From Bacteroidaceae bacterium (GTDB taxonomy: Bacteria; Bacteroidota; Bacteroidia; Bacteroidales; Bacteroidaceae): DNA of 48,820 nucleotides. The stretch's first letter is position 1; each line of letters opens with the position of its first letter. Both the position numbers and the translations under genes were made by a program. The notes under the pieces were generated by a model. The model worked only from the letters and a program-made list of their open reading frames with translations. It was not told the DNA's origin and searched no databases. Where the stretch lies: positions 1 to 48,820 of the forward strand of contig JAKSLJ010000025.1 in the NCBI GenBank assembly GCA_024401275.1, given 5' to 3'. Positions 1-48,820 of this stretch are shown here, piece after piece.

Positions 1-13
1 CCTTAAATAAAGT

Positions 14-40
14 TAAAATCGTTAAATCTGCACGATTTTA
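14..40. repeat. Short inverted repeat at the window's left edge
   Basis: TAAAATCGT (14-22) is answered by ACGATTTTA (32-40), giving a 9-bp stem with a 9-base loop. No coding frame covers it. Together with the IS-end-like sequence at 83-103 it may be what is left of a mobile element, but this is inference. Confidence 0.4.
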
Positions 41-82
41 CATTCTCAAAACATCCTCGATAGGACTTTTCTACCGTATTAC

Positions 83-103
83 GTGCAACTCGCTGATTAT
101 CAG
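83..103 (+). repeat. Sequence resembling an end of the IS at the other edge
   Basis: GTGCAACTCGCTGATTATCAG matches the outer end of the insertion sequence near 48685-48702 (GCGTAACTCGTTGATTTT) in the same orientation. It lies about 20 bases before the point where the BspA-like reading frame begins without a signal peptide. It may be an IS remnant that truncated that gene. Resemblance over about 18 bases is suggestive only. Confidence 0.35.
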
Positions 104-141
104 TATGTGCCACAAACTATAACTGTTCTAGTCTAACCTCC

Positions 142-1059
142 GTGACGATCCCGACCTCCATAACAAGTCTTGGAGAAAGTGCGTTCATGGGGTGTTCTAG
201 TCTAACCTCCGTGACGATCCCGACCTCCATAACAAGTATTGGAGAAAATGCGTTTGAAGGTTGTTCTTCATTACCCGTTATAGATAATATTAGGTACGCT
301 GATACATATTTAGTAGAAGTCATAGATCATAAATGCACATCTGTTAACGTAAAAGAAGGAACACGATATATTGGTAGTCATGCGTTCGAGACTTGCCTTT
401 GGCTCACCTCTGTGACTATCCCGAATTCCGTAACGAATATTGGAGATCATGCGTTTGAGTTTTGTTCTAGCCTCACCTCTGTGAACATCCCGAATTCAGT
501 AACCAGTCTTGGAAACGGTGCGTTCCAGTATTGTTCCAGCCTCACATCTATAGACATCCCGAATTCAGTAACGAATCTTGGAGAGGGTGCGTTCTCGGGT
601 TGTTCCCGTCTCACCTCCATTACCATCTCGAATTCCATAACGAGTATCAAAGAAGCTACGTTCTCTCGCTGTGGTCTCATCTCAGTGACTATCCCGAATT
701 CCGTTAAGAACATCGAAAGTTATGCGTTCTACGGATGTCTTAACATACAAGACATTCACTCTAATAATCCAACTCCTCCAACTATTGATGACAACAATAT
801 CTTTTCAGGTATCAACACTACACAATGTGTCATTTATGTTCCAAAAGGAGCAAAAGAGGATTATGCTTCCGCAAATGGATGGAAAGATTTCTACAACATT
901 GTAGAGGAAGAAGTGAATGCAATAGATCCTGCTGTAATGCCTAATACGAATAGCAACGGTGCAAGCATCTTTACCATTTCAGGCGAGAAAGTCATGAACG
1001 CCAACCACCTCCCTATCGGTATCTATATCAAAAATGGAAAGAAGGTTCGAGTGAAGTGA
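142..1059 (+). CDS. BspA-like leucine-rich repeat surface protein, 5' end missing
   Basis: The product is a run of about nine leucine-rich repeats of the BspA/LRR_5 type, each about 23 residues with the pattern SLTSVTIPNSVTxIGxxAFxxC. A short Prevotella-like C-terminal tail follows (ISGEKVMNANHLPIGIYIKNGKKV), as is usual in exported surface proteins of this group. BspA-like proteins bind host proteins or other bacteria in known cases; the ligand here is unknown. There is no signal peptide. The frame is open from 97, after a TGA at 94-96, and repeat coding starts at about 124, so the listed GTG start at 142 is probably not a true start. The first two 69-bp units (124-192 and 193-261) are nearly identical in DNA. 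Most likely a truncated gene beside an IS-like remnant. Confidence 0.75.
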   Translation: MTIPTSITSLGESAFMGCSSLTSVTIPTSITSIGENAFEGCSSLPVIDNIRYADTYLVEVIDHKCTSVNVKEGTRYIGSHAFETCLWLTSVTIPNSVTNIGDHAFEFCSSLTSVNIPNSVTSLGNGAFQYCSSLTSIDIPNSVTNLGEGAFSGCSRLTSITISNSITSIKEATFSRCGLISVTIPNSVKNIESYAFYGCLNIQDIHSNNPTPPTIDDNNIFSGINTTQCVIYVPKGAKEDYASANGWKDFYNIVEEEVNAIDPAVMPNTNSNGASIFTISGEKVMNANHLPIGIYIKNGKKVRVK

Positions 1060-1081
1060 TGTTTAATTGTTAACAGGAGAC

Positions 1082-1107
1082 GGTTCTGCGTCACTTTCCG
1101 CAACATA
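1082..1107 (+). repeat. Dispersed repeat end, shared with 40578-40603
   Basis: GGTTCTGCGTCACTTT followed by two variable bases and GCAACATA occurs here, 23 bases after the BspA-like stop codon, and again at 40578-40603, at the left border of the composite hairpin array. The sharing suggests a family of dispersed elements with a conserved border. Its function is unknown. Confidence 0.55.
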
Positions 1108-1117
1108 AAATACTATA

Positions 1118-1310
1118 ATTTTGCAACCAGAATGACAACGCTCCACCAACATAAGCCACAACGGGTCACGGTACCAACAGCTTCTACTCCACAATGCTTT
1201 CCACACATTCCACAAAAGGCTTCAAAGAACAGAAAGCTCTTGGGAAAGTTTTGCAGCCAAGAATGAGAACATCCCATCAACATAGAATGCAGTGGGGTCA
1301 CGGTACCTGT
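1118..1310. repeat. Two diverged tandem copies of a non-coding repeat
   Basis: This is part of the 380-base gene-free stretch 1060-1442. Two units of roughly 60 bases (about 1118-1175 and 1245-1307) start with TTTTGCA(A/G)CCA and end in an identical GGGTCACGGTACC (1163-1175 and 1295-1307). The sequence between them contains TTCCACACATTCCACA, which recalls the hairpin at 5333-5410. I see no gene here; the 74-codon minus-strand frame is an effect of the repeat. Confidence 0.5.
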
Positions 1311-1339
1311 CTCCACGACCTTCTTGACATACCTCAATA

Positions 1340-1348
1340 GGGGGGGGG
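1340..1348 (+). repeat. Run of nine G residues
   Basis: Nine consecutive G lie about 60 bases upstream of the TAATTTTG promoter box (1408-1415) of the broken secreted-protein gene. Homopolymer G runs can slip during replication and alter promoter spacing in other bacteria. Whether this one matters is unknown. Confidence 0.6.
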
Positions 1349-1407
1349 TAATTCGTCTCTCTATAAGAAATGTTCGGAATTATTTGGTCGTTATATTATC
1401 TTTTTAG

Positions 1408-1415
1408 TAATTTTG
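1408..1415 (+). promoter_or_regulatory. Bacteroidetes-type -7 box before the broken secreted-protein gene
   Basis: TAATTTTG matches the TAnnTTTG -7 consensus and lies 27 bases before the ATG at 1443. Confidence 0.55.
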
Positions 1416-1442
1416 CACAAAATAATTATCTTGTTTTTAACA

Positions 1443-1976
1443 ATGAAACATTTATTTTCTTCGTTCATGTTGCTGCTATTTGCAACAACAAGTCTAGGAA
1501 AATGGATAGGTATCTATAAATATGATTCTGATTACAACGAAAAAGGACTAATCACTTTCTATGCCATCTGCTACTAGAATTATAATAAAAATGATTGGAG
1601 ATGTGATTCCAAGTCAGAGTTTGCTTACGATGAAAATGGAAATATGACTTCAAATATAAGCTATTTTACTCCTTGGAACAGTGACACTATGCAAAAGTCA
1701 TCAGAGTACGTCTATACCTATGATTATGCATCATCTGGTGAAGCAGTAGCTGGATTGCAACAATCACCAAATAAGCTCATATCACATACAATTATTGGTA
1801 GCGACGAAACTTACACATATCACTACTCTCCTTTCTCTCCTAATGCTCTCCAGGGCATAACAGAAAGCGCAAAGGGAAGCAATGGCAGTATTTATACCCT
1901 TGACGGTCAAAAGGTTAACCGATTGACACCTAATCACATTTACATCAAGAACGGAAAGAAATTTCTCGTAAAATAA
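1443..1976 (+). pseudogene. Secreted YD-like protein gene interrupted by one TAG
   Basis: An ATG at 1443 opens a frame with a clear signal peptide (MKHLFSSFMLLLFATTSLG). After 44 codons it meets TAG at 1575-1577. The same frame then stays open for 133 more codons to the stop at 1974-1976. The text around the stop, FYAICY*NYNKNDW, would be restored by CAG for TAG, so a single C-to-T change is enough to explain it. The downstream part contains FAYDENGNMTSN, similar to YD/RHS-like repeats, and ends in the short tail NHIYIKNGKKFLVK seen in other exported proteins of this window. Length without the stop would be 177 residues. The function is unknown. Readthrough or a sequencing error cannot be excluded. 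Confidence 0.7.
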
Positions 1977-2024
1977 GGGAACAACAGAGAAATAAACGTA
2001 ATGTAAAACTATAAAACATAATAT

Positions 2025-3176
2025 ATGAAAAAGCTATCTTTTATCTTTTCTTTCCTTTTCGTAGCCACAATGGCTATGGCGCAGCAGAACCTGCGTGAGG
2101 GTTACGTCATCACCCTTGAGGGCGATACGCTGCACGGCATGATAGACTTCCGCACATCAGCGATGAACGCAAAGCGATGCGTGTTCAAGGAGAATGGTGC
2201 GACTGAGTTCAAGACTTATCTCCCTGGCGAGATTGACAGCTACCGTTTCCTGCACAACGGCATCTACTATGTGAGCAAGAATGTTCTGAAGGAAGACAAC
2301 ACTCGCGAAATGGTCTTTGCGGAATATGTTATCCGTGGTAACATGAACCTTTATCAAATAGGCTCATACGAGATGCTACTCGTTGATGAGGACGGAAACG
2401 AAGCATCTTTCTCCGTTACCAAAGCACGAAGTGCAAAGTCTCAGGACGCTCTCCGCGAAGAGATGGGCGATGTGTGGAAGATGCTCAGCAAGAGCGAGAA
2501 AGCAGGCAATATGATATGGGCGCTCAACAAGTCTCGCGACAATACGAAGAAGACAGTCATGACGTACATAGATGATGTCTGCACGGACGGTCATTGCGAA
2601 GTGTTTGAGTATCGAGCAAAAAACACGCCAGAGGAAGACCGCGCAGTGCACCCATGGGTGAAGGTAGGCTATAAGGCAACCCAATATAAGTTCTATAATG
2701 ACAAGACCGTTACGGGCTATGCCCCACAGGTGTCGGCGGGTGCAGATATTCATTGGGATAGATTGTTCAAGGGTCTGATGGTCAACGTTGGTATTGCCTA
2801 CGAGTCAGCAAAAGCTACGAGTGATAAAGAAAAGTATCTGCGCGTGAAGTTCAACCAGTTGGATCTGATGTTAGGTCCGGGATACCAATTCCAGGTTGGC
2901 GCGCTGAAGACACGAGTGAAGTGTGGTGCCATCTACAGAGCCTTCTCGCGTGATTTCGCCTACCCATGGGGAAACTATCCTGGTCTGGATTTTAAGTTTG
3001 ATGAGCAGTTTGGTTTGTATGCTGGGGCAGGATTGGAAATTCCCCTGAAGAAGTTCTCATTGATTTGTGATCTGGACTATATCTATGACTACAACATACA
3101 CAGGAAACATTACTATCCTGAAAAAACGAAGGTACTTCAGAATGGTATCTGCCTCTCGGCTGGTGTGAAGTTCTGA
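2025..3176 (+). CDS. Outer-membrane beta-barrel-like protein, function unknown
   Basis: A protein of 383 residues with a typical signal peptide (MKKLSFIFSFLFVATMAMAQ). Residues about 20-190 form a soluble region. The C-terminal half alternates polar and aromatic residues in short strands (YAPQVSAGADIHW, MVNVGIAYES, DLMLGPGYQF) and ends in ICLSAGVKF, a terminal aromatic typical of outer-membrane barrels. I do not recognise a named family. It stands alone: a pseudogene precedes it by 48 bases and 500 non-coding bases follow. A strong AUG start is preceded by an A-rich leader. Confidence 0.7.
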   Translation: MKKLSFIFSFLFVATMAMAQQNLREGYVITLEGDTLHGMIDFRTSAMNAKRCVFKENGATEFKTYLPGEIDSYRFLHNGIYYVSKNVLKEDNTREMVFAEYVIRGNMNLYQIGSYEMLLVDEDGNEASFSVTKARSAKSQDALREEMGDVWKMLSKSEKAGNMIWALNKSRDNTKKTVMTYIDDVCTDGHCEVFEYRAKNTPEEDRAVHPWVKVGYKATQYKFYNDKTVTGYAPQVSAGADIHWDRLFKGLMVNVGIAYESAKATSDKEKYLRVKFNQLDLMLGPGYQFQVGALKTRVKCGAIYRAFSRDFAYPWGNYPGLDFKFDEQFGLYAGAGLEIPLKKFSLICDLDYIYDYNIHRKHYYPEKTKVLQNGICLSAGVKF

Positions 3177-3302
3177 CAATGACTTTCGCACCGGGAAAAA
3201 AGCATGTATTTAATTTTATTGCTTGCGCAAGAAAGTTCTCAGCACTAAAGGCAGAGCATCGCAAGCGTTGAGCGTAGCTCGACGGCCGAACTCACTTGTT
3301 AG

Positions 3303-3436
3303 TTCTAGCCGATAGGCTATAAATAGGGTGATGCTTTGTTCTTGGGATTTTATCTGCGAGTTCACTCACAAGGAAAGTCACGAGAGCAAAGCATCAATGG
3401 TTTATCAGAGCCATCTTCTCTTTTATGCGGTTTTTC
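3303..3436 (-). repeat. Copy 1 of a 128-bp inverted-repeat element
   Basis: The reverse complement of this stretch matches 46211-46347 over most of its length (for example GCATAAAAGAGAAGATGGCT and CCTTGTGAG..CTC). The second copy has intact 15-bp terminal inverted repeats; here the outer left arm has diverged. Apart from this repeat and the nadB promoter I see nothing in the gene-free stretch 3177-3689. Confidence 0.65.
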
Positions 3437-3614
3437 TTTTTTTTGATTTATTAACAGCTTTGTGCCAAATTGCCGCAAGCTTCTGCAAACTTAGAGTATA
3501 TACTTACCTTCGAAAAAGGAAGTAAAAAAGCGATGTATGTTAGTCTTTATTAATGCAATAAGCGGTCATTTTGTATAAAAATCATTAATAAAAGGCTGTT
3601 TTTCAACAAAAAGT

Positions 3615-3645
3615 TTTGCTGTTTGATTGTTTTAGAGTAAATTTG
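3615..3645 (+). promoter_or_regulatory. Promoter of nadB
   Basis: TTTG (3615-3618), 19 bases, then TAAATTTG (3638-3645) matches the Bacteroidetes -33/-7 consensus. It lies 44 bases before the nadB start codon. Confidence 0.7.
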
Positions 3646-3689
3646 CAGCGATTAAAACTAATTCAGAATGCAGAATTATAATTAAAACC

Positions 3690-5276
3690 ATGATTTTCGA
3701 ATACGATTATCTCATCATTGGTAGCGGTGTGGCAGGAATGAGCTACGCGCTAAAGGTGGCAAGAAAGCATACGGGCAAGATTTGCATCATCTGCAAAACA
3801 ACCCTTGATGAGGCGAACACGAAGTTTGCTCAGGGCGGTATCGCAAGCGTTACCGACACTATTGTTGACAATTTCGACAAGCACATTGAAGACACAATGA
3901 TTGCCGGCGACTACATCAGCGACCCGGCAGCAGTGAAGCAGGTGGTGGAAATGGCACCATCGCAGATAAAGGAGTTGGTGGAATGGGGCGTAAAGTTCGA
4001 CAAGAAGCCTTCCGGAATGTTCGACCTTCACCGCGAAGGCGGTCACTCTGAGTTCCGCATTCTCCACCATGCCGACGATACTGGCCGTGAGATTCAGCGC
4101 GGATTGATGGAGGCTGTTCGTCAGAATCCTTATATTGACATAAAGGAAAACCACTTCGCTGTTGAGATTATCACTCAGCATCATCTTGGAGTTGAGGTTA
4201 CCCGACGCACTCCAGACATAGAATGTTACGGTGCATACGTGCTCAATCCAAAGACCAAGAAGGTAGATACTTACCTGAGCAAGGTAACGGTAATGTGTAC
4301 CGGCGGCTGCGGCGCTGTCTATGAGACAACTACCAACCCAATCATTGCCACTGGCGACGGCGAGGCTATGGTATATCGTGCAAAAGGAACAGTCAAGGAC
4401 ATGGAGTTCGTGCAATTCCACCCTACTGCTCTTTACCATCAGGGCGAGACACACCCAGCTTACCTCATCACCGAGGCAATGCGCGGATACGGCGGCATAC
4501 TGAGACTTCCTGACGGATCGTCGTTCATGGAGAAATACGACAAGAGACTCTCCCTCGCTCCACGCGACATCGTGGCTCGCGCCATTGACAAGGAGATGAA
4601 GAAGCACGGCATCGACCATGTCTGCCTTGACGTCACACACAAGGATCCAGAGGAGACAAAGCGCCACTTCCCTAACATCTATAAGAAATGTCTTTCTATA
4701 GGCATTGACATCACAAAGGAATACATCCCAGTTCGTCCTGCGGCTCACTATATGTGTGGCGGTATTCTGGTAGATACTGACGGTTGCTCTTCCATCAAAC
4801 GCCTCTACGCCCTCGGCGAATGTTCTTGCACAGGACTCCACGGCGGCAACCGACTCGCCTCTAACTCTCTCATCGAGGCTGTTGTATATGCCGAAACTGC
4901 GGCTCAGCACTCAATGAAGCATATCGGCGAGTATGAGTTCAACCATGAGGTGCCGGAGTGGAACGATGAAGGCACAATGACCAACGAAGAGAAGGTCCTC
5001 ATCACCCAGAGCGTGAAGGAAGTGGGTGAAATCATGGCAAACTATGTCGGAATAGTCCGTTCAGACCTCCGTCTTAAGCGCGCATGGACACGCCTCGACG
5101 TACTCTACGAAGAGACGGAAGCCCTCTTCAAGCGCGTGCATGCTACAAAGGACATATGCGAACTCCGCAACATGATCAATACGGCTTACCTCATCACTCG
5201 CTTTGCCATTGAGCGCAAGGAGTGCCGAGGACTGCACTTCACTACGGACTATAAGCTCCATGCCTACGACGAGTAA
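3690..5276 (+). CDS. nadB: L-aspartate oxidase
   Basis: NadB is a cytosolic FAD enzyme that oxidises L-aspartate to iminoaspartate, the first step of NAD synthesis from aspartate. The N-terminus carries the FAD-binding fingerprint (YLIIGSGVAGMSYALKVA, residues 6-23). Further in are the fumarate-reductase-family motifs: KFAQGGIASV (about 47-56), LHREGGHSEFRILHHADDTGREI (about 112-134), FVQFHPTAL and RPAAHYMCGGI, and the flavin-binding ALGECSCTGLHGGNRLASNSL. At 528 residues it has normal length. NadA and NadC, its usual pathway partners, are not adjacent. It has its own promoter upstream and appears monocistronic, with a hairpin-bearing spacer after it. Confidence 0.95.
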   Translation: MIFEYDYLIIGSGVAGMSYALKVARKHTGKICIICKTTLDEANTKFAQGGIASVTDTIVDNFDKHIEDTMIAGDYISDPAAVKQVVEMAPSQIKELVEWGVKFDKKPSGMFDLHREGGHSEFRILHHADDTGREIQRGLMEAVRQNPYIDIKENHFAVEIITQHHLGVEVTRRTPDIECYGAYVLNPKTKKVDTYLSKVTVMCTGGCGAVYETTTNPIIATGDGEAMVYRAKGTVKDMEFVQFHPTALYHQGETHPAYLITEAMRGYGGILRLPDGSSFMEKYDKRLSLAPRDIVARAIDKEMKKHGIDHVCLDVTHKDPEETKRHFPNIYKKCLSIGIDITKEYIPVRPAAHYMCGGILVDTDGCSSIKRLYALGECSCTGLHGGNRLASNSLIEAVVYAETAAQHSMKHIGEYEFNHEVPEWNDEGTMTNEEKVLITQSVKEVGEIMANYVGIVRSDLRLKRAWTRLDVLYEETEALFKRVHATKDICELRNMINTAYLITRFAIERKECRGLHFTTDYKLHAYDE

Positions 5277-5332
5277 ACCTCATACTGAACGTGATAGTTG
5301 TTTTCTCGTGGGGAAAGCGAAAGTTAATTTTA

Positions 5333-5410
5333 TCTCTTGGGGAAAATGTGGAACATGGGGAAACTAATCAATGTTAAAACTTCCACATATTCCACACCTT
5401 CCCCAAGAGA
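5333..5410. repeat. 30-bp imperfect inverted repeat between nadB and a lipoprotein gene
   Basis: The arms 5333-5362 and 5381-5410 match at about 25 of 30 positions around an 18-base loop; each outer arm is TCTCTTGGGGAA. The motif TGTGGAA is iterated inside the arms, and a further TTCCCCAAGAA occurs at 5426-5436. It could be a terminator for nadB or a repeat element; no clean T-run follows. Confidence 0.6.
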
Positions 5411-5468
5411 ATAATAAAAATCACATTCCCCAAGAAGTTTAAAAAAATCAAATCCACAAAATAAAAAT

Positions 5469-6386
5469 ATGAAAAAGATTTGTTATTTATTAGTGTCTAT
5501 CCTTGTTCTTTCCGTTGCATCATGCACACAGAAGAAGGAAAAGGAAAATCTCAAGGACATGCACCTCAGCGACTCTCTCCAGCACATTGTTGACCTTCGT
5601 GATGCAGAGATAAACGACTTGCTCACAGTCTTCAACGATGTTCAGCAGAGTTTCAATGAAATCAATGAGGCTGAAGACCGCATTATCCTTGCCAAGAACG
5701 GCGAGCGTGGCAATTCAGCTGCAGTAATACGCGAGAACTTCAACTTCATCAAGGAGAAGATGCGCCAGAACCGCGAGCAGATTGAGCAGCTTGAGCAGAA
5801 GCTCCGCGAAAGCACTTTCAAGGGCGACGAGATGAAGCGCTCTCTCGAAAGCCTCGTCGCACAGCTCAAGAAGAAGGACAAGGAGATGGCAGAACTTGCG
5901 CTTCTCATCGAAGAAAAGAACACTACCATCGCTGCTCTGGACGAGCATATCCAGGCTCAGAGCACACGAATCACTCAGCAGGAAAACACCATCTCTGAGC
6001 AGAACCAGAACATCACAAGCCTCAACAACAAGGTTGACGAGCAGGCTGCTGAGAACACTCGCAAGCAGGAGACTATCGACGCTCAGGTTAAGTCAATGAA
6101 CACTGCGTTCTATGTTTTCGGCACAAAGGCTGAACTCAAGGAGCAGGGCATTCTCGATGGTGGAAAGGTGCTCAACGGAAACTTCAACAAGAGCTACTTC
6201 ACACAAATTGACATCCGCAACATGAAGGAGGTAAAGCTCTACTCAAAGAAGGCAGAGTTGCTCACTTCACACCCAGCAGGAACATACACTCTCCAGAAGG
6301 ACATGAACGATCAGCTCATTCTTAAAATCACTGATCCACAACGCTTCTGGTCAGCAAGCAAATATCTCGTGGTGCAAGTCAAGTAG
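5469..6386 (+). CDS. Coiled-coil lipoprotein, function unknown
   Basis: A 305-residue protein with a lipoprotein signal peptide (MKKICYLLVSILVLSVASC, lipid attachment expected at Cys19). Residues about 45-205 are a long coiled coil rich in Glu, Gln and Lys heptads (EQIEQLEQKLRE, MAELALLIEEKN, ENTISEQNQNITSLNNKVDE). The C-terminal domain of about 100 residues starts near AFYVFGTKAELKEQGIL and ends YLVVQVK. Similar proteins are common in Bacteroidales but I know no defined role. The gene is followed after 53 bases by the PerM-like gene, so the two may be co-transcribed. Confidence 0.75.
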   Translation: MKKICYLLVSILVLSVASCTQKKEKENLKDMHLSDSLQHIVDLRDAEINDLLTVFNDVQQSFNEINEAEDRIILAKNGERGNSAAVIRENFNFIKEKMRQNREQIEQLEQKLRESTFKGDEMKRSLESLVAQLKKKDKEMAELALLIEEKNTTIAALDEHIQAQSTRITQQENTISEQNQNITSLNNKVDEQAAENTRKQETIDAQVKSMNTAFYVFGTKAELKEQGILDGGKVLNGNFNKSYFTQIDIRNMKEVKLYSKKAELLTSHPAGTYTLQKDMNDQLILKITDPQRFWSASKYLVVQVK

Positions 6387-6439
6387 TTTCATTTACAATG
6401 GTGATGTAAATTGTAAATCTGTAAATTGTAAATGTAGTG

Positions 6440-7543
6440 ATGCATAAACCCATAACATTTGACCGCTTTATCCATTGGGCAACCATTACGGCGGTAGTCA
6501 TTGCTGTGATAGCTCTTCTGAACTATCTCAGCAATGTTCTTATGCCCTTCTTTATTGCCTGGGCTTTAGCCTACCTCACCTATCCATTGGTGAAGTTCGT
6601 GCAGTACAGAATGAAGTTCAAGAACCGCTCGCTGTCCATCATTGTCTCACTGTTGCTCATCATTATCGTGCTAGGCGGCTTTATCGCCCTCATCAGCGGA
6701 GAAATAATCTCGCAGATGAAACAGCTCGGCGACTATATAGACGTCTTCGTACAGCAGCACACAGAGAGCGACAGCGTGTCAATGTACATCAAGGAATGGC
6801 TGAGCAGCAACCGCCACGAGATAGAGCAATTCGTCAAGGAGAATGACATCACAGGCACGCTGAAATCGGCTCTTCCGCAGCTCTGGATGGTCATCAGCCA
6901 GACATACAGCGTGATCATCGGCTTCGGCGTTGTGCTTATCACCCTACTCTACACATTCTTCATTCTGCTTGATTATGAGTACCTTACAACTCATTGGGTA
7001 AAGATTTTCCCAAAGAGCGTACGCCCATTCTGGTCAAATGTGGCAGTGGATGTTGAGAAGGCGATGAACAATTATGTCCGCGGTCAGAGCCTTGTTGCAC
7101 TGACAATGGGCATACTCTTCTGCATCGGCTTCACCATAATCGACTTCCCTATGGCTATCGGCTTGGGCATTCTTATCGGAATAATGGACCTCGTACCTTA
7201 TCTCCACACCTTTGCCCTCATACCGACAGCCTTCCTTGCCCTCATGAAAGCAGCCGATACGGGACAGAATTTCTTCCTCGTCTTCGGACTTGCGGTGCTC
7301 GTTTTCTGCATCGTTCAGGTGATTATCGACATGTGGGTTACACCGAAAATCATGGGCGAAGCAATGGGTATGAACCCTGCCATACTGCTCCTTTCACTTT
7401 CTGTTTGGGGCAGCTTACTCGGCTTCATCGGACTTATCATAGCCCTTCCGCTGACTACCATCCTCATGGCTTACTATCAACGATATGTGACAAGAGAGGA
7501 TGAAGCCCAGCCAAGCCCTCCCGAAGAGAGGGATGTTCAATAG
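6440..7543 (+). CDS. AI-2E family transporter (PerM-like permease)
   Basis: Inner-membrane protein of the AI-2E/PerM exporter family (about 367 residues, usual length). Two N-terminal membrane spans precede a charged central loop (about residues 70-150), and five or more hydrophobic segments follow. The family-typical C-terminal region is present: YVRGQSLVALTMGILFCIGF, PMAIGLGILIGIMDLVPYLH and SLSVWGSLLGFIGLIIALPL. Substrates differ within the family and cannot be told here. ATG at 6440 is preferred over the GTG one codon upstream. The last dozen codons (PSPPEERDVQ) are encoded by a dispersed palindromic repeat (7504-7537), so the native C-terminus has been replaced or extended. Confidence 0.85.
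   Translation: MHKPITFDRFIHWATITAVVIAVIALLNYLSNVLMPFFIAWALAYLTYPLVKFVQYRMKFKNRSLSIIVSLLLIIIVLGGFIALISGEIISQMKQLGDYIDVFVQQHTESDSVSMYIKEWLSSNRHEIEQFVKENDITGTLKSALPQLWMVISQTYSVIIGFGVVLITLLYTFFILLDYEYLTTHWVKIFPKSVRPFWSNVAVDVEKAMNNYVRGQSLVALTMGILFCIGFTIIDFPMAIGLGILIGIMDLVPYLHTFALIPTAFLALMKAADTGQNFFLVFGLAVLVFCIVQVIIDMWVTPKIMGEAMGMNPAILLLSLSVWGSLLGFIGLIIALPLTTILMAYYQRYVTREDEAQPSPPEERDVQ
7504..7537 (-). repeat. CCCTCCC/GGGAGGG repeat forming the 3' coding end of the permease gene
   Basis: The sequence AGCC(C)AGCCAAGCCCTCCCGAAGAGAGGGATGTT is the reverse complement of the repeat at 7656-7691, with small changes. It codes for the last residues of the permease. Other copies lie at 28651-28680, 31640-31676 and 36565-36600. 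Confidence 0.75.
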
Positions 7544-7627
7544 TCTTGCAAGCTAAGATTATTTAATAAGAAATACTATTAACATAATAATTGCAATTTG
7601 TAAATCCATAAATTTCTCAGCTCATTC

Positions 7628-8698
7628 ATGAAGTTTTTATCATCCTTATTAGGTATTAAACATCCCTCCCTTCGGGAGGGCTTGGGTGGGCTTGGGCTCT
7701 CAGGTTGGCTCTTTTTCTTTTGCATTATTTTCTCTTCTTGCATTCGTGAGGAGCAGCAATCCATGAATCCGAAAGGATGCTTTGAAGCACTATGGAAAAT
7801 CATTGACGAGCACTACTGCTTCTTCGACTATAAACAAAAGGAGTACGGACTTGACTGGAATGAGGTACACCGCAGATACGCCAAGCAGTTTGAGAATCAG
7901 AAGCTTACTACCATGCAGTCGTACGAACTGCTCACCTCCATGCTTGGCGAACTGCGAGACGGTCATGTGAACCTCACCACTTCTTTCGACTACGGACGCT
8001 ACTGGTCTTGGAAGGAAGACTATCCTCAGAACTTCTCTGACGCTCTGCAACGCAACTATCTCGGCACCGATTATCGCATCTCTTCTTCACTTATCTACAA
8101 GATTCTGCCTTGCAACATAGGCTATATCTACTACGGCTCCTTCTCAAGTAATTTCGGCGACGGCAATCTTGACGCAGTGCTTAACGAACTGTCCACTTGC
8201 AACGGTCTTATTATCGACGTACGCGACAATGGCGGCGGCGATCTTTCCCGCGCAGAGCAACTAGCAGGGCGCTTTACCAACGACGAACTTCTTGTAGGCT
8301 ATATGCAGCACAAAACAGGCACTGGTCATAACGATTTCTCTGAAATGCAGCCGCAGAAACTGAAACCTTCCACCGGCATCCGTTGGCAGAAGAAGGTGGC
8401 AGTGCTTACCAATCGTTCCGTCTTCAGCGCTGCAAACGAGTTCGTCAAGTATATGAAGTGTTGTCCAAAAGCCGTTATCATCGGCGACAAGACGGGTGGC
8501 GGTGCAGGAATGCCCTACTCCAGCGAACTACCTAACGGTTGGAGCATCCGTTTCTCCGCCTGTCCTATCTACGACAAAGACAAGCAGTCGACGGAATTCG
8601 GCATCGAGCCAGACATAAAGGTTGACATCACTGCCGCAGACTCCGCCCGCGGAATAGACACGATAATAGAAACTGCCTGCCAGGAATTGAGCAAGTAA
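7628..8698 (+). CDS. S41-family peptidase lipoprotein
   Basis: A predicted periplasmic or outer-membrane lipoprotein protease of the C-terminal processing (S41/tricorn-like) type, 356 residues. Residues 1-38 form an unusual signal peptide ending in the lipobox FSSC (Cys38). The catalytic domain contains GLIIDVRDNGGGD (about 198-210), VLTNRSVFSAANEFV with the expected nucleophile Ser (about 258-273) and the GDKTGGGAG loop. The pattern fits S41 peptidases of Bacteroidetes that lack a PDZ domain. The N-terminal KHPSLREGLGGLG is encoded by a copy of the dispersed palindromic repeat (7656-7691) placed between the start codon and the hydrophobic core. An in-frame TTG inside the repeat is a possible alternative start. 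Confidence 0.85.
   Translation: MKFLSSLLGIKHPSLREGLGGLGLSGWLFFFCIIFSSCIREEQQSMNPKGCFEALWKIIDEHYCFFDYKQKEYGLDWNEVHRRYAKQFENQKLTTMQSYELLTSMLGELRDGHVNLTTSFDYGRYWSWKEDYPQNFSDALQRNYLGTDYRISSSLIYKILPCNIGYIYYGSFSSNFGDGNLDAVLNELSTCNGLIIDVRDNGGGDLSRAEQLAGRFTNDELLVGYMQHKTGTGHNDFSEMQPQKLKPSTGIRWQKKVAVLTNRSVFSAANEFVKYMKCCPKAVIIGDKTGGGAGMPYSSELPNGWSIRFSACPIYDKDKQSTEFGIEPDIKVDITAADSARGIDTIIETACQELSK
7656..7691 (+). repeat. CCCTCCC/GGGAGGG repeat inside the signal peptide of the S41 peptidase
   Basis: The unit AACATCCCTCCCTTCGGGAG followed by GGCTTGGGTGGGCT contains a 7-bp stem (CCCTCCC/GGGAGGG) with a 3-base loop. It encodes residues about 10-22 of the peptidase. The copy in the preceding gene is inverted relative to it, so the two face each other across 118 bases. 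Confidence 0.8.
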
Positions 8699-8758
8699 AA
8701 GTTGTAAAATCGCTAATCTCCAACTGCAATATGAACAAACTCACTTCGTTTCTTTTAG

Positions 8759-9028
8759 ATGAGCAACAGGCGCATCGCAAAGGAGGATCCGTTCCAGGAT
8801 GGTAATGGCCGTGTAGGTCGTTTGATACTGTTCCGTGAATGCCTCCGCCACAACGTTATGCCTTTCGTCATAGACAATGAACACAAGATGTTCTATTACC
8901 GTGGACTTGCAGAATTCAAACAGACTCCAGGATTTCTCATAGGCACCATGCAGTCGGCATAAGATGTTTACGAAGCATGGATAAAGTACTTCAACGAGAA
9001 ATTACTTGAAGGCCTAAAGATTGAATAG
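8759..9028 (+). pseudogene. Degraded Fic-domain protein, C-terminal part
   Basis: The frame retains the Fic signature as EDPFQDGNGRVGRLILFREC (normally HPFxxGNGRxGR), followed by NVMPFVIDNEHKMFYYRGL. Fic enzymes transfer AMP or related groups to target proteins, with the motif His as catalytic base; here it reads Asp (CAT to GAT is one change). The frame stops at TAA 8960-8962, and the same frame continues DVYEAWIKYFNEKLLEGLKIE to 9028, a typical Fic C-terminal helix. There is no intact N-terminal half. So it lacks its start region and catalytic His and has an internal stop: a dead gene fragment. Confidence 0.75.
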
Positions 9029-9046
9029 AGATACAAACACCAATAA

Positions 9047-9133
9047 TACAAGAATCTATACACAAAGGCAGACACCAACAACCTCACTGCCGGCATCTAC
9101 ATCAAGAATGGCAAGAAGGTTTTGGAGAAGTAA
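9047..9133 (+). pseudogene. Orphan C-terminal tail of an exported protein
   Basis: An isolated frame reads LYTKADTNNLTAGIYIKNGKKV and ends LEK before TAA. The tail is the same type found at the ends of the genes at 142-1059 and 1443-1976. A stop (TAA 9044-9046) lies directly upstream, so the body of the gene is gone. It is probably the remains of another BspA-like or similar surface protein. Confidence 0.6.
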
Positions 9134-9164
9134 TGTTTGATTAAAACGTAATCATAAAAACGAC

Positions 9165-9200
9165 AGGAGGCAAGTGCTAATCTCAAAGCACTTGCCTCCT
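9165..9200. terminator. 14-bp hairpin after the gene debris
   Basis: AGGAGGCAAGTGCT (9165-9178) pairs perfectly with AGCACTTGCCTCCT (9187-9200) across an 8-base loop. There is no T-run on either side, so it is a terminator or RNA-stabilising hairpin of uncertain strength. Confidence 0.5.
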
Positions 9201-9303
9201 GCTGTGTTATGAAGAAAGGTCATTTATTTGAATGTTCAACCATGTATAACGCACTTCTTTATATCATGTTTCCTGGTTGAAAAGAAGAAAAACTGCCAAT
9301 TGT

Positions 9304-9334
9304 TTTGTTGATTATAAATAAAATACTAACTTTG
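9304..9334 (+). promoter_or_regulatory. Promoter of the 82-residue protein gene (copy 1 of a duplicated upstream region)
   Basis: TTTG (9304-9307), 19 bases, TAACTTTG (9327-9334). About 90 bases here (9251-9340) resemble 9690-9780 upstream of the next gene, including an ATTATAAATAAA spacer. Confidence 0.7.
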
Positions 9335-9353
9335 CCGCAAAATATAAAACATT

Positions 9354-9602
9354 TTGGCTATGGCATTGTTATTGGAATCTCAGTACAACTATTACAGAAC
9401 TCACGAGTCAGAGTTGCTGAAGCAGTATCAGGGAAAGCATCTTGTAATCTCTGATACATTTCAAGTGTATCCTTTTGTTTCGCCAAAAGAAGGATATCGT
9501 TTTGGCATACAGCACTTTGGAGCTGGCAATTTTCTGTTGCATAAATGTGTGCCAGGCAGCCTTAATGTTGTTCATACGATAAATAATTGTGTTGTGGTAT
9601 GA
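9354..9602 (+). CDS. Small protein resembling DUF5678
   Basis: An 82-residue cytosolic protein without signal peptide. The sequence YRTHESELLKQYQGKHLVIS..FVSPKEGYRFGIQHFGAGNFLLHKCVPG resembles the small DUF5678 domain (hELLKxYPGKYIVI..EAYxxGxxxFGxGNFLI). No function is known for that domain. It has its own promoter 20 bases upstream. Either Met1 or Met3 could be the start. The next gene's promoter closely resembles this one, suggesting the upstream regions arose by duplication. Confidence 0.6.
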   Translation: MAMALLLESQYNYYRTHESELLKQYQGKHLVISDTFQVYPFVSPKEGYRFGIQHFGAGNFLLHKCVPGSLNVVHTINNCVVV

Positions 9603-9742
9603 ACAGATACAGATTTTGTGGAAACGGTTTATTAGACAAGATTGTTTCGCCGGTAAAAGTGGATATTTGTGTGGACAACAATGCTTAGAGCGCTTTCTTG
9701 TATCACATTTCTTTGTTGAGAAAAGAAAAAAACATCAATTGT

Positions 9743-9773
9743 TTTGCTAATTATAAATAAAGCACTAACTTTG
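9743..9773 (+). promoter_or_regulatory. Promoter of the 162-residue secreted protein gene (copy 2)
   Basis: TTTG (9743-9746), 19 bases, TAACTTTG (9766-9773), in a region similar to 9251-9340. The distance to the ATG at 9867 is about 93 bases. Confidence 0.65.
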
Positions 9774-9866
9774 CACTGAAAAAATCAGCAAAAAACTCAA
9801 AGGAATGATACCGTAGGGTTATTGTACTGGACGAAAAACTATAATATTTACCAAAAACTCATAAAC

Positions 9867-10355
9867 ATGAAAAAGATTTTATTGCTATTGTTTTGCATTG
9901 TTGGTTCATTGGCAGCCAATGCACAATCATCGTCAACTCAATCGTTAACACAGAAAGAGCGTTCTTTCATGAACAGTCTGAAGAGCTATCTCAGTAAAGA
10001 AGGTTACCGACCAGAGATTGATGAGGACAATGACTTGGCTTTCAAGAAGGAAGGTGACACTTATTGGATTACAGTTGCAGAGGAAGAAGAAGGCTACTAC
10101 TTTGTTCGTCTTGCAAGCTCTATGAGTTGCGAGGACACCAACCTTGATGCTGTACGAAAAGCTGTAAACAAGGTTAATGGCGAATTCAAACTCGCTAAGG
10201 CTTACATAACTGATTCTGAACAGTCTATTCTGTTTGTTATTGATTCTTACTGCTATGCTTCTGGAGATTTCACAAAATACTTCTCAAGATATATGGGTAT
10301 GCTTTCTGAAGTGGACGACGACCTGAAGGATTATTATAGCGAATACGACAAATAA
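9867..10355 (+). CDS. Small secreted YbjN-like protein
   Basis: From ATG 9867 the product is 162 residues with a clear signal peptide (MKKILLLLFCIVGSLAANAQ). The upstream in-frame ATG at 9822 would put 15 polar residues before it and is unlikely. The body (FMNSLKSYLSKEGYRPEIDEDNDLAFKKEGDTYWITV..NLDAVRKAVNKVNGEFKLAKAYI) recalls the YbjN/type III chaperone-like fold; this is weak pattern evidence. The C-terminus is acidic (SEVDDDLKDYYSEYDK). A strong bidirectional terminator separates it from the convergent GH97 gene. Confidence 0.65.
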   Translation: MKKILLLLFCIVGSLAANAQSSSTQSLTQKERSFMNSLKSYLSKEGYRPEIDEDNDLAFKKEGDTYWITVAEEEEGYYFVRLASSMSCEDTNLDAVRKAVNKVNGEFKLAKAYITDSEQSILFVIDSYCYASGDFTKYFSRYMGMLSEVDDDLKDYYSEYDK

Positions 10356-10381
10356 ATCGATTCCCCCCCAAAAAAACTAAA

Positions 10382-10416
10382 ACACCCCTACTCTATTTTG
10401 CATAGAATAGGGGTGT
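10382..10416. terminator. Bidirectional terminator between convergent genes
   Basis: ACACCCCTA and TAGGGGTGT pair, extended by CTCTAT/ATAGAA inside, between the secreted protein gene and the GH97 gene. A-runs on the left and T-rich sequence on the right suit termination in both directions. Confidence 0.8.
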
Positions 10417-10438
10417 ATTCTTTATATGTTAGTTTATT

Positions 10439-12415
10439 TTATTTCTCAACAACCAGTCCACCATTGTTAGGGATGGATATCTTGAGTTGCTTCTTCTTAT
10501 TGAGTTTCACGTCCTTCACACCACCAACGAGGTTTGCATCGTCAGCATAGAGCTTCACAGTCTGACCTGCCTCGAAGATGCCGTCGAGAGAGATTGTTGT
10601 GTTGAGAGTTTCCTTCATGGCGTTGACACCGCAAACATACCAATCGTTGCCAGTGCGACGAGCGAGAATGACATATTTTCCTGGTTCGCCGGCAATATAC
10701 TTAACATCATTCCACTCTGTTGGCACGCGCTTCATGAAGTCGATAGCCCAAGCAGGAGCATCGGTGAGGTTGTTTGGTGCGAGAGCGAAGTGCTGAACTG
10801 GCGACTGGAGAAGTACGGCAGCAGCCAAAGCGAAGACATCGGAAGTCTTGCGCTGAGTGCCACGCTGATTGTTGCGACCGTAGAACTTGTTGAGAGCAGA
10901 GCCACCCCAGTCCATATTGCCAAGAGAATTGCGGCAGAAAGGATGAACAGTAGCGTAGAGAGCCTCATTGTCGCACTCGTTCTGACCGAAGTGGAGGTTC
11001 TCGCTGGCACGAACAGCCTCGCAAGCCACGAAGTTAGGATACATGCGCTCCCAACCGCGAGGAAGCGTGCAACCGTGGAAGATGACCATCACGCCAGCAT
11101 CGTTAGCGTCGTTGAGAATGTCTTCGTAAAGCTGCATCTGCTGCTGCTTGTCGCCACCGAAAAAGTCAACCTTGATGCCACGAATGCCAATCTTCTTCAT
11201 CCAGCGGAACTCGCGAGTACGGGTAACTGCGCGGTGCATAATTGCGAAAGGTCCCTGAGGAGCATGGTTCCAATAGCCGTTTGAGTTGTACCAAAGGAAG
11301 ATGCCTACGCCCTTTGATGCGGCATATTTTGCAAGTTCCTCCATCTTCTCGTGACCGATATTGCTGTCCCAGAAAGCGTCAATAAGCACAGTCTTGTAGC
11401 CCATGTCGGCAGCGAAGTCGATGTAAGTCTTCTGGTCGTCATAGTTGCAGCTGCCATCCATCCACTGAATCCAGCTCCATGTTCCCTTGCCGTATGTGTA
11501 TTGCTTGCTTGCTTCATAGACAGGCTCCACGAGGTCGTTGCTGACAGTAGTCTCAACGAGCGCCTGCGGAGTAGTGCCGAGAGTGATTGTGCGCCAAGGA
11601 GTTGCACAAGGAAGAGAAAGACCAGGCTGAGAAGTGCCGTTGCCGTTAGCCTCCTTTGGGTTAGGGAAAGCAATGGCATACTTGTTGTCGCCAAGATTCT
11701 GGAGATGGCAACCGCAGTAGTTTCCTGTTGTACCAGTCTCGGAAATGAGCATCCATCCCTTATCGGCATTCTTGAAAAGAGCAGGGAAAACATAGCCGTC
11801 GCCCCAACCATTCTTGCCGAGAGGACCACCAATCTCAGGGTGAGTCTCGTAGCTTGGAGCAGTTGCTGCGAAGCCTGTCATTGGCTGCATCTGTGGTGCG
11901 AGGTAAGATGTAGAAGTCTCGGCAACATTGAAGCCAGTGAACTCCTTCTGCACAACAGCCGACATGCGGTCCTTGCCAGGCTGGTGGATATAATAACGGA
12001 AAGCGACATCGGTGTCAGAGACGCGGAACTCGATGTCCATAGCCTTCTTGTCGTTGCGAGTTAGGGAGATAGTTGCAGACTTTGCAACATAATGCACGCT
12101 GTTCTTCTTCAAGGAGCGCACGCTGTAAGTTTCGTCAATAACTTTCGTGTCAACATTCTTTATTGCAAGGCCTTCGTGAAGGTTGATCTCACGAGGTTTG
12201 GAAGCATCGCGCTCGCTGTAATAAGAGAGCAAGAGACCAAGTGGAGAAGGAGCGACAAACTCGCTGTCACCAAGTGATACTGAGTAAGTTAGCTTGCCAC
12301 CATCGTCAGAGACTGTAACCTTTATATTGCCGTTAGGAGAAGTAACGTCAACGGTGTTTGCCGACATAGTGAGGGCAGAGAAAAACAGAGAGAAAAGTAA
12401 TAGGGCTTTTTTCAT
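10439..12415 (-). CDS. Glycoside hydrolase family 97 (alpha-glycosidase)
   Basis: A 658-residue exported enzyme (signal peptide MKKALLLFSLFFSALTMSA) with the three parts of GH97: an N-terminal beta-sandwich (about 20-280), a catalytic barrel (YGKGTWSWIQWMDGS to about 560) and a C-terminal sandwich. The barrel carries GIRGIKVDFFGGDKQQQM; an Asp at that position is the nucleophile in retaining GH97 members such as alpha-galactosidases, whereas SusB-like inverting enzymes use Glu bases. This favours the retaining subgroup, but the substrate cannot be fixed. Family members release glucose or galactose from alpha-linked oligosaccharides in the periplasm. No susC/susD pair is adjacent. Its promoter core is identical to that of the GH3 gene at 32.5 kb. 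Confidence 0.9.
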   Translation of the reverse strand: MKKALLLFSLFFSALTMSANTVDVTSPNGNIKVTVSDDGGKLTYSVSLGDSEFVAPSPLGLLLSYYSERDASKPREINLHEGLAIKNVDTKVIDETYSVRSLKKNSVHYVAKSATISLTRNDKKAMDIEFRVSDTDVAFRYYIHQPGKDRMSAVVQKEFTGFNVAETSTSYLAPQMQPMTGFAATAPSYETHPEIGGPLGKNGWGDGYVFPALFKNADKGWMLISETGTTGNYCGCHLQNLGDNKYAIAFPNPKEANGNGTSQPGLSLPCATPWRTITLGTTPQALVETTVSNDLVEPVYEASKQYTYGKGTWSWIQWMDGSCNYDDQKTYIDFAADMGYKTVLIDAFWDSNIGHEKMEELAKYAASKGVGIFLWYNSNGYWNHAPQGPFAIMHRAVTRTREFRWMKKIGIRGIKVDFFGGDKQQQMQLYEDILNDANDAGVMVIFHGCTLPRGWERMYPNFVACEAVRASENLHFGQNECDNEALYATVHPFCRNSLGNMDWGGSALNKFYGRNNQRGTQRKTSDVFALAAAVLLQSPVQHFALAPNNLTDAPAWAIDFMKRVPTEWNDVKYIAGEPGKYVILARRTGNDWYVCGVNAMKETLNTTISLDGIFEAGQTVKLYADDANLVGGVKDVKLNKKKQLKISIPNNGGLVVEK

Positions 12416-12434
12416 AGGTAGTAAAGTTAATCTG

Positions 12435-12456
12435 ATTATTTGGGCGCAAAGTTACA
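12435..12456 (-). promoter_or_regulatory. Promoter of the GH97 gene
   Basis: On the minus strand the sequence reads TGTAACTTTGCGCCCAAATA and continues AT. TAACTTTG is the -7 box. The same 22 bases occur at 32460-32481 before the GH3 beta-glucosidase gene. Confidence 0.75.
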
Positions 12457-12528
12457 TCTTTTATTTCAAAAATCAAAGCATAGATATGATTTCTTTGTTT
12501 TTCCTTGGCTATTTCATTAGAAAAGCGT

Positions 12529-12536
12529 AACTTTGC
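12529..12536 (+). promoter_or_regulatory. Promoter -7 box of metK
   Basis: TAACTTTG lies 29 bases before the metK ATG at 12566. It includes the TTG at 12533, which therefore cannot be the translation start. Confidence 0.7.
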
Positions 12537-12565
12537 AGCCGTATTATTTTCTTTTAATTAATTAT

Positions 12566-13867
12566 ATGTATCTATTCTCATCAGAATCAGTATCTGAGGG
12601 CCATCCAGACAAGGTGGCTGATCAGATTTCAGACCGAATCCTCGACCAACTGCTTGCCTACGACAACAAGTCGCACGTAGCAGTAGAGACTCTGGTCACT
12701 ACCGGACAGGTAGTGGTGGCAGGTGAAGTAACATCAGAAGCTTACGTTGACCTGCAGACTCTCGCTCGCGAAACCATCAACAAGATTGGATACACAAAGT
12801 CAGAATACCAGTTCGACGGAAACTCTTGCGGTATTCTGAGTTGCATTCACGAGCAGAGTGGTGACATTAACCGTGGCGTAAGCCGCGAAGTGGAAGAAGA
12901 ACAAGGCGCTGGAGACCAGGGCATGATGTTCGGTTACGCTACAAACGAGACCGACAACTATATGCCTGTCACTCTGGATCTTGCTCACATGCTCATGAAA
13001 ACCCTTGCTGAGATACGCAAGGAAGGAGAGGTAATGACCTACTTGCGCCCTGACTCAAAGAGCCAGGTTACCGTGGAATACAGCGACGACAATATTCCTC
13101 AGCGCATTGACACCATCGTCATCTCCACACAGCACGACGAGTTCATCGAGCCTACCGACAATACTCCTGAGGCTCAGCTTGTTGCAGACGAGCAGATGCT
13201 AGCCGTTATCCGCAAGGATGTACGCGACATTCTTCTCCCTCGCACAAAGGCAAAGATCAAGAACGAGAAGGTTCTCGCTCTCTTCGACAGCTTCGACACT
13301 GACGGAAAACTCCTCGTGAACCCAACAGGAAAGTTCGTTATCGGCGGTCCTCATGGCGACACTGGCCTTACCGGTCGCAAGATCATCGTTGACACTTACG
13401 GAGGCAAAGGCGCTCATGGCGGCGGCGCATTCTCGGGAAAAGACCCATCGAAGGTTGACCGTTCTGCCGCATATGCTGCACGCCACATAGCAAAGAACAT
13501 GGTGGCAGCCGGAGTCGCTGACGAAATGCTCGTTCAGGTAGCTTACGCCATCGGTGTGGCAAAGCCTGTCAGCATCTGCGTAAACACTTACGGAAAGAGC
13601 AATGTTAACCTTACTGACGGACAGATTGCAGAGAAGATTGCAGAAATCTTCGACATGCGTCCGAAGGCAATAGAAAACCGTTTGAAGCTTCGCCAGCCAA
13701 TCTACTCAGAAACAGCTGCTTACGGTCATATGGGACAGGAGTACAAGAAAGTTACAAAGGTATTCTCTTCCCGTTATCATGAGACCAAGGAAATCGAAGT
13801 GGAGCTTTTCACTTGGGAGGCTCTCGACTATGTCGAAAAGATAAAGAAAGAATTTGGATTAGCTTAA
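12566..13867 (+). CDS. metK: S-adenosylmethionine synthase
   Basis: MetK makes S-adenosylmethionine from ATP and methionine in the cytosol. The start is ATG 12566 ([16 protein letters not shown]), giving 433 residues; an upstream in-frame TTG lies in the promoter. All family signatures are visible: [12 protein letters not shown] with the catalytic His, [32 protein letters not shown] and [19 protein letters not shown]. The enzyme is about 40 residues longer than the E. coli one, as usual in Bacteroidetes. It appears monocistronic, with a hairpin directly after the stop codon. The gene is divergent from GH97 across a 150-base spacer with both promoters. Confidence 0.96.
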
Positions 13868-13879
13868 TTTATTTACTAT

Positions 13880-13902
13880 GCCTCGCATGCCAAATGCGGG
13901 GC
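13880..13902 (+). terminator. Hairpin after metK
   Basis: GCCTCGCAT and ATGCGGGGC pair (one G-T) around GCCAA, followed by AATTATTAT. Probably the metK terminator. Confidence 0.6.
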
Positions 13903-13955
13903 AATTATTATAAGATTCAGCTCTGAATACAGACTCTCTCATAGAAGGCATTCCC

Positions 13956-14630
13956 GTGCCGTACAATCTGCAGAGTGACGATTTCATTACTGCAACACTT
14001 TACGCAACTGTGCTTATTGCCATTGTAGCAATAGCACAGTCGCGCGACTTTTTGCACCGTGAATTCAAGCTATTCTTCCGCGACACACGACGGGATTTTG
14101 AGTATTACACAGAGACAGCAGTTGAGGTGCGCTTCCAGTTCTTCCTCGGATTCCACACCTGCCTTATGCTGGCTCTCGCCACATTCCTATTCTCCACTCA
14201 CTATCTTCCGGGCAAGACGACAAGTACTGCACAGCATAACTTCATTCTGATCCTGGTAGGCTGCTACATTGGATATTTTGTCATTAAGAGTCTATTGCAA
14301 GCATTGGTTGGCTGGGTATATTTTGAACCTCAGGAAAACCGCCGCTGGCAGAAGTCGCAACTCTTTCTAATGGCAATAGAAGGACTACCGCTTCTTCCTA
14401 TCGTTTTGCTGCTCTGTTATTTCTCCATGACCTTCAAAGCGGCTATCGTACTGACAGTTATGGTGGTGATTTTTGTCAAAATACTTACGTTTTACCGCTG
14501 TTATTCAATCTTTTTCCGCAAAAATCGCCCCTATCTGCAGATTTTTTTGTACTTTTGCACGCTCGAAATAGTGCCTTTGCTTGCTTTCTATGGCATTTTG
14601 GCACATGTAATTACAGTTTTAAGAGTATAG
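13956..14630 (+). CDS. DUF4271 membrane protein
   Basis: A 224-residue integral membrane protein with about six hydrophobic segments (FITATLYATVLIAIVAIA near the N-terminus, CLMLALATFLFS, FILILVGCYIGYFVI, GLPLLPIVLLLCYF, AAIVLTVMVVIFV, EIVPLLAFYGILAHVI). The layout and the position directly upstream of a uroporphyrinogen-III-synthase-like gene match DUF4271 proteins of Bacteroidetes. Its function is unknown; the neighbour suggests a link with the next gene rather than a proven role in haem synthesis. The start used is GTG 13956, since no ATG fits without losing the first membrane segment. The gap to the next gene is 61 bases. Confidence 0.75.
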   Translation: MPYNLQSDDFITATLYATVLIAIVAIAQSRDFLHREFKLFFRDTRRDFEYYTETAVEVRFQFFLGFHTCLMLALATFLFSTHYLPGKTTSTAQHNFILILVGCYIGYFVIKSLLQALVGWVYFEPQENRRWQKSQLFLMAIEGLPLLPIVLLLCYFSMTFKAAIVLTVMVVIFVKILTFYRCYSIFFRKNRPYLQIFLYFCTLEIVPLLAFYGILAHVITVLRV

Positions 14631-14691
14631 GTAAACGTAAAAATATCAAGTCAGTTTCAAACTACTTGCCAACACAACACTAGGGTAAAAG

Positions 14692-15456
14692 ATGATTAAA
14701 AAGATCCTTGTTTCACAACCGAAACCGAGCAGCGAAAAGTCGCCATACTACGACATCGCTGAGCGCTATGAGGTGGAAATCGTATTCCGCCCATTCATCA
14801 AGGTTGAGAAAATTCCATCATTGGAATTCAGAAAGCAGAAAGTAAATATTCTAAACTACACTGCGGTAGTGTTCACATCACGCCATGCTATCGACAGTTA
14901 TTTCCAGATTGCAAAGGAAAACCATCAGAATATTCCTGAGGACATGAAGTTCTTCTGTGTCACAGAAACCATCTCACTCTACATCCAGAAGTACATTCCT
15001 TACCGTAAGCGCAAGGTATTCTTCTCACCAACAGGAAAGATGGAAGATCTCGTTGTCCTCATGCAGAAGCACAAGTCAGAACTGTACCTCGTACCACTCT
15101 CAGACGTACACGACTCAACCATCAAGACTCTTCTCGATGGCAAGAAGCTTAAGCACAAGGAGTGTGTGATGTACCGCACTCTCAGCAACGATTTCACTGA
15201 AGAAGAAATCAAGAACTTCGACTATGAAATGTGCGTATTCTTCTCTCCTTCAGGAATTGCCTCTTTCAAGAAGAATGTACCGGAAGAGTTGCAGCACAAG
15301 GTTGTAGTGGCAACCTTCGGTCCTGCTACATCAAAGGCAGCACACGAGGCAGGTCTGAATGTCGTAGTAGAAGCACCTACAGAGAAGCAGCCTTCAATGA
15401 CAGGCGCTCTCAACAAATACCTGCGTGACCTCGAAGACGAAGAGGACGACGAGTAG
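14692..15456 (+). CDS. hemD: Uroporphyrinogen-III synthase family protein
   Basis: A 254-residue cytosolic protein of the HemD fold, two alpha/beta domains linked by two strands. Recognisable parts are KKILVSQPKPSSEKSPY at the start, TAVVFTSRHAIDSYFQ (about 62-77), MCVFFSPSGIASF (about 181-193) and VVATFGPATSKAAHEAGLNVVVEAPT near the C-terminus. HemD closes hydroxymethylbilane to uroporphyrinogen III. HemD-family proteins of Bacteroidales are divergent, so the catalytic assignment is from fold motifs only. The acidic C-terminal tail (DLEDEEDDE) is unusual. The rnpA start codon lies 4 bases after the stop, so the two are translated from one message. Confidence 0.8.
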   Translation: MIKKILVSQPKPSSEKSPYYDIAERYEVEIVFRPFIKVEKIPSLEFRKQKVNILNYTAVVFTSRHAIDSYFQIAKENHQNIPEDMKFFCVTETISLYIQKYIPYRKRKVFFSPTGKMEDLVVLMQKHKSELYLVPLSDVHDSTIKTLLDGKKLKHKECVMYRTLSNDFTEEEIKNFDYEMCVFFSPSGIASFKKNVPEELQHKVVVATFGPATSKAAHEAGLNVVVEAPTEKQPSMTGALNKYLRDLEDEEDDE

Positions 15457-15460
15457 AAAC

Positions 15461-15817
15461 ATGAACCAGAAATTCCCAAAAACAGAGCGAATATACCTAC
15501 AGAAGGAGATTGACGATCTCTTTACACCAGGAAATTCAAAGGCCATCACGGACTATCCGATCCGCATGGTCTTTCGATATGTTACAAGGGAAAACGAGAC
15601 GGAACCGCGTGTGAAGGTACTCGTCAGCGTAGCAAAGAAGCGACTGCACCACGCTGTTGACCGTGTCCGTGCCAAAAGACAGATGCGAGAAGCCTACCGC
15701 CTGAACAAGCCCAACGGCACAAAGGCTGCAAACATAGCCTTCATCTGGCTTGCCGACAAACCGCAGGAATCGAGCGTAGTTCATGAGAAGATCAAGAATC
15801 TGCTGAGCAAATTGTAA
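15461..15817 (+). CDS. rnpA: Ribonuclease P protein component
   Basis: RnpA is the small basic protein that helps RNase P RNA to bind and cut pre-tRNA leaders. From ATG 15461 the product is 118 residues (the GTG at 15425 lies inside hemD). It begins FPKTERIYLQKEIDDLF and contains VLVSVAKKRLHHAVDRVRAKRQMREAYR. The usual RNR signature (RNxxKRxxRE) is present as RVRAKRQMRE, so the conserved Asn is replaced, a known variation in this phylum to my knowledge. It is in a tight cluster hemD-rnpA-yidD-tyrS; the rnpA-yidD neighbourhood is conserved across bacteria. Confidence 0.9.
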   Translation: MNQKFPKTERIYLQKEIDDLFTPGNSKAITDYPIRMVFRYVTRENETEPRVKVLVSVAKKRLHHAVDRVRAKRQMREAYRLNKPNGTKAANIAFIWLADKPQESSVVHEKIKNLLSKL

Positions 15818-15840
15818 ATTGTAAATCTGTAAATCCGTAA

Positions 15841-16062
15841 ATGAAACGGCTTCTCACTGCCATACTCCTCGCTCCGATAGCATTCTATCAGACTTGCATA
15901 TCGCCATTCACTCCGCCTGCATGTCGATTTACCCCAACATGCTCGCAGTATGCAAAGGAAGCCATCATAAAGCACGGTCCGTTCAAAGGCCTTTGGCTAG
16001 CAATAAAAAGAATATTAAGATGTCATCCCTGGGGAGGCTCAGGATATGACCCAGTACCATAA
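15841..16062 (+). CDS. yidD: Membrane protein insertion efficiency factor YidD
   Basis: A 73-residue protein with the YidD pattern: an amphipathic N-terminus ([23 protein letters not shown]) and [46 protein letters not shown] with the conserved Cys and His residues. YidD acts at the inner face of the membrane and aids insertion of proteins by YidC. It follows rnpA by 23 bases, made of repeated GTAAAT-like heptamers, and the tyrS start codon lies 4 bases beyond its stop. Confidence 0.93.
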
Positions 16063-16066
16063 GAAA

Positions 16067-17362
16067 ATGAAAAATTTCGTAGAAGAACTCAAATGGCGCG
16101 GAATGCTCGCGCAGATAATGCCAGGTGCAGAAGAACTCCTTCAGAAGGAGATGGTTACAGCTTACCTCGGCACAGACCCAACAGCCGATTCTCTCCATAT
16201 CGGTCACCTTTGTGGTATAATGATGCTCCGTCATCTCCAGCGTTGCGGCCATAAGCCTATCATCCTCGTTGGTGGTGCTACTGGCATGATCGGCGACCCT
16301 TCAGGCAAGAGCCAGGAGCGCAACCTCCTTGATACAGAGACTCTCTATCACAACCAGGAGTGCATCAAGGCTCAGGTTGCCAAGTTCCTTGATTTCGAAG
16401 CAGAAGGTCCTAATGCTGCTGAGATGGTGAACAACTACGACTGGATGAAGGATTTCACTTTCCTTGACTTCGCTCGTACTGTCGGCAAGCACATCACAGT
16501 AAACTACATGATGGCAAAGGATTCTGTTCAGCAGCGTCTTAACGGTACTGCTCGCGACGGTCTTTCTTTCACAGAGTTCACTTACCAGCTCCTCCAGGGC
16601 TACGACTTCCTCCACCTCTATCGCGCCAAGAACTGCAAGATGCAGCTTGGTGGCAACGACCAGTGGGGTAACATGACAACTGGTACAGAGCTTATCCGTC
16701 GTACTCTCGGCAACGACAACGAGGCATACGCTCTCACTTGTCCACTTATCACGAAGGCTGACGGCAAGAAGTTCGGTAAGACAGAAAGCGGAAACATCTG
16801 GCTCGATCCAAAGCGTACAACTCCATACAAGTTCTATCAGTTCTGGCTCAATGTCAGCGATGACGATGCTGAGAAGTACATCAAGATCTTCACTTCTCTT
16901 GAGAAGGATGTTATCGATGCACTCGTTGAGGAGCACAAGCAGGACCCAGGTCGCCGCGTACTCCAGAAGCGTCTTGCAGAGGAAGTTACTACAATGGTTC
17001 ACTCAAAGGAGGCTCTCGATGCTGCAATTGAAGCTTCTGGCATTCTCTTCGGAAAGGCAACAAAGGATTCTCTCGCAAAGCTTGACGAGCAGACATTCCT
17101 CGACATCTTCGATGGCGTACCACAGTTTGAGATTTCAAAGGAGCGTCTCGGTCAGCCAGCAGTAGAGCTCTTCACTCAGGACGCAGCAATATTCCCTTCA
17201 AAGGGCGAGATGCGCAAGATGGTTCAGGGCGGTGGCGTTTCTGTAAACAAAGAGAAGCTCCAGCAGTTCGACCGTGCTATTACAGAGGAAGACCTCATCG
17301 AGGGTAAGTACATCCTCGTACAGCGTGGCAAGAAGAACTATTTCCTCGTAACTGTAAAATAA
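16067..17362 (+). CDS. tyrS: Tyrosyl-tRNA synthetase
   Basis: A class I synthetase that charges tRNA-Tyr. ATG 16067 ([20 protein letters not shown]) gives 431 residues. ATG 16046 would overlap yidD and add seven residues and is less likely. Signature 1 is LHIGHLCG (about 46-53) and signature 2 is KFGKTESG (KMSKS loop). [13 protein letters not shown] and [12 protein letters not shown] for tyrosine binding lie between them. The C-terminal 80 residues form an S4 RNA-binding domain ([32 protein letters not shown]). A perfect terminator hairpin follows, closing the cluster that began with DUF4271. Confidence 0.95.
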
Positions 17363-17376
17363 ATATATTCAATTAT

Positions 17377-17413
17377 AAACGGCGAATAGGCACAAAAAGC
17401 TTATTCGCCGTTT
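17377..17413 (+). terminator. Terminator of tyrS
   Basis: AAACGGCGAATA pairs with TATTCGCCGTTT across a 13-base loop and is followed by CTTTTTC. The stem is perfect over 12 bp. Confidence 0.9.
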
Positions 17414-17424
17414 CTTTTTCAAGT

Positions 17425-18186
17425 ATGCTGTCATTTATCAAAAAAATCGCAGACGACCTAACCGACCGCTACATAAAACTTCTGGCGGTACTGCTCCGTA
17501 TTCGCTTAAACAAAGTGAACAGGCACAAATATATTGAGAAACTCGTCAAGCGATACCATCCCGATGATGACGGCACTTTACTTGAACAAGCAGTCAAAGA
17601 ATCGCCACTCTCTGTCCTTAGCGAGGAACAATGCCGCAAGTCTTATCGCAGCATTATCGTAAAGAGCGGTTGGATTGTATTCTTTGCCTCTTTTGCACTT
17701 ACTCTCGTTCCGGACATCATTTGGGTAAACATTCTTGCCGCAGTAGCAGATCTCGCCATCTTCCAGAGCGTCCTATATGTGGCAATGCAGAAAATTATGA
17801 TACTCTATGGAGGAAGCGAGTTTGATATTCATAGCGACGAGAAGAATAGCATACAGCGTATCATAGCCATTGACAGTAGCGGACTTATGATGGGTAAATA
17901 TCCGCTCCTTCAGAAGATGAAGTCTGTAGTGGGCTGGGTAGGCAAGCAGATTGTCAGGCGCATAGGTCCACAACTCGTGGCAAAGGTTTCCCGCTATGCG
18001 TTTATTGCCATTCGCCGACAGACCGTAAAATGGCTTTCCGTCATTGTTACAAAGGAAAACCTCACCCTCGCTTTTGATGCCCTCGTTCCTATCACATGTG
18101 CAATAATCTCAGGACTTGTTTCGGTAGTAATCTTAGTCCCTATGTGCAACAAGCTCCGCAAGCATTTGCTAGCGGAGCCACAATAA
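17425..18186 (+). CDS. Membrane protein, function unknown
   Basis: A 253-residue protein without a cleavable signal. An N-terminal cytosolic part (about 1-70) is followed by hydrophobic segments IIVKSGWIVFFASFALTLV (about 77-95) and INILAAVADLAIFQ-like (about 100-120). A basic middle and a last segment, ALVPITCAIISGLVSVVILVPM (about 220-241), follow. I recognise no family. The ATG lies 12 bases after the tyrS terminator, so translation depends on a promoter inside the terminator region or on readthrough. Convergent with hisC across 30 bases. Confidence 0.6.
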   Translation: MLSFIKKIADDLTDRYIKLLAVLLRIRLNKVNRHKYIEKLVKRYHPDDDGTLLEQAVKESPLSVLSEEQCRKSYRSIIVKSGWIVFFASFALTLVPDIIWVNILAAVADLAIFQSVLYVAMQKIMILYGGSEFDIHSDEKNSIQRIIAIDSSGLMMGKYPLLQKMKSVVGWVGKQIVRRIGPQLVAKVSRYAFIAIRRQTVKWLSVIVTKENLTLAFDALVPITCAIISGLVSVVILVPMCNKLRKHLLAEPQ

Positions 18187-18216
18187 GTTATCTTTCGTAA
18201 GTAAGAAGCTGTCCTA

Positions 18217-19257
18217 TCATCCTTCGTAATTTCTGAGAGCTTTCAATAGCTCCTCGTTCTCCGACTTTGAACCAATGGTTATGCGGAGACAGTTATTACA
18301 AAGAGTTATCTTATGACGATTACGTACGATAACGCCAAGGCCGACTAGATAATCATAAATAGCCTGCGCATCAGTAACTTTCATGAGGAAGAAGTTTGCG
18401 TTTGTAGGATAAAGCTCAACGCAGAACGGAAGTACCTGAAGTGCCTCCTTCATCTTTGCACGCTCATGAAGAATAATCTTCACCCACTCTTCTACCTGAT
18501 AATGGTCAGAAAGCAGGCTCAGCGCCTTCTCCTGCGTAAGTAAGTTTACATTATACGGATACTTCACCTTATTGAAAATGCCGATAATATCAGGATGAGC
18601 GAATGCCATGCCAAGTCGCATTGCAGCCGCGCCCCACGCCTTACTCATAGTGTTTAGCACGATGATGTTAGGATATTCTGCAATATCCTCGCGGAACGGC
18701 TTTTGCTTAGAGAAATCACTGTAAGCCTCGTCGATAACTACAAGTCCATCAAATTCTTTGAGGACACGCTCCATCTCAGTACGACTCAAATCGTTACCCG
18801 AAGGGTTATTTGGAGAACAAATCCAAATCACTTTTGTATTCTCATCGCAAGCTGCGAGAAGTTTGTCAGCGTTCAGTTGGAAGCCTTCCTCCAATTCCAC
18901 AGGGCGATATTCCACACCATTGATATCAGCACAAACCTTGTACATTCCGTAGGTTGGTTCAATAGCTACCACATTGTCCTTTCCCGGTTCTGTAAAGCAA
19001 CGATAGACAAGGTCAATAGCTTCATCAGAGCCATTTCCGAGGAAAATGCACTGTGCAAAAACGCCTTTTACCTTTTCAATCACAGACTTCAGTTCACGCT
19101 GAAGCGGATCCGGATAGCGATTATAAGGACCGTTGTAAGGATTCTCGTTAGCATCGAGAAAAACATGAGCCTCCTTGCCCGAATATTCATCACGAGCAGA
19201 GCTGTAAGGTTTGAGTGCCCAAATATTTGGGCGTGTAAGTTCTTGTAAACTTTTCAT
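18217..19257 (-). CDS. hisC: Histidinol-phosphate aminotransferase
   Basis: A PLP-dependent fold-type I aminotransferase converting imidazole-acetol phosphate to histidinol phosphate. It has 346 residues, normal length. Seen are the N-terminal [55 protein letters not shown] and the PLP-lysine loop [15 protein letters not shown]. It ends the visible his cluster (hisG, hisD, a secreted-protein gene, hisC on the minus strand). hisB, which often follows hisC in Bacteroidetes, is not here: a convergent gene lies 30 bases beyond the stop. Confidence 0.93.
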
Positions 19258-19292
19258 TATCAGTATAAGACGAAGACAAAAAAAATCCGCCT

Positions 19293-20039
19293 TTATTTTT
19301 TATTCTTCTTGTTTCTCTTGACCATATAGACAGGGCGGATTGACAATCCGTAATAGAATGAAGTCATCTTGTTCTGTATGGTCTTTCTGCCTTCATTGAA
19401 CTTCACTGCCCAAGCATCGTTCTCGGAATGCTGTGTGGAAGTCCAATAGTAGCCCAGCCACTCTGTGTTAGGTGACTGATTGCCTTCAAATTTATAGTTA
19501 GCTGCAGGAAGGAAAATCCAATTGCTGTTACCTTTCTGCTTGCTCTTCACCTTGAATCCCTTCACGCCATTAAGCGTAAACTGCTCCCAGACACAATGCT
19601 TACGGAGTTCGTTGAACTGTCCCATGTTAGGGATTTTCCAATTGCCTCCGAGATGGGAAGTGACAGCATCGTAATCGGCGTTGCCGGCAATGTCCAAAGG
19701 GAGTGGCTTATAGATTGAGCCAAAACGACCGTCAATTTGATAGCTTTGCGCTGGAGCATTCATTCCTTCCGGCTTCAAGTGCATATATGTCTTTGAATCA
19801 TAATGTGACTTTGGCAACAGTTCTGCCCAAGCGAAGTAATCTCCGAAAGCCTCTGGTGAAGCTGCGCCCAAATTGCATGAAGCCCAAAGCGTACCAGAAG
19901 GCAAGCCGAGGTCAACACTCTCAATGGAAACTTCCTGTCCATGAACGACATAAACGGTCTTCTCTGGCATCTGCTGTTTCTGTGCATAAGCAGTGAGAGA
20001 TAATGCGAGTGCAAGGATTGAATAGAATAGCTTTTTCAT
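19293..20039 (-). CDS. Secreted protein with a Fibrobacter-type (FISUMP) domain
   Basis: A 248-residue exported protein (signal peptide [20 protein letters not shown]). The rest is one domain of the Fibrobacter succinogenes major paralogous type common in Bacteroidetes: [63 protein letters not shown] and YYGLSIRPV. Its role is unknown and it has no link to histidine synthesis. Yet it sits between hisD and hisC on the same strand, 35 bases from hisC and 48 bases from hisD. It ends in a basic tail KRNKKNKK. Either it is a passenger in the operon or it carries its own promoter. Confidence 0.8.
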
Positions 20040-20087
20040 AGTTTCAAATAGATTGATGTTGTTAATATTATGTGTGTATTGTATTTA

Positions 20088-21371
20088 CTATTTTATACTA
20101 TTCAAACGAACTGTCATGGCGTTCTTATGTGCATCAAGGCTTTCCGCTGCAGCCATAAGCTCCACCGCACGACCTATAGAGCGCACGCCATCCGCAGAAA
20201 GATGCTGGAAAGTGACCTTGCGCATATAGGAGTCTAAGTTCACGCCGCTATAACAAGTTGCCCAACCGTGGGTTGGGAGTGTGTGGTTTGTACCTGAAGC
20301 ATAGTCGCCAGCACTCTCGCATGCATAGTTTCCGAGGAATACGGAACCTGCATTGACAACCTTCTCAGCAAGCATTTCGTACTTGTCTGATGCGAGGATG
20401 AGATGCTCTGGAGCGTAAGCATTGCTGAGAGTCATAGCCTCTTCGTAGTCTTTCACGAGAACGAGAGTGGAGTTTTCGAGAGTCTTCTTCGCCATTTCCA
20501 TACGAGGAAGCAATTCCACCTGGCGCTCTACCTCAGCTTTAACCTTCTGGAGCATGTCCTCATCGGTAGAGATAAGGATGACCTGAGAGTCGATGCCGTG
20601 CTCTGCCTGTGAGAGAAGGTCGGCAGCAACGAATACTGGATTGCTTGTTTCATCGGCAACAACACAAACCTCACTTGGACCTGCTGGCATATCGATAGCC
20701 ACATCGCCAAGAGAAACTGCCTGCTTTGCTGCCATCACGAAGCGGTTGCCAGGACCGAAAATCTTGTAAACTTTTGGCACAGATTCCGTTCCGTAAGCCA
20801 TTGCTCCGATAGCCTGAACGCCGCCAATCTTGTATATCTTGCTAACTCCGGCAATCTCAGCAGCAGCGAGAATGGCAGGATTGACCTTACCTTCCGCGTT
20901 AGGTGGTGTGCATAGAACAATCTCCTTGCAACCGGCAATCTTGGCAGGAATGGCAAGCATGAGAACGGTAGAGAAGAGAGGTGCCGTGCCGCCTGGTATG
21001 TAGAGTCCTACCTTCTCGATGGCAACACTCTTCTGCCAGCAGCGAACGCCTGCGCAAGTCTCTACGACCTGTCCTTCAAACTTTTGGCTCTCGTGAAACT
21101 TCGAGATGTTTGAATGGGCAAGACGAATGGCGTCAAGCAGTTCGGCAGAGACTTCCTTCATTGCCGCGTCAATCTCTTCCTGAGAGACAAGCAGCGCAGA
21201 AAGCTCCGCCTTATCAAACTTCTTCTCATACTCCTTCACAGCCTCATCGCCACGAGCCTTGATGTCAGCGAGGACAGTAGAGACCGTCTCGTTGAGCGAA
21301 GCAAGGTCAATGACCGGACGAGCGCAGATGGCAGCGTAGTCGGAAGTTTGTGGGTTCTTTATTATTTTCAT
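20088..21371 (-). CDS. hisD: Histidinol dehydrogenase
   Basis: A zinc enzyme that carries out the last two NAD-dependent oxidations from histidinol to histidine. It has 427 residues, normal. Signatures are IPGGTAPLFSTVLMLAIPAKIAGC, DMPAGPSEVCVVAD, LLSQAEHGIDSQ (with the metal and catalytic residues) and NAYAPEHLIL, then GDYASGTNHTLPTHGWA. It lies 108 bases downstream of hisG; that spacer contains a perfect 8-bp hairpin and AAAGGCTAAA-type repeats, so it may hold an RNA processing site. Confidence 0.95.
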   Translation of the reverse strand: MKIIKNPQTSDYAAICARPVIDLASLNETVSTVLADIKARGDEAVKEYEKKFDKAELSALLVSQEEIDAAMKEVSAELLDAIRLAHSNISKFHESQKFEGQVVETCAGVRCWQKSVAIEKVGLYIPGGTAPLFSTVLMLAIPAKIAGCKEIVLCTPPNAEGKVNPAILAAAEIAGVSKIYKIGGVQAIGAMAYGTESVPKVYKIFGPGNRFVMAAKQAVSLGDVAIDMPAGPSEVCVVADETSNPVFVAADLLSQAEHGIDSQVILISTDEDMLQKVKAEVERQVELLPRMEMAKKTLENSTLVLVKDYEEAMTLSNAYAPEHLILASDKYEMLAEKVVNAGSVFLGNYACESAGDYASGTNHTLPTHGWATCYSGVNLDSYMRKVTFQHLSADGVRSIGRAVELMAAAESLDAHKNAMTVRLNSIK

Positions 21372-21385
21372 TGTGGAGGATTTAT

Positions 21386-21405
21386 CCCAGCGGAAAACCG
21401 CTGGG
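21386..21405. repeat. Perfect hairpin between hisG and hisD
   Basis: CCCAGCGG, AAAA, CCGCTGGG. It lies directly before the hisD start codon on the minus strand, within the hisG-hisD spacer. No T-run; possibly a processing or translation-control hairpin. Confidence 0.5.
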
Positions 21406-21479
21406 CATAGTGGCTAATATGCGCGAGAAAAGGCCTTTAGCTTTTAGCCTTTAGCCTTTTACCCTCGCTCAAGGGCGAA

Positions 21480-22331
21480 CTAGAGTATCATCTTTTCAAT
21501 AGGAGTGACGAGGATGCCCTGAGCGCCGAGTTCCTTGAGCTTACCGATGATGTCCCAGAAAGTTTTCTGGTCAAGAACGGCGTGAACTGAACACCAATCT
21601 GGATCAGCAAGTGGAATGATTGTAGGACTCTTCAAGCCTGGAAGAACATCGATGATCTCCTGCATCTTCTCCTTAGGAGCGTTCATGCGAACGTACTTCT
21701 TGTCTTCTGCCTGACGAACAGCCTCCATACGGAAGAGAATCTGTGCTAGAATATCCTTCTTCTCCTGAGAAAGATTCTTATTGCCAATGAGCAAAGCCTC
21801 GCTCTTCATGACGACCTCAACCTCGCGAAGATTGTTGCTTACGAGAGTAGAACCACTACTTACGATATCAAAAATTGCATCTGCTAATCCGATGCCAGGA
21901 GCAATCTCCACAGAACCGGTGATAACATGAACATCAGCACAGATATTTTTCTCTGCCAAGAACTTTTTAAGGATAACAGGATAAGATGTTGCAATCTTCT
22001 TACCGTTAAACCATTCAAGTCCCTTATAGTCTATAGCTTTTGGAATAGCAAGTGAAAGACGGCACTTTGAGAAACCAAGACGCTTGATGATTTCCGCATC
22101 TTCCGCTTTCTCGCAGAACTCATTTTCGCCAACAATACCTACGTCGGCAACACCTGAAGCCACACTCTGTGGAATATCATCATCGCGAAGATACAACACT
22201 TCAAGTGGGAAATTAGACGACTGCACAAGCAGTGTACGCTTTGAAGAACCGACCTTAATGTCTGATTCCGAGAGCAGATTCATTGTGTCTTCATAAAGTC
22301 TGCCCTTGCTCTGAATAGCAATTCTTAACAT
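21480..22331 (-). CDS. hisG: ATP phosphoribosyltransferase, long form
   Basis: The first enzyme of histidine synthesis, joining ATP and PRPP. At 283 residues it is the long form, with the C-terminal regulatory domain (about 208-283, ending GILVTPIEKMIL) that binds histidine for feedback inhibition. It begins MLRIAIQSKGRLYEDTMNLL. The PRPP site is in GLADAIFDIVSSGSTLVSNNL, and the family motif GVADVGIVGENEF is clear. A minus-strand TAATTTTG box near 22394-22401, about 65 bases upstream, is the likely promoter of the cluster. No His-rich leader peptide was found. Confidence 0.95.
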   Translation of the reverse strand: MLRIAIQSKGRLYEDTMNLLSESDIKVGSSKRTLLVQSSNFPLEVLYLRDDDIPQSVASGVADVGIVGENEFCEKAEDAEIIKRLGFSKCRLSLAIPKAIDYKGLEWFNGKKIATSYPVILKKFLAEKNICADVHVITGSVEIAPGIGLADAIFDIVSSGSTLVSNNLREVEVVMKSEALLIGNKNLSQEKKDILAQILFRMEAVRQAEDKKYVRMNAPKEKMQEIIDVLPGLKSPTIIPLADPDWCSVHAVLDQKTFWDIIGKLKELGAQGILVTPIEKMIL

Positions 22332-22519
22332 CTTTATTATCTAGTTTTTGTATTTTTTCGTTTAATCAAAAGGACATAATACGTGCGCAAAATTATAAAA
22401 AAATAACGAATCTGCGGAATAATCTTATACTTTTTTGCCTTTTGGGACAATATAACGCCAATATCTTAACATAAACGACACATGTTAGCGACTTTCGGCA
22501 CTATACACCACAGGAAAAA

Positions 22520-23275
22520 CTAAACATGAATAAGAAAATCGCGCATCAGTTCCTTATACCAATCTGACACTGAACGATCAGAATTGCGCATACAATACTC
22601 ATGGCGTTGAACCTCTCCCTGCACGCCCTTACGATGCACCAGAATATAGCGTTTTGTCGGTTGTTCCGGCACGCTTTTTATACTGTAAATATCGCGTAGT
22701 GTGAAACCTACACGCTGACATTCTTCACAAAAAGCCAACAACACTTCGGGTGGAATACATACGGAAAATAACCCGCCATCAACAAGCAGTTCATAAACTC
22801 CACCTATGAGCACTTCAAAAGGAAGACTTGAAGTGTGACGGGCTCTCAATCGACGCACATCAGGACACTCCATACTGTTATGGAAATAAGGAGGATTGCA
22901 AACGACACTATCAAACAGGATAGCATCCGTGCTTTCGCCACTCTTTAATAGATAGTCCTGGAATGAGCAATGATGAAGGGTAATTCTATCAGAAAACTTT
23001 GATTCTGAGAAATTTAGGGAAGCATCCTTAACAGCATCATCGTCTATCTCAATGGCAGTAATTCTCGCTTCAGGACAACGCTGAGCCATCATCAGAGAAA
23101 GTACGCCTGTGCCAGTTCCCACATCCAAAATACAACGACCTTCTGCTGCCAATGCGCCCAGTAAATCGCTGTCAGTACCAACTTTCATTCCTGCATTGGA
23201 CTGATGGATAGCAAACTGCTTAAACTGAAAAAAGTCCTTTCTTCCTGCCATTTCACCTAGAACATCTTCACGCAT
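22520..23275 (-). CDS. tRNA1(Val) A37 N6-methyltransferase (TrmN6-like)
   Basis: A 251-residue S-adenosylmethionine-dependent methyltransferase. The N-terminus FFQFKQFAIHQSNAGMKVGTDSDLLGA is typical of the YfiC/TrmN6 family. Motif I is ILDVGTGTGVLSLMMAQ, followed by ITAIEIDDDAVKDASLN. The catalytic NPPY is in VVCNPPYFHNS. The known enzyme methylates A37 of tRNA1(Val). It is the last gene of the minus-strand run thyA-folA-trmN6, 15 bases after folA. ATG 23275 is followed by a few extra residues, so the true start could be slightly further in. Confidence 0.88.
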   Translation of the reverse strand: MREDVLGEMAGRKDFFQFKQFAIHQSNAGMKVGTDSDLLGALAAEGRCILDVGTGTGVLSLMMAQRCPEARITAIEIDDDAVKDASLNFSESKFSDRITLHHCSFQDYLLKSGESTDAILFDSVVCNPPYFHNSMECPDVRRLRARHTSSLPFEVLIGGVYELLVDGGLFSVCIPPEVLLAFCEECQRVGFTLRDIYSIKSVPEQPTKRYILVHRKGVQGEVQRHEYCMRNSDRSVSDWYKELMRDFLIHV

Positions 23276-23290
23276 AAAGAAACAGGGAAA

Positions 23291-23791
23291 TCAACGCTTC
23301 TCCTGTCCAGAATAATCATAATCCACAAACGAATAGCGATAAGCATGCTTCTCGTCTGTTTCATGATTTTCCCTCATACTTTCTTTCCATACAGCTTTAT
23401 CAAACTCAGGGAAGAACGCATCTGCATTTTCAGGCTCATCATCAATCTCTGTCAAGCAGAGACGATCAGCCTTGTCAAGCATTGCCTTGTACAACTGCTC
23501 ACCACCGATGATGAATATTTCATCACCGTTGCAAGCAGCAAGAGCTGCATCAATTGAAGCATACACTTCTGCCCCTTCTGCCACATATTCGGAATTTCGC
23601 GAAATAACGACATTCCTGCGATTTGGCAAAGCTCCCTTTGGCAGCGACTCAAAGGTCTTTCTGCCCATTATAATCGTATTGCCGGTAGTTAATGCCTTGA
23701 AACGTTTCAAGTCATTAGGCAACCAGTATATAAGTTTGTTCTGAAAGCCGATGGCATTGTTCTTGGCAACGGCTGCTATAATGCTTATCAT
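23291..23791 (-). CDS. folA: Dihydrofolate reductase
   Basis: Reduces dihydrofolate to tetrahydrofolate with NADPH, restoring the folate spent by thymidylate synthase encoded next to it. It has 166 residues. Family signatures are [35 protein letters not shown] and [14 protein letters not shown], and [26 protein letters not shown] in the C-terminal half. Its start codon overlaps the thyA stop by four bases (ATGA), showing coupled translation. Confidence 0.95.
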
Positions 23792-24582
23792 ACGCTAACC
23801 TCCGCTTTAATATGTGGGTGTGGATCATAATCTACAAGCTGGAAATCCTCATACTTGAAAGAGAAGATATCCTTCACATCAGGATTAATCAGCATCTTTG
23901 GCAGCGGACGAGGTTCGCGTGTAAGCTGAAGCTGCGCCTGCTCCAAGTGGTTGAGATACAGGTGAGTATCACCAGTAGTATGAATAAATTCGCCACACTC
24001 CAATCCGGCACACTGAGCCATCATTTGAAGCAAAAGTGCATAAGACGCGATGTTGAACGGCACACCGAGGAAAGTGTCTGCCGAGCGCTGATAGAGTTGG
24101 AGCGAAAGCTTGCCATCAGCCACATAGAACTGAAAAAGACAATGGCATGGAGGAAGCTTCATCTGGTCGATGTCTGCCACATTCCATGCGCTGACAACCA
24201 TTCGGCGTGAGTCAGGATGATTCTTTATTAAGTCCATCACATTGCTTATCTGGTCAATTGTTCCGCCGTCATGATCAGGCCACGAACGCCACTGATGACC
24301 ATATACAGGACCAAGGTCGCCATTCTCATCAGCCCATTCATTCCAGATGCGTACCCCATTGTCTTGCAGATACTTAACATTGGTATCGCCTGCCAAGAAC
24401 CACAAAAGTTCATGGATGATGGACTTCAGATGGAGTTTCTTTGTTGTAAGCAAAGGGAAACCGTCTGCCATATTGAAACGCATCTGATGACCGAACACAG
24501 ACTTGGTACCTGTGCCAGTGCGGTCAGTCTTCACTGTTCCTTCAGTGATGATGCGGTTAAGGAGATTCAAATATTGTTGCAT
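23788..24582 (-). CDS. thyA: Thymidylate synthase
   Basis: Converts dUMP to dTMP using methylene-tetrahydrofolate. It has 264 residues, the same length as E. coli ThyA. The catalytic Cys is in [12 protein letters not shown] (about 146). Also seen are [66 protein letters not shown] and [15 protein letters not shown]. It lies between the porD-like gene (30 bases upstream) and folA (4-base overlap) in a minus-strand operon. Confidence 0.97.
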
Positions 24583-24612
24583 AATTAACGTTACTGCTTG
24601 AGAAAGCTTTGT

Positions 24613-25515
24613 TTACTGCTTAATTTTTTCCCAAGTGGAGTTTTGCGAAGCATTTATGGAGAAGAGAATATCGTAAACACTCTCCTTCTCTTTTGGAGTT
24701 CCCTTACCTTTGTAAATATTGGCAAGTTCGTCCTTTTTATAGTCTGTCCATATTGAAGGAAGAGTGCTTAGCGGACGATCTTCCTTAGCTTTCTTCAGAC
24801 ATTCTTCAAGAGCAGTAGTGATGTTCGTCCTACCGCGTTCTGCATTTGTCGCCATCTCGTCAAGTCCTTTGCGATAGTAGTCGTACTGGAGTTGGCGGAA
24901 AGGCTTCATTGCAGCTTCAAGATAATCATTTATGAAGGCAAATCTGTTGCGATCGTTTTCAAAAGCTTTCCATCCCACATACTCAAGGTTCTGAGCGTTG
25001 TTAGTCAGATACATACACTTCTGCAACACCTCCTCTCCACCCATCGGAGAGAAAGAGTCAAGGTCAAGACCAATTATCAAATAAGCATAGTAAGCCAGGA
25101 GAGCGGTAAGTTGGTTATCGACATTCTCCTCATTGAAATTCAGTTGGTCAAACTGTGCAAAAGTGAAATTGAAGTTATTGTCCTTATTATTATATAATGT
25201 GGAGTTATAAGCAGAATTGTAAACCGGGCGATTTGCCTGAATAAGAGCCGTACAAGTAAACAGACCACTGCCCTGATCGTACTTCGTAACCGTGATGTTG
25301 AAATTACAGTTTATGCGCTCATTCTGCTGGAACTGATACTGCGTCCACTGCTTATCGTTGATAAACTGCTCAAGAGTTTCTTTCAGGTTATCAAACACAC
25401 TAGCATCTGTTCCTTGTATCTGGTTATGGTTAATAGTAACCTTAGCCAGCAATTCCTGAGCATTGGAATTGATGGTAACAAACATTACAAGGAATATAAA
25501 TAGCAGTTTACGCAT
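24613..25515 (-). CDS. PorD-like DUF4835 protein
   Basis: A 300-residue exported protein (signal peptide MRKLLFIFLVMFVTINSNA) of the DUF4835 family, whose Porphyromonas member PorD takes part in the type IX secretion system. Typical parts are ELLAKVTINHNQIQGTDASVFDNLKETLEQFINDKQW, the middle LLAYYAYLIIGLDLDSFSPMGGEE and the C-terminal YDILFSINAS. ATG 25515 is chosen over a TTG two codons upstream. It lies 14 bases after coaBC, a neighbourhood I recall from other Bacteroidetes. The presence of exported proteins with C-terminal tails in this window fits a type IX-capable cell but does not prove it. Confidence 0.8.
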   Translation of the reverse strand: MRKLLFIFLVMFVTINSNAQELLAKVTINHNQIQGTDASVFDNLKETLEQFINDKQWTQYQFQQNERINCNFNITVTKYDQGSGLFTCTALIQANRPVYNSAYNSTLYNNKDNNFNFTFAQFDQLNFNEENVDNQLTALLAYYAYLIIGLDLDSFSPMGGEEVLQKCMYLTNNAQNLEYVGWKAFENDRNRFAFINDYLEAAMKPFRQLQYDYYRKGLDEMATNAERGRTNITTALEECLKKAKEDRPLSTLPSIWTDYKKDELANIYKGKGTPKEKESVYDILFSINASQNSTWEKIKQ

Positions 25516-25529
25516 AAACAAGGTATTTT

Positions 25530-26750
25530 CTAAAACGGAAGGAAGTTGAAGCCGTAGAATTCAAGATGGTCAACAATATCTTTAGCCACCTCAGACTTTG
25601 GCTTCTTCTCGTAATCATACTGATTCTCGTTATCAATGATGGTAATTTGGTTATCATCATATCCGAAGGTGGTGCCTTCGTTGCGAGTGGAATTGAGTAC
25701 GATGAAATCAAGATTCTTCTTCTTCAGTTTCTTCTGTGCGTTGGCTTGCTCGTCGTTTGTCTCAAGAGCAAAGCCAACAAGAACCTGGTCTTTGGTCTTC
25801 ATCTCGCCGAGCTTAGCAGCGATGTCCGGATTTGCAGTCAGTTCAATAGACATATCCGACTTATCTTCACGCTTTATCTTCTCATCTGCCTGATTGACAG
25901 GACGATAGTCGGCAACGGCAGCACACAGTATGGCTGCATCCATTTCAGGGAAAGCTTTTGTGGCAGCGTCGTACATCTCCAGAGCAGATTCCACGTCAAT
26001 GCGATTGATATAAGGTGAACATTTCAAGTTCACTGGACCTGCAATAAGCGTAACCTTATGACCACGAGCTGCACATTCCTCTGCCAGTGCGAAGCCCATC
26101 TTGCCAGAAGAGTAGTTGCCAATAAAGCGCACAGGGTCAATCTTCTCGTGTGTAGGACCGGCTGTTATGAGGATTGACTTTGACTCAGACTCCGACACTG
26201 ACTTACCAACGAAATACGACTTAAGCGCAGCAACAATTTCCTCTGGCTCTGCCATTCTGCCCTTACCTTCAAGACCGGAAGCAAGGAAGCCTGTGCCAGC
26301 ATCGATGAAGTGGTTGCCATAGCTCTGCAAAGTTGCGATATTCTTCTGGTTTGCAGGATGCTTGAACATATCAAGATCCATGGCAGGAGCGATGAACACA
26401 GGTGCTTTCATTGACATGTAAGTCGTGATAAGCATATTGTCTGCCACGCCATTAGCCATCTTGCCCAACGTAGAAGCCGTGCAAGGAGCGATGACCATAG
26501 CATCTGCCCACAAACCGAGGTCAACATGCGAATGCCATGATCCGTCTCTACGGTCAAAGAACTCGCTGACAACCGGTTTACGCGTAAGTGTTGAGAGCGT
26601 AAGCGGAGTGATAAACTCCTTACCGGCAGGCGTAATGACTACCTGCACCTCCGCCCCCTCCTTTATGAGAAGACGGATGAGCAAGCAAGCCTTATACGCA
26701 GCTATTGAGCCGGTAATGCCTAAAACAATTTTCTTATTTTTTAATCCCAT
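25530..26750 (-). CDS. coaBC: Phosphopantothenoylcysteine decarboxylase / phosphopantothenate-cysteine ligase
   Basis: A bifunctional enzyme of coenzyme A synthesis (about 406 residues). The N-terminal flavoprotein CoaC half starts KKIVLGITGSIAAYKACLLIRLL and contains WADAMVIAPCTASTLGKMANGVADN and PAMDLDMFKHPANQ. The CoaB half starts near ILITAGPTHEKIDPVRFIGNYSSGKMG and contains AAILCAAVADYRP and KDQVLVGFALET. Two residues differ from the E. coli catalytic pattern: PAMN is PAMD, and the flap Cys (ACG..GRM) is Ser (ASGLEGKGRM). I think this is usual in Bacteroidetes. ATG 26750 is preferred over the TTG at 26768. dnaN lies 39 bases upstream. Confidence 0.93.
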   Translation of the reverse strand: MGLKNKKIVLGITGSIAAYKACLLIRLLIKEGAEVQVVITPAGKEFITPLTLSTLTRKPVVSEFFDRRDGSWHSHVDLGLWADAMVIAPCTASTLGKMANGVADNMLITTYMSMKAPVFIAPAMDLDMFKHPANQKNIATLQSYGNHFIDAGTGFLASGLEGKGRMAEPEEIVAALKSYFVGKSVSESESKSILITAGPTHEKIDPVRFIGNYSSGKMGFALAEECAARGHKVTLIAGPVNLKCSPYINRIDVESALEMYDAATKAFPEMDAAILCAAVADYRPVNQADEKIKREDKSDMSIELTANPDIAAKLGEMKTKDQVLVGFALETNDEQANAQKKLKKKNLDFIVLNSTRNEGTTFGYDDNQITIIDNENQYDYEKKPKSEVAKDIVDHLEFYGFNFLPF

Positions 26751-26789
26751 AGAAAAGCCTTTAGCCAACAGCCTCGTGCCTCGCGCGAA

Positions 26790-27923
26790 TTAGTCATTCA
26801 AGAGCATAGGCATCAAGAGCATGAGTACATCCTGATTCTCTGGCTGCTCAGACGGAAGGACAAGGCATGGACGACTTGGGTCGCCGATGCAAAGTGTCAC
26901 TTCATCGAAATTGAGATTAGAGAGGACTGCCTGGAGAGCCGAGCCCTTGAAACCGATAGAAACTTTGTTTCCAACATATCCGCAAGGAACATTCTCAATA
27001 GCCTTTGTTGCAAACTCAAGATCTTCTGATTTGATGGTGATTCGGTTTTCCTCTACATCAAGGCGTACAAGTTGACTGCTGTCGCTTGCGAAAGGAAGAA
27101 CACGCTTCAGTGCACCAAGAAGAAGTTTCTTGTCAACAGCCACGAGATAAGGGTTATCCTTAGGAATCACTGAGTTATAGTTTGGATAACGACCTTCAAT
27201 GAGGCGGCAGTTGAGCACGCCAGCATCAAAAGTGAACACAGCGTTCTTGCCGTCAAACTGAATTGTAACCTCGGTTTCGTCCTTGTTCAAGCTGTTCTTG
27301 AGAAGCAAAGAAGGCTTCTTAGGAAGAATGAATGAAACTGGATTTTCAGTCTTTATTGTCTGAATCTGATTGCGAACGAGCTTATGACCGTCACTTGCCA
27401 CGATAACGGCAAAGTCAGGAGTAAGGTCAAAATAAACACCGTTCATCACAAGACGAAGCTGATCATCACCAGTAGCGAATATTGTGCGCTCAAGATTCTC
27501 CGCAAGAACCTTTGAAGGCATTGTCACGACTGTAAGGTTATTCTCGTCTAGCACCTGTGGCTGTGGATAGGCATACGGATCATCAGCGATAAAGTCGCAA
27601 GTACCATTAGCATACACCATCTGTACAGCACGAGTATCATTATCTACAACAATCTCGATAGGTTGGTCAGCAAGATCTCTCACGGCATTCATGATAAGCT
27701 GCGCGTTGATGGCGAACATTTCGTTAGAATCGCTCTCAATGATAGGCATTGTTGTAGTCATTGTGTTCTCACTGTCAGAAGCTGTGATTATCAAAGACGC
27801 CTCGCTTGCTTGGAAAAGGAAGCAGTTCAAGATGTTGGAGCTATTCTTATTGCCAGCTCCGAGTGTTTTTGAAAGAGCACTCAATCGATTGTTCAGAGTG
27901 TCACTGGATAGTTTTATTCTCAT
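26790..27923 (-). CDS. dnaN: DNA polymerase III beta subunit (sliding clamp)
   Basis: The ring-shaped clamp that tethers the replicative polymerase to DNA. It has 377 residues with three similar domains. Typical parts are the N-terminal MRIKLSSDTLNNRLSALSKTLG, the middle LRLVMNGVYFDLTPDFAVIVASDGHKLVRN, CRLIEGRYPNYNSVIP and the C-terminal LVLPSEQPENQDVLMLLMPMLLN. A minus-strand TAACTTTG box (CAAAGTTA at 27952-27959) is the likely promoter for dnaN and the genes after it. dnaA and an origin were not seen; dnaN is not near dnaA in many Bacteroidetes. Confidence 0.95.
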   Translation of the reverse strand: MRIKLSSDTLNNRLSALSKTLGAGNKNSSNILNCFLFQASEASLIITASDSENTMTTTMPIIESDSNEMFAINAQLIMNAVRDLADQPIEIVVDNDTRAVQMVYANGTCDFIADDPYAYPQPQVLDENNLTVVTMPSKVLAENLERTIFATGDDQLRLVMNGVYFDLTPDFAVIVASDGHKLVRNQIQTIKTENPVSFILPKKPSLLLKNSLNKDETEVTIQFDGKNAVFTFDAGVLNCRLIEGRYPNYNSVIPKDNPYLVAVDKKLLLGALKRVLPFASDSSQLVRLDVEENRITIKSEDLEFATKAIENVPCGYVGNKVSIGFKGSALQAVLSNLNFDEVTLCIGDPSRPCLVLPSEQPENQDVLMLLMPMLLND

Positions 27924-28053
27924 TTCTTCGTAGTTTTTTGTATTTTGCGGACAAAGTTAGTTAAATAAATTAAAACAGCAAAGAAAAATCTAATTTAATT
28001 TAATAATGTGTAACTTTTTCCCGTTTTCGTTCAGTTTTAACAAAAAAAAACTA

Positions 28054-28061
28054 TAACTTTG
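28054..28061 (+). promoter_or_regulatory. Promoter -7 box of the DUF3127 gene
   Basis: TAACTTTG, 73 bases before the ATG at 28135. The dnaN promoter points the other way about 100 bases to the left, so the spacer is a divergent promoter region. Confidence 0.65.
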
Positions 28062-28134
28062 CAGTGTTTTTTAAGGTAGGGTGGACTATGTCTGCCCAAA
28101 CACAGCATTGAACAAAAATAAAAACTAACATAAC

Positions 28135-28587
28135 ATGGAATTAACAGGAAAAATCATTGCCGCGCTTGACAAGCGTTCTGGCACAAGCGCAAGAACAGGT
28201 AACACTTGGGCTTCTCAGGAATTCGTAATCGAGGTACCAGGTGCAAACGAACAATACCCACGCCGTTGCGTGTTCACTGTATTCGGTGAAGACAGATTGG
28301 CAAACATGAACATTCAGGTAGGCGAACAACTCACAGTTAGCTTCGACATTGATGCTCACGAGTACAACGGTCGTTGGTTCAACGACATTCGCGCTTGGAA
28401 GGTTGACCGCACTCCTGTTGGCGCACCAGTTGCTCAGCCAGCACCTCAGCAGGTTGCATCTTTTGCTCAGCCACAGGCTCAGAACGCAGATCCATTCGCA
28501 GCCCCAACAACCTCTACCGTTCAGGCTTCATTGTCTAGCGACATCGCTGCTGGCGACGGCTCTTCAAGCGACGATCTTCCATTCTAA
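28135..28587 (+). CDS. DUF3127 protein with an SSB-like acidic tail
   Basis: A 150-residue cytosolic protein. Residues 1-100 form the DUF3127 domain (GKIIAALDKRSGTSARTGNTWASQEFVIEVPG..YPRRCVFTVFGEDRLANMNIQVGEQLTVSFDIDAHEYNGRWFNDIRAWKV), which resembles a single OB-fold. A Gln/Ala/Pro-rich linker follows and the last residues are SSSDDLPF. This is the layout of single-stranded DNA-binding proteins, whose DDxPF tip docks repair and replication proteins. Binding of DNA is inferred. It lies divergent to dnaN. The downstream lysS starts 98 bases later after a palindromic repeat. Confidence 0.85.
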   Translation: MELTGKIIAALDKRSGTSARTGNTWASQEFVIEVPGANEQYPRRCVFTVFGEDRLANMNIQVGEQLTVSFDIDAHEYNGRWFNDIRAWKVDRTPVGAPVAQPAPQQVASFAQPQAQNADPFAAPTTSTVQASLSSDIAAGDGSSSDDLPF

Positions 28588-28650
28588 TTGACTAACATTC
28601 ATTTGAAATAATAACCAATTAAAATACCTCAGCCACCTCGGGTAGTTTTA

Positions 28651-28680
28651 TCTCCCTCCCCCGGGGAGGGCGGGGTGGGG
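28651..28680 (+). repeat. CCCTCCC/GGGAGGG repeat in front of lysS
   Basis: TCTCCCTCCCCCGGGGAGGG and then CGGGGTGGGG belongs to the family at 7656-7691. It ends six bases before the lysS start codon, where a ribosome-binding region would be, so a hairpin would sit directly against the initiation site. Confidence 0.7.
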
Positions 28681-28685
28681 CTTTT

Positions 28686-30470
28686 ATGAACATACTTGAA
28701 CTCAGTGAACAAGAAATAGGCAGACGCGAAAGTCTGCAAGAATTGCGCAACATGGGCATTGAGCCATATCCTGCTGCAGAATTTCCTGTAAATGCATGGA
28801 GCGATGATATCCGTGAGCAGTTTGTTGACCTTCCTGTCATCGGCAAGGACGAAAATGGCAACGACATAACAGAAACTCCTTCTCCAGAAAACTCACGCTG
28901 CGTAACCATCGCCGGTCGTATGATGGGACGCCGTATCATGGGTAAGGCAGGTTTTGCCGAGATACAGGACTCAAAGGGCCGCATTCAGGTTTATGTAAAG
29001 CGCGACGACATTTGTCCAGACGAGAATAAAGACCTCTACAACAAAGTCTTCAAGAAGCTCCTTGACATCGGTGACTTCATCGGCGTAAAGGGTTTCGTTT
29101 TCCGCACAAAGACAGGCGAAATCTCTGTTCATGCGCAGGAGCTCACACTTCTCTCAAAGTCTCTCAAACCACTGCCTATCGTTAAGACTGACGCAGACGG
29201 CAATGTATACGACAAGTTTGAAGACCCAGAGCTTCGCTACCGTCAGCGCTATGTTGACCTCGTAGTGAACGAAGGCGTGAAGGAAACATTCCTCAAGCGT
29301 GCAACTATCATCCGCACTATGCGCAGTATCCTCGATGGCGCAGGCTATACTGAGGTTGACACTCCTATCCTCCAAAACATTGCAGGTGGTGCTTCGGCTC
29401 GTCCATTCATCACACACTTCAACGCGCTCAATCAGGATATGTACATGCGTATCGCTACAGAGCTTTACCTCAAGCGCCTCATCGTGGGCGGTTTCGAGGG
29501 CGTTTACGAGATGGGCAAGAACTTCCGCAACGAAGGAATGGACCGCACTCACAACCCAGAGTTCACTTGCATGGAACTTTATGTTTCTTACAAGGACCTC
29601 AACTGGGGTATGGACTTCACAGAGAAGATGCTCGAGCAGATTTGTATCGCTGTGAACGGCAAGCCAGAAGTTGAGATTGACGGCAAGCTCATCTCTTTCA
29701 AGGCTCCGTTCCGTCGTCTTCCTATCCTCGATGCCATCAAGGAGAAGACAGGCTACGACCTCTATCCTATGAGCGAAGAAGAAATTCGCGAGTGCGCTAA
29801 GAAGCTCGGCATTGAAGTAGATGAAACAATGGGCAAGGGCAAGCTTATCGACGAAATCTTCGGCGAGACTTGCGAAGGCGACTTCATCCAGCCAACATTC
29901 ATCTGCGACTATCCTGTAGAGATGTCTCCACTCACAAAGATGCACCGTTCAAAGCCAGGTCTTACAGAGCGTTTCGAGCTTATGGTAAATGGCAAGGAAC
30001 TTGCAAATGCTTATTCAGAGCTCAACGACCCAATCGACCAGGAAGAGCGTTTCATCGAGCAGATGCGTCTTGCCGACAAGGGCGACGACGAAGCTATGAT
30101 CATCGACCAGGACTTCCTCCGTGCTCTCCAGTACGGTATGCCTCCAACATTCGGCATCGGTATCGGCATAGACCGTCTCGTTATGCTCATGACTGGCAAG
30201 TTTGCCATCGGTGAGGTTATGCTCTTCCCACAGATGAAGCCAGAGAAGAAGGCTCCAAAGGATCCTGTTTCTGCTTGGACAGCAATTGGTGTGGCAGAAG
30301 AACTCGTACCAGTTCTCAACAAGTGTGGCTACTACCTTCTCTCAGACCTCAAGGAAAAGAAGGCTCAGGGCGTACAGCAGCAGATTGGCGAAGTGTTCAA
30401 GAAATACAAGCTTGACATGCAGAAACCATCAGTTGCAGATGTGGAATCTTGGATCAATAGTGTTAATTGA
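28686..30470 (+). CDS. lysS: Lysyl-tRNA synthetase (class II) with C-terminal extension
   Basis: Charges tRNA-Lys. It has 594 residues against about 505 in E. coli. The anticodon-binding OB domain is at about 50-180 ([36 protein letters not shown]). Class II motif 2 is [15 protein letters not shown], motif 3 is [15 protein letters not shown], and YELNDPIDQ-like [12 protein letters not shown] is present. About 70 extra residues after FPQMKPE contain [45 protein letters not shown], which looks like helix-hairpin-helix units, as in Bacteroidetes enzymes. gpsA follows after 85 bases. Confidence 0.95.
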
Positions 30471-30543
30471 TAATTGAAAATTGATAATGAATAATTAGTC
30501 TGCGCGACAAAATTTTCAATTATCCATTATCAATTATCAATTA
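30463..30543. repeat. AT-rich inverted repeat between lysS and gpsA
   Basis: TTAATTGATAATTGAAAATT at the end of lysS is answered by AATTTTCAATTATCCATTAT and CAATTATCAATTA. The stem overlaps the last lysS codons. A half-copy occurs at 32368-32395. Such TTGATAATTGA repeats seem to be frequent spacer material here. Confidence 0.6.
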
Positions 30544-30555
30544 AAATATTATATA

Positions 30556-31551
30556 ATGTTCGACTGTGGAAAAATAGCGATAATCGGAGGCGGAAGCTGG
30601 GCAACTGCCATCGCGAAGATTGTGGTGAAAAGCACTCACCACATCGGATGGTACATGCGTCGCGACGACCAGATAGCTGATTTCAAGCGACTGCATCACA
30701 ATCCTTCCTATCTTACCGGTGCACATTTCGACACCGACGAGATACGTTTCTCTTCCGATTTGAACACTATTTGCAACGAATACGACACACTCATATTCGT
30801 TGTGCCGTCGCCATATCTAAAGAATCATCTCAAAAGAGTTCGCGCAAAACTGAACAACAAGTTCATCGTCACAGCCATCAAAGGTATCATTCCTGATGAC
30901 AACATCACCTGCTCGATGTACTTCAACCAGGCATACAATGTTCCTTACGAGAACCTTGCTTGCATTGGTGGTCCTTCGCACGCAGAGGAAGTGGCGCTTG
31001 AACGACTCAGCTACCTCACCGTCGGTTGCGCCGACAAGGAGAAGGCAGAAGCCCTCTCAGATGTTCTTGCCAATGAGTTCATCAAGACCAAGACATCAAA
31101 CGATGTCGAGGGCATTGAATATGCAGCCGTGCTGAAAAATGTCTATGCCATAGCAGCCGGCATCTGTAACGGCATGAAGTACGGCGACAACTTCCAGTCG
31201 GTACTCATATCAAATGCCGTTCAAGAGATGAACCGTTTCCTTCAAACTATCAACCCGATGGAGCGTGACGTAACAGACAGCGTCTATATGGGCGACCTGC
31301 TCGTTACCGGATACAGCAACTTCTCGCGCAACCGCACCTTCGGAATGATGATAGGCAAGGGCTACAGCGTGAAGTCAGCGCAGATAGAGATGGAAATGGT
31401 AGCGGAAGGTTTCTATGGTGCAAAGTGCATGAAGGACATCAACCGTTATGTCCATGTAAACATGCCGATCCTCGACGCCGTATATAACATCCTCTACGAG
31501 AAGATATCGCCACGCATAGAAATAAAATTGCTAACAGATTCGTTCAGATAG
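30556..31551 (+). CDS. gpsA: Glycerol-3-phosphate dehydrogenase, NAD(P)-dependent
   Basis: Reduces dihydroxyacetone phosphate to glycerol-3-phosphate for phospholipid synthesis. It has 331 residues. The NAD-binding GGGSWATAIAKI (about 10-21) is present, then LIFVVPSPYLKNHL, AIKGI, GGPSHAEEVALERLSYLTVG and the catalytic-lysine segment EYAAVLKNVYAIAAGICNG. Near the C-terminus is MGDLLVTGYSNFSRNRTFG. It sits downstream of lysS as in other Bacteroidales. Glucose-6-phosphate isomerase, which I expect next in many relatives, is absent; a perfect terminator follows instead. Confidence 0.93.
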   Translation: MFDCGKIAIIGGGSWATAIAKIVVKSTHHIGWYMRRDDQIADFKRLHHNPSYLTGAHFDTDEIRFSSDLNTICNEYDTLIFVVPSPYLKNHLKRVRAKLNNKFIVTAIKGIIPDDNITCSMYFNQAYNVPYENLACIGGPSHAEEVALERLSYLTVGCADKEKAEALSDVLANEFIKTKTSNDVEGIEYAAVLKNVYAIAAGICNGMKYGDNFQSVLISNAVQEMNRFLQTINPMERDVTDSVYMGDLLVTGYSNFSRNRTFGMMIGKGYSVKSAQIEMEMVAEGFYGAKCMKDINRYVHVNMPILDAVYNILYEKISPRIEIKLLTDSFR

Positions 31552-31552
31552 A

Positions 31553-31588
31553 AAAAAAGGTAAGGACTTCGAAGTCCTTACCTTTTTT
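31553..31588. terminator. Perfect palindromic terminator after gpsA
   Basis: A 36-base perfect palindrome centred between 31570 and 31571: AAAAAAGGTAAGGACTTC and its complement. A- and T-runs at its ends suit termination in both directions, serving gpsA and the convergent DUF3332 gene. Confidence 0.9.
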
Positions 31589-31639
31589 CAGATTGCTAAT
31601 TGACATTACCTTGTTTCAGTATATATACCCACAAGACAA

Positions 31640-31676
31640 TTAAACATCCCTCCCTTTGGGAGGGCTTGGGTGGGCT
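31640..31676 (+). repeat. CCCTCCC/GGGAGGG repeat at the 3' end of the DUF3332 gene
   Basis: TTAAACATCCCTCCCTTTGG followed by GAGGGCTTGGGTGGGCT is nearly identical to 7656-7691. It lies three bases beyond the stop codon of the minus-strand gene. Confidence 0.8.
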
Positions 31677-31679
31677 CCC

Positions 31680-32225
31680 CTATCTCTGTGCAAAGCTGAT
31701 GCCCACGAGTTCCTGAGCCTTCATAACGCCAGCCTCGTCAAGAGTAAGGTCGCAAGAGCCACCTGATGGGAGGTAAGCCTTTACAGAGCCATTGTCGTTG
31801 AAGCTGAAGAGCTTGAGTTCCACGCCGTCAGCAGACTGTGACCAAGTCTTAGTTTTCTTGTCGTAGTTGAAGTAAACGATCTCGCCGTTTGGCTTTGTTA
31901 CCTCATAACCGTTCTTGAGAGTCTTCACAGCATACATCAAGCCGTCTTCGCCCTCTACCATCTTTGTCTTGCCAATATTGCTTGCCATAGGATTCTCGCC
32001 TGTCCAGAATTCGATAGTGTTGAGTACGAGAGAGTCAGCAAGCATACAGATGCCGTAAGCTGGAGATATAACGATGTAGATGATTTCGTTCAGGAACTTG
32101 TTGCCTGTAGCCTTCTTGTTCCATGCTGCAAGACCATTGAAGAGTTTGAACGAACCGATGCATGATGTCATTGTGAGTGAGGCTGCCATGATGAGAACAG
32201 CCACTTTGAGAGTTCTAGTTTTCAT
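31680..32225 (-). CDS. DUF3332 lipoprotein
   Basis: A 181-residue lipoprotein: signal peptide MKTRTLKVAVLIMAASLTMTSC with lipid attachment expected at Cys22. The family pattern follows: IGSFKLFNGLAAWNKKATGNKFLNEIIYIVISPAYGICMLADSLVLNTIEFWTGENP. Two hydrophobic stretches in that part may be membrane-associated. The C-terminal half is a soluble beta-rich region (YEVTKPNGEIVYFNYDKKTKTWSQS). The function is unknown. It is convergent with gpsA and divergent from the GH3 gene. Confidence 0.85.
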   Translation of the reverse strand: MKTRTLKVAVLIMAASLTMTSCIGSFKLFNGLAAWNKKATGNKFLNEIIYIVISPAYGICMLADSLVLNTIEFWTGENPMASNIGKTKMVEGEDGLMYAVKTLKNGYEVTKPNGEIVYFNYDKKTKTWSQSADGVELKLFSFNDNGSVKAYLPSGGSCDLTLDEAGVMKAQELVGISFAQR

Positions 32226-32459
32226 TGTTAATTGTGTTTTGAGTTAATAATTTCTTCCTCTACGGGAAGCTTGTTTTGCATAGTGTTGCGCTGCAAAGGT
32301 AACACTTTTCAACAAAACTCACAAATTTTTGAACATTTTTAATAATATTCCAATACACTAATTATCATTTTTCAATTATCAATTATCAATTAACCCTTAA
32401 CAATTATCTATTATACATACAACTTTCCTTACCGACTTGTCTTATTTCTGCAAAAAAAG

Positions 32460-32481
32460 TGTAACTTTGCGCCCAAATAAT
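32460..32481 (+). promoter_or_regulatory. Promoter of the GH3 beta-glucosidase gene
   Basis: The sequence TGTAACTTTGCGCCCAAATA, continuing AT, includes the -7 box TAACTTTG (32462-32469) and is identical over 22 bases to the GH97 promoter at 12435-12456. The ATG lies 21 bases beyond it. Confidence 0.75.
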
Positions 32482-32502
32482 AAAACTAACCTAAAACAAA
32501 AC

Positions 32503-34860
32503 ATGAAGAAAATCTTATTGATTCTCGTTGCAGCAATGCTCTGCCCTGGCGCATTCGCAGCAAAGAAGAAAAAGCAGACTGCCGCAAAGCCTGTCCTCAC
32601 TCAGGCTGAGTACAACGCTCGCGGCGAACAGATTGTAAAGGAAGCCATTGGCAAGCTCACTCTCGCAGAGAAACTTGCACAGCTCCAGTCGGGTTCAATC
32701 TACCTTATCGAGCAGATGTCTGACGCAGAAGGTAACCTCTCTACAGACTCTCTCAAGAAGTATTACCCTAACGGTTTGGGACTCATGAACATTGACTTCG
32801 CTTTGAGCAAGACTCAGGAGCGCTATGTCCGTCAGCTCAACTCGCTCAAGGCTTACAACGCTTCACTTCCCCACTCTATTCCAATCCTCTTCATCGGTGA
32901 AGGTCTCCACGGACTTATGGGCAACAACGCCACAGTCTTCCCACAGGCAATTTCGCTCGGTTGTTCGTTCGATACAGCGATGGTGAAGAAGGTTTACGAC
33001 GTTACAGCTCTCGAAGCTCACTCTCGCGGTATCAACATGTTCTTCTCTCCTATTCTCGACCTCGCTCGCGAACCTCGTTTCGGCCGTATCGAAGAGATGT
33101 ACTCGGAAGACCCTTACCTCTGTGGAGCACTTGGTTCTCAGGCAGTTCGTTCTTTCCAGAAGATGGGTAGCAACGGCGAACTCTACATGGCAGCAACGCT
33201 CAAGCACTATATGGGTCACGGTCAGGTGGAAGGTGGACGCAACGTAGCTGCTTATCCTGGCAACTACAACGACCTTCTCAACAATCACGCCCTTCCTTTC
33301 GAGATGGCTATCAAGGCTGGAACTGCTTGCGTGATGCCTGCTTACAACGATGTTTGCGACATTCCTGTAACCGTCAACAAGTTCATGCTTCTGGACATTC
33401 TCCGCGGCAAGCTTGGTTTCAAGGGTGCAGTAATCTCCGACCAGAACGCAGTTGACGTGGTAAACACTGTTAACCACATCGCACCTTCTCTCCAGGCAGC
33501 TGCCGAAATGGCTATCAAGGCTGGTATCGATGTTGACATCATCGGTTCTGAGGGAACATACCAGATGCTCAAGGAATCAGTTGAATCTGGTCGCGTACCA
33601 ATGTCAGTCATCGACAACGCTCTCTACAATGTCTTCATGGTGAAGTATCGCCTCGGACTCTTTGACGAAGACAAGCCAGCAGACATCAAGTATATGCAGT
33701 CGGTTAACAACTGCGCAGCTCACAAGGCTGTTGCTCGTGAGGCAGCACAGAAGACAATGGTTCTCCTTGAAAACGACGGCATTCTCCCACTCGATGGCAG
33801 CAAGAAGCTTACAATAGCTGTCATGGGACAGAATGCTACAGAGCTCCCTTACGGCGGTTACACAGCAGAACCAAAGTTCCCTGGCGTGACAATTCTTGAC
33901 GGTATCAAGAACTATGCCAAGGGCAAGAACATTGAGGTTCTCTACTCTCTCGGTTGCCAGTACAGTATGACTCCTGGTCAGTGGTGGGGCAACAACAATA
34001 ACGACCTTCAGACAAAGGAAGTCAACGACCAGCTTCTTAAGGAGGCTATCGAGGTTGCGAAGAAGGCTGACGTGGTTGTTCTCTGCGTAGGCGAAAACGA
34101 AAGCTTCTGCCGTGAGGCTTGGGGCGAAATCTTCCACGTAGGCGACCGTGACGATCTCCACATGCTCGGCTATCAGGATGAGTTCATCGAGGCTATCAAG
34201 AAGGTTGGCAAGCCTGTTGTGACAATGGTTACTGGCGGTCGTCCTCTTCTCCTCAACAACGCAAAGGCAAACTCAAACGCTCTCGTTCAGTGCTTCTACA
34301 TCGGCGAGGAAGGTGGTAATGCAGCTGCAGACCTTCTCTTCGGCGAGAAGAACTTCGAAGGCAAGCTCTCTGTTTCAATGCCACGCTCTACAGGTTCGCT
34401 TCCTTGCTACTACAACCGCAAGCCAAACCGCTTCCGCTCTTACATCTACGAGCCAACAGAGGTTGACGAGCACTGTCTCTATCCTTTCGGCTACGGCAAG
34501 AGCTACTCTACTTTCGAAGTTTCTGCACCATCAGCAAGCAAGCAGAAGTATTCTGCTGATGAGGAAATTAAGGTTACTTGCAACGTAAAGAACACATCCA
34601 GCAAGGATGGTGCTGAAGTTGTTCAGCTCTACATCCACGATGAACTTTCAAACAGCGTTCGCCCAGTAAAGGAAATGCGCGGTTTCCAGAAGGTTTACCT
34701 CAAGGCTGGCGAATCAAAGGATGTTGAGTTCACACTCTGCAAGAACGACCTCATGTACTACGACTCTACCCTCGAGAAGGTCTTCGAACCAGGAGAGTTC
34801 AAGATCATGGTTGGAAACAGCAGCGTAAATGTCAAGGACTGCATGATTACTGTGGAATGA
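32503..34860 (+). CDS. bglX: Glycoside hydrolase family 3 beta-glucosidase (BglX-like)
   Basis: An exported hydrolase for beta-linked glucosides, 785 residues from ATG 32503 (signal peptide MKKILLILVAAMLCPGAFA). The 22 upstream codons in the open frame overlap the promoter and are rejected. The barrel domain carries ATVFPQAISLGCSFD, PILDLAREPRFGRIEEMYSEDP, KHYMGHGQVEGGRN and the nucleophile region GAVISDQNAVD (Asp of SD). The second domain (about 400-640) contains MVLLENDGILPLD and GENESFCREAWGE, and the C-terminal fibronectin III-like domain KDGAEVVQLYIHDELSNSVRPVKEMRGFQKVYLKAGESKDV. DUF3943 gene follows after four bases. A 27-codon exact-protein copy of its C-terminus occurs at 36469. Confidence 0.95.
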   Translation: MKKILLILVAAMLCPGAFAAKKKKQTAAKPVLTQAEYNARGEQIVKEAIGKLTLAEKLAQLQSGSIYLIEQMSDAEGNLSTDSLKKYYPNGLGLMNIDFALSKTQERYVRQLNSLKAYNASLPHSIPILFIGEGLHGLMGNNATVFPQAISLGCSFDTAMVKKVYDVTALEAHSRGINMFFSPILDLAREPRFGRIEEMYSEDPYLCGALGSQAVRSFQKMGSNGELYMAATLKHYMGHGQVEGGRNVAAYPGNYNDLLNNHALPFEMAIKAGTACVMPAYNDVCDIPVTVNKFMLLDILRGKLGFKGAVISDQNAVDVVNTVNHIAPSLQAAAEMAIKAGIDVDIIGSEGTYQMLKESVESGRVPMSVIDNALYNVFMVKYRLGLFDEDKPADIKYMQSVNNCAAHKAVAREAAQKTMVLLENDGILPLDGSKKLTIAVMGQNATELPYGGYTAEPKFPGVTILDGIKNYAKGKNIEVLYSLGCQYSMTPGQWWGNNNNDLQTKEVNDQLLKEAIEVAKKADVVVLCVGENESFCREAWGEIFHVGDRDDLHMLGYQDEFIEAIKKVGKPVVTMVTGGRPLLLNNAKANSNALVQCFYIGEEGGNAAADLLFGEKNFEGKLSVSMPRSTGSLPCYYNRKPNRFRSYIYEPTEVDEHCLYPFGYGKSYSTFEVSAPSASKQKYSADEEIKVTCNVKNTSSKDGAEVVQLYIHDELSNSVRPVKEMRGFQKVYLKAGESKDVEFTLCKNDLMYYDSTLEKVFEPGEFKIMVGNSSVNVKDCMITVE

Positions 34861-34864
34861 TAGT

Positions 34865-36403
34865 ATGACACTCCCCTCGTTGACTCTGCTATGCTGTCTG
34901 ACAGCCCTTTCGCCAGAGAGGACGGATAGCGTCGATTTGAACGACGCTACTGAGTTTGTGGAAGATAGCATGGTGAATGAGGTGGAGACAACGGATTCCA
35001 TTCTTTATTACCATAACCCTCAGTACTCTGCTCAACACCCTAAACGATGGTGGGTGGCAGGTGCTGAGGTCATGGCGGTTAATGTAGGGAACATACTAAT
35101 CAACCGGTATATTTTCAACTTCGATTTTTCGCACATCAGCTGTTCCACCATCAAGAACAACCTCAAGCACGGGTTTGTGTGGGATAATGACGATTTCGTA
35201 ATAAACCAAATCGGACATCCTTATCAGGGCAGTTTCTATTATAGTGTGTCGCGTGCAAATGGTTTGAACTATTGGCAGTCGCTTCCTTTTACCGTGTTAG
35301 GTTCGTTGTCGTGGGAATTTCTCTGCGAGAGCGACCCTCCTGCCATAAACGACATTATCACAACTCCGATTGGAGGTGCGGCTCTCGGAGAAGTAACATG
35401 GCGTCTGTCTGACCTTGTGCTTGACGATAGCAAGCGTGGTTTCCAGCGCTTTTGGCGTGAGGCGGCAGCATTTGTTATCAACCCAATGCGAGGCATCAAC
35501 CGCATATTCTATGGTGAAGCCTGGCGTCATCGTTCCAGCTACTACAAATACCACGACAAGGTGGCATTTCCCGTAAAATTTGCCGTGGGAACTGGTTTCC
35601 GTCATCTAAGCAACAGATTTGACATTGCCAACGGAGCGAACAATCTTCAACTTCATCTCGGTTTGGAATATGGGGATGCTTTCAGCGAAGAGGATACTCG
35701 TCCGTACGATTATTTCCTAATGGAAACGAAGTGCGGATTCTTTGGCAATCAGCCGATCATAGAGCAGTTTAGTGCGGTCGGTCGCATCTACGGCAGGAAG
35801 ATAACTACACGCAAGGGAAATCAGGTGCAATATGGTGTGTATCAGCATTTCAACTACTACGACAGCAACGACATTGAGGGTAATGACGACGATGCTCACA
35901 TCCCTTATCTTGTCAGCGAGACAGCTTCTTTCGGTCCTGGCGTGATGCTCAAGGCTCCATTGTCGCAAAACAGCTACTTACTGCATTCTGCCCATCTCTC
36001 AGGCGTGGCTCTCGGTGCAGTGAAGAGTGACCATTACAGCGTTCTCGACCGTCGCTACAACCTCGGTAGCGGTTACAGCATCAAGCTTGGCAGCATGTTG
36101 CAAATGGGCAAAGGCACGGGAATAGGCGCAAGCCTGAATCACTACCACCTGTTCACATGGAAGGACTACGACGAGTCGTACATTGATTCAGGCAGCGACT
36201 TGCACTTTCTTAATTCACAAGGCAATCGGAGCAACACTTTGATGGACATTGCACGATTGACCTTCTCGCAAGATATTTGCATGAATATGACGTGGCTTTT
36301 GGATGGCGCTTATTATTATCGCACTACCCGATACAAGAGCTTCGAGCGCGTCAGTTCACATTCGTTCGAACTCAGCACTTCGCTGATGTTCAGATTCCAT
36401 TGA
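34865..36403 (+). CDS. DUF3943 outer-membrane-type protein
   Basis: A 512-residue protein with a short hydrophobic N-terminus (MTLPSLTLLCCLTALSP), probably a signal peptide. The family core is clear: NVGNILINRYIF, GFVWDNDDFVINQIGHPYQGSFYYSVSRANGLNYWQSLPFTVLGSLSWEFLCESDPPAINDIITTPIGGAALGEVTWRLSD (about 75-185). The remainder is beta-strand-rich and ends LSTSLMFRFH, with a terminal aromatic near the end as in outer-membrane barrels. The function is unknown. It starts four bases after bglX and is surely co-transcribed. It may be a barrel partner for the glycosidase, which is inference. Confidence 0.85.
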   Translation: MTLPSLTLLCCLTALSPERTDSVDLNDATEFVEDSMVNEVETTDSILYYHNPQYSAQHPKRWWVAGAEVMAVNVGNILINRYIFNFDFSHISCSTIKNNLKHGFVWDNDDFVINQIGHPYQGSFYYSVSRANGLNYWQSLPFTVLGSLSWEFLCESDPPAINDIITTPIGGAALGEVTWRLSDLVLDDSKRGFQRFWREAAAFVINPMRGINRIFYGEAWRHRSSYYKYHDKVAFPVKFAVGTGFRHLSNRFDIANGANNLQLHLGLEYGDAFSEEDTRPYDYFLMETKCGFFGNQPIIEQFSAVGRIYGRKITTRKGNQVQYGVYQHFNYYDSNDIEGNDDDAHIPYLVSETASFGPGVMLKAPLSQNSYLLHSAHLSGVALGAVKSDHYSVLDRRYNLGSGYSIKLGSMLQMGKGTGIGASLNHYHLFTWKDYDESYIDSGSDLHFLNSQGNRSNTLMDIARLTFSQDICMNMTWLLDGAYYYRTTRYKSFERVSSHSFELSTSLMFRFH

Positions 36404-36468
36404 CTTCTGTCTTTTTGTAAATAAGGTTGACTCCTAAATTCCCATTTATGAATCAATCTTAATTTGGA

Positions 36469-36552
36469 AAGGTATTCGAGCCAGGAGAGTTCAAGATTAT
36501 GGTCGGCAACAGCAGCGTGAACGTCAAGGACTGCATGATAACGGTGGAATAA
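36469..36552 (+). pseudogene. 27-codon C-terminal remnant of a second GH3 gene
   Basis: KVFEPGEFKIMVGNSSVNVKDCMITVE and a stop: all 27 residues equal the C-terminus of the GH3 enzyme 1.7 kb upstream. The DNA differs at nine synonymous positions and uses TAA in place of TGA. Upstream of it the frame soon stops. So a paralogue that was under protein-level selection has lost everything except its end. Confidence 0.8.
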
Positions 36553-36564
36553 AGACCACCCAAA

Positions 36565-36600
36565 AGCCCACCCAAGCCCTCCCGAAGGGAAGGGATGTTT
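36565..36600 (-). repeat. CCCTCCC/GGGAGGG repeat after the GH3 remnant
   Basis: AGCCCACCCAAGCCCTCCCG followed by AAGGGAAGGGATGTTT is the reverse complement of the family at 7656-7691, with one extra base in the second arm. Confidence 0.8.
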
Positions 36601-36635
36601 AATAGTTTTGTAGGGCTGTAGATTATTCACTAATA

Positions 36636-36681
36636 AAAACTCCCCGAATCAGAGAAAACAACTCCGATTCGGGAGTTTTTT
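36636..36681 (+). terminator. Terminator before the WYL operon
   Basis: AAAACTCCCCGAATC (36636-36650) and GATTCGGGAGTTTT (36666-36679) pair with one bulged C, followed by T-rich sequence. It isolates the following operon from the GH3-DUF3943 unit. Confidence 0.85.
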
Positions 36682-36750
36682 GTATAAAAGAGTCATTCTT
36701 GTAGCCTTTTACATAAAAATTTCACTGCAAACTCACTTTTTTCATAGGTA

Positions 36751-36785
36751 TGACACGATTTGTCACACCCTTAGTCGTACCTTTG
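36751..36785 (+). promoter_or_regulatory. Promoter and candidate WYL operator
   Basis: A -7 box TACCTTTG (36778-36785) lies 49 bases before the WYL ATG. About 17 bases upstream, overlapping the expected -33 region, is the inverted repeat TGACA-CGATT-TGTCA (36751-36765). WYL regulators of defence systems bind palindromes over their own promoters, so autoregulation is a reasonable guess. Confidence 0.5.
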
Positions 36786-36833
36786 CACCCAGAAAATCGT
36801 AAATCGCAAATCAGTAAATCGTAAAATTCAAAG

Positions 36834-37733
36834 ATGAACGTCATCAAAAAATATATCTGGCTCCTACAGAAACTCCAACAATACGGAGAACTGACACAAA
36901 AGGATTTTGACCGTCTTTGGCAAAACAGCACCCTCAGCTATGGCAAGCCTTTGGACTCACGCAACTTCCATCGTTGGAAAGAAGCTGCTGAAGACTTGTT
37001 TTCCGTTGACATAGAGTGCGTCTGTTCACAGGGTCAATACAGATACCGCATCAAGAGAAACAGCAATGATGAGGTAACAAACTGGCTGCTTCACACCATG
37101 ACTGTCAGCAACCTTTTGGAAGAGTACAAGGGGCTGAACGACTCTATCATCCTGGAGAAGGTTCCTTCTGGCGAATCGCATCTGGGAACTATTCTCGATG
37201 CCATTAAATATGGTAAGCAGCTTATGGTTACATATCACAATTTCCATCGCGAGGAAGCCAATCCTCCGGCTCTGGTGAATCCTCTCTGCGTGAAACTGTC
37301 CGACAGGCGATGGTATGTGCTTGTTGACTTTGCCGAAAAGGAGAACTACCGCCGCATCATGGCGTTGGACAGGATTGTTCATATAGAACTGCAACACACA
37401 TCCTACACCATGCCCGAGAACTTTGATGCAAAGACGTATTTCAATGACAGCTACGGCATTACGGTCATGTCCGACGTTCCGACGGAAACCGTTATATTGA
37501 AAGTGCCGGCATCGGCTGCACCATATCTCAGGGCATTGCCTTTCCATCCCTCACAACGGGAAACAAGAAAGGAAGGAGACTTCGTATTCATGGAGTATCG
37601 CCTGAAGATAACAGAAGAACTAGCCTTCGCATTACTGAGACATGCAGTAAGAAGCGAGATAATAGAGCCTATCTCACTTCGCAAAAAGGTAAAGGAACTC
37701 GCAAGACAAATAATCGATAAACATAACCTCTAA
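36834..37733 (+). CDS. WYL-domain transcriptional regulator
   Basis: A 299-residue regulator. The N-terminal about 65 residues (IWLLQKLQQYGELTQKDFDRLWQNS..DSRNFHRWKEAAEDLFSVDI) look like a winged helix. The WYL domain is at about 120-190 (LDAIKYGKQLMVTYHNFHREEANPPALVNPLCVKLSDRRWYVLVDF..RIMALDRIVHIEL). The signature Trp-Tyr appears as RRWYVLV. A WCX-like C-terminal part follows (TVILKVPASAAPYLRALPFHPSQRE). Such proteins control BREX, CBASS and other defence operons, usually as ligand-sensing repressors. The next gene follows after 14 bases and a third after 18 more, so it heads a three-gene operon. Confidence 0.88.
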   Translation: MNVIKKYIWLLQKLQQYGELTQKDFDRLWQNSTLSYGKPLDSRNFHRWKEAAEDLFSVDIECVCSQGQYRYRIKRNSNDEVTNWLLHTMTVSNLLEEYKGLNDSIILEKVPSGESHLGTILDAIKYGKQLMVTYHNFHREEANPPALVNPLCVKLSDRRWYVLVDFAEKENYRRIMALDRIVHIELQHTSYTMPENFDAKTYFNDSYGITVMSDVPTETVILKVPASAAPYLRALPFHPSQRETRKEGDFVFMEYRLKITEELAFALLRHAVRSEIIEPISLRKKVKELARQIIDKHNL

Positions 37734-37747
37734 ACAAAATCTTAATT

Positions 37748-38266
37748 ATGGAAAAAGTTTTCAAGCCTGAGTTTGATGGCAAGGGTATCTGGATGTATTG
37801 GCCAGACGACAACGCAAGAATGTTCAAGGAGAATGTAGAAAAGGGCTTCATGGCATGCGGTCTTCCTGATGCAGACATCGACCTTGGCGACCTTGACCTA
37901 ATCGGTGTCAGAAGAATAGAGGCTACCGTTGATGCTGAGTACGGAAAGCCTAATCCTGCGGCTGTAAAGCTAATGACAGACATCTACGCAAAAGTTGACA
38001 TTGGCGACTTCATCATTGCACGCAACGGCTTCGACACAATCGTTGGCATCGGCATCGTCACAAGCGACTATTACTACGACGAAGAGCAGCCACTGTTCAA
38101 TCATTGCCGCAAGGTGGAATGGATAAACACTGACACTTGGACGTTCCCTGAAGAACTGAAGCGAGGCGGCAAGTGGCACAGAGTAACGCTCATCGACCAG
38201 CACTATCGCTATATCGCAGAGGAACTGATCACCGCCATCTGCGAGGGCAAGAGCGAAGAGGAATGA
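37748..38266 (+). CDS. EVE/PUA-like protein related to McrB N-terminal modules
   Basis: A 172-residue cytosolic protein. The centre (AVKLMTDIYAKVDIGDFIIARNGFDTIVGIGIVTSDYYYDEEQPLFNHCRKVEW) has the pattern of EVE-like domains (GDxVIAxxGxxxIxGIGxVxSDYxYDEE...HxRxVxW) fused to McrB-type AAA proteins, where such domains are thought to read modified bases. Here the module stands alone, followed by a helical C-terminus (IDQHYRYIAEELITAICEG). The start of the protein (FKPEFDGKGIWMYWPDDNARMFKENVEKGFMACG) also resembles this class. No NTPase is nearby. It lies between a WYL regulator and a dual-nuclease gene. Substrate reading is inference. Confidence 0.65.
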   Translation: MEKVFKPEFDGKGIWMYWPDDNARMFKENVEKGFMACGLPDADIDLGDLDLIGVRRIEATVDAEYGKPNPAAVKLMTDIYAKVDIGDFIIARNGFDTIVGIGIVTSDYYYDEEQPLFNHCRKVEWINTDTWTFPEELKRGGKWHRVTLIDQHYRYIAEELITAICEGKSEEE

Positions 38267-38284
38267 AGAGCGGCAATCAGTAGC

Positions 38285-40531
38285 ATGAATTTTGAAGAAA
38301 TGAAGTCACAAAGTCCCAAGCATAGTAGTTCAAACACCAGTGGGGCAAACTCTCACAAAGCATTCATGGATGCTGCCAGGAAATATCAAGAATCCATTGT
38401 CCGTCAGTGGAGCAAGCAGTTCGGCGGCGAATGCATCTGGGACGAGCGACCTAACCATGGCGTGTGGTTGAAGGATGAGTACGCTCTGAAAGGACTTGTC
38501 TTCTATGAGGGCTTTCGTGACGAGATAATGGGTTTGTATCGTGCCGGTCATACAAAGATCGGCATGAACCTGCTCAACAATGCCCTTAGAAGCGAGCATA
38601 TCCCGTACAACTTGTTCTTCCCGATGATGAAGAGCCAGAACAAGCTTGCCACAAAAGGTTTCTTCAACGAGCTGCTTGGCACTGACTGCATAGCCGAAAT
38701 CCTTGATGTCAAGATAGAGCACGCGCCAAAGCCTCCAAGAAACTACCTGAACGACGGAACATCGTTTGACGCTTTCGTACACTACAAGCACAAGGACGGC
38801 AGCAAGGGAGCCATTGGCATAGAGGTGAAATACACCGAGCGCGAATACGCTATTGGCAATACGGAATACATGAACACTCATGACGAATCCGGGAACGTAA
38901 GGCTTTGCCATCATTATGAACGAGCAACGCGTGGTTCTGGCTATTACGTTCCGAACAGCGACGCACTACTCGTCACTGACAATCTCAGGCAGATCTGGCG
39001 CAACCATATCCTTGGAGCGTCTATGGTATTGCATGGTGACATTCGCCATTTCTCTTCCGTAACCATCTTCCCTGATGCTAATCCGCACTTCCACGAAGCA
39101 ACAGCGGAGTATCGCAATGTACTGACGGACCAAGGCTTGTCAACATTCCTTACCGTCACCTACGAGAAGATGTTTGAGATCCTTACCCGCCATTTCCGTA
39201 CCGCAGAGCACCTCTCATGGATTGACTATCTATACAAGCGCTACCTCTTCGGCGCGGAAATGCCAAAGGTCACTCCGATAGCAGCAAGTGAAGTTGCGAA
39301 GGATGGTTTCCTTTCTGCAAACATAAAAACGGATTTCATAGGCAAGACAACTGCCATGCCGGTAGCGAAAACACTCAATCGTGGTGTTTCCCTGGCACTG
39401 ATAGTTGCATTCAAAGACAGTCCTATCTATGCACTCTATAAGCAGCATACTGACGAGCTGATGATCTGCATTCGCAACAATTACATTAATGTATATTATC
39501 GTTTGAATAACATCGCAGAAGTACGTCTTGTAGGCAATGGTGAAATCAGTTGCGGCATACATCCGTATTTTCTCAGAAGAAACGAGAAGCACAATGTCGT
39601 TCTTACTGGACAAGAAATACAACGACAGATAGTTGACCGTTACGAAGAAATAAAGCATCTTGCAGAGAACAAAAAAAACACTACGTTGGAAAAGGTCTCG
39701 CAGCAGAAGCTTGTCATGCAGAACAACGCCAGTCCTTCTTCTAAATGGTTCTGTGTAGATGTTGAGTGGGCACGCTCTTTCAACAATCAGGCGGAAAAGG
39801 ATTCGTGCATGTCTTCTCGTATGGACATCATAGCGATCTCAAAGGAAGCGCCTCATCGGGTAGCTGTCATAGAACTCAAGTACGGAAGCAAGTCGCTCGA
39901 CGGAAGTGCTGGCGTGATGAAGCATATACAAGACTTCAAGACGCTCAAGGAAGGCAGCACGCACAATGGCACTCGCATAGATTATTACGACGGCATGTGT
40001 ACCGACATCTGCAACATTCTTGAGGCATACGACGCTTTGGATTTAGAGTTGCCGGATTCACTGAAGCGACTCACCAAGGAGCAATTCGCTACGGCTCCCG
40101 AGTTCTACATAATGACAATGGACAACAATGCGTCATCCTCCCGTGGCTTTTCTCCAAAGCAGACCATGGCAGCCTACCTGTTCTCCCCGAACAGCAGGAA
40201 CTACAACGCATGGGGGTGCCGCCAACCAGCACGCCATAATGTCCAGGACAACCTTGGGATAAACGTGTTGGATCTATCATCAGCTCTACCAGTGACCTTT
40301 ATCTTCTCAAGACAGGATGCATCTAACATAGACATCAATGATATATTGGAGGATAGTAGCTACGAAATAATTCGACCTAAGGCAAGCACTTATCTGTATG
40401 ACAACACACAGAAAGCGGCTAACACCCCAACCTATCTCCAAGAGAAGAAAGATCAGACCAGCAACAACATAGCCATCTATCTCATTGCAGCGCTAGCATT
40501 ACTCGCTTTGCTGATTTTCCTAATACTTTAA
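38285..40531 (+). CDS. Dual PD-(D/E)XK-like nuclease with C-terminal membrane anchor
   Basis: A 748-residue protein. Region 1 (about 70-290) resembles PGN_0703-type restriction nucleases: LATKGFFNELLGTDCIAEILDV, then SFDAFVHYKHKD and GAIGIEVKYTE give Asp162 and Glu180-x-Lys182. Region 2 (about 490-670) repeats the pattern with SRMDIIAIS and VAVIELKYGSK, giving Asp514 and Glu530-x-Lys532. The last about 22 residues (NNIAIYLIAALALLALLIFLIL) are a membrane helix. Two nuclease cores plus a tail anchor is an unusual arrangement. It follows the EVE-like gene after 18 bases and is closed by a terminator. Probably DNA cleavage in a defence system; cleavage and target are not shown by the sequence. 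Confidence 0.7.
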   Translation: MNFEEMKSQSPKHSSSNTSGANSHKAFMDAARKYQESIVRQWSKQFGGECIWDERPNHGVWLKDEYALKGLVFYEGFRDEIMGLYRAGHTKIGMNLLNNALRSEHIPYNLFFPMMKSQNKLATKGFFNELLGTDCIAEILDVKIEHAPKPPRNYLNDGTSFDAFVHYKHKDGSKGAIGIEVKYTEREYAIGNTEYMNTHDESGNVRLCHHYERATRGSGYYVPNSDALLVTDNLRQIWRNHILGASMVLHGDIRHFSSVTIFPDANPHFHEATAEYRNVLTDQGLSTFLTVTYEKMFEILTRHFRTAEHLSWIDYLYKRYLFGAEMPKVTPIAASEVAKDGFLSANIKTDFIGKTTAMPVAKTLNRGVSLALIVAFKDSPIYALYKQHTDELMICIRNNYINVYYRLNNIAEVRLVGNGEISCGIHPYFLRRNEKHNVVLTGQEIQRQIVDRYEEIKHLAENKKNTTLEKVSQQKLVMQNNASPSSKWFCVDVEWARSFNNQAEKDSCMSSRMDIIAISKEAPHRVAVIELKYGSKSLDGSAGVMKHIQDFKTLKEGSTHNGTRIDYYDGMCTDICNILEAYDALDLELPDSLKRLTKEQFATAPEFYIMTMDNNASSSRGFSPKQTMAAYLFSPNSRNYNAWGCRQPARHNVQDNLGINVLDLSSALPVTFIFSRQDASNIDINDILEDSSYEIIRPKASTYLYDNTQKAANTPTYLQEKKDQTSNNIAIYLIAALALLALLIFLIL

Positions 40532-40538
40532 CAATCCA

Positions 40539-40572
40539 AAAGCCTCAAGCTTCATTTGAAACTTGAGGCTTT
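40539..40572 (+). terminator. Terminator of the WYL operon
   Basis: AAAGCCTCAAG pairs with CTTGAGGCTTT over a 12-base loop and is followed by GTTTT. Confidence 0.85.
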
Positions 40573-40613
40573 GTTTTGGTTCTGCGTCACTTTAGGCAAC
40601 ATATAGGCGAATT

Positions 40614-40870
40614 ACGTCTGAAGGACGTCAACATTTTAGCCTATGGCAACGCCATAGGTATATGATTTTAACAATGGAAACTCGCTGCAACGCAGCAACG
40701 ACAATATGCTGCAACGCAGCTTTCTACACGACTAATGTTCTCGCGATATTTGGGTTAAGTTAAAGGGCGTTGCCCAAGATTGTTGTTGCTGCGTTGCAGC
40801 GATGCTAAATCCCTATAAATCAGTTCCTAGGGCGTTGCACTAGGCTAAGGTGTCGACGTCCTTCAGACGT
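40614..40870. repeat. 257-bp inverted array of small palindromes
   Basis: The left half (ACGTCTGAAGGACGTC, TTAGCCTATGGCAACGCCATAG, GCTGCAACGCAGC) is answered in reverse by the right half (ending GACGTCCTTCAGACGT). Each half contains several smaller palindromes with AAC or GTT loops: CCTATGGC/GCCATAGG at about 40640-40658 and GCTGC/GCAGC at 40684-40696 and 40708-40720. The GCAACGC core recurs at least five times. No coding frame. Confidence 0.75.
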
Positions 40871-40900
40871 CTTTGTTGCCACTCTTACCTTTGTTTTTTT

Positions 40901-41050
40901 AAAATAAGTAGCACTGAAGCACTAGACAGATTCATAATACTGAATATCAGCACATTGCGCAGTGCTACATACCCCCATTTATGTAGCACTAAGCAAAGTC
41001 CTAGTTCTCAACGGTTTAGACAGCCTTAGTGCTATAGTGCTACTTATTTT
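40901..41050. repeat. 150-bp nested inverted repeat built from TAGCACT
   Basis: The end arms 40901-40924 and 41027-41050 are inverted copies with two mismatches (AAAATAAGTAGCACT..AGCACTA). Inside, AGTGCTACAT (40961-40970) and ATGTAGCACT (40981-40990) form a perfect 10-bp stem with a 10-base loop. It looks like a small non-autonomous mobile element or a cruciform. No gene. Confidence 0.7.
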
Positions 41051-41139
41051 TCAAAAACTCTGTTAAAGCCTTAAATGGAGAATGGGGAATTGGCGACAAA
41101 ACTGCCGCGCAACCCAATTGTCTATTTTCAAACACTTAC

Positions 41140-41180
41140 CGTCGCAGACGCATTAGTTCACTACTTTCATCTGCGGCGAT
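41140..41180. repeat. GTCGCAGACG/CATCTGCGGCGA hairpin upstream of the RNA promoter
   Basis: The arms pair imperfectly (CG.CGCAGA.G). A similar arrangement (CCGCCGCAGATG..CTGTGGCGG) occurs at 44224-44266 upstream of ettA. Both lie 60 to 200 bases before a TAnnTTTG promoter. Confidence 0.45.
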
Positions 41181-41233
41181 TGACACTTATAAGCATATTT
41201 TTTTCTTGCCATAAAATATTTTTCCCATATTTC

Positions 41234-41264
41234 TTTGTACTTAAAAAATAAATCACTAACTTTG
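41234..41264 (+). promoter_or_regulatory. Promoter of the structured RNA
   Basis: TTTG (41234-41237), 19 bases, TAACTTTG (41257-41264): a full match to the Bacteroidetes consensus. Transcription would begin near 41270. Confidence 0.75.
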
Positions 41265-41269
41265 CACCG

Positions 41270-41600
41270 TCTAACCTACGCTTTGCCATCTCTATAGATG
41301 TGCGGCTGGGCGAGGCACTACATTATGTAAAAGCGTCATTGATGCTTTGTTCTATGGCTATGTGAACCTAGGAAATTCATATTGCTTGCCGAGAACATTG
41401 TCTGAAGTGGTTGCTACGGGTATGCTATAACCATATCCTGAAAGTGTGTTGCGAGGGTATTTATATCCTCACGCACACTTTCTTGGATATGCACTATAAC
41501 TAAGCGTAGGCAGACACTCTACAAGTTAGCAAGCAAGGTTTTCCTAGGACCGACATAGCGAACAAGTAGAGATGGAAGCCTGCGTTTTTGTATTTTGTAG
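41270..41600 (+). ncRNA. Long rod-shaped structured RNA, about 330 nt
   Basis: From the promoter to a U-rich end (GCGTTTTTGTATTTTG) the sequence folds by hand into one long rod. From the outside in: CCATCTCTA (41286-41294) with TAGAGATGG (41567-41575), flanked by ACGC/GCGT; GTTC and GCTATGT (41349-41363) with ACATAGC and GAAC (41553-41563); CCTAGGAAA (41367-41375) with TTTCCTAGG (41540-41548); TTGCTTGC (41382-41389) with GCAAGCAA (41529-41536). At the tip, CATATCC (41432) with GGATATG (41485) and a 16-bp apical stem around 41440-41482. A side hairpin (AAAGCGTC/GATGCTTT) lies in the 5' half. There are no tmRNA, RNase P or SRP signatures. A rod of this kind recalls 6S RNA or the Bacteroidales-1 motif; identity is open. 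Confidence 0.75.
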
Positions 41601-41665
41601 TTAATATTCATTTGTTAATTAACTACCTTATTGGGGCTTCTTGAGGTTATATCTAAAATGTTACG

Positions 41666-42166
41666 ATGAAAAGATTTATTTCTATCTTAACAATGGTCTT
41701 TGCGCTTACGCTCAGCATAAGTGCTCAAAAGCAAACAACTCAAACAAAGTACACAACAACTTATACCCAAGCATACGATAATGCTGAGTCACGTATGGCA
41801 CAGGTACTTGTACAACCATTGGTAAAGCCGTTGGTGTGTGAGGTGGAAGTAGTACCTTCAAAGCCAACAAGTTTCAAGTTAAACCTTACAAAGACAAAGG
41901 TTGAAAAGGATCTTGAGGGTAATCTTACGAATGTACACAACTATGGTATCTTCAAGTACACAGAAGCTACACAGACAGACATGATTGTTGCTGCAACATA
42001 CCATCTATACTCAACAGACGATGGTGACTATGTACTTGAAATAAAGGGATTCCCTGCAAAGTTCAAGAACTGGCACACTGCTACTAATTCGGACTACGAA
42101 TGGATGAGGATTACAGGCGCAGAAGGTGCAGGAAACCAGACTATTACTCCAATCGTTAAGAAATAA
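41666..42166 (+). CDS. Secreted protein, function unknown
   Basis: A 166-residue protein with a signal peptide (MKRFISILTMVFALTLSISAQ). A Thr/Gln-rich stretch follows (KQTTQTKYTTTYTQAYDNAESRMAQVLVQPLVKPLV), then a beta-rich domain (VVAATYHLYSTDDGDYVLEIKGFPAKFKNW). I recognise no family. It lies 65 bases after the U-rich end of the structured RNA, so the RNA could also act as its leader. A second secreted protein follows after 30 bases and is probably co-transcribed. Confidence 0.7.
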   Translation: MKRFISILTMVFALTLSISAQKQTTQTKYTTTYTQAYDNAESRMAQVLVQPLVKPLVCEVEVVPSKPTSFKLNLTKTKVEKDLEGNLTNVHNYGIFKYTEATQTDMIVAATYHLYSTDDGDYVLEIKGFPAKFKNWHTATNSDYEWMRITGAEGAGNQTITPIVKK

Positions 42167-42196
42167 TCACTAAAAATATTACAAAAGGTTTAAACA

Positions 42197-42838
42197 ATGA
42201 AGAAACTTATTATTGCCCTTGTGGCTTTGTCTGCCTCTATCAGTTCTGAGGCTCAGATTGTGAGATCTGAAAGTAAGACTATCACATCTCACACTACGGC
42301 GCAAACCGTTGTTGTTACCGAAGGTTATGAAAACTATGACCGTCTTTCTGTCAACTACACCTCACTTGGATATGGTGACGAAAAGACTGTAGAGCCGACC
42401 TTCCCTGGAGTTGAATTGGCATGGGACCATGGTTATAACGTTGCCAATAAGAAACAGCCAATATATCTGGAGGTTGGTTTGCATGCACAATACAATTCGG
42501 CAGACGCTAGCGTTGGATATGATGATAAAAACTTCAAGCATATTGAAGTTTCTATTCCGTTAAGTTTAACTTATAAGTATTCTTGGAACGATCTTTATGG
42601 AGCTCCTTTCGCTGGTATTAACCTGAAGAGCGCATTCATTGATGATGTAGCAGATTGGATGGAAGACCAGAAATTCTTCCAGGTAGGTTATCAGGTAGGT
42701 CTTAACGTTGGCTACAAGGCTCTTAACATACAAGTTGGCTACAAGGGAGATATCATGCCGGTAAGCGGAGATGCTGAGTATAGCAATGGTGAACTTAAAA
42801 CCAATGCTTTCTTTGTTGGTTTAGGATTTAATTTTTAA
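42197..42838 (+). CDS. Outer-membrane beta-barrel protein, function unknown
   Basis: A 213-residue protein with a signal peptide (MKKLIIALVALSASISSEAQ). Alternating strands (PIYLEVGLHAQYNSA, HIEVSIPLSLTYKYSW, PFAGINLKSAF, VGYQVGLNVGYKALNIQVGYKGDI) end in AFFVGLGFNF, the typical terminal aromatic of an outer-membrane barrel of the OmpW/PorT-like type. Partner of the preceding secreted protein by position. A terminator hairpin follows 45 bases after its stop. Confidence 0.75.
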   Translation: MKKLIIALVALSASISSEAQIVRSESKTITSHTTAQTVVVTEGYENYDRLSVNYTSLGYGDEKTVEPTFPGVELAWDHGYNVANKKQPIYLEVGLHAQYNSADASVGYDDKNFKHIEVSIPLSLTYKYSWNDLYGAPFAGINLKSAFIDDVADWMEDQKFFQVGYQVGLNVGYKALNIQVGYKGDIMPVSGDAEYSNGELKTNAFFVGLGFNF

Positions 42839-42883
42839 GAAATCCCATCATACATAATTTCAAGACTTTTTCTTGTATATAGA

Positions 42884-42915
42884 GTAGGAGGAAAACGAAG
42901 TAGTTTTCTTCCTAC
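42884..42915 (+). terminator. Terminator after the beta-barrel gene
   Basis: GTAGGAGGAAAAC pairs with GTTTTCTTCCTAC (one G-T) over a 6-base loop, followed by TTTTC. Confidence 0.85.
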
Positions 42916-42960
42916 TTTTCATATTAATACCTATCACTTCTCTTGACACGGCCCATTCGT

Positions 42961-43268
42961 TTAATCATTCTTGCTCTGGTACAGCACTTTACCATCTCGC
43001 AAAATATTCTCGATGAGCAAAAGATTATTCAATTTATCGAAAACATTTATGTCCAGGAAATAAGGTAGCAATAAGTAATCAATATCGCAATCCATTTTGA
43101 CAAAGTCTGCAAAGTCAGTCCCTATCCTTTCAATGTTATATCAATGTCCGCTCCACGACGATTGTCACCACGAGCCTTCGCCCCATAGATAATCGCCTGG
43201 TCTATCTGTGGGTAACGCATAAACACACTCTTAAGAACTGATATCGTCTTATCCGAAAGTCCGTACAT
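42961..43268 (-). pseudogene. Broken MNT-type nucleotidyltransferase
   Basis: On the minus strand from ATG 43268 the frame reads MYGLSDKTISVLKSVFMRYP, then YGAKARGDNRRGADIDITLKG and TAG. This has the nucleotidyltransferase signature (GxxARGxxxxxxDIDI). In another frame the text goes on DFADFVKMDCDIDYLLLPYF, then LDINVFDKLNNLLLIENILRDG and ends SKND. That is the usual second half of MNT-domain proteins (MenA/MntA antitoxin-like). One nonsense codon and one lost base near 43115-43125 are enough to explain the break. The usual HEPN partner is not present. It lies beside a HigBA pair. Confidence 0.75.
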
Positions 43269-43425
43269 CTTATTACATTTTAGAATGCTAAATGTTGCTC
43301 ATCCGTTGGCGACAGAGCTGCCATAATTTATGCAATTTCGGAATCTGATGGCAAAATTACATAAAAAATCATTATCATGCGGCGGTTGGTGTTTTATGAG
43401 AAATCTTTTATGAGGGACATTCACT

Positions 43426-43731
43426 TTAGAAAACAGCCGAAATCTTGCGGATATTCTGCAAATGTTTTATTAGAGAAGGCTTACGACGTGTCAACGCCAT
43501 ATCATAGCGCATCTGCATATTCAGCAGGAGTTCAGGGTTGATGCCTAAAGACGCTTCCACCATTAATGCTAAATCACTTGACACGGCACGTTTACCATTC
43601 AGCACTTCATTAAGGGTAGAATACGAGATATTCAAAGCTTCAGAGAAACTCTTCTGGGTTATGTTCCTGCTTTCCAATTCTTCTTTCAGCACATCACCTG
43701 GATGAGTGGGTAGTCTATCTATTGTGTTCAT
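43426..43731 (-). CDS. higA: HigA-family antitoxin
   Basis: A 101-residue DNA-binding antitoxin from ATG 43731 (MNTIDRLPTHPGDVLKEELESRNITQ). The XRE helix-turn-helix is at about 20-65 (ITQKSFSEALNISYSTLNEVLNGKRAVSSDLALMVEASLG), with the HigA-type HPGDVLKEE start. It neutralises the toxin encoded just upstream and represses the operon. The start 12 codons upstream would overlap the toxin gene and is less likely. The gap to higB is 7 bases; toxin before antitoxin is the HigBA order. Confidence 0.88.
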   Translation of the reverse strand: MNTIDRLPTHPGDVLKEELESRNITQKSFSEALNISYSTLNEVLNGKRAVSSDLALMVEASLGINPELLLNMQMRYDMALTRRKPSLIKHLQNIRKISAVF

Positions 43732-43738
43732 ATAAGTC

Positions 43739-44056
43739 TTATTTATAGTGGTTTGTAATATCTTCAATTGTACATAATGTTAATGAGTTGTTTCCATCTT
43801 CCTGCTTTTGGACTTTAAACACCAAGCGATAGTGATAGTCTATTCTTATGGAGAATGTATCCTGTCTGCCTTCCAGCGCTTCAAAGTTCAAGGAGTTAAA
43901 GACGAAAAGATCTTCTATTCTCGTTGCAGCCATCAAAGTATCTATTCTTTTTTGATACTTTGTAACCACAGGTGGAGCAAAACGATATTTCTTGTTCTTA
44001 CACTTACCCTTTACATACAATTCTTCCAGATATTCTTTGTCGTATATTATTTGCAT
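43739..44056 (-). CDS. higB: HigB/RelE-type toxin
   Basis: A 105-residue ribosome-dependent mRNA interferase-like protein (MQIIYDKEYLEELYVKGKCKNKKYRFAPPVVTKYQKRIDTLMAATRIEDLFVFNSLNFEALEGRQDTFSIRIDYHYRLVFKV). The layout, with a basic C-terminal strand pair SIRIDYHYRLVFKV, is that of plasmid-maintenance HigB toxins. A TTG start two codons upstream is possible, but ATG 44056 is preferred. A minus-strand TAATTTTG box (44090-44097) lies upstream. Confidence 0.85.
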   Translation of the reverse strand: MQIIYDKEYLEELYVKGKCKNKKYRFAPPVVTKYQKRIDTLMAATRIEDLFVFNSLNFEALEGRQDTFSIRIDYHYRLVFKVQKQEDGNNSLTLCTIEDITNHYK

Positions 44057-44089
44057 AGACAAGTGTTATGATAAATATGTATGATGGCG

Positions 44090-44097
44090 CAAAATTA
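44090..44097 (-). promoter_or_regulatory. Promoter -7 box of higBA
   Basis: CAAAATTA on the plus strand is TAATTTTG on the minus strand, 34 bases before the higB start. It is a likely site of HigA repression. The rest of 44098-44407 has no gene. Confidence 0.6.
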
Positions 44098-44223
44098 CGA
44101 TAAAAGATTCAATCAAACAAACTTTTTTACAAAAAAAAATGTCATGACCATATATTTCTGTGAAAAACAAATAATTGGGAACCTTTTTATGTCTTCAAAG
44201 CCTTCTCTTCTATCGACAAACCA

Positions 44224-44266
44224 CCGCCGCAGATGCTTGTGAAATCATCACTTGTGTCTGTGGCGG
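44224..44266. repeat. GCCGCAGA hairpin between higBA and ettA
   Basis: CCGCCGCAGATGC and GTGTCTGTGGCGG pair imperfectly around a loop of about 8 to 14 bases. A T-run (TGATTTTTTT) follows, so it could terminate rightward transcription. A relative is at 41140-41180. Confidence 0.45.
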
Positions 44267-44407
44267 CTGATTTTTTTGGAATGAGTATGTATCTATCACT
44301 TGCCCCAAAATCGGCATTTTTCCTTTACAGGCACAGCAATTTATGTTTTTTCTATGCAAATTCAGGCATTTTTCTTCAAAATCACACATATATTCAATAA
44401 AAAACAT

Positions 44408-44415
44408 TAACTTTG
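44408..44415 (+). promoter_or_regulatory. Promoter -7 box of ettA
   Basis: TAACTTTG, 55 bases before the ettA ATG. The spacer ends in AGTAAATCGTAAATG-type heptamers seen before several genes here. Confidence 0.65.
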
Positions 44416-44469
44416 CAGAAATTGTAAACTGTAGTTCAATATTATAAATAGTAAATCGTAAATGTTTTT

Positions 44470-46158
44470 ATGGCAGACGACAAAAAGATAATTTTCTCTA
44501 TGGTGGGTGTCTCAAAGACTATCCGCCAGACAAACAAGCAGGTGCTGAAGAACATCTACCTCTCGTTCTTCTACGGCGCAAAGATTGGTATCATCGGTCT
44601 CAACGGTGCGGGTAAGTCAACTCTCATGAAGGTCATTGCCGGCATCGACAAGGACTATCAGGGCGAGGTCGTGTTCTCTCCAGGCTACAGCGTGGGCTAT
44701 CTGGAGCAGGATCCTCTCCTCAATGACGACAAGACCGTGAAGGAAGTCGTTATGGAAGGCGTGCAGCATGTTGTTGATGCCCTCGCTGAATACGAGGAGA
44801 TCAACCAGAAGATGTGTCTTCCTGAGTATTACGAGGATGCGGACAAGATGGACAAGCTCTTCGCTCGTCAGGCAGAACTTCAGGACATCATCGATGCTAC
44901 CGACGCATGGAACCTTGACTCTCGCCTTGAGCGCGCTATGGATGCTCTCCGTTGTCCTCCTGAGGAAGCTTCGGTAAAACACCTTTCCGGTGGTGAGCGC
45001 CGCCGCGTTGCTCTCTGCCGTCTGCTTCTCCAGAAGCCAGACGTGCTTCTTCTCGACGAGCCTACCAACCACCTCGACGCAGAGTCTATCGACTGGCTCG
45101 AGCAGCATCTGCGCCAGTACCAAGGCACAGTAATCGCCGTTACTCACGACCGCTACTTCCTTGACAATGTGGCAGGCTGGATTCTTGAACTCGACCGTGG
45201 CGAGGGTATTCCATGGGAAGGCAACTACTCTTCATGGCTCGACCAGAAGACAAAGCGCATGGCAATGGAAGAGAAGGTGGCAAGCAAGCGCCGCAAGACT
45301 CTCGAACGCGAGCTTGAGTGGGTTCGCATGGCTCCAAAGGCTCGTCAGGCTAAGGGTAAGGCACGTTTGAACTCTTACGAAGCTCTCCTCAACGAGGATG
45401 TCAAGCAGAAGGAAGAGAAGCTTGAAATCTTCATTCCTAACGGTCCTCGTCTCGGCAACAAGGTCATCGAGGCCATCGATGTCAAGAAAGCTTACGGCAA
45501 CAAGCTCCTCTACGATAAGCTCAACTTCATGCTTCCGCCAAACGGTATCGTGGGCGTTATCGGACCTAACGGCGCTGGTAAGACAACACTCTTCCGCCTC
45601 ATCATGGGCTTGGAACAGGCAGACGGCGGTACTTTCGAGGTTGGTTCTACTGTAAAGATCGCTTATGTTGACCAGCAGCACAAGAGCATCGACCCGGAGA
45701 AGTCCGTCTATGAGGTTATCTCTGGCGGTACTGAACTGATGCGCATGGGCGGAAGGGATGTCAACGCCCGCGCTTATCTCAGCAAGTTCAACTTCGCCGG
45801 TGCTGATCAGGAGAAGAAATGCAAGGTTCTCTCTGGTGGTGAGCGTAACCGCCTCCAGCTCGCTCTCGCACTGAAGGAAGAAGGCAACGTGCTCCTTCTC
45901 GACGAGCCAACCAATGATATCGACGTAAACACTCTCCGCGCTCTTGAGGAAGGTCTAGAGGAGTTCGCAGGCTGTGCCGTAGTCATTTCCCACGACCGCT
46001 GGTTCCTCGACCGTATCTGCACTCATATTCTCGCCTTCGAAGGCAATAGCGAGGTGTTCTTCTTCCAAGGCAGCTACTCAGAATACGAAGAGAACAAGAA
46101 GATGCGTCTCGGTGGCGAAGAGCCAAAGCGCATCCGCTATCGAAGCCTTGAGGGATAA
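44470..46158 (+). CDS. ettA: Energy-dependent translational throttle protein EttA (ABC-F)
   Basis: A 562-residue cytosolic ABC-F ATPase that binds the ribosomal E site and gates translation when energy is low. ABC domain 1 has GLNGAGKST (about 43-51), LSGGERRRVALC and LLLDEPTNHLDAESIDWLE. The EttA-type arm is present after it. The linker holds WVRMAPKARQAKGKARLNSYE. Domain 2 has GPNGAGKTT, LSGGERNRLQLALAL and LLLDEPTNDIDVNTLRALEE. Length and the arm region fit EttA better than antibiotic-resistance ABC-F proteins. The C-terminus EPKRIRYRSLEG is typical. Own promoter; monocistronic. Confidence 0.93.
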   Translation: MADDKKIIFSMVGVSKTIRQTNKQVLKNIYLSFFYGAKIGIIGLNGAGKSTLMKVIAGIDKDYQGEVVFSPGYSVGYLEQDPLLNDDKTVKEVVMEGVQHVVDALAEYEEINQKMCLPEYYEDADKMDKLFARQAELQDIIDATDAWNLDSRLERAMDALRCPPEEASVKHLSGGERRRVALCRLLLQKPDVLLLDEPTNHLDAESIDWLEQHLRQYQGTVIAVTHDRYFLDNVAGWILELDRGEGIPWEGNYSSWLDQKTKRMAMEEKVASKRRKTLERELEWVRMAPKARQAKGKARLNSYEALLNEDVKQKEEKLEIFIPNGPRLGNKVIEAIDVKKAYGNKLLYDKLNFMLPPNGIVGVIGPNGAGKTTLFRLIMGLEQADGGTFEVGSTVKIAYVDQQHKSIDPEKSVYEVISGGTELMRMGGRDVNARAYLSKFNFAGADQEKKCKVLSGGERNRLQLALALKEEGNVLLLDEPTNDIDVNTLRALEEGLEEFAGCAVVISHDRWFLDRICTHILAFEGNSEVFFFQGSYSEYEENKKMRLGGEEPKRIRYRSLEG

Positions 46159-46216
46159 ATAAAAAGGTAAGTATATTTGGTACAAAGATGATTATAAAAC
46201 AAAAACCATAAAAACC

Positions 46217-46344
46217 GCATAAAAGAGAAGATGGCTCTATCAAGCCATTGATGGTTTGCCCTCGTTATTTTCCTTGTGAGCGAGCTCACAGACAAAATCC
46301 CGAGAACAAACCATCACCCTATCGGGCTTTCTTCTCTTTTATGC
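46217..46344 (+). repeat. Copy 2 of the 128-bp inverted-repeat element, intact
   Basis: Perfect 15-bp terminal inverted repeats GCATAAAAGAGAAGA (46217-46231 and 46330-46344). Inner arms TGATGGTTTG..CTCG also pair, and the centre has TGTGAGC-GA-GCTCACA. The whole unit can fold into one long hairpin. A diverged copy lies inverted at 3303-3436. It sits 58 bases after the ettA stop. Confidence 0.75.
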
Positions 46345-46380
46345 CGATAAACAGGAAAAACATTGCGAACCTGTTATGGA

Positions 46381-46402
46381 GGTGCGGTGCCCTCACCGCA
46401 CC
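46381..46402 (+). repeat. Hairpin A of a facing palindrome pair
   Basis: GGTGCGGTG-CCCT-CACCGCACC: a 9-bp perfect stem with a 4-base loop, preceded by TTATGGA (46374-46380). It is paralogous to hairpin B at 46442-46463 in reverse orientation, with the stem middle changed on both sides. Confidence 0.85.
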
Positions 46403-46420
46403 ATCTGCCGCAAAAGTAAA

Positions 46421-46493
46421 ATACTACCCTTTATCCCGCTTGGTGTCCTGAGGGCAGGACACCTCCATAAACATTGCGGACATCTGATGAAAT
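46421..46493 (+). repeat. 73-bp direct repeat, copy 1 (contains hairpin B)
   Basis: Identical to 48748-48820 but for one base (G at 46438, A at 48765). It contains hairpin B, GGTGTCCTG-AGGG-CAGGACACC (46442-46463), followed by TCCATAA. The second copy runs into the window edge, so the repeat may be longer. Confidence 0.9.
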
Positions 46494-46511
46494 TGTTTTT
46501 TATGTTTATCG

Positions 46512-46654
46512 CTTTTTGAAGTCTGGTGGGTTTCTGTTTGGCATTTTATACGAGAGCTCAGTTTACCCTGAGCTTGTCGAAGGGCTCTCAGGAGAAAATG
46601 ACGAACAGAAAGACACGAAACTCCTGAGAGTTTCTATAAAAGGACTTCAAAAAG
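46512..46654. repeat. 143-bp inverted-repeat element with a three-way junction
   Basis: CTTTTTGAAGTC (46512-46523) pairs with GACTTCAAAAAG (46643-46654). TTTCTGTTTGGCATTTT (46531-46547) pairs with AAAATGACGAACAGAAA (46595-46611) at 15 of 17 positions. GAGAGC (46552-46557) pairs with GCTCTC (46584-46589). A side hairpin AAACTC/GAGTTT (46618-46633) is inserted in the right arm. The core contains CCCTGAGCTTGTCGAAGGGC, a palindromic repeat found in many unrelated bacteria. Confidence 0.7.
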
Positions 46655-46694
46655 GTTTTTTCTGTTTTTTGTCTAAAGAAATGCCCAATTGTAT

Positions 46695-46955
46695 ATAATA
46701 ATAAAAATGCGCCACATCTCTCACGAGCTGTAACGCACTGCTATCTAAACAAAAAAACTATCAAAAGAGGAAAATTGGCGGCCTCACGGTGACCAATTTC
46801 TTGTTATCACAATCTTTTGTTTACCTTAAATAAAACTAACCTATCAAAAATTAATAACTAACCTTATACTAACCTAATGAAAATTTTTATCCTAATCTTT
46901 TTACCCCGATAAGGGTTTGCGTCAAATTCTAAATAACTCTTTATTCGTTGTTTGA
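46695..46955 (-). ncRNA. Candidate small RNA or leader, about 260 nt
   Basis: On the minus strand a full promoter, TTTTG (46988-46992), 19 bases, TACCTTTG (46961-46968), is followed by about 250 bases without a useful frame. That stretch has three TTAGGTTAG/AGGTTAG repeats, a hairpin AAATTGG..CCAATTT (about 46770-46800) and a terminator stem TGCGTTACA/TGTGGCGCA (46708-46737) followed by TTTTTATTATTATA. It resembles the leaders of SusC-type operons, but no gene follows in that direction. It is either a small RNA or an orphaned leader. Confidence 0.5.
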
Positions 46956-47043
46956 CGATGCAAAGGTAGGATGTTTCTGCAATATGGCAAAACATTTAAG
47001 CCATAAATAATCGGAAATATATGCCTTTTTTGACAATTATCAA

Positions 47044-47065
47044 CGGGTGTGTGCGCACACACCCG
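47044..47065. repeat. Perfect 22-bp palindrome at the IS left end
   Basis: CGGGTGTGTGC and GCACACACCCG, with no loop bases between. It lies 24 bases beyond the transposase stop codon and could stop incoming transcription or translation, or act in transposition. Confidence 0.85.
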
Positions 47066-47088
47066 ACTTCGTCAATGCGCCACCCAAA

Positions 47089-48629
47089 TTAAGAATCGCT
47101 GTCAGATAGGTCGAAAAGTGGCTTGACTGCGAGGTGCTTCTCCGGCAAGAAGAGTGTCTTGGTGAAGTAAGTCCCGTTCTCTGGCAATCTTACTCTTATT
47201 GTCGTGATGGTCTTTGCAGCCTCAAGCACCTTATCGACACTCATCCCAATTTTGTTTATGGCAATGAGCCGCTCTAATTCCTTATATATCTTGTAAGCGA
47301 TGAAGCATATGCAGACATGCGCCTCAATCCTTCGTTCCGTAAAGTGAAACATCGGACGCATCTCCAGAGTTCCCTTTGAAACACGGAATGCACGTTCCAC
47401 TACCCAAAGTCCATGATACTCAGCAATGACACGCTCTGCGTCAAGATCCGTATTGGTTATGAGCCCTTTAGGCCATCCCACTTGCAGTCCTCTGCTATCT
47501 TATCCTCGCTGATGACGACTTCTATGTCCTTGCTGATTTCAAGAAACTTGTTGTAGCCGCGCTTGTTCACCTGATTCTTCGTAATTCGTCCGCTCTTGTA
47601 GGCTTTCCTCAACCAGGCAATTCCTCGGTCACGGTTGTAGGCATCCTTCTTCGCACGTTTGTCCGAATAACTGACGATAAGCCGTTCTCCATTCTCACGC
47701 TTGTAGTTGTAGCAGGCTTTGTCAACCTTCTCTAGCGAGAGTATCCATTGCTTCACACCTGCACTCTCGCTCTTGATGCGAGCTCCAAGAATGTATTTGT
47801 AACTAGCCTCCTGTAGCAAAGTGACATTGTTCTTGTTCATCAATCCCGAGTCTGCCACAACGACAAAGTCTTTACCCAGATTGAAACGCTGCTTGAAGTC
47901 ATCTATCATCGGTATCATGGTGAAACCTTCGTACTGACTGCCGTTGAACAGAGAGTATGAAAGCGGATAGCCTCCTTCTGACACCAGCAGGCCGAGTACG
48001 ACCTGTGACTCTGCCGTCTTGCCATCCTTTGAAAAGCCAGGCTCACGCAGTACATCCGTCTGTGCTGTCTCAAAGTAGAGCGTCGTCACATCGTAGAACA
48101 TCAGGCCAATCTTGCCACCGAACAGTTTCCTGGTGTGCTCCACGCTGATCTGCTGTGCAAGCTCCATCTGGGTATTGTAGAGCTTGTCCATGTAGCGGTA
48201 GATGTGGTTGAGGTCAACATCCTCGTCGTAATATGACTTCAGGTAATCCACGGTGGCAAGCTTACTCTTGGGCTGTGACACCCTTGCTATCACCAGATGA
48301 CGCAGAATCTCATCGGGAATGCGGTTGAAGCCGATGCTGTCATAGACTTGATCAAGCAGAAACTGGGTGCCGTTTATCAACACATTATCTATATAGCTTA
48401 GGAAACGCTCCGTCTCCTCGACTTCCTTTCCCTTGCGGTCACCGAAGTCTAGTTCTTGCTGACCGCCGAATGAACGTATCCATGTTGCTGCCTTATCGCA
48501 CAATGAATTTATCTCCTCTTCGGATGTAGAGGAGCCAAATGACTTTATTTCTTTATACTTTCCACTCGCTTTGCTGACCACTACCACACTTGTAGAGCCT
48601 GAACGGTTATGTTTCTTACGTACGTACAT
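47089..48629 (-). CDS. IS1634-family transposase, split by a -1 frameshift
   Basis: The first frame (48629-47457, 390 residues, MYVRKKHNRSGSTSVVVVSK) contains two catalytic Asp of a DDE transposase: FYDVTTLYFE and VVADSGLMN. It stops soon after CKWDGLKG. The second frame (47481-47089) carries LITNTDLDAERVIAEYHGLWVVERAFRVSKGTLEMRPMFHF with the catalytic Glu. Joined by a -1 shift at CTA-AAG-GGC (47463-47471), the product is about 513 residues and reads KWDGLKGLITNTDL without a gap. A_AAG is a known slippery site in other IS families. So this is either programmed frameshifting or a single-base loss. The -7 box TACCTTTG lies four bases before the ATG, which would give a leaderless message. An upstream GTG start is less likely. 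Confidence 0.8.
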
Positions 48630-48633
48630 GGTG

Positions 48634-48641
48634 CAAAGGTA
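48634..48641 (-). promoter_or_regulatory. Transposase promoter -7 box
   Basis: TACCTTTG on the minus strand, four bases before the transposase ATG. Initiation about 5 to 7 bases downstream would fall at the start codon. Confidence 0.5.
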
Positions 48642-48747
48642 CACATTTTTTCGCTTGCGCCACCCAAAAACACCCAATTATTTTGCGTAACTCGTTGATT
48701 TTCATTCTGCGCTATCTAATGGCACAAAAAAGTGATGAAGTCAGGAT

Positions 48748-48820
48748 ATACTACCCTTTATCCCACTTGGTGTCCTGAGGGCAGGACACCTCCATAAACA
48801 TTGCGGACATCTGATGAAAT
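48748..48820 (+). repeat. 73-bp direct repeat, copy 2 (contains hairpin B)
   Basis: One mismatch to 46421-46493. Hairpin at 48769-48790. The copy reaches the window edge. Confidence 0.9.

Follow-up and report, generated by a model that had tools for sequence, protein, structure and literature searches.

A WYL-headed operon carrying a McrB-type reader-like protein and a putative two-nuclease protein in a Bacteroidaceae bacterium: a candidate type IV-like restriction system

The WYL regulator of CBASS is named CapW. For BREX, PMC9122601 describes BrxR, a WYL protein that represses a defence island. EVE-PD(D/E)XK type IV enzymes, as well as WYL (YafY)-EVE pairs and operons, are predicted in PMC7641849, and EVE-HNH enzymes are described in PMC7641849 and PMC7897488, the latter presenting VcaM4I as a dimer in which each chain has a single HNH domain.

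The DNA analysed here, a stretch of 48,820 nucleotides from a Prevotella-like Bacteroidaceae bacterium (the window), contains a three-gene locus that can be set beside these systems. The first-pass annotation held that no named system has its layout, which was too strong given the predictions cited above and the match of its reader-like protein to the start of the PADLOC candidate PDC-S02. The locus extends a known kind of system, and we give about an even chance to the reading that we prefer, namely that it encodes a WYL-controlled, NTP-independent, modification-dependent (type IV-like) restriction system.

Like the EVE-PD(D/E)XK enzymes, the locus combines a predicted PUA-like reader of modified bases with a PD-(D/E)XK nuclease and has no NTPase. 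It differs from them in that its reader is a McrB-associated domain (domain A) lying outside Pfam EVE and encoded by a separate gene, and in the addition of a second nuclease-like domain (C) and a WYL gene in front. McrBC systems with domain A in the same genus (for example L103, L109 and L054) have a homologous reader-like domain, whereas the window operon has neither an AAA translocase nor McrC, its nuclease being made up of PDDEXK_13 and C. The one-chain reader-nuclease logic of VcaM4I-type EVE-HNH enzymes is also seen in three relatives of the window proteins (L004, L032 and L033), although the nuclease superfamily is a different one. The first ~120 model positions of PDC-S02 match domain A (5.8e-7 for the window protein, P0002, and 9.2e-11 for L004), while the remainder of these 308-346-position models is unmatched, P0002 and the three fusions reaching position 135 at most; for the nuclease, PADLOC gives no match up to an E of 5. 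Like the WYL regulators of BREX and CBASS, the WYL protein of the window is encoded first in a defence or nuclease operon, but the similarity found is that of WYL-WCX proteins in general. The features of the locus are as follows.

36643..36673, no strand assigned: upstream terminator-like hairpin (arms 36643-36654 and 36662-36673; T run on both strands)
36751..36765, no strand assigned: short inverted repeat TGACA-N5-TGTCA, candidate operator of low confidence, read by sequence
36778..36785, + strand: TAnnTTTG, candidate Bacteroidetes-type -7 box, read by sequence
36834..37733, + strand: WYL-WCX transcription regulator, 299 aa (ORF call; Pfam WYL and WCX)
37748..38266, + strand: stand-alone reader-like domain A protein, 172 aa, P0002 (ORF call; McrB-domain homology; PADLOC PDC-S02)
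38285..40531, + strand: putative two-nuclease protein, 748 aa, P0003 (ORF call; Pfam; alignments)
38459..39247, + strand: N domain of P0003, PDDEXK_13 / REase-ARP, residues 59-321 (PF20796 2.5e-52; PF22558 3.2e-23)
39362..40384, + strand: C domain of P0003, nuclease-like family without a Pfam match, residues ~360-700 (alignments)
40469..40528, + strand: 20-residue hydrophobic tail of P0003, residues 729-748 (best 19-residue Kyte-Doolittle mean 3.14)
40539..40572, + strand: downstream terminator hairpin (16-base arms, 94% complementary)

The three open reading frames are co-directional and free of internal stops, with gaps of 14 and 18 bases. Both flanking hairpins fold better than any of 200 shuffles, at -16.4 kcal/mol upstream (36640-36684; z -3.6) and -19.7 kcal/mol downstream (40535-40582; z -4.4), so the three closely spaced genes between terminators proposed by the earlier annotation are borne out. 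Bacteroidetes-type promoters have a TAnnTTTG -7 box with TTTG 19-21 bases away; here a TTTG at 36759 lies at a shorter gap, 15 bases, from the candidate -7 box. The arms of the candidate operator are 5 bases long, under the reporting length of our inverted-repeat scan.

The first product is a WYL regulator, as had been proposed: Pfam WYL (4.8e-9) and WCX (3.4e-10) both score over their cut-offs, and the protein matches solved WYL proteins at an E of 7e-4. Homologues occur in 162 of 299 genus genomes, making this a common regulator, and they head many different cassettes. None of the three proteins of the operon has an NCBIfam match at E up to 5.

Profile comparison places the 172-aa protein in one homologous group with a domain found in McrB NTPases. 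The window type of domain A aligns with the McrB-fused type at an hhalign probability of 99.9% (E 1e-32), 28 of 31 distant domain A matches have a McrB-type AAA domain in the same open frame, and a McrC gene adjoins one such McrB locus (L103). The earlier label of an EVE/McrB-type module therefore stands in its McrB part, while its EVE part is unproven: the protein has no match to Pfam EVE (PF01878) at E up to 5 and so falls outside that family by profile. A weak profile match (27 columns, 50.6%) links domain A to the domain that Pfam assigns to EVE in L110, yet L110 has its EVE at residues 363-486 and domain A separately at 200-333, and we rejected the 172-aa protein as a canonical McrB EVE. 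A PDB profile search with the reader gave chance-level matches or none. Across five loci, domain A diverges faster than the N domain in 10 of 10 pairs (dN 0.20-0.54 versus 0.12-0.21; the comparison rests on dN, as saturated dS makes dN/dS unusable), which is as expected for a specificity part. From the homology to the McrB domain we infer that domain A may read modified bases.

A PF20796 profile match and a conserved D..ExK motif assign the N half of the 748-aa protein to the PD-(D/E)XK nucleases; D162, E180 and K182, the putative active-site residues of this motif, are invariant in all 27 rows of the N alignment. The PDB profile search with this domain returned chance-level matches or none, and the names 'REase-ARP' and 'PGN_0703' did not occur in the literature searched. 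Profile searches matched the C half to no PDB entry and, above cut-off, to no Pfam family; it is regarded as a putative nuclease on the conservation of its motif. D514, E530 and K532 (first-row alignment numbers 190, 206 and 208, plus 324) are constant in 19 of 19 rows, and D492, E494 and H547 are likewise invariant. The two D..ExK motifs reported by the earlier annotation are thus upheld and, judged by their conservation, exceed chance matches. Compared by hhalign, N and C reach a probability of 2.6% (alignments A4 and A7), at which their catalytic residues nevertheless coincide, and of 0.2% in a second pairing (A4 and A3), the better-scoring match of which is merely a leftover N tail in the L005 row.

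Reader and nuclease belong together beyond the window. Close-type domain A occurs in 4 of 398 genus genomes, window included, after which the next best match falls to 8e-25, and in 4/4 of these genomes it adjoins or is fused to PDDEXK_13. L004, reached through the nuclease search, is a fifth locus with this pairing. The fusions are L004 (860 aa), L032 (492 aa) and L033 (498 aa), and fusion in three relatives indicates that reader and nuclease act as one unit. Among 296 phylum genomes the window alone has close-type domain A. The L032 and L033 proteins lack C, and at L034 the contig breaks off. The expected co-occurrence of all three families is accordingly seen for the reader-nuclease pair, while the full WYL-reader-nuclease order recurs weakly, in L034 and L004 only, with incomplete WYL genes: that of L034 lacks its N-terminal part in frame, and that of L004 is a 94-residue piece at a contig edge, 31% identical over 80 residues. 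It is very improbable that the three genes merely share a transcription unit, with the reader a loosely linked passenger of a generic nuclease cassette under WYL control, even though WYL homologues head so many cassettes and no WYL gene adjoins the pair in L032 or L033, since reader and N keep together in every close-type genus genome, fused in two, and again in L004.

Under the preferred reading of a modification-dependent restriction system, the WYL protein would govern the operon until a ligand signal arises from infection or from damage to DNA. Domain A would then bind a modified base in the DNA of an invading phage, as expected of its homologue inside McrB, and direct a two-site nuclease. 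The PDDEXK_13 and C halves of this nuclease would both cut, perhaps a different strand apiece, and a single chain could in this way break both strands with no need for McrB-type translocation. A scan of the operon's three proteins and of ten further window genes found neither the McrB AAA GTPase nor McrC, so the locus is not a McrBC system and the proposed absence of a McrB-type NTPase is supported; the same set of genes includes no methyltransferase, as fits a type IV system. Less in favour of this reading, the host genome has four PF00145 cytosine-methylase matches on other contigs, and a plain 5mC reader might therefore attack self.

Surroundings that suggest a defence island come as single examples: a GmrSD_N gene adjoins L032, and in L100 C and N sit between hsdM and an hsdS-like gene. 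Genes reading as recombinases adjoin L034. Around the window operon the genes scanned are mostly housekeeping or cell-surface ones, a HigBA pair being the only exception nearby. Of 27 genomes, 1 (its own) has the downstream neighbour gene and 5, again counting its own, have the DUF3943 gene that lies upstream, leaving no flank pair for an empty-site comparison. Viral contigs yielded no confirmed relative of the 748-aa protein, domain A (A2) or N (A4), and N-domain matches in phage and plasmid records (2 and 3 records) are only 23-28% identical.

The partners of the C family bear on an abortive-infection or toxin-like role, in which the nuclease pair would attack host DNA or RNA once WYL control lifts and domain A would guide or restrain it. 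A partner is visible in 21 of 24 C-family loci, the other 3 being undecided: PDDEXK_13 in 11 and, in 10, a metallo-hydrolase that has a homologue bearing an RMMBL (RNA specificity) domain. These metallo-hydrolases favour such a role, as do EVE domains reported in toxin-antitoxin settings and the predicted action of CoCoNuT on RNA (PMC7641849 and PMC11090510), and a dangerous product would suit tight transcription control. We nonetheless consider it unlikely, as none of the three genes resembles an antitoxin and the reader-nuclease fusions suit targeting better than inhibition.

A DNA repair or stress cassette, in which a WYL-controlled damage response deploys the nucleases, appears still less probable. 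Relatives with stand-alone N or with C-N lie near Nudix, UmuC-like polymerase, RecD2-like helicase and GNAT genes (named by eye), and a DnaQ/RNase_T exonuclease often adjoins WYL proteins of this group (9 of 28 loci), a combination for which a literature search on WYL, DnaQ, exonuclease and Bacteroid- found no paper. Set against this are the McrB type of the reader, the restriction and mobile-element neighbours of some loci, and a patchy presence, any part of the 748-aa protein being matched in 26 of 398 genus genomes.

The 748-aa protein does end in the hydrophobic segment noted in the earlier annotation, but support for the membrane-held system built on it is weak. None of 23 related proteins (from 21 loci, each followed as far as its stop codon) has a comparable tail, the highest mean anywhere in them being 1.63, and membrane anchoring as a general trait was rejected. 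A search with the tail alone against 60 genomes, few of which hold any relative, matched only the window.

More tentatively, and at somewhat less than even chances, C may be an undescribed nuclease family that is never alone and is obligately paired with an interchangeable partner, either PDDEXK_13, as a neighbour or as a fusion on either side, or a metallo-hydrolase resembling RNase J. The window lineage would then have placed a twin nuclease under a reader that McrB also has, and the outcome would be a type IV system that needs no translocation and has both cutting sites on one chain. If this is true, C would be an uncatalogued nuclease family common to several candidate Bacteroidales cassettes. 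If the restriction reading is true, it illustrates how a domain that senses modification can be detached from McrBC and put to new use with a nuclease that is self-contained and has two sites.

The three genes proposed in the first-pass annotation lie head-to-tail, separated by gaps of 14 and 18 bases, and the coordinates agree with this arrangement:

36834-37733, gene 1, WYL regulator
37748-38266, gene 2, reader-like protein P0002
38285-40531, gene 3, two-nuclease protein P0003

The placement of the operon between two terminators was likewise borne out, as both flanking hairpins out-folded 200 of 200 shuffles. The genome is 3.2 Mb in size and 91% complete, and the window represents its entire contig C18 (48,820 bases). 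A scan of ten other genes in the window, which uncovered no evident defence island, returned a GH3 glycosidase, DUF3943, DUF3332, glycerol-3-phosphate dehydrogenase, a tRNA synthetase, a HigBA pair, a transposase and two unmatched genes with secreted-looking products. An 82-nt direct repeat of 89% identity (34777-34858 and 36469-36550) places a second copy of the GH3 3' end behind the DUF3943 gene, as might follow from insertion of that gene or duplication of the segment. The HigB-like toxin and HTH antitoxin pair (43426-44062, minus strand) follows the operon at a distance of about 3 kb, and the transposase near the contig end (47089-48677, minus strand) occupies two overlapping frames, the larger with a DDE match, and is perhaps frameshifted.

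The nuclease protein P0003 has its two nearest relatives among named records in one uncultured Prevotella and one uncultured Bacteroidales genome, for which reason we describe the host as Prevotella-like. Its residues 59-321 match PDDEXK_13 (2.5e-52) and REase-ARP (3.2e-23), and D162, E180 and K182 of the first predicted D..ExK motif are invariant across all 27 rows of the alignment of this N domain (A4), one of which, L034, is a fragment that stops just past the catalytic residues. For the C half, no Pfam family exceeded its cut-off in P0003 or in nine other rows scanned, P0003 matched nothing in NCBIfam or PADLOC at E up to 5, and C profiles matched no solved structure. Nevertheless, the second predicted motif (Asp514/Glu530-Lys532) is also conserved: in the 19-row C-domain alignment A7, where identity falls to 14%, invariant columns include D168, E170, D190, E206, K208, G210 and H223, corresponding to P0003 residues D492, E494, D514, E530, K532, G534 and H547, whose succession along the chain is that of a PD-(D/E)XK site. 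The N and C profiles did not align significantly (2.6% for A4 against A7, 0.2% with the C alignment A3), though the catalytic residues fall in register in the A4/A7 alignment. The C-terminal membrane helix was not borne out as a general trait, as the hydrophobic tail of P0003 is absent from all 23 related proteins.

For P0002, no Pfam match above chance was found, and profile searches separated its relatives into a close type (E below 1e-80) and a distant type. Close-type domain A occurs in 4 of 398 genus genomes (the window, G185, G246 and G280) and in L004; the distant type occurs in 22 more genus genomes and, besides the window, in 9 of 296 phylum genomes. In 28 of 31 distant-type genomes an McrB-type AAA domain shares the open frame (the exceptions being L092, L094 and L117). 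Among five such proteins scanned, Pfam AAA_5 was above cut-off in four (L103, L108, L109, L110) and below it in L054, and McrC directly follows L103. Close-type and McrB-type domain A profiles align with 99.9% probability (E 1e-32, 130 columns). The earlier description of gene 2 as an EVE/PUA-like, McrB-type module is supported in its McrB homology but not in the EVE label: a second domain follows domain A in L103-L107 and L110, identified as Pfam EVE in L110, and resembles domain A over 27 columns only (50.6%), so the name used here for gene 2 is "domain A of McrB, PUA/EVE-like" rather than EVE. Roughly the first third of the PADLOC PDC-S02 models is this same domain. One domain A-like protein (L092:1414-2523; PDC-S02 match 2.5e-20) has an apparent membrane segment, and its open frame lacks an McrB-type AAA domain.

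At the level of sequence, these comparisons show the homology of the putative reader to McrB domain A, two conserved nuclease motifs in P0003 and a recurrent pairing of reader and predicted nuclease. In L032, L033 and L004 (where C also belongs to the 860-aa protein) domain A and N share one chain, and in the window and L034 they are neighbours. While L032-L034 and L004 were first found via the nuclease, searching those 398 genomes with domain A turned up no close-type domain A lacking N. In each of the 10 pairwise comparisons among the five loci, dN for domain A exceeded that for N. Ahead of the pair, a WYL gene is present in the window, in L034 (lacking its N-terminal part) and in L004 (a contig-edge piece of 94 residues, with 31% identity across 80 residues); neither L032 nor L033 has one there. 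Near these pairs, L032 has a downstream GmrSD_N gene and another that reads as GmrSD_N-like, and upstream of L034 lie two tyrosine recombinase-like genes and one resolvase-like gene. A single gene run in L054 combines an McrB-like protein bearing domain A, an McrC-like one (DUF2357-PDDEXK_7) and a divergent relative of PDDEXK_13.

Gene 1 carries Pfam WYL and WCX domains, both above cut-off, and matches solved WYL proteins at E 7e-4. Homologues (E 1e-25 or better) occur in 162 of 299 genus genomes, its own (G000) included, the sole close one being that of G280 (L034; 70% identity, residues 106-299), whose N-terminal part is missing in frame. Among the 28 next-best WYL loci listed (L123-L150), an RNase_T/DnaQ exonuclease homologue adjoins WYL in 9, and ten further neighbours scanned contained GmrSD_N in four (L124, L129, L138, L146), PDDEXK_4 in one (L123), DUF6946 in one (L128, where the start of a C-family protein is also present) and no match in four. 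These neighbours indicate a regulator heading varied nuclease cassettes, and the gene 1 group may form a modular defence family in its own right. There is precedent for a WYL protein that represses a defence island (PMC9122601).

The C family has two alternative partners. Across 24 loci, window included and L038 excluded as a copy of L037, C accompanies N in 11, a tally biased towards N because many loci were found using whole P0003: nine fusions in either order (window, L004, L037, L039, L042, L047, L048, L051, L052) and two adjacent pairs (L049, L100). In ten (L041, L050, L067, L068, L096-L099, L101, L102) it lies beside a homologue of the L096 metallo-hydrolase (Lactamase_B_2 and RMMBL above cut-off), with one intervening gene in L099 and an N fragment 4 kb off in L102. 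The remaining three were not decidable, as L005 retains merely the last 25 residues of N and the sequence ends in L069 and L128. A search of 393 genomes of the order with the C profile only gave 11 hits, window included: two with N, eight with the metallo-hydrolase and one undecided. The C-family protein and RMMBL-type metallo-hydrolase are a candidate two-gene nuclease system that is not known to have been named. WYL also occurs at three of these loci (L041, L050, L099). In L100 (2970-7488), a type I restriction operon has C and N between its hsdM (N6_Mtase 1e-100) and hsdS-like genes. Proteins of about 171 aa that look by eye like one family recur beside WYL, N or C genes (L043:8111-8626, L101:3273-3791, L150:2-250); those of L043 and L101 lack a Pfam match.

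We found no published description of this layout in a search thin on subscription journals, and it was not mentioned under the terms searched in PMC12839542. The earlier remark that no named system with this layout was known nevertheless goes too far: Bell et al. 2020 (PMC7641849) had already predicted type IV enzymes of the EVE-PD(D/E)XK kind as well as operons joining EVE with YafY(WYL), and they also describe EVE-McrB as abundant in Firmicutes and Bacteroidetes. VcaM4I shares the reader-nuclease principle, although its nuclease is HNH (PMC7897488). The new element is most likely the C family with its two alternative partners.

In the restriction mechanism that we consider most likely, WYL would hold the operon under control until a signal arrives, the reader would bind a modified base of phage DNA, and both putative nuclease sites would then cut. 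Counting against this reading are its rarity, the sometimes missing WYL gene, surroundings without clear defence genes and a C half recognized only from its motif. The target may instead be RNA, given that an RMMBL-type partner accompanies C at 10 of 24 loci and that CoCoNuTs are proposed to act on RNA (PMC11090510). If the operon does restrict modified DNA, the four PF00145 cytosine-methylase matches in the genome (contigs C2, C9 and C12) lead us to guess that the reader spares plain 5mC in those contexts and prefers phage-type modifications. Host cytosine C5-methylases would in this way limit the safe targets of a modified-base reader.
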